From IMG/VR virus record IMGVR_UViG_3300033143_001536, positions 1-29,877 of that record: a DNA stretch of 29,877 bases, one strand, 5' to 3'. Of the stretch, positions 1 to 29,877 are shown one piece after another. The translations under genes and the position numbers were made by a program. The notes under the pieces are model-generated. The model made no database searches, was not told the DNA's origin, and worked only from the letters and a program-made list of their open reading frames with translations. How positions within the stretch are numbered: position 1 is the first letter of the stretch; each line of letters starts with the position of its first letter. The stretch comes from a virus.

Positions 1-1480
1 AAGAATCTTTCCCGAATTGATTTGTACCAGTTGCGTCTATCCCGTCTTTGTCTTTAGGGAAACCAAGTCCTGTCAGGAGCCAGTCATCACCTGAGAGTGC
101 TTCACTCAGCACCTGATTAGCGCCACTTCCGAATCGCTGTGCAAGACCGTTGCTGCTGTAACCGGTTTCAAACGCCGGTACAAATGCATCCATCATGGCT
201 GCCACACCTGTCGCTCCCCAGTGGTCGGTTGCTCCAGAATTACTGGAGGTGAAATCCTTCATAGCGGTAGCTTCTTTCGCTACATAGAACGTTCCTGATG
301 TAGTCGTTCCGTGGTTAGTCCCTGCAACATACGCCAACGTAAAGCCTGATGTATTAACCCCGTCCAGTGTGTAATTATCGGCATCGATTTTCGTAACCTG
401 ATAGATTTTGTCATCCAGTCCAGCCCAGTCGCCGCCCGCAATGTTTACTAACATTATATAGTCGCCGGTTTCTTTGGTGTGGGTTGTTTCCTGCACGTTT
501 GCGGGGTTAGCTCTGGAGATATCCTCAATCGTGTCATTAGCCGCAATACAGGTCATGCCAAGAGAAACCTCGTACATCAGACCATTCAGGTCGGCTACGC
601 CGCAGTTCTGCCCGTTGTGGGTTGACTTAGCGAAGAGATTTCCTGCTCCTCCACCATATCCAGCAGAGCCAGTCTTACCACAATTAGAAAAACCATCCGT
701 CTCCCACATAACTGTTCCATCGTAAGTGTCGCTAAGGGCATTATTGTTGCAACCCTTCGGATGATTATAAGTGGCGTCATACCAAGCACAATAAGTTGTG
801 TCAGATGAACCCTGTCCATGTGCTAAGCTAAGTAAAGCCAAAGCTGCATACTGGAATTTAGAGCCAGTGTGGAATATGGAAGAAGCATTCACCGCACCAT
901 CTACGCCATCCCTTGCATGAGCGGCATTGATAGTTTCGTAATAAACATTACTACTACACGCCGTCAGTTCAGCAATGGGATTGTGGTCTGCGTGGGCTGA
1001 TATCGGCAGACCATTCTTGATAGAACTTGCCACATATCCCGAACCTTTGGCATTTTTAGACACCATATACTTATCAAAGAAGAATCCCTGCTGGTCAATC
1101 CCGCCGTCAATAAAAGCTCTGTGCATAGCGTACCCGTCAGCGTTAGCAGCGGCTTCTGTTGCATAAGTATCCATGCCTTTTATAGTAACTGTGTTGGTGG
1201 AAATCTTATAATAGAAGCGTGGAATCCAGACCATGATTGAGCCGTCTTCAAATTGGTAATTGCCATAGTTATCACTTGACGGGTCTGTATAGCCAGCAAG
1301 AGGTGTGAATCCAGTTGGTAAGTTTGGGCATATTCCAACACCAAATCCTTCATCACCCTGAACACCTACGTTGTTTTCATAAACGATATCCAAAGATGTT
1401 CCAGTGAGCGTTACCCCGCTAAGTGTCACACCCCAAGCAGGGCTGGCAAATAGCAGGATTATTAAGATTAGTTTTTTCAT
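1..1480 (-). CDS. Secreted C-type-lectin/FGE-fold tail-tip-like protein, 3' end beyond window
   Basis: The frame is open from ATG at 1480 to the window edge (493 codons, no stop), so the C-terminus is missing. The first 17 residues (MKKLILIILLFASPAWG) form a Sec signal peptide with an A-W-G cleavage site. The body looks like the phage branch of the C-type lectin / formylglycine-generating-enzyme (SUMF1) fold: an IPRFYYK segment, then AFIDGG, FFFDKYMVS, and a late NGLMYEVSLG segment that resembles the GNVWEW core of FGE domains. The family is known from receptor-binding tail proteins and from targets of diversity-generating retroelements; no retroelement is visible here. An upstream GGAGAG serves as ribosome site and the preceding gene ends 2 bp away. 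It is the last of four adjacent genes with signal peptides. The fold call is by motif recognition only. Confidence 0.7.
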   Translation of the reverse strand, partial: MKKLILIILLFASPAWGVTLSGVTLTGTSLDIVYENNVGVQGDEGFGVGICPNLPTGFTPLAGYTDPSSDNYGNYQFEDGSIMVWIPRFYYKISTNTVTIKGMDTYATEAAANADGYAMHRAFIDGGIDQQGFFFDKYMVSKNAKGSGYVASSIKNGLPISAHADHNPIAELTACSSNVYYETINAAHARDGVDGAVNASSIFHTGSKFQYAALALLSLAHGQGSSDTTYCAWYDATYNHPKGCNNNALSDTYDGTVMWETDGFSNCGKTGSAGYGGGAGNLFAKSTHNGQNCGVADLNGLMYEVSLGMTCIAANDTIEDISRANPANVQETTHTKETGDYIMLVNIAGGDWAGLDDKIYQVTKIDADNYTLDGVNTSGFTLAYVAGTNHGTTTSGTFYVAKEATAMKDFTSSNSGATDHWGATGVAAMMDAFVPAFETGYSSNGLAQRFGSGANQVLSEALSGDDWLLTGLGFPKDKDGIDATGTNQFGKDS

Positions 1481-1482
1481 AA

Positions 1483-2163
1483 TTACTCTCCAAATATTTT
1501 ATCGGTTTCATAGGTATCAGACGACACCCACACTATAACTTCACCCGTTACCGATGAAGCTGATGCGGCTATTCTGTATATTCTCCAACTAAGCAGATCA
1601 CCAGCCGATATCTCATGGCCAACAGCGTCATGGTCTATAACGAAAGTAACCATGTAAGTGTCATAGGCTGCGTTTCGACTTGTTAAAACGGTGGTTTCAA
1701 CATCAACATCAACAGCAGTCTCATGTACGGGGTCAGCACACGTCATTCTATCCCACGAAAGCCTAAACTGGAATTTATCCCCCACATCTTCAGACTGGCT
1801 GATAGAGGTCGCAAAACACACAGAGATATCACTCACCCCATCCCACCTTGAGGGAATGATAGAATAGAAGAACAGTTCTTCATCATCCGAACTGTATACG
1901 GGCATTGAATAACCGTGATGAACGCCCCTTGTGACAACAGTAGGCTTTGAATGGGCGATTTGAGGAATAACATTAAACGAAGGTCTAAGGCGTAAATGCC
2001 TTTTTGCCGTGCCGTGAAAAGTCGTAACACCGCCAGAGGAAACACCTGTATAATTTGTATCGTCTCCAACCTCGATTCCGTCCCTGAACAAAGATTCACT
2101 CACTCCACCAAAAGCCGGAACAGCCAGAAACAGAACTAATATAATGATAAGTTTTTTAATCAT
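1483..2163 (-). CDS. Secreted beta-rich protein of unknown function, 226 aa
   Basis: I do not recognise a named family. The N-terminus has a KK pair, a run of I/L/V residues and a PAFG cleavage site, a clear Sec signal peptide. The rest is rich in alternating hydrophobic and polar residues, S, T and V, consistent with beta sandwiches, for example FYSIIPSRWDG, FQFRLSWDRM and YMVTFVIDHDAVG. These segments look like a virion appendage or binding domain. ATG at 2163 follows an AGGGGGGG ribosome site. It lies 8 bp after the tail-fibre gene and 2 bp before the lectin-like gene, so it is probably part of the same host-recognition set. Function as an adhesin or fibre accessory is inference from position. 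Confidence 0.75.
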   Translation of the reverse strand: MIKKLIIILVLFLAVPAFGGVSESLFRDGIEVGDDTNYTGVSSGGVTTFHGTAKRHLRLRPSFNVIPQIAHSKPTVVTRGVHHGYSMPVYSSDDEELFFYSIIPSRWDGVSDISVCFATSISQSEDVGDKFQFRLSWDRMTCADPVHETAVDVDVETTVLTSRNAAYDTYMVTFVIDHDAVGHEISAGDLLSWRIYRIAASASSVTGEVIVWVSSDTYETDKIFGE

Positions 2164-2171
2164 AGCCCCCC

Positions 2172-3569
2172 CTAACTTGCATCACCCATAGCCGTAAATT
2201 CGTAGTAATATACGATAGCTCTAATCTGTCCATCCGCAGCAAAAGTCTTGCCACCATCGCAAGTTATTGTAATGTCCGCTTCGCCAGAAGCTACTTCAGA
2301 AGTGAAACTATTCTCTTTTGTGTTTTTTGCGAATGCTGTACCCGAAGAAATTACTCCGCTTCCACCGCCTGAATATGCCGCAGAATAAGTCGTACCGCCA
2401 TCAGAAGAAGTCAAGACTACATCATTCCTGAGTTGGCAACCGAAAATCTTAGCACCAGTCGGAATATTGACTTGAATAGCGAAGGTTTTTGCCGCCGTAG
2501 CTGTGCCAACCGCATTAACTTTCTTTAAGTGCAACCCGCCAGTTGTGTCTTGAATACCGAGATTTGAATAAAAGGTAGCCTGCCCTTCACTGGCATCATA
2601 GTGCATCAAGTCTTCCAATGTTCCTGCCGTTCCCTGCGCACCCTGAGCTTGAAAATACATATCGACAACTTCCGCACCAGTTCCAGTTGCAGTAGCATCT
2701 ACGTAGATTTTAGCGTTCACATCAGAATCGGTACAGTCCGAATCCTTAAATTCTACTGAAGGCGTGGGGGTGGCGTCAGATTCAACCGTGCCTGTTGCGC
2801 TCACGTCTGTGAATGTGCCAGCAGCCGGAGTATCATCGCCGATAGCCCCTGGCGCCGACATCTTAGCCGTGATATTCGCAGGAGTGGTCACTCTATCCGT
2901 AGCCGTACCTGTAACAGTTTCTTCATTGGTAGCGAGTTCAACTACACCAGTGGCAGCATCGGTGGCATTTTGCTTCAAAGCGGTAAAAGCATTAGCTGCG
3001 GTACTTGCTCCTGTCCCGCCATCGGCTATTGCAAGATCGGTTATTCCGGTTATCGTGCCTCCTGTGATTGCCACATTTCCGGGGTCGTAGGTGGCGGAGA
3101 GAGCCGTAGCAGATAACATCTGGAAATGAGTTCCGTCATATTCAATGAGAACATGCTGTCCAGCTTCAACATCTCCCGTAACAAGGTCTTGGTCGTGGGC
3201 TTTTTTGATTGTCTTTGCGCCCTTACCGTTGATGTTGATTGAGGCCGCTCCAGTGTTGGCGGTTTTGGCGTAAAAAGTCACCTTCATGCCAGTTACATAA
3301 GCATCAATGGCTGGAACCAAGGTAATCACATAGGTGTCTGATGCTTCATTGTCAGCCGCATAGGTCATGGTTCCACGCTGAACAGTGTAAGCAAGTCCGT
3401 CAGGGGTGACCACCTTCGCTGTGTCGGTTCCGGCGATTGTTTCGGCACTGGTGGCGAGTTCAACCTCTCCCGAATTAGAGGTAGTTGCATCCAGCGGATA
3501 GTTCCAAGCACCCCACGCAGGAGACGCCAATAAAACAAGAACTAATAGTGTAGTTAAAAATTTCTTCAT
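2172..3569 (-). CDS. Tail fibre protein with N-terminal signal peptide, 465 aa
   Basis: Residues about 34-63 (GEVELATSAET...VVTPDGL) and 203-235 (GVVELATNEET...VTTPANI) are two copies of the phage tail-fibre repeat, which is typically G-x-V-x-L-A-T-x-x-E-(T/A)-x-x-G-T-D-x-x-x-x-V-T-P. Between them, DLAIADGGTGASTAANAF is the common GGTGAST fibre motif. The C-terminal third is beta-rich and probably forms the receptor-binding or trimerisation part. The protein begins with a Sec signal peptide ending ASPAWG, which is unusual for a fibre assembled in the cytoplasm. An ATG at 3572 directly precedes this one; AGGAGG lies 5 bp from the ATG at 3569 and only 2 bp from the other, so 3569 is preferred. 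It sits between two other signal-peptide genes. Confidence 0.88.
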   Translation of the reverse strand: MKKFLTTLLVLVLLASPAWGAWNYPLDATTSNSGEVELATSAETIAGTDTAKVVTPDGLAYTVQRGTMTYAADNEASDTYVITLVPAIDAYVTGMKVTFYAKTANTGAASININGKGAKTIKKAHDQDLVTGDVEAGQHVLIEYDGTHFQMLSATALSATYDPGNVAITGGTITGITDLAIADGGTGASTAANAFTALKQNATDAATGVVELATNEETVTGTATDRVTTPANITAKMSAPGAIGDDTPAAGTFTDVSATGTVESDATPTPSVEFKDSDCTDSDVNAKIYVDATATGTGAEVVDMYFQAQGAQGTAGTLEDLMHYDASEGQATFYSNLGIQDTTGGLHLKKVNAVGTATAAKTFAIQVNIPTGAKIFGCQLRNDVVLTSSDGGTTYSAAYSGGGSGVISSGTAFAKNTKENSFTSEVASGEADITITCDGGKTFAADGQIRAIVYYYEFTAMGDAS

Positions 3570-3578
3570 CATATCCTC

Positions 3579-4019
3579 CTATTGAATAAACAAATAAAGT
3601 GTTATCACCGCATCAGCAGAGGTTCCAGTTTCAGTCACCTTTATCTTCAAAAATGGATTCAGGATAGGCTTAAATGAAGTGATATCAGTTCCAGATGTTC
3701 CAGATGTTTTTGTGAGTCCTGTAGCGATATCATCAGCAGTGCTTGGTTCGACAAAGGTTCCATCATCTGTTTCACAACTGGTATATTCCAGTGAAACCGT
3801 ACCGGTTCCTGTGATGGTATATTTAACGGCAAAAAATCCACCTTGAGCAATCTGTCTCAAATCAACCGCTACGGACGATGCATTTGTGTTCTTGGTGATT
3901 GTTTGAGAGTTAAATAGTTTGTAAACCGTTACTGGTCTTTGCCCGAAAACAGCCGATGCACTCGGAACCAGAAACAGTAACAACACGCTTACCAGTAAAA
4001 ATGTAAATAGTTTTTTCAT
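3579..4019 (-). CDS. Secreted small beta-rich virion-type protein, 146 aa
   Basis: No named family is recognised. A K-K then strongly hydrophobic N-terminus ends in an A-S-A cleavage site at about residue 23. The mature part contains SSVAVDLRQIAQ, GFFAVKYTITGTGTVSLEYTS, and a C-terminal FLKIKVTETGTSADAVITLYLFIQ-like strand pattern. Small all-beta proteins of this kind occur among phage structural genes as decoration or fibre-attachment proteins. Its GGAGG ribosome site lies within the last codons of the upstream 1341-residue gene. This is the first of four consecutive signal-peptide genes reading leftward. A role in fibre attachment is inference. Confidence 0.75.
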   Translation of the reverse strand: MKKLFTFLLVSVLLLFLVPSASAVFGQRPVTVYKLFNSQTITKNTNASSVAVDLRQIAQGGFFAVKYTITGTGTVSLEYTSCETDDGTFVEPSTADDIATGLTKTSGTSGTDITSFKPILNPFLKIKVTETGTSADAVITLYLFIQ

Positions 4020-4020
4020 C

Positions 4021-7000
4021 TTAGCCTCCTGTTTTTGCTTTTCTTAAAGTTATTTTAGATTTTTTTGGTTTCTTTGTAACGTCAAATTGACTAATTGCTG
4101 CTGGTTTGAATTGACGCTTTAGTGCTGTTACACCCTTGTATTCATCCCTTGTTTTATACTTTTCAAGAGTTGCAAGTAATTGAAGATTTTGTGATAGTTT
4201 CTCTAAAAATGCCACAGTTACTCCCAAAGTTAAAACCGTTCTCATACTTAGTGCATTTATAATTGTAGTCAATTCTCTTATTGCGTAATACTTCAGCTTA
4301 CCAGCAAACGAACTTTTGTCTTCTTCGGTATCAGTTAAAGCAGATACAGCAACTATAACCGCCCCTATTTCAGCAAACCTGAAAAGTTCTTGTGCTTGCA
4401 CTTTGCTAAGTCTTTTCTGCGGGTTCCCTAATCGGGTCATTGTTCTTGCTAATGAAGCTGTGTTCTGAACAGTTGAACTCATAATGGGTATTGCCCATCC
4501 CCTGAATTTTGTAATAGCGGCTCCTGTTGATGTAGCTCCAAGAACACTATGTGCGCCATCAATATCAACCCATCTCCCACACATTTTTGTCATTTCTGCT
4601 AACTTTTCAGAACTTATTTTACCAGCCTTAAACTCGGCCTTTGTCATATTGCCAAGTAAAATGTCTTGCTTTGTGGCCCTTCTGCTCCACTTAAACAATC
4701 CATATAAAAGCATATTTACATTCTCACCTATATTTCTGGCTGGCTGAAAGACTTCTTCAATTACACCCTCCCCCGTAAAAGATTTATACTCTTTAAGTAT
4801 TTTTCTGCCTTGAGGTGTCAATTTTCGTGCATTTGCAAGTGCAAGTTTCCTTGTCCCAAGAGCAACCGTCTTCGCAGTTGTTTCCCCCACGATTGCAGCA
4901 AGCTCAAGTGGGATATTCAGGGCAATATATCTTAACGAGATAAGATTGTTAATACCCCTTATCGTGGCATCTATCTTTCCGCCCTGTTGGATTCCGATAT
5001 TGATTGAACGCCCTTTTTTGTTATTAAGATACTGCTTAACAAATGTCATCAAACTATCATTCAAAAATACTCCCGTCTGTGTGGTTTCCTTTGGTCTTAA
5101 TGCCATTGCTAATGTTTCTATTGTGGGGACAGACTCATCGAGTGCCATTTTTTTGAAAAATTGTTGCATATATATATCAGTTGATTTAATAACATTTTGT
5201 GTGGGCGTGAGTTCTCCAGTCCTATACATCGTTTGACGCATAAACTTTCTCATTCCAAGGATCTCACCCGTCTTACTGTCAAGAACCCTAAAATGTGCCT
5301 CATCTAATTTCCATCTGTTCAGTATGTCCTTCGCTGCTTTTTTTATTCCAGTATCTTTTATATCAACCAATAGTTCGCTTAATGGTCGTTTGGCATGAAA
5401 CACATATTTATCATCAGCAAATCGAGAACTCTTTAAGTCTTGATTTACGAGAAGATAATTGTATGCCTTTTGATAAAAGTCTTGTATGTAATTAGCAAGA
5501 GCAAGTTCCTCCTTCGTTAATTTCTTGGCAGCCTCACCCTTAAGAGCTTCGTCCGCTTCAAGATATTTCATCAGTTCTTTTTGACGTGGAATTAGTCTTG
5601 CCCCAACCCCTCGCTTTCTTGATTTTAACGCTGCTTTTCCAAGTGCATATAATTGTTCTCTTGCTTCAAAATATTTGACTTGAGTTTTAATTCCAGATAT
5701 TCTTATTGTGTCAACCATAAAATTATAAAATGGATTCTGTCTTGCAAGTGCTGTATCATATCTGAACCTGTCAAGTTCCTTGACTTTGACACCACTCAAT
5801 TCTTCAACTGGAACATCAAACTCTTCAGCGGCCTTTTCAATTACTTCACGAGTTGTTTTGGCTCCTTCCCACTTTGTTGTTTCTAATATTTTTACTCTTT
5901 TGGGTGATAGAAATTGGTCGCCCTTTTCATATTTGCTTAAAATATCAACATACTCATTTACTTGATCTTTGGTCATTTTCTTAATTGATGGAAGTTTATG
6001 TAATTTACGAACATTATCCTCTGCCTTAAATTGCTTCTCTTTTCTAAGGGCAGTCAATGCATTTACGGCTTGCCGTTTTTCTGTGAATTCTTGTGCCTTT
6101 ATTTCTATACCATCCTTAAATTGTTTGAACTCAAGATTAGACATAAGCCGAATATCTTTCTTGGTGATTTGCTTGAGTTCTGAATCGGTCAACTTAAAAT
6201 AATATCTGATAGCTCTAATACTCGCTCTTCGCTTGTCGAGAACCTCTTTAGCTGTTCTTATTTTGGCGGGTTTCTCCGATGAAATCATTGCCGGGTATTT
6301 CTTTTCTTTCACACCCTCCGCTGGTTTATGTGCCTTGTTCCAGATGTCGGTTAGTTGGGTTTTGGTTTTGATTGAGCTTTTAGGCGCATATATAGCCTCA
6401 AATTGATCTGCTCCCTGTATTAGATCGGAGACTTGTACCTTTTTAGTATAGATTTTATCTGTCTTATTTCTTAAATGTAATTCTGCTGTTTTCTTATTAA
6501 GCCCAACAAAATCTCCGGGTCTTATTTCTCCGGGAGAGCTTCTATATATTTCTATCTCAGTTGCATTTGGTTGAATCTTGTTTTCTTCAAAGATATATTT
6601 TTTATCAGGAGATATGTCTAACCTTCGCTCTTCTGCGTTGCCCCTTATTATATCTGTTCTAAAATCAGCGTCATTTCCTTTAACTTTCTGCCCCTCCACA
6701 AACTCCTCTGCCGTCTTGTACTTCTTGGCTTCGGCTTCGAGGGGGACAACTTTCTCCGCTGGTTTTGCTACTGGCTTGGTCTGTAAGACTTCTGGATTAT
6801 AAACAACCAGTTCCCCGTCTTGCAACAAACCATCAAAACCCGCTTTTTTTAATTGCGTGACGGCTCCAGGATTATTTTTCAGAATGTCTCTTGGTAATAG
6901 ATTCTGTAAAGAAATGCCCTCTTTTATACTTTCCTCGGCAAGCCATTTGGCATTCCCAATATTATTCTCAACAGCATATTCTACAAAAGTATCCCGAAAC

Positions 7001-8046
7001 TTTCCTTCTGGTGTATCTTTAACTTCAAAAATATTAGCTTCTGGTTTCAATGTAGCTTCAACCTTATTTTTCCCATACGTCTCTATCTTAAAACCGCCCT
7101 TCTCGTTGAGATAAATACCCCTTCCAAGCCATGCTTCTCCTTGTCCGGTTCCGGTTTTTGATATATCAAATTTATCAAAAGCCACATCGGTTTCATGCAC
7201 ATATACTTTCTCTGCGCCCTCAGCAGGCTCAGGAGCGACTTTCTCCTCCCCCTTGATAGATGCTGGAATAGCCTCTACGGGGCGTTCTAAGGGCTTCTCA
7301 AGGGGTTCTACGGGTAGTTTAGTGGGTTCCAGCTTAACACCAGCCACTTCTGCAAGTTGTTCGTCCGATAATTCCATAGCTCTCTTAGGCTCAAGAACTT
7401 CATTAACCATGTTATCTACAACAGCCTTTTCTTTGGGCTTCATTTTTTTATAAACTTCTGGGACTTTGGCCTTGACTTTTTTTGCTCCCTTCGCTCCGTA
7501 ATGGAACATAGCAAGTTCACCGATAAATTGAGATATAGCTTCAACTGTTTTACTGTCCCACGATTCCCCAACCATTTCTGCGGCTTCCTTAACGGGAGTT
7601 GTTATAAACTCAAATCCCCTACCGATAAGTTCGGTTGCCTTTTGTCCAACTTTGGTTTCGGGTTGCCACACAGCCTTGCCTACTTCCTCTTGGAATCGTT
7701 CTGCCTTTTCCGTATAATCCTTTCCTGTTAATTCACCTGCACCGGTAATTCCTATTTTACCAAGACTTCCACCAACCCACGCAACCGGAGCAGTAGCAAG
7801 CATAAGTCCAACTTCGCCCAAAGTTTTCGGTGCTTCAAATACTTGCTTTCCAATATCCATTGCTTTCTCTCCGACAGTCGGGGCGAAACTACGTCCTGCT
7901 CCCATAGAGGGTTTTCGCTCTTCTTCGCTCGCAATTTGCAGAAGTTCTTCATCGGAATAACCGGAAAGCATAGTTTCTTCTTCGGGTTTGCTTGTCCCTA
8001 CGATTCCCATAAGCTCTTCATCTGAATACTGTGAAAGGTCTGGCAT
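4021..8046 (-). CDS. Large polyvalent internal virion protein with ADP-ribosyltransferase-like domains, 1341 aa
   Basis: Two N-terminal YSDEEL repeats (residues 7-12 and 30-35) are followed by a glycine/alanine-rich hydrophobic stretch near 75-105. Residues about 280-420 match the ADP-ribosyltransferase domain of phage polyvalent proteins: VYVHETDVAFDKFD, G-x-GEAWLGRGIYL, and a closing AGFDGLLQDGELVVYNPEV. A second ART-like segment lies at about 498-556 (IYRSSPGEIRPGDFVGLN ... KKVQVSDLI ... AIYAP). The remainder is a long charged helical region ending with several hydrophobic segments (SLRYIALNIPLELAAIVG, FAEIGAVIVAVSAL, TVLTLGVTVAFL) that could insert into membranes. Polyvalent proteins are typically ejected with phage DNA and act on the host early. 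The start ATG abuts the upstream stop directly. ART catalytic residues cannot be assigned with certainty by eye. Confidence 0.85.
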   Translation of the reverse strand: MPDLSQYSDEELMGIVGTSKPEEETMLSGYSDEELLQIASEEERKPSMGAGRSFAPTVGEKAMDIGKQVFEAPKTLGEVGLMLATAPVAWVGGSLGKIGITGAGELTGKDYTEKAERFQEEVGKAVWQPETKVGQKATELIGRGFEFITTPVKEAAEMVGESWDSKTVEAISQFIGELAMFHYGAKGAKKVKAKVPEVYKKMKPKEKAVVDNMVNEVLEPKRAMELSDEQLAEVAGVKLEPTKLPVEPLEKPLERPVEAIPASIKGEEKVAPEPAEGAEKVYVHETDVAFDKFDISKTGTGQGEAWLGRGIYLNEKGGFKIETYGKNKVEATLKPEANIFEVKDTPEGKFRDTFVEYAVENNIGNAKWLAEESIKEGISLQNLLPRDILKNNPGAVTQLKKAGFDGLLQDGELVVYNPEVLQTKPVAKPAEKVVPLEAEAKKYKTAEEFVEGQKVKGNDADFRTDIIRGNAEERRLDISPDKKYIFEENKIQPNATEIEIYRSSPGEIRPGDFVGLNKKTAELHLRNKTDKIYTKKVQVSDLIQGADQFEAIYAPKSSIKTKTQLTDIWNKAHKPAEGVKEKKYPAMISSEKPAKIRTAKEVLDKRRASIRAIRYYFKLTDSELKQITKKDIRLMSNLEFKQFKDGIEIKAQEFTEKRQAVNALTALRKEKQFKAEDNVRKLHKLPSIKKMTKDQVNEYVDILSKYEKGDQFLSPKRVKILETTKWEGAKTTREVIEKAAEEFDVPVEELSGVKVKELDRFRYDTALARQNPFYNFMVDTIRISGIKTQVKYFEAREQLYALGKAALKSRKRGVGARLIPRQKELMKYLEADEALKGEAAKKLTKEELALANYIQDFYQKAYNYLLVNQDLKSSRFADDKYVFHAKRPLSELLVDIKDTGIKKAAKDILNRWKLDEAHFRVLDSKTGEILGMRKFMRQTMYRTGELTPTQNVIKSTDIYMQQFFKKMALDESVPTIETLAMALRPKETTQTGVFLNDSLMTFVKQYLNNKKGRSINIGIQQGGKIDATIRGINNLISLRYIALNIPLELAAIVGETTAKTVALGTRKLALANARKLTPQGRKILKEYKSFTGEGVIEEVFQPARNIGENVNMLLYGLFKWSRRATKQDILLGNMTKAEFKAGKISSEKLAEMTKMCGRWVDIDGAHSVLGATSTGAAITKFRGWAIPIMSSTVQNTASLARTMTRLGNPQKRLSKVQAQELFRFAEIGAVIVAVSALTDTEEDKSSFAGKLKYYAIRELTTIINALSMRTVLTLGVTVAFLEKLSQNLQLLATLEKYKTRDEYKGVTALKRQFKPAAISQFDVTKKPKKSKITLRKAKTGG

Positions 8047-8943
8047 TTACATTTTTCCTCTTCGCTTTAATTCTGCGATTGCCGCTTCTTTCGATACGGA
8101 TTGTGGTGTTTGTGTTCCCGCACCCCCGCTTGTTCCTATTTTTCTAAAATCCACAACCTGATATTGCCTTGCTTCTTTTGATTCGGGAGTCCAAAACGAT
8201 GGGACACGTTCATCTTTTGCTACAGGTTCATATCCCATTGTAGCCGCAGTTTCTTTGAGTTTTTCATATTCCTCGGCACTATACGTTCGTAAATCTAACC
8301 CACCCTTTTCATTAACATCTAAAAAACCAGCTTCATACAACCTGTTATATAGGTTGTCTTTTTCCTGCTCAGCAGCATATTTTCTCTCTGCCAAAGACTT
8401 ATCCATTCCGCTCCGCCTTGCCTTAAAATCTTCTTGCGCTTCTCCAAAATACTTATCGGCACGTTTAATGGAATCCTTATCTCGCTTAACCCTTTCCTTA
8501 TGTTTTTCTCGTAAAGACTTTGCTTTTCGTGGATTATATCTTTCGTAATCAGCCATTGATTGATAACCTTCACTGTTTATGGCTTGCTCCATTTCGGCAT
8601 CAGCGTTGGCATAAGCATCTCCATTCGGGGCAATGCCTACTATTTCAGTTATTTTATCAACATAAAACGGCTTTGCTTTTATCCAGTCTGCGTTCTCATC
8701 AAGCTGTTCAGTAGTGGGTTTTTTCTTAATCTTATCCTCATACCTGTGTCCTTCGGGCAATTTACCCATTTTCTCGCCCGGCTTTATCTGCATGATATCT
8801 TCTTCTCCGGGGGCGGCTTTATGGGCGTAAAAAACCTCATGTCCAGCAGTGTGACCTTTTTCTGCTTCTTCCCGTATATTGGTCAGGATAGGTTCTTTTT
8901 CTTCTTCTCTTCTCTTTTCGAGTAAACTTTCCCTGAGTTTCAT
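8047..8943 (-). CDS. Hydrophilic internal virion-type protein, 298 aa
   Basis: I do not recognise a named family. The protein is very rich in K, E, R and Q and is mostly predicted helix, with coiled-coil-like stretches (for example KERVKRDKDSIKRADKYFGEAQEDFKARR). The C-terminal 40 residues are G/T/Q-rich followed by a basic helix ending RRGKM. Its place between a smaller internal protein gene and the giant polyvalent gene matches the order of ejection-protein genes in many short-tailed phages. ATG at 8943 has GTAGGAGA upstream. Ejection or internal-core function is inference from position and composition. Confidence 0.7.
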   Translation of the reverse strand: MKLRESLLEKRREEEKEPILTNIREEAEKGHTAGHEVFYAHKAAPGEEDIMQIKPGEKMGKLPEGHRYEDKIKKKPTTEQLDENADWIKAKPFYVDKITEIVGIAPNGDAYANADAEMEQAINSEGYQSMADYERYNPRKAKSLREKHKERVKRDKDSIKRADKYFGEAQEDFKARRSGMDKSLAERKYAAEQEKDNLYNRLYEAGFLDVNEKGGLDLRTYSAEEYEKLKETAATMGYEPVAKDERVPSFWTPESKEARQYQVVDFRKIGTSGGAGTQTPQSVSKEAAIAELKRRGKM

Positions 8944-8953
8944 AGTTTATCTC

Positions 8954-9658
8954 CTACAGATACATTGGGCTTTGGTCTGATTCAATTTCGTATCTTTTAA
9001 GTTCAAGTTCTCGCTGTGTTCTCCATAAATCAAATGCCGCCTGATACGCATTTTGCTGTCTCTGGACTTCAGCACCCCACATTGCCTTTGACTTTTCAAG
9101 CATCGGGGCGTATTCACCAGCATATTGCCTTTCGGCTGTTTCTGCCGCACCACCCATTACGTTTTCAAGTCCCTCTCCGTATCCGGCAAGGGCGTCTCTC
9201 AATGTAATCCTTTTAACATTGGGGTTTTCAAAACTCCCCGCCATCGCCCTCTGAACCTGACTTCTCAAACTTCTGACATGGGGAGCCGCCGCTTGTCTTG
9301 TGAGAAAATTCAATCTTCGTTCATCCCGTTCAGGAATTTCATATTCGGGGATATCTTGAGGATATTGGGACTTCCAATCTTCAGCAGTCATTCCCGGTGG
9401 TCTGGTTTGTCTGACTGGATAGTTTGTCATTTGGGTTGCCTGCCCCGCCGAATTGTAGTGGGTGTATTGCCCCGGTTGACCCTGAACAATGTATGGTTGC
9501 CCATATGTACCCATTGGTCTGCCCATTATCTGTGATTCATACGCTTGCTTAGCATTGACTATGGGCATTCTCCCCGAAATGTTTACTGGTCTGGCTCCAA
9601 TATAAAATTGCTGAGAACCCGCACTCATTGGGGCTTTACTCGCTATTCCTGTTCCCAT
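8954..9658 (-). CDS. Internal virion-type protein, small, 234 aa
   Basis: Not assigned to a named family. The first ~90 residues are rich in G, P, Q and Y with a low-complexity GTYGQPYIVQGQPGQYTHY stretch. Residues ~105-230 are a long amphipathic helix region rich in A, Q, R and E (ERDERRLNFLTRQAAAPHVRSLRSQVQRA; ETAERQYAGEYAPMLEKSKA), resembling the helical part of small internal virion proteins in podoviruses. A TAGGAGG site precedes ATG at 9658. It follows the Kelch gene by 9 bp and precedes the 298-residue gene by 10 bp, in a tightly packed late operon. Confidence 0.7.
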   Translation of the reverse strand: MGTGIASKAPMSAGSQQFYIGARPVNISGRMPIVNAKQAYESQIMGRPMGTYGQPYIVQGQPGQYTHYNSAGQATQMTNYPVRQTRPPGMTAEDWKSQYPQDIPEYEIPERDERRLNFLTRQAAAPHVRSLRSQVQRAMAGSFENPNVKRITLRDALAGYGEGLENVMGGAAETAERQYAGEYAPMLEKSKAMWGAEVQRQQNAYQAAFDLWRTQRELELKRYEIESDQSPMYL

Positions 9659-9667
9659 GATAACCTC

Positions 9668-10834
9668 CTAAAATTGTTTCCACCATTCTCTTACATAATA
9701 TCCACGAACAGTCTGTCCTATTCCCGAATACAAATGACCGTCAACCATCGCCGCAACACCGCCGCCGACCAAACTGACATCGTATTTATAATCTATGTAT
9801 TTTGACCAACTATTGCTTGTGGTATTATACATCCACATTTTTGACGTTCCGACATCGGATGGCAGAAAGTTGATAAAATACAACATCAGGAAATTCCCAT
9901 CATGCTCTACCGCAACCCCGGCAACTTGCCTTGCTGTACCACTTACTGTCAAAGCAGGACAACTCGCAACTTCTGTCCATGTATTATCAGATGGATTGTA
10001 TCTATGGAGCTTATTAGACCCATGCCATCCACCTAAAGCCGATGCTCCCCCGCCAACATAAATATAATTTCCAACAGCACAACCCTGACAATAACACATT
10101 GATTCTGGATAATTAGTTTTTTGTGTCCATGTATCTGTAGCAGGATCGTATTCATACCATAAATTATTTATATATGGGTCAATAATGGAAGACCCAGTTC
10201 CAACATATATCTTGCCACCCACAGACCCGCCAGCAGCATAAGAGGTGTTGTTGGCATTAACTCCATTGACATATCCCACAAAATCGGCTTTTTGTGTCCA
10301 TGTATCATTTGAGATATTATATTCAGACCAATACCTTCCGCTTCCGGCATAAATTTTTCCACCGCATTCACAAACAAAAGAACCATCAGCATAGGTTCCA
10401 TCGTAGTTTGCAAGCTGTGTCCATACACCGCTATTGACATTATATTTCCACCAATTAGGCTTCCACAATGGAATATCAGGGTTATCCCTTAATCCAAAAT
10501 ATATATTATCCCCGTAAGCAGCGCACATAGAGAGTCCGGTAAGATATCCCGGAAACGAAGCGAGTCTGCCAACTGCCACAGAAGGAGCTATCGGCTCTGG
10601 AATAAACTTATCAAACGCCATTCTTTCTTTCATCAGTTCGTCAAGCGTGTATCTCCCGGCATCATAATATTGCATCATCTCTGGATAATCGGGATGTTTT
10701 CTGTCGTACGGTTTTCGCCATTCACCGCCAGCTATCTCATAACCTCTGTTTCTTATGAATTGATGAGGGATTGCACTCATATAATCCTTATAGTCCATAT
10801 TAGAAGCCTTATATGGTTTTCTGCCGTACTCCAT
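9668..10834 (-). CDS. Kelch-repeat beta-propeller protein, 388 aa
   Basis: After an unrelated N-terminal ~90 residues (rich in Y, K, R and M), about five to six Kelch-like blades run to the C-terminus. Each has the pattern hydrophobic-G-(G/N)-x-IY-x-G-x-G then a YN/YD...(D/N)TWTQ unit: KIYAGSG...YNISNDTWTQKA, KIYVGTG...YDPATDTWTQKT, YIYVGGG...YNPSDNTWTEVA, and MWMYNTTSNSWSKY. Kelch propellers bind proteins or glycans; in phages they are uncommon and may form a tail knob or receptor-binding cap. An 18-nt stretch (TTTTTGTGTCCATGTATC on the plus strand) is repeated near 10116-10135 and 10289-10306, encoding part of two blades and suggesting recent blade duplication. The start ATG overlaps the TAA of the preceding gene (TAATG at 10834). 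Confidence 0.85.
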   Translation of the reverse strand: MEYGRKPYKASNMDYKDYMSAIPHQFIRNRGYEIAGGEWRKPYDRKHPDYPEMMQYYDAGRYTLDELMKERMAFDKFIPEPIAPSVAVGRLASFPGYLTGLSMCAAYGDNIYFGLRDNPDIPLWKPNWWKYNVNSGVWTQLANYDGTYADGSFVCECGGKIYAGSGRYWSEYNISNDTWTQKADFVGYVNGVNANNTSYAAGGSVGGKIYVGTGSSIIDPYINNLWYEYDPATDTWTQKTNYPESMCYCQGCAVGNYIYVGGGASALGGWHGSNKLHRYNPSDNTWTEVASCPALTVSGTARQVAGVAVEHDGNFLMLYFINFLPSDVGTSKMWMYNTTSNSWSKYIDYKYDVSLVGGGVAAMVDGHLYSGIGQTVRGYYVREWWKQF

Positions 10835-13275
10835 TATTGTTCCTCGTACTCATCTATTCCTACCGCATAATCAAGAAAATACGCCGACTGACTTTCGGTA
10901 TTGTGCTGAAACTTCAAAGTAATATGCTGACTCGTTAAGTTTTGGTGTTTTCTGTGCCTTCTTATGGTCTGACTTGTTACCACTGCTGTCTGTGCTAAAG
11001 TCAATGCCGTCTGCGCTATACCATTTAATGTAGGTGTAAAAGTGATATTCCCCGCTGATTGTGCTTTAATTCTCAATAATACTGCATTGAGATTCATCCT
11101 TTTACCAGCACCTGAAAACTCTGGTTGCACATAGGAATCAATGGCGGTTGCTACGTCATTGGTTCCGTAATTCATCTGATAGACCGTACCATCAGCACAC
11201 CCGCCACCCGTGCAGACTGTTGGAGTATTGCCACTTCCAGCGGACACTTCCGTAAAACACGAAAGATTGTTTGCGTATTTGTCAAAACTCCATACTCTAT
11301 CTTGAATATCATATATTAAAAAGATATTCGGGATTGTTGCTGACGAACCAGAAACAAGTCCTATCCTTAAAATCTCTTCCGAGGAATCATGAGAAAGCCA
11401 CATCTTATCTTCATAACCACGCCTGATACATTCACTTTTTTTCGGGTCAAAGTAGTTCCCGATGTTAGATGAAATCTTGTAAACAATCTTCCCGTCAGTC
11501 ATGTAAACCCCTTTACGGGAAAGGAAAAACGCAGCCAGTCCGATAGCCTCCTGTCCTTCTGGACGGGGAAGGGCTACATTGTCCACCACAGCAACGCTTT
11601 TAGCGTTCATGGTTCCTATATCTGTGGACAAATTAACATTTCCGATTGTGGTTGGAGAATAGCCCTCAACAAGTGTAACACAACCACCTTTCTCACCTTT
11701 TTCTTCTTGAAAGACTATCAATTCATTATAAAAACTTTTCATGTTGACTATTTTATTTGAACGCCCGTCACCGACTTTCTGAATCATAAAATCATATCCG
11801 TTCAGGGATTGCGGATTTCCTTCTTCGGCTATATAGAGATATTCGGGATATTCGTTAAAAGTATAAACCGCCCTGTTTTTCCACACACCGTTGCAGTTGC
11901 CTATTTTTCCAAAATCATCAATATCATAATAGGGCATTACGGTAATCCCGATCAAGGTTCCCTCTTGAATGTCCGCACTTACTGTAAAATAATACCAGTA
12001 AGCGTGATATTGGGTTGCCTGAAACTGTGTCTGTTCAACATCGGATTGTCTGCCGAATGTCACCCACCCAGACTGTGAAAGACCATCCGTGTCATCTGTA
12101 AGGTTTGATACATCTGCGAACGCACCATTAAAGTATTTTACTTTATTTATTGCCGCCGCATTTGTGTTTGGTGTTCCTCCCACATCAACGTAAAATCCTA
12201 TAATGGGGTAAGGAGTAGCAAAATAAACCCTGTCTTTTGAGTCATCAGCACTCCCTATCATATTGCTGACGTTGATTGCGGTACTTCCAGAAGTAAAATA
12301 AACATCGTCCGATTGGTCAAAAAACTGTGCTTCAACAGCATCCCTTAACGCACCATCCCATACATTTTCAAGGTCTTGCCAGTTTGAATCAAACGTAACA
12401 CTTGTAACCTCAACTTCAGCATCAAGAGAATGTCCGGTTGAAAGATAAAGCTGATACCAGTACCCGCAAGTTCCATACATATAAGTCGGCATACTATCTG
12501 TGGGAAGTGTCCATGTCATATCGCCTGATTGCGCCAGAGTTTTAGAGTCTGAACTGGTTCCGTCTGAAAACGAAGCCACCGCCTGCCAAGTAAAGTCTGT
12601 CTTACGATATTTGACATTCATTGTGGCGATAGTTCCATTAACTTTAGACACCACCCAAGAGAGTTTATTTATTGGAACCTGTGTCATTATAAAAATACAA
12701 TCGTGGTCAGTAGCCAAGTCTCCTAATGAATCAAGAACTGCATGAGTAGTAGTTTTCCCGTCTGTAACTTCTACAGTGTAATCATTGCCAAGCGTGGGGA
12801 TTGCAGGAGGAGCCGCCGTACCTAAGAACTTTATGAACTTTCTCACATAGGTTGTTCCAAGATAAATCTGGTGCTGGTCAACACTATTTGAGAATAAGAG
12901 CTTATCTCCCATTATGTTCCATGCCGCAGGTTTTGGACTTGCAGACCCGTCAAAGACTTCACTTCCAAAGACACCCGTTGTAACCGCAGGTGGTTCAGCG
13001 GTAGCCTTCAACACATCACCATCTCCCATTTGAGCATAGAAAACACTTTCAGTCTTTTGCCCTTTGGCAAACTGGAAAAGAGAGATAACTTCATTTGTAC
13101 CGTCTGCGGTAGTGTGTAACTTACGAGTTCCTGTACGTTTCTCAAGCCCCGGATGCCTGTTTCTAAGGTTCTGAACCATAGAATACTGACCCAAGGGAAG
13201 AAGAGCAGGTTCAACGCTTGTTACCGCACCGCCAGTAAACGGTACTGCTTTTGTGATTTCTGTTATCGGTTCCAT
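10834..13275 (-). CDS. Tail nozzle / packaged-DNA stabilisation-like protein, 813 aa
   Basis: The N-terminus has the motif found in nozzle and DNA-stabilisation proteins of short-tailed phages: LPLGQYSMVQNLRNRHPGLEKRTGT, followed by long beta-rich repeats of propeller type (FNEYPEYLYIAEEGNPQSLNGYDF; FYNELIVFQEEKGE; AAFFLSRKGVYMTDGKIVYKISSNI; LIYDIQDRVWSFDKY). Such proteins close the portal channel after packaging and build the tail tube end. An upstream TTG at 13299 would add eight residues, but ATG at 13275 has AGGA 6-7 bp upstream and leaves 7 bp after the adaptor gene, so I chose it. Position after adaptor and before internal proteins fits this role. The family is inferred from motif style and gene order. 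Confidence 0.75.
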   Translation of the reverse strand: MEPITEITKAVPFTGGAVTSVEPALLPLGQYSMVQNLRNRHPGLEKRTGTRKLHTTADGTNEVISLFQFAKGQKTESVFYAQMGDGDVLKATAEPPAVTTGVFGSEVFDGSASPKPAAWNIMGDKLLFSNSVDQHQIYLGTTYVRKFIKFLGTAAPPAIPTLGNDYTVEVTDGKTTTHAVLDSLGDLATDHDCIFIMTQVPINKLSWVVSKVNGTIATMNVKYRKTDFTWQAVASFSDGTSSDSKTLAQSGDMTWTLPTDSMPTYMYGTCGYWYQLYLSTGHSLDAEVEVTSVTFDSNWQDLENVWDGALRDAVEAQFFDQSDDVYFTSGSTAINVSNMIGSADDSKDRVYFATPYPIIGFYVDVGGTPNTNAAAINKVKYFNGAFADVSNLTDDTDGLSQSGWVTFGRQSDVEQTQFQATQYHAYWYYFTVSADIQEGTLIGITVMPYYDIDDFGKIGNCNGVWKNRAVYTFNEYPEYLYIAEEGNPQSLNGYDFMIQKVGDGRSNKIVNMKSFYNELIVFQEEKGEKGGCVTLVEGYSPTTIGNVNLSTDIGTMNAKSVAVVDNVALPRPEGQEAIGLAAFFLSRKGVYMTDGKIVYKISSNIGNYFDPKKSECIRRGYEDKMWLSHDSSEEILRIGLVSGSSATIPNIFLIYDIQDRVWSFDKYANNLSCFTEVSAGSGNTPTVCTGGGCADGTVYQMNYGTNDVATAIDSYVQPEFSGAGKRMNLNAVLLRIKAQSAGNITFTPTLNGIAQTALTLAQTAVVTSQTIRRHRKHQNLTSQHITLKFQHNTESQSAYFLDYAVGIDEYEEQ

Positions 13276-13282
13276 ATCATTC

Positions 13283-14125
13283 CTATACGTAAGGTGCAAA
13301 ATCGTAAAAGACTTCTTCCATTGTCATATCACCATCAAGAGTTCCGGCATACGCCTGTAAGGTAGTCATAAGCATTTCCTGAAAATTAAGACTCCCGCCA
13401 CGCTGTTCCTTTGGACTTACCACCGCTTCCCTGAGAATAGAAATAGCCCTCGGTGCAATTAAGTGATGGAAAAACTCTGGTAATTCTGATATGAGTCCAT
13501 AATAATCATCATCAACAGATGTCTCCGTTCCTATCGTACAAACCCTTGCCGCCGAATAATCCGATATAGTGTCCACCCAATCAGCCGTAACATCTTCGAT
13601 TTGCATACCGTTGTAATAATCAGCTTCTTTACGGGCGGTTGAGGCCAAGGTAATCGTCTTCGCACCAGCTCCGGCTTCCTCTCCCTGATTCAAATCTCGC
13701 GGGCGGGTATAATACCATAATGTAGGTGTATCGGAATAACTATCCATATCAAATCTGATATTATTTCCGTACCTGTAATAGAGGTATTCCTGCCCGCCAT
13801 AACTGTCTAAGTGTTTTTTATCAAGACTGATTTCGTGAAGTTTTACACCCTCGGAATTTTCCAGTCGCCTTAACTTGAAAAAGTCCGCAGGCAAAGAGGC
13901 AACAGAAGACGATACCGTTAAGGTAGTCGAAGTAAGGAACAGTTCAGGAAACCGCTTGAACAAAATCCCATGCAGAAACCTTTGGGCATTGTTAATCGCC
14001 TGCATGAGCTGTTCGTTTTTATATTTACCGCTTGTATCGGTTCCCTGAACCAAAGCCGTTGAATGCTCATTGACTCCATATCTAACTTGTGATAGGAGCT
14101 CGTACCCATTCATGTATGTTGACAT
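13283..14125 (-). CDS. Head-tail adaptor / connector protein, 280 aa
   Basis: Features typical of phage adaptor proteins under the portal are visible: an N-terminal helical part (YKNEQLMQAINNAQRFLHGILFKRFPELF), then a beta core with LTVSSSVASLPADFFKLRRLE, where the SLPxDFxxLxRLE pattern is shared by many adaptor families. A YYTRPRDL strand and a helical end (FHHLIAPRAISILREAVVSP) follow. Adaptors dock on the portal ring and receive the nozzle. Its ATG overlaps the stop of the AT-hook gene (TAATG at 14125) and is preceded by AAGGA. It is followed immediately by the nozzle-like gene, the usual adaptor-nozzle order. Confidence 0.75.
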   Translation of the reverse strand: MSTYMNGYELLSQVRYGVNEHSTALVQGTDTSGKYKNEQLMQAINNAQRFLHGILFKRFPELFLTSTTLTVSSSVASLPADFFKLRRLENSEGVKLHEISLDKKHLDSYGGQEYLYYRYGNNIRFDMDSYSDTPTLWYYTRPRDLNQGEEAGAGAKTITLASTARKEADYYNGMQIEDVTADWVDTISDYSAARVCTIGTETSVDDDYYGLISELPEFFHHLIAPRAISILREAVVSPKEQRGGSLNFQEMLMTTLQAYAGTLDGDMTMEEVFYDFAPYV

Positions 14126-14631
14126 TATGCATCCTTTCTTGGCCTCCCACCCTTGTTCTTCGGAGGATTTGTTGCATTATCAAGGAGCGTCTGCATCATC
14201 TTCCTCATTTCATCCATTTCCGCACGAAGGGAAGCATTCTCGTCTTTTGTTTTGCTTATTTCGCTTCGTTCCTCGTCTTTCATCGAAAATGGCTCAAGAA
14301 GTTTCAGGCCAAGTTCTATTGCGTATTCTGTTACTTTGCTTGTCGGGGGTAAATAATTCATCCCCATCATCTTTCTGTTTTCGTTTTTCTGGTTGTACTC
14401 AATAATCTGTTTCTTCTTAAATGACTTGTTTCTTTTGAGAGCTTCCCGTTTAATCTTTTCTTCATCGCACCCATAAGAAAGTTGTGTCAACCCTCTCTGC
14501 CCCATTGAATTAAGAACGTGTCTTCCACAGGCATCCTCAACTTCCATTTTCGTGTCAGCTTTCATTGACATCGAAACCCCGGCAAACTGCATTTCAAACT
14601 CTTCATTCGTTGGATTGTAAAGTACTATCAT
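14125..14631 (-). CDS. Phage protein with coiled coil and C-terminal AT-hook, 168 aa
   Basis: I do not recognise a full-length family. The N-terminal ~45 residues (VLYNPTNEEFEMQFAGVSMSMKADTKMEV) look like a small beta unit. Residues ~120-150 (EISKTKDENASLRAEMDEMRKMMQTLL) form a heptad-like coiled coil. The C-terminus KNKGGRPRKDA contains the GRPRK core of an AT-hook, which binds the minor groove of AT-rich DNA. An AGGAGG site lies just upstream of ATG at 14631. It sits between the glycosyltransferase and the adaptor, so it could be a DNA-contacting connector accessory; that role is inference. Confidence 0.72.
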   Translation of the reverse strand: MIVLYNPTNEEFEMQFAGVSMSMKADTKMEVEDACGRHVLNSMGQRGLTQLSYGCDEEKIKREALKRNKSFKKKQIIEYNQKNENRKMMGMNYLPPTSKVTEYAIELGLKLLEPFSMKDEERSEISKTKDENASLRAEMDEMRKMMQTLLDNATNPPKNKGGRPRKDA

Positions 14632-14661
14632 TTCTTCCTCCTTGTTAATTCAACAGTTAAA

Positions 14662-16251
14662 TCACTTTAGGCTGTTGATTAAGTTTATTACTTCCTGTGT
14701 CTCAGGAAGGTACTCCAAAATATTATCACACTCACTTATATGCCAAGGTTTAATATCGCTCGGTAAAAATCCCCTGACATTATCATCATACAAAGTCTTT
14801 TTGTATAACGCCCACGCCTTGTAATACTGCGAACCATTTCTGTAAGGCAGAACGTGGTCTGGATGTTTACAGGTCGGGATTAAAACTATGTTATTATCAA
14901 ACGCTCCCGCTAAATGGACAGGAGCCGAATCGTTTGTAACCACCGTATTCGCCTGCGAGAGCAACGCAATCAATCCCCCAAGACTTAACTTGTCTCGGAA
15001 GTCAAAACCGTTCTCAGGGCAATCTACGGGCAAATAAGAGTGCTTCTCAACTCCGTTCTCGTCTATCAGCAACTTCTTGCCGATAATCCCGACAGGTTTT
15101 TCGGATTTGTCTATTATTTCCTGCCACCATTCTATCGGAAAAGTTTTACTCGCCCATCCAACTCCGGGATGAATCAAAACCAAATCCTTCGGGTTAGGGC
15201 AAACCTTCAAGACTTCATCCATATCCTCTTGAGAATAACTCAACTTAAATTCCTTATCCTTAATCGGTAATGTTCTTCCGATACACGCCACGCTGACATA
15301 ATCTATTCCACTACATAATGCGTGAACCAACTTGAGTTCTTTGTTATGGTTTTCGCTTGGATGAGCGTTCATCTCAAGTGCGGCATCCAATCCCTTCGGA
15401 TAATCTCTCGCAATCTTCACACCTTCAATATGATCAAAAAGCCTCGGCACGGACGATAACCCGTAGATATCAGCGTCGGGATAAAGAAACTCTCTAAAGT
15501 ACCTTATGAGTGGTTCAGCGCACATCTGGTCGCCTATTCCACCGCCGATATAAACAAAGACATTCCTCTTAAATTTGTATTCAGGATTTTCCTTCCACAT
15601 CTGAATATCTCTATCAATATCGTCAAAGATTTTATCTTCAGGCCATCCAGCGTAATGAATAAAGTAAGAATCCAGTCTCGTCAATCCGGTTAATCTGTTC
15701 ATTATTGACATTGAATTAAACTTGTATTCGAGTTCCTGAACTTCAATCCCCAAATCAAATAAACGGTAATTGAGATAAGTCTGTTCGCCAAAGGAATTTC
15801 TCAAGGGCTTCAGATCTTTAACCGGGCTGAAAACATGCCTGTGTTTTCTTGAAACAACCATGACACCCGTATTATAGTAGTCCTGATTGTTCCAGTTCGG
15901 AAGATCAACACCATAAACCGATTTCGCTTCATACAAACATAATGCTCTCGGCGTGAATCTTCCCTCATTGAAGATTCCAAATTTCTCTTCGGAAACAATA
16001 TCAAACAATGAAGGGGAGTCTTCCCTGATTAAAATATCCGCATCTATAAAGGCTATTCTATCGTAGTCCTTTTTGAGGAACTCATAGATTGCGAACTTAA
16101 TCCAATGCGGAGACGGCATATTGTCTGCATCATTCAAAACAACTAAATCCGCCCCTATCTTATCGGCATAATTTTCAAAGAACGGTCTGGTCTTAGACCA
16201 GATTTTTTCGTACTTCTCACCACTAACTATTGTAAGGATAGCTTTCTTCAT
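14662..16251 (-). CDS. Bifunctional glycosyltransferase, GT8-like plus GT9-like, 529 aa
   Basis: Residues 1-225 resemble a GT-A fold GT8 enzyme: AILTIVSG, a DAD motif at 70-72 (IAFIDADILI) for metal and nucleotide-sugar binding, YYNTGVMVVSR at 125-135, and FIHYAGW at 197-203. Residues ~231-529 resemble a GT-B fold GT9 (heptosyltransferase-type) enzyme: YIGGGIGDQMCAEPLIRYF at 234-252, LIHPGVGWASKTFPIEWW at 359-376, and VVTNDSAPVHLAGAF at 437-451. The fusion could add two successive sugars to one acceptor. Acceptors could be virion proteins or host surface glycans; the sequence does not decide. Its ATG overlaps the stop of the upstream gene (ATGA at 16248-16251), so it is embedded in the structural operon. 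Confidence 0.85.
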   Translation of the reverse strand: MKKAILTIVSGEKYEKIWSKTRPFFENYADKIGADLVVLNDADNMPSPHWIKFAIYEFLKKDYDRIAFIDADILIREDSPSLFDIVSEEKFGIFNEGRFTPRALCLYEAKSVYGVDLPNWNNQDYYNTGVMVVSRKHRHVFSPVKDLKPLRNSFGEQTYLNYRLFDLGIEVQELEYKFNSMSIMNRLTGLTRLDSYFIHYAGWPEDKIFDDIDRDIQMWKENPEYKFKRNVFVYIGGGIGDQMCAEPLIRYFREFLYPDADIYGLSSVPRLFDHIEGVKIARDYPKGLDAALEMNAHPSENHNKELKLVHALCSGIDYVSVACIGRTLPIKDKEFKLSYSQEDMDEVLKVCPNPKDLVLIHPGVGWASKTFPIEWWQEIIDKSEKPVGIIGKKLLIDENGVEKHSYLPVDCPENGFDFRDKLSLGGLIALLSQANTVVTNDSAPVHLAGAFDNNIVLIPTCKHPDHVLPYRNGSQYYKAWALYKKTLYDDNVRGFLPSDIKPWHISECDNILEYLPETQEVINLINSLK

Positions 16252-16649
16252 ATTCTCCTGAATGCACTATTTGACTTACTCAAGTTATTCGCCTTCTGAA
16301 ACGCCGATTGAAGTTGGAGCTTATCATCCTTCGTCCTGTCTCTGAAATTCTCGTGGGTTTTTCTACGCTGTTCTTCACGCTCAAACTCCATGTGAGCAGA
16401 AACCTCATCCAACTTCCTTTCAATGGTCGTATTCGTCATATCGCCTGACTTAATAAAAGCCAAATCCCGTGCATAAGGTTGTCTAAAAACCCCATTCTCA
16501 ACGCCCGCAAGAGTGGCTATAGGAACTGAACCGCCCATAGCCCTCTCGTAGGTTACAATAAACTTCTCCGTTTCTGGATGGAAAAAGCAATTAAGCCTTT
16601 TGTCCATCAGCTTCAGGTCTTTCATAAAGCTGCGGTTCACGTTTGGCAT
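16248..16649 (-). CDS. Conserved phage structural-cassette protein, 133 aa
   Basis: Function unknown. The N-terminal half (KRLNCFFHPETEKFIVTYERAMGGSVPIATL) looks like a compact beta domain; the C-terminal half (IERKLDEVSAHMEFEREEQRRKTHENFRDRTKDDKLQLQSAF) is a charged helix ending SAFRRI. Proteins with this plan and an F-R-D-R-T-K-D-D-K segment are familiar to me from head gene regions of uncultured phages, without an assigned role. It overlaps the upstream gene by one base (TAATG) and the glycosyltransferase by four (ATGA), so it is translationally coupled on both sides. Confidence 0.75.
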   Translation of the reverse strand: MPNVNRSFMKDLKLMDKRLNCFFHPETEKFIVTYERAMGGSVPIATLAGVENGVFRQPYARDLAFIKSGDMTNTTIERKLDEVSAHMEFEREEQRRKTHENFRDRTKDDKLQLQSAFQKANNLSKSNSAFRRI

Positions 16650-16831
16650 TATTTCCTCACAATCTCGTAGTTTTTGAGAAGGGATTCACGAAGAATACCT
16701 ATCCGTTTTAACTCCATACCTTCAGTGTCACAATGACGAAGAGTACTTTTGAGAAAACGATTGAACCCTGCCATGTCAAATACTTCCTCGACTACTTCCT
16801 CGACTGCTACCTTGACTTTCTTTTTAGTCAT
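16649..16831 (-). CDS. Small phage protein, 60 aa
   Basis: Unrecognised. It starts with a basic MTKKKVKVAVEEVVEEVFD stretch and continues as a helical FNRFLKSTLRHC...LKRIGILRESLLKNYEIVRK. GGGAGGAG lies upstream of ATG at 16831. The stop shares a base with the start of the 133-residue gene (TAATG). Tight coupling on one side and the strong ribosome site support it as real despite its size. Confidence 0.65.
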   Translation of the reverse strand: MTKKKVKVAVEEVVEEVFDMAGFNRFLKSTLRHCDTEGMELKRIGILRESLLKNYEIVRK

Positions 16832-16845
16832 GATTTGCTCCTCCC

Positions 16846-17796
16846 TTATGATACTAACACCTCTGCGATATTACCTTCGCCGATAGTTGTAGTTACATGG
16901 GGTCTCGGCAGATATACAAAAGCATCTTTAGTAGACGATGCAATTTTTGTAACACCAATAAAATTACATCCATTGTCAATCATTGCAACGGCTGTAGCGC
17001 TGCCAGTGAAGTTGAACGCTTCATCAATCGCAGTTCCCATATTGGAACTCATAACAAAGAACGTGCAATTTTTGAAGTATGCAAGCGTAGCACTGGAAGT
17101 ATTCTTGAAGTTGAAAAACATGGGATCGGAACCATCTACCATCATTCTGAAAACACAATCTTCAAAATGGGCCGTAGTGCCAGCTGCCATAGAAACATTA
17201 TAATTCGAGGCAGCACGCGTTATTGAACTATCTCCGAACATGCAATGTTTGAAGTAATTCTCTGTTCCGGTAATATCTACTCCGACATAAGAAGCATGAT
17301 CAGCCTGTGTAGCAAAAAACGGCCCGCCAAAGTGTACATATTCAAACGTATTTCTCTCACCGGAAATCAGCCAGCCAACATAATCACCCTGTGCCGTACC
17401 GTGCATGGTATAAATATTAGAGAATTTATTTCCATAACCACTTACAGTGATAAACGGAGTAAACGCCGTACTCATACCGATTCTGGCCCTTAAATGTTCA
17501 ATACTGTCAGGATACATACCCTGAAGGTGAGTCATGTTTTTCGCCCAAGTCAGTCCTGAACCCTGTGAATGGCTATCAGGTGAAAGATAAACAATATCGT
17601 TTCGACCTGTTACCGTTTTGTTATATGCGTCTGTAATCGAGGTGTGAAGGTTTTCACCTTTAATTCCCTTCTCTCGCAGATAAGCATAAGTAGCTCCCGC
17701 CGAAGTGGTCGCATAATATCTTTTTGCGAGCATTGAGCCCCTGATTTTCGCAGGGTCAATATCCGCACCGATGTCAATGTTTCTGTCTTTAATCAT
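16846..17796 (-). CDS. Beta-helix-like virion protein next to the capsid gene, 316 aa
   Basis: The central and C-terminal parts read as right-handed parallel beta-helix rungs: repeated short strands ending in F/C-rich turns, such as SNIYTMHGTA, NTFEYVHFGGPFFA, NYFKHCMFGDSSI, HFEDCVFRMMVDG, AYFKNCTFFVMSS and VAMIDNGCNFIGVT. The F-(K/E)-(H/D/N)-C-x-F pattern recurs three or four times. Such folds are used in phage tailspikes and in capsid-associated decoration proteins. Position directly downstream of the major capsid gene favours a head decoration or head fibre. AAGGAGA precedes ATG at 17796. No polysaccharide-lyase catalytic motif is evident. Confidence 0.75.
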   Translation of the reverse strand: MIKDRNIDIGADIDPAKIRGSMLAKRYYATTSAGATYAYLREKGIKGENLHTSITDAYNKTVTGRNDIVYLSPDSHSQGSGLTWAKNMTHLQGMYPDSIEHLRARIGMSTAFTPFITVSGYGNKFSNIYTMHGTAQGDYVGWLISGERNTFEYVHFGGPFFATQADHASYVGVDITGTENYFKHCMFGDSSITRAASNYNVSMAAGTTAHFEDCVFRMMVDGSDPMFFNFKNTSSATLAYFKNCTFFVMSSNMGTAIDEAFNFTGSATAVAMIDNGCNFIGVTKIASSTKDAFVYLPRPHVTTTIGEGNIAEVLVS

Positions 17797-17820
17797 TTCA
17801 ATTCTCCTTAATAGTTTGCC

Positions 17821-17846
17821 CTCCGAGGAGCCAAAGCTCCCCGGAG
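17821..17846 (-). other. Strong RNA hairpin after the capsid gene
   Basis: On the minus strand CTCCGGGGAGC - TTTG - GCTCCTCGGAG forms an 11-bp stem with one G.T pair and a 4-nt loop, lying in the 85-bp gap between the capsid stop and the next gene. No T tract follows, so it is not a classical intrinsic terminator. It may be a partial terminator, a 3' stabiliser of the capsid mRNA or a processing site. Confidence 0.65.
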
Positions 17847-17881
17847 ATACTGGTTAATGTGTCAAGGAATAAATCCCACTC

Positions 17882-19201
17882 CTAATACAGGCTCGGCTCT
17901 ACAAGGTCTTTTAAGAGCACAAGACAGTTACGAGCCTCAGTTCCCAATTGAGTGTAGAGGCGGATAAACAGGTCCCACTCATCATAACCGCTACGCCTGT
18001 GCATATTGCTCCCGTCAAGATTACCCCAACCCAGAGGTGTGAGTTCGTATTTCTGAATCACTCCATCAGGCTCGAAGAAGATTGAACCCGGTTGTGTCAT
18101 GGGGTCAACCACAATCTTGAGAGAACCATCACCACCGCTAAATGTAAGTGTCTCATAACCACCTTTCAGTACGGTAGGTGCGAACCTCACATCAGGCATA
18201 AGCAGATTAGCGTATTTCCTTCGCTGTCCAAGCCCCATGCGGATTGTGTCGATTTTCTTACCAGAGGTAAATCTGGCAAGGTCAACGGCATTCAGCATAA
18301 GGTCAATGGAAAGTTCCCTGTCAACACTGGAATTAGAAAGAATATTCGCTCTCCACTTTGCATAAGTGTCAGCATTAATACCCTCGAATGTGTCGAGTTT
18401 TGTACCGTCATCGTAGATTCCCGTCAGTCCGGTGATTTCTACCGGAGTATCATCGGAAGCCCACGCAACTTCCCTCGCACCGGACTTGATTGCCATCGAA
18501 CCAGCCGCAATCGCTCCGGTCATAACAGGAAGCAATGCTGAGAAATAGGGATGATTTGCCTTCGCCGCAGTGGTTACACTTTCAAACGTAACAACCTTGG
18601 TAGAGGGCGCAATCGACTGTATCCTACCCACACATGGTGAAGCCGCATCCATTGGTGAAGCGCCAGCACTCGCATAGAAGTCAATATACATGCCTTCCTG
18701 CATATACATAACACCTATGTCATTATCAAACGTACCAGCCCACGTAGCAGACGAACTCGGAGTAGCCTCAGCAGAGAGTCTGCCAAGCTGTCCAAAGCCA
18801 TCCCAATGACACTGCCTATTAAGGTCAACAACTATACTCTGATAGATGTCGTCCATTTCATCGGAAAGAGAGTCCACAAAAGACATGGGATTTCCCTTTG
18901 CCATTTCAATCGCAGGGCCAGTCAGCCGGATAGCACCATAGAGATAACGGGGAACGATTGTTCCGTTATCTTTGGTTCCTGTCAGCGGGTCGGGAAGTTT
19001 CTTAGATTCAGCTCTACCACCCGTACCCTGTGCCCTTGCGTACCTTACTCCAAAGACATACCCTTTACCGCCCGGCTTCCTGTCGGATTTCGGGAACTGG
19101 TTGTAGGTAATCTTTTCATCGTTAAACTGGTTTTTCAGACCATCACCATACACATTTTTCAATATGTCGGTAAGATTGGTCAGATCAGCATAATCAGCCA
19201 T
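17882..19201 (-). CDS. Major capsid protein, HK97-fold type, 439 aa
   Basis: Size, position immediately after the scaffold gene and composition fit a major capsid protein. The N-terminal arm is helical and polar (LTDILKNVYGDGLKNQFNDEKITYNQFP), followed by a G-rich loop region. A long middle contains TGPAIEMAKG and SFVDSLSDEMDDIYQSIVVDLNRQ, a spine-helix-like segment. The C-terminal part has IRMGLGQRRKYANLL, LTFSGGDGSLKIVVDP and a closing DEWDLFIRLYTQLGTEARNCLVLL strand pattern typical of P-domain and A-domain ends. AAGGAG precedes ATG at 19201. Assignment relies on synteny and style rather than a specific diagnostic motif. Confidence 0.85.
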   Translation of the reverse strand: MADYADLTNLTDILKNVYGDGLKNQFNDEKITYNQFPKSDRKPGGKGYVFGVRYARAQGTGGRAESKKLPDPLTGTKDNGTIVPRYLYGAIRLTGPAIEMAKGNPMSFVDSLSDEMDDIYQSIVVDLNRQCHWDGFGQLGRLSAEATPSSSATWAGTFDNDIGVMYMQEGMYIDFYASAGASPMDAASPCVGRIQSIAPSTKVVTFESVTTAAKANHPYFSALLPVMTGAIAAGSMAIKSGAREVAWASDDTPVEITGLTGIYDDGTKLDTFEGINADTYAKWRANILSNSSVDRELSIDLMLNAVDLARFTSGKKIDTIRMGLGQRRKYANLLMPDVRFAPTVLKGGYETLTFSGGDGSLKIVVDPMTQPGSIFFEPDGVIQKYELTPLGWGNLDGSNMHRRSGYDEWDLFIRLYTQLGTEARNCLVLLKDLVEPSLY

Positions 19202-19212
19202 AATGTAACTCC

Positions 19213-20085
19213 TTACTGCCCGAACTTAGCCATTCTTTCTTTGAGAATTGTTCGGGCTTCCTTGAGGGTTTTAACCTCTTCAACTTTTGGTGTCGCTGTA
19301 TCACCAGACGGAATCTTAGGGAGTGTTGTTTTCCCGTCAATATAGTTTTTGATTACCGCTTGGTCATAAGCCTCTTTCTTCTTTAATCCTTCTTCTACCA
19401 TTTTATTTACCGCCTTTGTGTCTGTGATATCGAGACTGTAAAGAGGATTTCCAACTCCGAAAAATTCAGCCAAGAACGATTGCTGGTCTTTGTCAACTTC
19501 TCGAAGAAGTGATTTAACTTCCCGTTCATAATTGACAACAGCTTTCTGGTTTTCTTCCTGAGCTTCAATCTCCCTTTCCTTCGCAAGAGTTTTGCCTTTT
19601 TCAGACTTCAGCTCAGATTCGAGCCTTGCAATCCGTTCCGATTCAGTTTCATCTTCGTACTGTTTGGCTTTTTCCTGTTCCTGCCAGTACGTTTCATACT
19701 TATCAAGCGTAGCGGCTTTCTTGATGAGGTCTTCGATATCACCAACATCTTTGATACGGCCTTTAAGTTCTGTACCGTCTTTCAGTAGTTCCTCTAAATC
19801 TTCAATAGATTCAACCTCATTGTTTTTGAGAATAGTCTGGAGCTTTTGTTCTGCCCCTCTCCATTCCTGCCAACGTGGGTCTTTATCCCAAGGAACCTTA
19901 TCGTCAGCGGGCGGGTCTGACTTATCATCGCCCTTATCCGATGGCGAGTCGGATTTATTATCGCCTTTATCGTCAGGTGGCGGAGCTGACACGTCATCGC
20001 CAATTTCACCCCTTTCGTTCATCAGGGGCATTAACAACATTTCTAACAGTGTTGGTTCCGAACCAACTTTTGCGGTTGTCTTCAT
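19213..20085 (-). CDS. Capsid scaffold protein, 290 aa
   Basis: A highly acidic, hydrophilic protein placed between portal and major capsid genes. Residues ~30-65 are a low-complexity D/K/S/P tract with repeated D-K-G-D and K-S-D units (DDKGDNKSDSPSDKGDDKSD). The middle is a long E/K/Q-rich coiled coil (ETESERIARLESELKSEKGKTLAKEREIE). The C-terminal helix is basic (KTLKEARTILKERMAKFG), as in scaffolds whose C-terminus contacts the capsid protein. AGGAGG precedes ATG at 20085. Its gene ends 11 bp before the capsid start. Scaffold function is inferred from composition and gene order, which agree well. Confidence 0.82.
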   Translation of the reverse strand: MKTTAKVGSEPTLLEMLLMPLMNERGEIGDDVSAPPPDDKGDNKSDSPSDKGDDKSDPPADDKVPWDKDPRWQEWRGAEQKLQTILKNNEVESIEDLEELLKDGTELKGRIKDVGDIEDLIKKAATLDKYETYWQEQEKAKQYEDETESERIARLESELKSEKGKTLAKEREIEAQEENQKAVVNYEREVKSLLREVDKDQQSFLAEFFGVGNPLYSLDITDTKAVNKMVEEGLKKKEAYDQAVIKNYIDGKTTLPKIPSGDTATPKVEEVKTLKEARTILKERMAKFGQ

Positions 20086-20135
20086 TTTTCTATCCTCCTA
20101 TGTTTTATGAACAATCAATATTGACTGTCCAGAAA

Positions 20136-20267
20136 TCACTTTGTATTTACATAAATAGCTTTCTGTTGCTGTCTCGCTTGTCTCAAGGTCAATGGCCTCT
20201 TAGACTTCGCTTCCTTCGGACTAAAAACTTTATATCCGCCTTTAACTTTCCTTACCCGATACGGCAT
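20136..20267 (-). CDS. Basic micro-protein between portal and scaffold, 43 aa
   Basis: Starts at ATG 20267 with AGGGG upstream, inside the last codons of the portal gene (26-bp overlap), and ends at TGA 20136. The protein has the plan MPYRVRKVKGGYKVFSPK followed by a short basic tail with RPLTLRQARQQQKAIYVNTK. Small proteins of the form MP-Y-x-V-x-K-x-x-GG-Y-K-V with a Q-x-x-AIY-x-N end are common in phages and of unknown function. The recognisable pattern, good ribosome site and packing in the gap argue that it is real. Confidence 0.75.
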   Translation of the reverse strand: MPYRVRKVKGGYKVFSPKEAKSKRPLTLRQARQQQKAIYVNTK

Positions 20268-22242
20268 TCCCCTGCTCCTGTGCTTGCATCATTTGTTCCT
20301 GCATTTGCTGTTGTGCCAGTTTAGTATGGATACTTGTATGAGCCACCAATACTCCTTTCAAATCAGGCTCAAGCTGTGCAAATTCAGCCGAAAGAATGTA
20401 TCTCCTGTGAACCTCTGCGTGTATCTGGTGATTATCATATTCAAATAACGGGTCTTCAATAAGTGCTTCAAACTGACCTTCTTCATTCGGTTCTTCGTCA
20501 ACAACATAAATATTGGTAACATCGCCGCTTGCGACTTTTGCGTTCTCTCTTTCTGCACGGTCAATATCAACATTCAGTTTTTCCGCAAATCCGCTTAACC
20601 CAAGTTTGTTAAGATACTCCTGCCTTACTTCAGGGTCTTGCATATCCAAAACATTGTACTGTGCCAACTGAAGCATAAGCTCTCTTTTGCCTGCCATAGT
20701 GGTTGAAATCCCTGAATCGAGTTCCAGTCTTACATCTGTGTTTCCCCTTAAATCAGAACCCTTAAACGGGATTACATTATCTTTTTCACCCTTCCCCACT
20801 ACTTTTATCATACGGGTTTCGGTCATAACCGTTTTCGCAAGTAAGAGTCTCTTTTTGTAGGTGGTACTCATTGAGCGATTGAACCTGTCTAAATCGGGCG
20901 TGTGCGACCTTTCGGCGGTTTCTCTTAAAATGTCCACCATAATACCGGAGGCTTTCGAGGTCGGGGTCTTGCCTCTTAAAATGTTCTTCGGGTCGCCTGA
21001 CGAATCCTGTATCTGTACTTTGGCAATGGCTCTTTCTTCAAGAACCTGTTGCGGGAGCGGTGTTCCACTTTCAATTCGGGGCTCTTTACCACCTGACATT
21101 AAAGCGTCGTACTTCAGCACCAGAAATCCTTGCCCGCCATCACTGAGTTTCTTTAATCCAATATCGCCGGGTGTGATAACTCTTGGCCTGCCTAACCCTT
21201 TCCGGTTCATCTCAAGGGCTTGGTCAATTTCGTTAATCCGGTTCTGTGGACTGATTAAATCATTCACTCCAGCATCCGACCAGAATCTTCCAGGGATTCG
21301 GTTATAATGAAAATCGGTCAAACTGTAATACCACGAATCCTTTTCTGCCGGAATCGGCATTGAGTCAATATCCAAAAGCAGTGTATCTCCGCATACAGCA
21401 ATATATCTTCCTTCCGGGTACTTAATCGAGGGCTTTAATTCCATTTCCTTAAATAAGACAAGTTCCTGTTCTTCCAACTCAACTGAAGTTGATATTCCAT
21501 ACCCCTTCCACGGTGATACCTGACCCACTAATTTCATAAGCCTTTTCTGATAATCAACCGCTTTGAGGCTTTCCTGAACCACTTTTACATTGAAAGTATC
21601 TTCCGCCCATTCCCTCGGAACTAAAGTTTTAATTCCTATCCAGCGTTTGTCTCTAAGATTCTCACCTGTTTCATCCATGACAACATTGAAAGGGATTACA
21701 TTCTTGGTAACAACTTCACCAGTCTTTATTAATTTACCCTTTTTATCAAAGAACCATTTACCACTATTCATTTCGGGATAAGTTCTCAAAAATGCCGTGC
21801 CAGCCAAAGAGAGCCAATCACAAACCTTTTCCTTCTCACCCATTATCTCGTTATCATTTATGGTATCCATCCATGTAAGAAGTTTCGCTCCTAACTCGGA
21901 AGCCTGTTTGTCTTCTTTCTCATTTGTATTCGGGCGAACTTTAGGAATAAGGTTTTGCGTGAGAAACATAGACCTGACCGCCCTCACAAAATCCCGTATC
22001 TCGTTTGCTACCGGAGTTGGAATATATTGAGGAAGCTGTCTGCGCCTGAACGAACCCACCGACCTGACATACTCAATCCACTGCTCACCAATGTAGTAGA
22101 GGATATTCCGATAGATAATCCTGTCCTGCATGGTGCGGGCATAGTCCATATCGGTATTAAAAAGCTGGTCAACAATACCAACTAACTCTTTGGAATCTAC
22201 CTTTTCGTCTTTTTTGAATAACTTGTATTCTGAGAGTGACAT
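20242..22242 (-). CDS. Portal protein, 666 aa
   Basis: The dodecameric portal forms the DNA entry channel and docks terminase and adaptor. The size, location between terminase and scaffold, and sequence style fit: N-terminal YARTMQDRIIYRNILYYIGEQW, then IPTPVANEIRDFVRAVRSMFL and KVRPNTNEKEDKQASELGAKLL, which resemble the portal family of podoviruses whose proteins are ~650-750 residues. A core stretch (FHYNRIPGRFWSDAGVNDLISPQNRINEIDQALEMNRKGLGRPRV) resembles the clip and stem region. The C-terminus is Q/M-rich (AQQQMQEQMMQAQEQ), typical of portal barrel helices. ATG at 22242 has AAGG upstream. Both flanking micro-genes overlap its ends. Confidence 0.9.
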   Translation of the reverse strand: MSLSEYKLFKKDEKVDSKELVGIVDQLFNTDMDYARTMQDRIIYRNILYYIGEQWIEYVRSVGSFRRRQLPQYIPTPVANEIRDFVRAVRSMFLTQNLIPKVRPNTNEKEDKQASELGAKLLTWMDTINDNEIMGEKEKVCDWLSLAGTAFLRTYPEMNSGKWFFDKKGKLIKTGEVVTKNVIPFNVVMDETGENLRDKRWIGIKTLVPREWAEDTFNVKVVQESLKAVDYQKRLMKLVGQVSPWKGYGISTSVELEEQELVLFKEMELKPSIKYPEGRYIAVCGDTLLLDIDSMPIPAEKDSWYYSLTDFHYNRIPGRFWSDAGVNDLISPQNRINEIDQALEMNRKGLGRPRVITPGDIGLKKLSDGGQGFLVLKYDALMSGGKEPRIESGTPLPQQVLEERAIAKVQIQDSSGDPKNILRGKTPTSKASGIMVDILRETAERSHTPDLDRFNRSMSTTYKKRLLLAKTVMTETRMIKVVGKGEKDNVIPFKGSDLRGNTDVRLELDSGISTTMAGKRELMLQLAQYNVLDMQDPEVRQEYLNKLGLSGFAEKLNVDIDRAERENAKVASGDVTNIYVVDEEPNEEGQFEALIEDPLFEYDNHQIHAEVHRRYILSAEFAQLEPDLKGVLVAHTSIHTKLAQQQMQEQMMQAQEQGNAVSGKES

Positions 22243-22328
22243 ACCTTATCCCATTTTATTTTATCGTGGTTGTCTCGATATTTTTTATTCGTCCCCTTGT
22301 GTGAAGGACACATCAAATTCTCGCTCAC
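22197..22328 (-). CDS. Phage micro-protein with GTNKKYRDN motif, about 43 aa
   Basis: The core HKGTNKKYRDNHDKI matches a short motif found in many small phage proteins (G-T-x-K-K-Y-x-D-N-x-D-x-I), function unknown. Two starts are possible. GTG at 22328 overlaps the upstream stop as GTGA, the coupling style used repeatedly in this genome, and has GGAAGA nearby. ATG at 22313 has a weaker site. I chose GTG; the shorter form would be 38 residues. The 3' end overlaps the portal start by 46 bp and ends at TAG 22197. The motif makes the gene convincing; the start is not settled. Confidence 0.65.
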   Translation of the reverse strand: MSENLMCPSHKGTNKKYRDNHDKIKWDKVCHSQNTSYSKKTKR

Positions 22329-22531
22329 ATCTCTTCCGTTACTTCTACCTCAGGCGGTTCTTTATCGTAATACTTTTCAGTTAAATCAACCTGTGCGTAT
22401 TGTGCGTAGTCCCTTGACATAACCCGATTCAAGAGTTCCTTTTCCCTTCGCACCGCTTCTCTTTTGTCTAACTGGCTTATAACTACCTGATAGATTATAA
22501 TGCCAATTAGAACTGCGATTGTTATTTCCAT
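22325..22531 (-). CDS. Small single-span membrane protein, 68 aa
   Basis: Residues 2-20 (EITIAVLIGIIIYQVVISQ) form one hydrophobic membrane helix at the N-terminus. It is followed by a charged helix (KREAVRREKELLNRVMSRDYA) and an acidic tail (PPEVEVTEEM), so the bulk is probably cytoplasmic or, with the other topology, periplasmic. The plan could fit a holin-accessory or spanin-like protein, but there is no specific evidence and its place between terminase and portal is not a typical lysis position. GGAGG lies upstream of ATG at 22531. Function unknown. Confidence 0.75.
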   Translation of the reverse strand: MEITIAVLIGIIIYQVVISQLDKREAVRREKELLNRVMSRDYAQYAQVDLTEKYYDKEPPEVEVTEEM

Positions 22532-22540
22532 GATTCCTCC

Positions 22541-24052
22541 TTACCAGTTTGCATATTCCCCTTCTCCTTCTTCAAATGATTTCCAGATTTCCTCTCTCTC
22601 AATCTTTGCCACGTCTGTTATGTCCTGCGGCGGAAGATTCTTTTCTGGAACAATAACAACATCCCCTATCGGTCTTGACATACAAATTAAGCACGCTTCA
22701 TCATAAACGTGGTCTTCGGCTTTTGTGTCAACATCTTCAATGTTGTTCTCATCTACCACCAGATTCGGGATTGTACGCTTAAACTGCATACAATTAGGGT
22801 AAATCTGCATCATCGGAACAGAACCGGGCTGATACCTTAATCTTTCGTGAAATTGTTTAATCTTCGCTAATCGTGTCGGGTCTCCCGGTGTTAATGGTAT
22901 TCCCAAATCCCTGAATATTTCTGCTGTTGACGGCCCCTGACCACCGCCTAAATAATTCGGACGTTTCTGAAAGCAGTCATGTCCGGCTAATCTCGTTTTA
23001 ACCCTACCCCAAACTCCCATGTTCTGCTCTTTAAGAATAATACTCTTGCCTACGTCCGTATCGGTCAGTCTTAAACCCTTATTCGGGGTTCCATTCCAGC
23101 CGTACCACTCATCAAACCGAAAAATCCTGTTATCTGCATCCACCCACCACCAGCCTATCGAAAACGGTGCGCCAAATCCCCAGTCATAAGTCATAATAAT
23201 CGGAGCATTCTCCGGTATGGGCTGTTTCGCTATCTCATCGCTTACAACGTGTATAGATTCGTTCCACTCCTGAAACGCCTGCCCTACAAATACATTCCAG
23301 TCCCCATCCCTGAACGCCTTCCTGATGGCCTCTGGGAGCGTATTAAGGGTATTCCAGTACGAAGCATCAATATACGGATTATCAGAGGCTTTAGATGGAA
23401 CATAATGAAACGTCTTTCTATAATCTATACTGTCCCCCTCTGGTTTCCACTCATCGCCAAATATCCCATCCATCCAAAGAGCCTTGCACCAGCCGTGGCC
23501 AATAGAACCCGGATTAGTACCTCCGATAAACGGACACTCCATGTCAGGAATCCCCGGCCATCTTAAACGAGTTCTTAAAAACGTAAACACATCGTAATCA
23601 TTTTTTGTAAGCTCATCCACCAGTATTGCGGCGAATTCCGAGCTGGCGTATTTAGCCGGATCGTCCAGATTTCTAAATACGATAACCCCATTCCCGTAAG
23701 CGGGATGTAATATAAAACACCTTCCATAATCCCTGTGGTCTGCGTAATTCTTTCCCATCCATTCTGGAAACTCACGGGCTATCTTCTGTAATTGACGGTC
23801 TTTCAACGAGGGATAGTTCTCACACGCCAACATGACGCTTACCCACGTTAATTTTTTTTCAAGGAACACTTTCATCAAGTATCGGGCGGCAAACCACCTT
23901 AACAGATACGACTTACCTCCTCCGAGAGCCCCGCCGTACAGAATGAACTTATACTTCTTTGAGTCCAACGCACGAACCAAGTCCAACTGACGAGGCTCAA
24001 ATCCAGCCATTTCCTTCGAGGTATCAAAATCGTATTTGGGTTGCTTCGCCAT
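22541..24052 (-). CDS. terL: Terminase large subunit, 503 aa
   Basis: The packaging motor. The ATPase part has a Walker A at residues 40-48 (GGALGGGKS, K47), a Walker B at 142-147 (AILVDE, catalytic E147) and a coupling-type GGTNPGS at 177-183. The RNase H-like nuclease part shows the expected acidic residues: MTYDWGF with D290, AGHDC with D359, and EDHVYDEA with D447 and D451. Length is usual for the family. The start ATG overlaps the stop of the upstream 117-residue gene at 24052. Upstream lies an HTH protein in the small-subunit position and a repeat array that could be its recognition site. Confidence 0.97.
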   Translation of the reverse strand: MAKQPKYDFDTSKEMAGFEPRQLDLVRALDSKKYKFILYGGALGGGKSYLLRWFAARYLMKVFLEKKLTWVSVMLACENYPSLKDRQLQKIAREFPEWMGKNYADHRDYGRCFILHPAYGNGVIVFRNLDDPAKYASSEFAAILVDELTKNDYDVFTFLRTRLRWPGIPDMECPFIGGTNPGSIGHGWCKALWMDGIFGDEWKPEGDSIDYRKTFHYVPSKASDNPYIDASYWNTLNTLPEAIRKAFRDGDWNVFVGQAFQEWNESIHVVSDEIAKQPIPENAPIIMTYDWGFGAPFSIGWWWVDADNRIFRFDEWYGWNGTPNKGLRLTDTDVGKSIILKEQNMGVWGRVKTRLAGHDCFQKRPNYLGGGQGPSTAEIFRDLGIPLTPGDPTRLAKIKQFHERLRYQPGSVPMMQIYPNCMQFKRTIPNLVVDENNIEDVDTKAEDHVYDEACLICMSRPIGDVVIVPEKNLPPQDITDVAKIEREEIWKSFEEGEGEYANW

Positions 24053-24405
24053 TAACGCCTGCCCAACTTTCTCATATTAACCCCCTGATAAGAACGCCCC
24101 TGTGGAAAAAGATGAAGCCCTAAAGCACCCGAATTGACTTTCCCGGTTCTTGGTGGCAAAAAACCAAGAGCATGCCCAGTCCTTGTACTGGTTTTCGCAG
24201 GAAGCATCCCAGATAATGCGTATTCGGGTGGCCAAGAACCCTTGGCGTCCGGCTCTACCTTATCCTTGAACGCCCTGCGATAATCATAAGAACGCCTTAA
24301 ATTGTCGGGGTCAGGGTCTAACTTCAAACGCTTAGCATGCCTGCCATACCAAGAACGAAACCCTAACTCATCTACCCCTCTCCTGCTATCTCTCAATGTC
24401 GGCAT
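24052..24405 (-). CDS. Phage protein upstream of terL, 117 aa
   Basis: Unnamed. Contains SYDYRRAFKDKVEPDAKGSWPPEYALSG, which resembles the Y-D-x-R...G-H-x-P-(S/D)-(E/T)-(F/Y) segment of small proteins often found near phage terminase genes. The rest is rich in R, G and P (FLPPRTGKVNSGALGLHLFPQG) without clear secondary structure. Its stop shares a base with the terL start (TAATG-like junction at 24052), indicating coupled translation. A virion or packaging accessory role is only inference. Confidence 0.75.
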   Translation of the reverse strand: MPTLRDSRRGVDELGFRSWYGRHAKRLKLDPDPDNLRRSYDYRRAFKDKVEPDAKGSWPPEYALSGMLPAKTSTRTGHALGFLPPRTGKVNSGALGLHLFPQGRSYQGVNMRKLGRR

Positions 24406-24445
24406 AAGACTCCTTTTGTGGTGAAAAAACCGTGGGGAGGGATAT

Positions 24446-24475
24446 ATAGTACTATGAGCCTACCCCCTTGGGGTA
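24446..24475. other. Two adjacent palindromes in the terL-upstream gap
   Basis: In the 85-bp gap between the 117-residue and 58-residue genes there is a perfect 10-bp palindrome ATAGTACTAT (24446-24455) and an inverted repeat TACCCC-CTT-GGGGTA (24461-24475). No T tract follows the second on the minus strand, so it is not a clear terminator. Possibilities are a protein-binding site, part of a packaging site, or an mRNA structure. Confidence 0.5.
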
Positions 24476-24490
24476 CATACCCCCCGTCTC

Positions 24491-24667
24491 TCATGGACTT
24501 ATTTTTTCTCCCACTCTCCCACTCTCATCCATCCCTGAAAATTCAACAGCGTTCATCTCAATTACATACTGTGTCTCTATGTCCAGTGCTATGCGTCTCA
24601 ACATCATGGCTATGTCTGAGTTAGAGCAGTCGGCTTCACGTCTTAGTGCGTCAATGACCTTGTTCAT
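24491..24667 (-). CDS. Small helical protein, 58 aa
   Basis: ATG at 24667 overlaps the stop of the zinc-finger gene as ATGA and has GGAGG upstream; TGA ends it at 24491. The protein begins MNKVIDALRREADCSNSD, continues through IAMMLRRIALDIETQYVIEM, and ends in a polar tail. It looks like a short amphipathic helical protein; no family is recognised. The overlap and ribosome site support it. Confidence 0.7.
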   Translation of the reverse strand: MNKVIDALRREADCSNSDIAMMLRRIALDIETQYVIEMNAVEFSGMDESGRVGEKISP

Positions 24668-25128
24668 CCCCTTACCTCCATTCTCTGTTTGCCAATCCGG
24701 TGAGCGTCGTGTCCGCCATCAGCGTACTTTTCTGCAAGACAAGCGGCCTTTATCTCTTCGCGGTTTGCGGTACACTCCTCGATGTCTCGCATTGTCTCGG
24801 CGTGGATTCTCTTACACGCCTTTATTGTGTCCGCTCTGAACTGCGCCTTGAACGTGTCCCATGCCTTATTTCTGCGCCTGAATCCTGGCTCGGTGAGATC
24901 ATAATCAGGTGAGTAAGGGTTGTCTTTATCTGGATTATCTCGTACACTCTCAGGAACGCTAACTGGAACGCTAAGGGTTTCTGGAACGCTAACTTCCTTC
25001 TTAGCGTTCTCAACCCCACCTTCGGGAACGCTAAGGAACGCTAACTTTCTACACTTCCCGCTACAATACCGTGCTGACACTCGCTTTGCTTCAAATTCTC
25101 TGCCGCATACTTCGCATTGTTTTATCAT
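24664..25128 (-). CDS. Zinc-finger phage protein whose gene hosts the repeat array, 154 aa
   Basis: An N-terminal zinc-finger is seen in CEVCGREFEAKRVSARYCSGKC (C5, C8, C22, C26). Residues ~30-60 contain repeated SVPE/SVPV units (LSVPEGG, VSVPETLSVPVSVPESV), which are the translation of a DNA repeat rather than an obvious protein domain. The C-terminal half is helical and charged (FKAQFRADTIKACKRIHAETMRDIEECTANREEIKAACLAEKYADGGHDA). A GTG at 25152 would add eight residues, but ATG at 25128 has AGGGGG five bases upstream and is preferred. It lies between the HTH protein and the genes leading to terL, so a packaging accessory or DNA-binding role is possible. Confidence 0.78.
   Translation of the reverse strand: MIKQCEVCGREFEAKRVSARYCSGKCRKLAFLSVPEGGVENAKKEVSVPETLSVPVSVPESVRDNPDKDNPYSPDYDLTEPGFRRRNKAWDTFKAQFRADTIKACKRIHAETMRDIEECTANREEIKAACLAEKYADGGHDAHRIGKQRMEVRG
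24953..25044. repeat. Iteron-like array of GGAACGCTAA
   Basis: Five exact copies of GGAACGCTAA on the plus strand at 24953-24962, 24965-24974, 24983-24992, 25025-25034 and 25035-25044, and one inverted copy with one mismatch (TTAGCGTTCT) at 25001-25010. They lie inside the zinc-finger gene. Four direct copies are read in one codon phase, the one at 25035 in another, and the inverted copy as N-A-K, so the DNA itself appears to be what is repeated. The location between the small- and large-terminase-type genes suits a packaging initiation site; a replication origin or operator is also possible. Confidence 0.8.
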
Positions 25129-25151
25129 GAAACCCCCTATTTTAGTGCACA

Positions 25152-25607
25152 CTATCCATCCAACCCGTCGGAGATCGTGGCTTCTGGGCCATCCTCAGGC
25201 GTTACTTCCGGCGTAACGTCTATTACATTAGAGAATGACACCATCGGTTGGATGTTCTGTGTGCTAAGATCGCGCTCAAGTCGCTCTTTATCGTAAAGAA
25301 TTCCAACATCTACCATACCACGACGCATGATTAGCTTTTTGCGTTCCTCTTCGTCAAGAGACAGATACACCTTGACATCTTTTTCCTGTGCTGCTGCTAA
25401 AATGTCTGCCCTGTGCGCTTTGTAGTCTCCCACTGTGTTTGCTTTAATTCCATATCTATTGAGTACTTCGTGAACTGCCTGTCTACTTACCTTGACAGCA
25501 TCTGCTATTTCTGGAGGGGTTGCTGGTGTGGTGGTTGCTATTGCAAGGATAGCTGGCGTTTTGCTCGGTCTGCGGGTTTTCAGTGGCTGTGGTGATGTTT
25601 CTGCCAT
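25152..25607 (-). CDS. HTH protein in the small-terminase position, 151 aa
   Basis: Residues ~28-52 (ATPPEIADAVKVSRQAVHEVLNRYGI) form a helix-turn-helix with the usual small-hydrophobic spacing. The following region includes RADILAAAQEKDVKVYLSLDEEERKKLIMRRGMVDVGILYDKERLERDLST. The (V/A)-G-I-L-(Y/F)-D-K-x-R-L pattern is familiar from phage HTH proteins encoded just upstream of terminase genes, often annotated as small-terminase-like. Small terminases bind the packaging site and nick placement depends on them. The C-terminal tail is acidic. ATG at 25607 has AAGG upstream. DNA binding is well supported; small-terminase function is inference from position and the nearby repeat array. Confidence 0.75.
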   Translation of the reverse strand: MAETSPQPLKTRRPSKTPAILAIATTTPATPPEIADAVKVSRQAVHEVLNRYGIKANTVGDYKAHRADILAAAQEKDVKVYLSLDEEERKKLIMRRGMVDVGILYDKERLERDLSTQNIQPMVSFSNVIDVTPEVTPEDGPEATISDGLDG

Positions 25608-25610
25608 GTC

Positions 25611-25706
25611 TTACCTTCTACCCTTCCCGGTTTTCTTGGGTGTCTTACATCCACGGCCTTCGTTTGCTCTCCGGCCTTTTCCGTTGTGTAGTGGTTTGCC
25701 TTTCAT
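25611..25706 (-). CDS. Basic phage micro-protein, 31 aa
   Basis: ATG at 25706 overlaps the upstream stop as ATGA; TAA ends it at 25611, three bases before the HTH gene. The protein is almost all K, R, G and N (MKGKPLHNGKGRRANEGRG, then C and a basic tail). The G-x-R-R-A-N-x-G-R-G-C core is a recurring motif of tiny phage proteins of unknown function. Coupling on the upstream side and the motif argue for a real gene. Confidence 0.7.
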   Translation of the reverse strand: MKGKPLHNGKGRRANEGRGCKTPKKTGKGRR

Positions 25707-25948
25707 ATCTTCGTTATCTCCGCTATGCACTGCCGAGGGATCCTGAATTCACCCTGGATTTGATTGTCTACATAACCTTGGCAAAGTATAAGCCATGTTT
25801 TGTCCTGTTCAATGAAGTAGCCGATTGTCTTAATGATGTAGTCCTCTTGTATGTCTATGTCACTTTCATCCTGCCATGTTGGGATTGGTCTTGCGTGGCT
25901 GTCTCTCCAGTGTAATTCTACTTTATCATACTTTTTGAGTTTCAACAT
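25703..25948 (-). CDS. Small phage protein, W-R-D-S type, 81 aa; first gene of the late operon
   Basis: Contains KVELHWRDSHARPIPTW near the N-terminus and ends in FRIPRQCIAEITKI. Small phage proteins with a hydrophobic-W-x-D-S motif, a central strand pair and a closing IP-x-x-x-I-x-x-I segment are common and of unknown function; they look like compact beta barrels. ATG at 25948 has AAGGGG close upstream. It is the first minus-strand gene downstream of the leftward promoter in the control region, with a leader of about 100 bases. Confidence 0.75.
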   Translation of the reverse strand: MLKLKKYDKVELHWRDSHARPIPTWQDESDIDIQEDYIIKTIGYFIEQDKTWLILCQGYVDNQIQGEFRIPRQCIAEITKI

Positions 25949-26055
25949 TTCCCCTTGTTAATGGTGGGCGGGATCACTCAATTCCAGCCGTTCAGCTTTA
26001 TTTTTTTAAATTGGGATACAGCCGCCCTGTATTAACTTCCATTTTTTAATGGCGT

Positions 26056-26085
26056 ATTTTACCATTATTTATTTGGTTAAGTCAA
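26056..26085 (-). promoter_or_regulatory. Leftward sigma70-like promoter
   Basis: On the minus strand TTGACT (26085-26080), an 18-bp spacer, then TAAAAT (26061-26056), giving a start near 26049. It reads into the gene at 25948 and the late operon. One copy of the palindrome lies just upstream of the -35 element. Confidence 0.6.
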
Positions 26086-26096
26086 GTTTATAATTA

Positions 26097-26116
26097 TTTC
26101 GACAATTTCGTCGAAA
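26097..26116. promoter_or_regulatory. Operator-like palindrome, copy 1
   Basis: TTTCGAC-AATTTC-GTCGAAA has 7-bp perfect arms around a 6-bp centre. It lies about 12 bp upstream of the leftward -35 and just downstream of a plus-strand TATAAT, so a protein bound here could act on either direction. A half copy (TTCGACAATTTT) follows at 26118-26129. Confidence 0.65.
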
Positions 26117-26174
26117 GTTCGACAATTTTCGTTCTTAATGATTCTATATACTTATGTTGTTTTAGCCTATTTTC

Positions 26175-26191
26175 TCGACAATTTCGTCGAA
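26175..26191. promoter_or_regulatory. Operator-like palindrome, copy 2
   Basis: TCGACAATTTCGTCGAA is identical over 17 bases to 26099-26115, including the spacer, 76 bp away. It lies about 40 bp upstream of the rightward -35. Identity of both arms and centre suggests a conserved protein-binding site. Confidence 0.65.
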
Positions 26192-26230
26192 TGGTGGTTT
26201 TGTAAGTGTTTGTTTTTGTTATTATTCTAT

Positions 26231-26259
26231 TTGGCACAGTGTATGCAATGTTATATAAG
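26231..26259 (+). promoter_or_regulatory. Rightward early sigma70-like promoter
   Basis: TTGGCA (26231-26236), a 17-bp spacer and TATAAG (26254-26259), giving a start near 26266. The first gene begins at 26286 with an AGGGGG ribosome site, so the leader is only about 20 bases. Confidence 0.65.
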
Positions 26260-26285
26260 TAAATACAACAGCAAACAGGGGGACA

Positions 26286-26471
26286 ATGAAAACCAGACGG
26301 GAAGATGAGAATATCAAAGAAATACTAAATATGCTCGTGAATGATGATACCGTGTATTGCGGGGGTATCACAGAGTATGAAGCATTTATAATGCGCCGTT
26401 ATAATATGACGCAAAAACAAGTTGGTAATATAACTTATAAAATATGGTCGGCTATCAAGTCGTTGCGTTAG
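26286..26471 (+). CDS. Early-region small protein, 61 aa
   Basis: First gene of the plus-strand cluster. Unrecognised. The sequence is helical and mixed in charge, with DENIKEILNMLVNDD and a C-terminal YNMTQKQVGNITYKIWSAIKS that could form a small helix-turn-helix-like unit, though this is weak. AGGGGG lies four bases upstream of ATG at 26286. Its place directly after the early promoter and beside the operators makes a regulatory role conceivable, but this is inference. Confidence 0.7.
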   Translation: MKTRREDENIKEILNMLVNDDTVYCGGITEYEAFIMRRYNMTQKQVGNITYKIWSAIKSLR

Positions 26472-26498
26472 TAACCAATAACATAGGAGGGAAAGACA

Positions 26499-26699
26499 AT
26501 GAAACTATCACGCTATTGGAACGCAAATAAAAGGCAAATCAAGAGAAATTGGAAAAAAGAAATTATTCGAGAAAAGCACAACTTTTCAATGTTACAGTAT
26601 ATCGCAAGCATTACAGACCATATTGAAAATGATATCGGATTGATTGAACACGATATCAGCATGGGAAGTATAGAGCGCGAATTATACACAACACTATAA
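26499..26699 (+). CDS. Early-region small protein, 66 aa
   Basis: Unrecognised. The N-terminus is strongly basic (MKLSRYWNANKRQIKRNWKKEIIREK), which could contact nucleic acid. The C-terminal half is acidic and helical (ITDHIENDIGLIEHDISMGSIERELY). ATG at 26499 follows TAGGAGGG. A small hairpin repeat follows the stop. Confidence 0.7.
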   Translation: MKLSRYWNANKRQIKRNWKKEIIREKHNFSMLQYIASITDHIENDIGLIEHDISMGSIERELYTTL

Positions 26700-26701
26700 C
26701 A

Positions 26702-26712
26702 CCGCATAGCGG
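26702..26712 (+). repeat. CCGC-ATA-GCGG hairpin, copy 1
   Basis: CCGCATAGCGG lies two bases after the stop of the 66-residue gene and just before the ribosome site of the next gene. With the preceding A it is an exact 12-bp copy (ACCGCATAGCGG) of the sequence at 26887-26898. It can form a 4-bp stem with a 3-nt loop. Confidence 0.6.
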
Positions 26713-26727
26713 ACAGGAGGGCAAAAG

Positions 26728-26895
26728 ATGGATGAATTAACAAGAATATACAGAAAGAATCAATTTGAAGCAATCGGGACACAATATCAAGAGTATTCAC
26801 CAAAGATTAAAATCATTAAACCGGACGGAGAAACAAAGTGGATGGACATTACAGAAAAGGAATTAAAGCAAATTAAAACTATTTTAACCGCATAG
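26728..26895 (+). CDS. Early-region small protein, 55 aa
   Basis: ATG at 26728 follows AGGAGGG; TAG ends it at 26895. The sequence is MDELTRIYRKNQFEAIGTQ, then a lysine-rich stretch with IIKPDGETKWMDITEKELKQI near the C-terminus. A PDG-x-T-x-W-(M/L)-x-I-x-x-x-E-L-x-x-I segment is familiar from small phage proteins of unknown function. The last codons lie within the second hairpin repeat. Confidence 0.75.
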   Translation: MDELTRIYRKNQFEAIGTQYQEYSPKIKIIKPDGETKWMDITEKELKQIKTILTA

Positions 26896-26898
26896 CGG
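26888..26898 (+). repeat. CCGC-ATA-GCGG hairpin, copy 2
   Basis: Second copy of CCGCATAGCGG, spanning the stop codon of the 55-residue gene and lying before the ribosome site of the next gene. See copy 1 at 26702. Confidence 0.6.
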
Positions 26899-26915
26899 GA
26901 AAGGGGAAAGAGAAA

Positions 26916-27353
26916 ATGAAAAAGTTAATTAAGTCAGCACAAGAAATGTCCGAGGCTTTTGAGACAAGGGAACGTGATAACGGTGACAAATTCCGAGTCT
27001 TAAAAAACGGTTCACCTGAATGGATGACGGAGATTGTTCACACAGTGCACGGAGACGCATTGCCAGATGATACAATTTACAGGTTTATTGAAATGACAGT
27101 TGACGCAATCGCAGATTGTGATCCAGACGCAACCGAAGACGATATTCAAGAACGCCTTTACGAAATCGAGCCGGATGTTTACACCTCCGATCTGACAGAA
27201 TGGTTACACGCCAGAAACGACCATGTTTATTATTTAACGGAAGCACTCGAAGAGTTTAACCCGAGAGACGGTTTTCAAGCTCTAAGCATGGCACAAGCGA
27301 ACCAGATAAAAGAAGTTGCTTTTGATACACTGTCAGCACTTGAAAATCTTTAG
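26916..27353 (+). CDS. Conserved phage/plasmid-type protein, 145 aa
   Basis: Largest gene of the early cluster. It belongs to a type I have seen in phages and plasmids without a known function: DDTIYRFIEMTVDAIADCDPDATEDD, then EPDVYTSDLTEWLHARNDHVYYLTEALEEF and DGFQALSMAQANQIKEVAFDTLSAL. The (D/E)-x-Y-T-S-D-L-T-x-W-L-H segment is the recognisable core. The protein is acidic and mostly helical. An AAAGGGGAAAGAG site precedes ATG at 26916. Function unknown; DNA mimicry is conceivable from its charge but unsupported. Confidence 0.8.
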   Translation: MKKLIKSAQEMSEAFETRERDNGDKFRVLKNGSPEWMTEIVHTVHGDALPDDTIYRFIEMTVDAIADCDPDATEDDIQERLYEIEPDVYTSDLTEWLHARNDHVYYLTEALEEFNPRDGFQALSMAQANQIKEVAFDTLSALENL

Positions 27354-27360
27354 CTCCTGA

Positions 27361-27389
27361 CCCTGCTTTCAACTCCGGTTGAAGGCGGG
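27361..27389 (+). other. Stable RNA hairpin between early genes
   Basis: CCC-(T)-GCTTTCAAC - TCCG - GTTGAAGGC-GGG forms a stem of about 12 pairs with one bulged T and one G.U pair. There is no T tract after it, and the next gene starts 34 bases downstream. Likely an mRNA stability or processing element. Its core TTCAAC-N4-GTTGAA recurs at 29674. Confidence 0.6.
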
Positions 27390-27422
27390 AGTGAGTAACT
27401 AAAAAATAGGAGGTAAAATATC

Positions 27423-27599
27423 ATGGGAAAATGTTTGTATGATTTTTACGAGCGGGGTTATTGGGATGGAATCCAGTTTAGTTATGTCCCGGACTTCACA
27501 CTTGAAAATGCGGAAAAGGCGTGGATATTAGGATATCACCATGCAAAGGATAGAACTGGGTTGTTAGAAATAGACGATTTTGAAAAGGTGGTGCTATGA
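27423..27599 (+). CDS. Early-region small protein, 58 aa
   Basis: ATG at 27423 follows TAGGAGGT; TGA ends it at 27599. The protein includes YDFYERGYWDGIQFSYV and an ENAEKAWILGYHHAKDR segment with a typical helix-G-Y pattern. No family is recognised. Its stop overlaps the next ATG as ATGA. Good ribosome site and coupling support it. Confidence 0.7.
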   Translation: MGKCLYDFYERGYWDGIQFSYVPDFTLENAEKAWILGYHHAKDRTGLLEIDDFEKVVL

Positions 27600-27673
27600 T
27601 CTACAAGATTCTTGAGACATCCATCTTTTTCGTTCTGCTCCTCGTTCTGATGTGGCTGTTTCTATGCCTTTAG
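27596..27673 (+). CDS. Membrane micro-peptide, 25 aa
   Basis: ATG at 27596 overlaps the preceding stop as ATGA and the frame ends with TAG at 27673. The peptide is a polar start (MIYKILETS) and one continuous hydrophobic helix (IFFVLLLVLMWLFLCL). Such tiny single-span peptides in phages may modulate membrane enzymes or act in lysis control. Real-gene status rests on the overlap and the coherent hydrophobicity. Confidence 0.5.
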   Translation: MIYKILETSIFFVLLLVLMWLFLCL

Positions 27674-27771
27674 CGCACAGGATAGGCACAGCAAGCGATT
27701 TTCAGGGGTTAGTTGGTAGGGGAGTATGACTTGAGAACTTTAACAGCTTAAAAGCAAAGGAGGAAGGGGAA

Positions 27772-28023
27772 ATGGAAATCACAAGGTGTACCAGAAAAGA
27801 ATTACGAAAATTAAACGCCTCGAATTTTAAGCATGGGGATTGTGTGATTGTTGGAAAATATTATATTTCAATCCGTTACGGAACCTTTGAAGATCCTCAA
27901 AAATATAACCGCCCATCCCTGTGCTCATTCGTAGAACTTGAAAATGGGAGGGGCCTCGACTGTACACCGGGAACATCAAGGGGCATGACCCCGTATTTTA
28001 TTGATGATTTTCTGGGACGCTAA
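27772..28023 (+). CDS. Early-region small protein, 83 aa
   Basis: Unrecognised. Shows HGDCVIVGKYYISIRYG and SFVELENGRGLDCTPGTS, suggesting a small beta-rich fold, and ends FIDDFLGR. AGGAGG lies upstream of ATG at 27772. The ~100 bp before it contain no further gene. Its stop codon overlaps the start of the first of two direct repeats. Confidence 0.7.
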   Translation: MEITRCTRKELRKLNASNFKHGDCVIVGKYYISIRYGTFEDPQKYNRPSLCSFVELENGRGLDCTPGTSRGMTPYFIDDFLGR

Positions 28024-28076
28024 TTGTCAAAGAACTGTAGAATATTAGACACTAAAAACACTGAATTGTCAAGGAA
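28022..28076 (+). repeat. Direct repeats AATTGTCAA(A/G)GAA
   Basis: AATTGTCAAAGAA (28022-28034) and AATTGTCAAGGAA (28064-28076) differ at one of 13 positions and are spaced 42 bp, four helical turns. The second lies directly before the ribosome site of the RyR-domain gene. The unit resembles the AATTGTCGAA arm of the palindrome in the control region (one difference in ten), so it may be a further regulator site. Confidence 0.5.
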
Positions 28077-28089
28077 ATAAGGAGGTATC

Positions 28090-28455
28090 ATGGAAGATTT
28101 AAGAGAGCGAAGAGCGAGATTCGTATATGATGGGGCAAGATTAGCGGCCCAAGCTGCGAATGCTCCCATAATTCCTGTATTGTGGGATGAGAGAGAAGAG
28201 CCGTTTAGGGCACAATTCAGAGAGGTAATTGACCGTCAATGTGGAGAACAAAGAAGTAAATCACCGGAGGAGCTACATGGCAGTTGGATGCAGTCATACT
28301 TTACAATGGGATGGGTGTATGGCGAGGAGTATAATCGTGAGAACAAGACACATCCAGATCTCGTGTCGTACGATGATTTGGGCAAATTAGAGCGTGATAA
28401 AGATGCTGTATTTGTTGCGCTGTGTGAAATTGCACGTCAATGGATTTGTGAGTAA
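28090..28455 (+). CDS. RyR-domain phage protein, 121 aa
   Basis: Residues ~60-118 match the RyR domain first described in ryanodine receptors and also found in bacterial and phage proteins: LHGSWMQSYFTMGWVYGEEYNR, KTHPDLVSYDDL, then KDAVFVALCEIARQW. The pattern W-x-x-x-(Y)-x-x-x-G-W-x-Y-G ... K-T-H-P-(D)-L-x-x-Y-(D/E)-x-L is diagnostic. The N-terminal 55 residues are charged and not recognised. In bacteria RyR domains occur in proteins of uncertain, often ligand- or protein-binding, role. AGGAGGT lies upstream of ATG at 28090, followed 13 bp after the stop by a ribbon-helix-helix gene. Confidence 0.87.
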   Translation: MEDLRERRARFVYDGARLAAQAANAPIIPVLWDEREEPFRAQFREVIDRQCGEQRSKSPEELHGSWMQSYFTMGWVYGEEYNRENKTHPDLVSYDDLGKLERDKDAVFVALCEIARQWICE

Positions 28456-28468
28456 TTCGGGAGGAATC

Positions 28469-28636
28469 ATGGAAGATCTGAAACGAGTTATTTTAATGCT
28501 GGGTAAAGCACAGCGGGAGTATCTGGCGCAAGTTGCCGAGGAAACCGGGGCAAGTAGAAGCTGGCAGGTAAGAAGGTTGATTAACGTGGAGATAGAGCGA
28601 AAGAAGGAGGCGGATCATGGCACAGTGGAAAAGTAA
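28469..28636 (+). CDS. Ribbon-helix-helix-like small regulator, 55 aa
   Basis: The start is the ATG at 28469 preceded by GGGAGGAATC; an upstream in-frame ATG at 28394 inside the RyR gene lacks a site. The sequence LKRVILMLGKAQREYLAQVAEETGASRSWQVRRLINVEIER has a short N-terminal strand, then two helices with G-A-S-R-S at the turn and R-R-x-I in the second, as in CopG/Arc-type ribbon-helix-helix repressors that bind short palindromic or direct-repeat operators as dimers. It overlaps the next gene by 20 bp. It is a candidate for binding the operators in this window, which is inference. Confidence 0.72.
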   Translation: MEDLKRVILMLGKAQREYLAQVAEETGASRSWQVRRLINVEIERKKEADHGTVEK

Positions 28637-28889
28637 ATTAAGTTTGGGTGATGAGTTTACTCAATATAACGAGGATAAAATCACAATTACAGAACTCGGC
28701 AAAGTTGTAGCGGATAAGATTGAGAAATTTAGAAAGAGGAAACCTTGGTTATACCACGACCCCGAACTGCGGGATATTATTTTCAGCTTCCAGCATGAAT
28801 GTGAATCAGAAGATAGTTTTGATGACGTAATGGAATCCCTATATGACTGGGGAGATGACGATCATACTTGTTGGATAGACACCCATTAA
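28617..28889 (+). CDS. Small conserved phage protein, 90 aa
   Basis: Starts MAQWKSKLSLGDEF, a beginning common to a family of small phage proteins of unknown function that also carry a C-terminal SFDDVMESLYDWGDDD-like segment (a D-x-x-Y-D-(W/Y) close). The protein is acidic and mainly helical. GGAGG lies upstream of ATG at 28617, inside the end of the RHH gene. Its end precedes the next gene by 14 bp. Confidence 0.75.
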   Translation: MAQWKSKLSLGDEFTQYNEDKITITELGKVVADKIEKFRKRKPWLYHDPELRDIIFSFQHECESEDSFDDVMESLYDWGDDDHTCWIDTH

Positions 28890-28903
28890 AAGGAGGCGAA
28901 ACC

Positions 28904-29107
28904 ATGACGGATAGAGACACTATTAACGCGCAGGCGCAGACAATTATGGAGCTTCAAGATTTGGTTTATTCACAGCCGAACAATGAGTATGTCGAGGCTC
29001 TGGAGATGAACGTAACCGAACTCCAGCACATTATCGGGGAACTACAACAAACGATCCGGAGAATGAAAGGGGGCCGAAATGTCGAAAATAACCAGAACAA
29101 TGTATAA
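28904..29107 (+). CDS. Small coiled-coil protein, 67 aa
   Basis: The start is ATG 28904 with AAAGGAGG upstream; an earlier in-frame TTG at 28868 overlaps the previous gene and has no site. The protein is a heptad-like helix (AQAQTIMELQDLVYSQ; EALEMNVTELQHIIGELQQTIRRM) followed by an asparagine-rich tail. Probably oligomeric by coiled coil. No family is recognised. The 3' end overlaps the next gene by 29 bp. Confidence 0.7.
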   Translation: MTDRDTINAQAQTIMELQDLVYSQPNNEYVEALEMNVTELQHIIGELQQTIRRMKGGRNVENNQNNV

Positions 29108-29276
29108 GGATCCGCCGAGGGGATGGCGCACGGTCGGTTGGTTGCCGTACACAGTATTGAAAAGCGGAAAATCAGTTTACCGTAATATCAAGTCAGGTGA
29201 ATTTTCCACAGAGCAGGATAATAACTATCTGGTCAAGCCAACGGAAGCGGAGCTTGTAGAGATTCACGCTATGTAA
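29079..29276 (+). CDS. Last gene of the early cluster, 65 aa
   Basis: Unrecognised. The sequence MSKITRTMYKDPPRGWRTVGWLPY is basic and rich in W, R and G; the middle KSGKSVYRNIKSGEFS suggests beta strands and the end is acidic. AAAGGGGG lies upstream of ATG at 29079. A strong terminator begins four bases after the stop. Confidence 0.68.
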   Translation: MSKITRTMYKDPPRGWRTVGWLPYTVLKSGKSVYRNIKSGEFSTEQDNNYLVKPTEAELVEIHAM

Positions 29277-29280
29277 AATG

Positions 29281-29313
29281 ATTCCCCCGTTGCTTCGGTA
29301 GCGGGGGAGTTTT
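29281..29313 (+). terminator. Rho-independent terminator with UUCG tetraloop
   Basis: ATTCCCCCGTTGC - TTCG - GTAGCGGGGGAGT folds as a 13-pair stem (three G.U wobbles) closed by the very stable C(UUCG)G loop, followed by TTTTG. It ends the plus-strand early cluster. Since minus-strand genes converge on it, it may also work partly in the other direction. Confidence 0.9.
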
Positions 29314-29355
29314 GTGCGCGTGTTGCTTTAAGGCCGGATGCGACGCCCCCCGGCA

Positions 29356-29430
29356 CTAACCAATTAGACTTAGGGTTAAAAATAAAAGGAGAAGGCTGAC
29401 CTTCAGTCCATACATTGGCCCCATTTTCAC
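29356..29430 (-). CDS. Possible hydrophobic micro-peptide, 24 aa
   Basis: A near-perfect Shine-Dalgarno (AAAGGAGGTG, 29438-29447 on the minus strand) directly follows the 65-residue gene, implying a further start. GTG at 29430 lies nine bases from it and opens a frame with a basic start and a continuous hydrophobic run (LKVSLLLLFLTLSLIG), ending at TAG 29356. An alternative frame from ATG 29437 (57 residues) runs through the terminator and is less likely. Low confidence. Confidence 0.4.
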   Translation of the reverse strand: MKMGPMYGLKVSLLLLFLTLSLIG

Positions 29431-29448
29431 AAGACATCACCTCCTTTC

Positions 29449-29646
29449 TTATACCTCTTCCCATTTTTCCCACGACTTACATGGTTGCAATAATTTATCA
29501 GCAAAACAGCCGAGCCTTGACATTATTTTTACGCTTACTTGAGACTTGACGTGTATATCCTCAATCGGTTCGGTGGCTTCCAAAAAGAAGTTGGTAATTT
29601 TCTTCATTTCAGCTTGTTGTTTTTTATTGAGTACCATTCGCCTCAT
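29449..29646 (-). CDS. Small phage protein on the right flank, 65 aa
   Basis: ATG at 29646 has AGGAGG six bases upstream; an in-frame ATG at 29667 contains that ribosome site in its own coding sequence, so 29646 is preferred. The protein is a basic N-terminus (MRRMVLNKKQQAEMKKITNF) followed by mixed helix and a C-terminal CKSWEKWEEV. No family is recognised. It converges on the early cluster. Confidence 0.7.
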   Translation of the reverse strand: MRRMVLNKKQQAEMKKITNFFLEATEPIEDIHVKSQVSVKIMSRLGCFADKLLQPCKSWEKWEEV

Positions 29647-29673
29647 CTCACACCTCCTTTTTGTCATAAAAGT

Positions 29674-29689
29674 TTCAACATCCGTTGAA
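29674..29689. repeat. Inverted repeat TTCAAC-N4-GTTGAA
   Basis: TTCAAC-ATCC-GTTGAA in the 65-bp gap between two minus-strand genes. Its 6-bp arms are identical to those of the hairpin at 27368-27383. Could be an RNA hairpin or a dyad operator. Confidence 0.5.
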
Positions 29690-29711
29690 TTGCATGGATT
29701 CAGTGAAACAT

Positions 29712-29873
29712 TTACTTAAACCCGAATATGTTTTTCAGCATATCCACCTCACTTACAATCTTATGAAATTTCACATCTCCCCTCACTTTCAGGCGGGCAT
29801 CGGCTTCGCTTTCAGCTTCGAGCGTGGTTTTCATTTTGCGCCCGTAGAGGGAAAAGTATATCGTGTATTTCAT
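29712..29873 (-). CDS. Small conserved phage protein, 53 aa
   Basis: ATG at 29873 lies four bases from the window edge, so an upstream start cannot be excluded; TAA is at 29712. The protein has the recognisable plan YTIYFSLYGRKMKTTLEAES, EADARLKVRGDVKFHK and a closing LKNIFGFK. Small phage proteins with an (I/V)-x-(L/I)-x-G-x-x-x-x-x-x-x-A-x-S-E-x-E-A-x-x-K-V-R core and an L-K-x-I-F-G-x-K end are common; function unknown. Confidence 0.75.
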   Translation of the reverse strand: MKYTIYFSLYGRKMKTTLEAESEADARLKVRGDVKFHKIVSEVDMLKNIFGFK

Positions 29874-29877
29874 AATG

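Follow-up and report, generated by a model that had tools for sequence, protein, structure and literature searches.

A TTAGCG repeat array conserved at the DNA level in zinc-ribbon genes beside diverse phage terminases: a candidate packaging-initiation site

In phage lambda cosB, with its R sites, and in SPP1 pac, several binding sites for the packaging-recognition protein lie beside the terminase genes. To our knowledge, neither the lambda nor the SPP1 sites are a portable word common to different small (TerS) and large (TerL) terminase subunits, and neither involves a zinc ribbon. The P22-type pac is a sequence of 22 bp inside the TerS gene, a gene that adjoins TerL, and SPP1 packaging involves multiple contact points (PMC9611059). 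In phage P1, pac lies inside pacA and comprises seven hexamer repeats (TGATCA/G), where synonymous mutation cut the wild-type titre about 9-fold (PMC10028697). The herpesvirus TerS proteins (UL28/UL56) are packaging-site-recognising terminase subunits that carry zinc fingers, and the binding of TerS to pac has been stressed to be weak or non-specific in vitro (PMC9611059). How pac phages recognize their own DNA is poorly understood.

Here we describe an array of a short word, TTAGCG followed by a variable tail, that lies in a zinc-ribbon gene near TerL; the array is common to many phages and is not peculiar to the phage of the window, by which we mean the whole 29,877-bp stretch analysed, a 29.9-kb virus fragment. 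As a candidate site it resembles P1 pac, which likewise is made of short repeats inside the coding region of a gene for packaging. It differs in that the P1 repeats include Dam sites and are part of the gene for the pacase, whereas TTAGCG and its variable tail occur in several reading phases of a distinct zinc-ribbon gene and in phages with unrelated terminases. With P22 it shares the intragenic location of the signal beside TerL, but the P22 site is a single asymmetric sequence, not an array, and has no zinc-ribbon gene. The likeness to lambda cosB and SPP1 is that of several sites next to the terminase genes, and the likeness to herpesvirus TerS would be that of a packaging-site-recognising protein that carries zinc fingers; no sequence relation is claimed. 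In mycobacteriophages (Charlievirus, Sbash), the gene for gp1 sits at the left end of the genome, immediately before TerL, and its small product has a similar ribbon. This placement fits a packaging role for such ribbons; the similarity, however, spans about 25-55 residues with an E value of about 1e-3 or weaker, and the actinobacterial ribbon genes tested, including mycobacteriophage gp1, contained no TTAGCG array.

The array of the window, at positions 24953-25044, consists of five exact copies of GGAACGCTAA and one inverted copy with a 9/10 match; the exact copies start on the plus strand at 24953, 24965, 24983, 25025 and 25035. It lies in a minus-strand gene (24664-25128, ATG at 25126-25128) for a zinc-ribbon protein of 154 amino acids, in the part that encodes a disordered linker. 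In gene orientation the word reads TTAGCGTTCC. Copy 1 (25035-25044, minus strand) is the single copy in phase 0, where it codes LAF of CRKLAF. Four copies, all on the minus strand, are in phase 1 and read SVP: copy 2 (25025-25034; LSVP), which abuts copy 1 directly, copy 3 (24983-24992; VSVP), copy 4 (24965-24974; LSVP) and copy 5 (24953-24962; VSVP). The inverted copy (25001-25010, plus strand) carries one mismatch, appears on the minus (gene) strand as AGAACGCTAA, and is in phase 2 (ENAK, read as E-NAK). These positions and phases confirm the first-pass annotation of the window, which had described five direct copies and one inverted 9/10 copy in two coding phases plus inverted. We found 11 matches to GGAACGCTAA with at most one mismatch in the window, compared with 1.26 expected, and none of 100 shuffles reached 11. 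Similarly, TTAGCG occurs six times in the array gene, against 0.51 expected from the record's own codon usage (p=0.0005). A search for at least three TTAGCG within 120 bp returned the array as the single cluster in the 29,877-bp record, in agreement with the earlier statement that there was no second one; the isolated TGAACGCTAA matches noted at 2710 and 11600 are present and are ordinary chance matches.

The 154-aa protein comprises a zinc ribbon (C-x2-C...C-x3-C, residues 5-26, encoded at 25051-25116, minus strand; C-x2-C ... YCSGKCRKLAF), a linker with the SVP repeats, and a helical C-terminal part (about residues 80-136; 24721-24891, minus strand) that is common only to L008, L032, L051, L059, L197 and L203. 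In the predicted structure, built from a 17-sequence alignment, pLDDT is about 95-97 in the ribbon, 95-98 in the helices and about 53-63 in the linker, and this low-confidence linker coincides exactly with the array-coding stretch. Because the array codes for a linker predicted to be disordered, it should impose little cost on the protein: on this model, the array is placed where the protein sequence matters least. Structure searches with the model of the zinc-ribbon protein returned nothing significant. Upstream of this gene lies the gene for an HTH protein of 151 amino acids in the small terminase position (25152-25607, minus strand), which is called TerS-like from its position only: it matched no TerS family, has no PHROG match and only a weak HTH match, and its model (pLDDT 54) is too poor to classify. 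Homologues occupy the equivalent position in L008, L059 and L203. TerL itself (22541-24052, minus strand; PHROG 979, Pfam Terminase_3) is followed by the portal protein gene (20242-22242, minus strand). The array gene does, as annotated, lie between the TerS-like HTH gene and TerL, but a gene for a 117-aa protein (24052-24405, minus strand) also intervenes before TerL.

To sample other arrays, we scanned 2.9 million viral contigs for two copies of TTAGCGTTCC within 30 bp. The scan returned 24 stretches, more than half of which carried a zinc-ribbon gene of the same type, giving about ten further phages; the remaining stretches were mostly peptide-level repeats or stray matches. We judged as unrelated to the ribbon arrays the pentapeptide-type repeats of L024 and L035, the peptide repeats within long proteins of L028, L034, L038 and L040, a palindrome (GTTAGCGTTCCGCTAAC) between HTH genes near an integrase in L026, and the matches in L030 and L031. 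A search unbiased with respect to the repeats, in which the query was only the ribbon, truncated ahead of the repeats, added arrays absent from the results of the DNA scan (L047, L054, L055, L062, L077, L170, L183, L197 and L203). The resulting set contains array-bearing zinc-ribbon genes from 24 phages, all metagenomic, in about 20 lineages (defined by distinct neighbours, not by a tree) with many TerL and TerS types. Isolate phage DNA contained no array, its one 19-base match being at chance level; isolate phage proteins matched at the level of the ribbon only, and plasmids gave four weak matches. We found no description of such an array in the open-access literature, which does not disprove its existence elsewhere. 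Ribbon genes without an array also occur between TerS and TerL (L048 and L189), and the gene must therefore have a role apart from the array. In L185 (1029-1482), a ribbon gene between a gene in the TerS position and TerL has no TTAGCG core and contains TTATCTGTAAC three times (GTTACAGATAA), a possible core variant.

The 24 genes together contain 101 copies of TTAGCG: 21 in phase 0, 65 in phase 1, 10 inverted in phase 2 and 5 inverted in phase 1. Four phases are free of stop codons for this word, and all four are occupied; 20 of the 24 genes use at least two phases, and nine use at least three. In a codon-usage simulation, 0.2-0.8 copies per gene were expected, compared with the 2-6 observed, and the excess was significant (p<=0.016) in 17 of the 18 loci tested. 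The tails that follow TTAGCG are TTCC, TTACA (L197), TAACA (L183, L203), TATCA (L062, L133), TGTCA (L077), TTTCA (L054, L134), TTGA (L170) and GGGACA (L047, L168). While the tail differs between phages, it agrees among copies of one gene that lie in different phases (p<1/5000): agreement across phases within a gene was 0.947 for direct copies, and 0.736 for all copies compared with 0.555 when shuffled (reached in 0 of 5000 shuffles). For example, the tail GGGACA of L047 and L168 is read both as LAG and as VSG. In L183 the entire array is inverted, on the opposite strand (VTL).

Close relatives of the window give the same picture. Among relatives whose contigs extend upstream of TerL, the nearest is L008, a 47-kb contig with a 114-bp end repeat and a TerL that is 92% identical. 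Its array contains the first four copies of the window, the inverted one included, in the same register, and lacks two, copies 4 and 5. Residues conserved between the window and L008 have the same codon in 17 of 21 cases within the array and in 17 of 44 cases in the remainder of the gene (p=0.0014); the figure for TerL is 60%. L203 has homologues of the window's HTH gene, ribbon gene and TerL (63% over 107 aa). Its array consists of three copies of TTAGCGTAACA, and the peptide has changed from SVP to SVT. Across the relatives, the peptide reads SVP, SVT, SVS, SVD, LAG/VSG or VTL while the DNA core is constant. The first-pass proposal that selection acts on the DNA, not on the peptide, is thus strongly supported by the comparison with the 23 other arrays: in the relatives the DNA core is kept as the peptide drifts, and the reverse case, a peptide kept with the DNA repeats lost, is contradicted. 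The four phases, the inversions, the shared tails and the drift of the L203 peptide therefore indicate selection on double-stranded DNA. We regard it as virtually certain that the array is maintained at this level, and a DNA-level function is close to shown.

The array gene lies within about 1.4 kb of TerL in 21 of the 24 loci; by their ORF lists, the TerL start is 1.2-2.4 kb from the array gene in L183, L168 and L203 (about 2.3 kb downstream in L203, where the contig is cut). Most array genes lie between TerS and TerL, and two lie after TerL (L051, L134). The neighbouring TerL types are PHROG 979, 675, 38, 2, 3717/2 and 5989, with others matched only weakly and that of L059 presumed from its position and a PHROG of unknown function; the TerS types are PHROG 51, 641, 309/3064 and 606, or the HTH type of the window. 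The C-termini of the ribbon proteins likewise fall into several unrelated groups, one of which co-occurs with different TerL types. The constant elements across these loci are the ribbon and the TTAGCG core. TerL relatives of the window in L010, L012 and L013 have neither the ribbon gene nor the array, and a different gene directly precedes TerL; TerL therefore does not need the array. In the six records searched, the TTAGCG cluster at the ribbon gene is the only one per record, and the 9-mer is nearly confined to the ribbon gene in 16 records. Like pac- and cos-type sites, then, the array is near the terminase genes, acts at the DNA level independently of coding, and is unique in the records searched. 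From this context, we infer that the array is probably a cis-acting site of packaging initiation. The first-pass annotation had suggested a packaging or replication site; its packaging half gains from the linkage to TerL across many terminase types, still by inference, and its replication half found no support. The contigs run through the array, with a single contig break that corresponds to a 127-bp assembly overlap: L022 and L037, which come from one sample, share exactly 127 bp ending at the outer repeat, and perhaps represent strains that differ beyond it. We considered a physical genome end at this point and rejected it, reading the break as an assembly junction because the overlap is exactly 127 bp.

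The operon position of the array would also fit an operator, bound by the zinc-ribbon or the HTH protein and controlling the terminase and late genes by autoregulation. In its favour, the DNA-level repeats coincide with a gene for a protein of DNA-binding type, and the array heads the late operon, about 1 kb from the divergent gene boundary. We nevertheless consider it unlikely, as the array lies 75-220 nt inside the coding region, not at a promoter, and tracks TerL through very different operon arrangements, including positions after TerL (L051, L134). That the same ribbon and core occur with different C-termini, TerS and TerL could suggest a mobile or recombinational element, in which ribbon and array form a cassette or an exchange boundary for terminase modules and the repeats serve recombination; the two contigs of one sample that break exactly at the outer repeat would agree with this. 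Their 127-bp overlap, however, resembles an assembler k-mer length, a 10-bp word is short for homologous exchange, and tails that are phage-specific yet consistent across phases are unexpected for recombination sites shared between phages, all of which make this reading quite improbable. We give still less credence to a replication origin of the lambda O kind, at which the zinc-ribbon protein would be the initiator: although direct iterons do lie within the gene for a putative DNA-binding protein, their constant neighbour is the terminase rather than replication genes, and the extremes of cumulative GC skew do not fall consistently at the array.

The data leave little room for a peptide- or RNA-level cause. 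Repeats in the mRNA could be bound by a regulator or form hairpins, and direct and inverted copies can indeed pair in the window (z=-2.4) and in L008 (z=-4.3). Among the arrays folded, however, pairing was confined to these two, with ordinary folding in L032, L065, L047 and L077 (z -0.4 to -0.6), and the RNA hairpin was rejected; moreover, the L183 array is on the opposite strand only, and the window has no Rfam match. An RNA-level element is thus very improbable. The least credible reading is that the protein needs the SVP repeats and that the DNA repeats follow from this or from slippage. The SVP-type phase does hold 65 of the 101 copies, but the four phases, the inverted copies and the changed peptide of L203 speak against it, and the codon-usage null, the conserved-codon comparison and the cross-phase tails, which by themselves largely refute it, led us to reject a protein-level repeat for the ribbon arrays. 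By contrast, L024, L028 and L035 from the same DNA scan look like plain peptide repeats.

If the array does serve to initiate packaging, a protein that recognizes the sequence and occupies several copies simultaneously could mark the phage DNA in the replicated concatemer, and the bound protein could then recruit TerL for the first cut. Our guess is that the reader would be the zinc-ribbon protein itself, perhaps together with TerS; we favour it because it is the only constant partner of the array. Binding by the 151-residue HTH protein, as the first-pass annotation had envisaged, seems less likely than was assumed: the same TTAGCGTTCC adjoins several unrelated TerS types, and the zinc-ribbon protein is therefore the better candidate. 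The tail, which is uniform in any one phage but varies from phage to phage, might be the phage-specific part of the address. We put forward these roles of ribbon and tail only tentatively. In L133 (288-630), the third cysteine of the ribbon is replaced (RFDTPAC), yet five intact copies of TTAGCGTATCA are present, which counts against the ribbon as a necessary reader; TerS or a host protein is possible. A broader and equally speculative hypothesis is that of a portable address system for packaging, in which a zinc-ribbon adaptor binds an array located in the very gene that encodes it. Reader and address would then always travel together: the ribbon would read the constant TTAGCG core, the tail would keep co-infecting relatives apart, and the interchangeable C-terminus would plug into the particular TerS and TerL of its phage.

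The occurrence of the same TTAGCG with a phage-specific tail in otherwise different phages suggests an address label that directs the packaging motor to the DNA to be packed. A word with a constant and a phage-specific half would supply concrete targets and a candidate reader, testable by binding and by recoding, and would help to predict from sequence where uncultured phages have their packaging sites. The arrays also show that DNA sites can be embedded in codons for a disordered linker.

Several minor observations concern the same loci and their surroundings. In L007 (3004-3948), L052 and L060, a RecA-like protein carries the same type of zinc ribbon as an N-terminal fusion, and in L007 (MW202692) the fusion gene lies just upstream of TerL. 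The TerL genes of L054 (907-2844), L047 (3512-5902) and L051 (1798-3984) contain intein-like insertions. In L042 (6640-6930), upstream of a nuclease-TerS-TerL operon, an intergenic region contains 8 copies of a G[CT]GTTCC word, two of which read TTAGCGTTCCA; none of 14 loci related by TerL has this cluster, and the array is not conserved among them. Elsewhere in the window, a 33-bp tandem repeat occurs three times (19896-20001) in a structural gene (19213-20085, minus strand), and a 121-aa protein encoded at 28090-28455 on the plus strand has a Pfam RyR domain (E 2.5e-9). Finally, the region between the divergent operons of the window (26096-26195) contains copies of the near-palindromic TCGACAATTTCGTCGAA and variants of it, and resembles a repressor operator.
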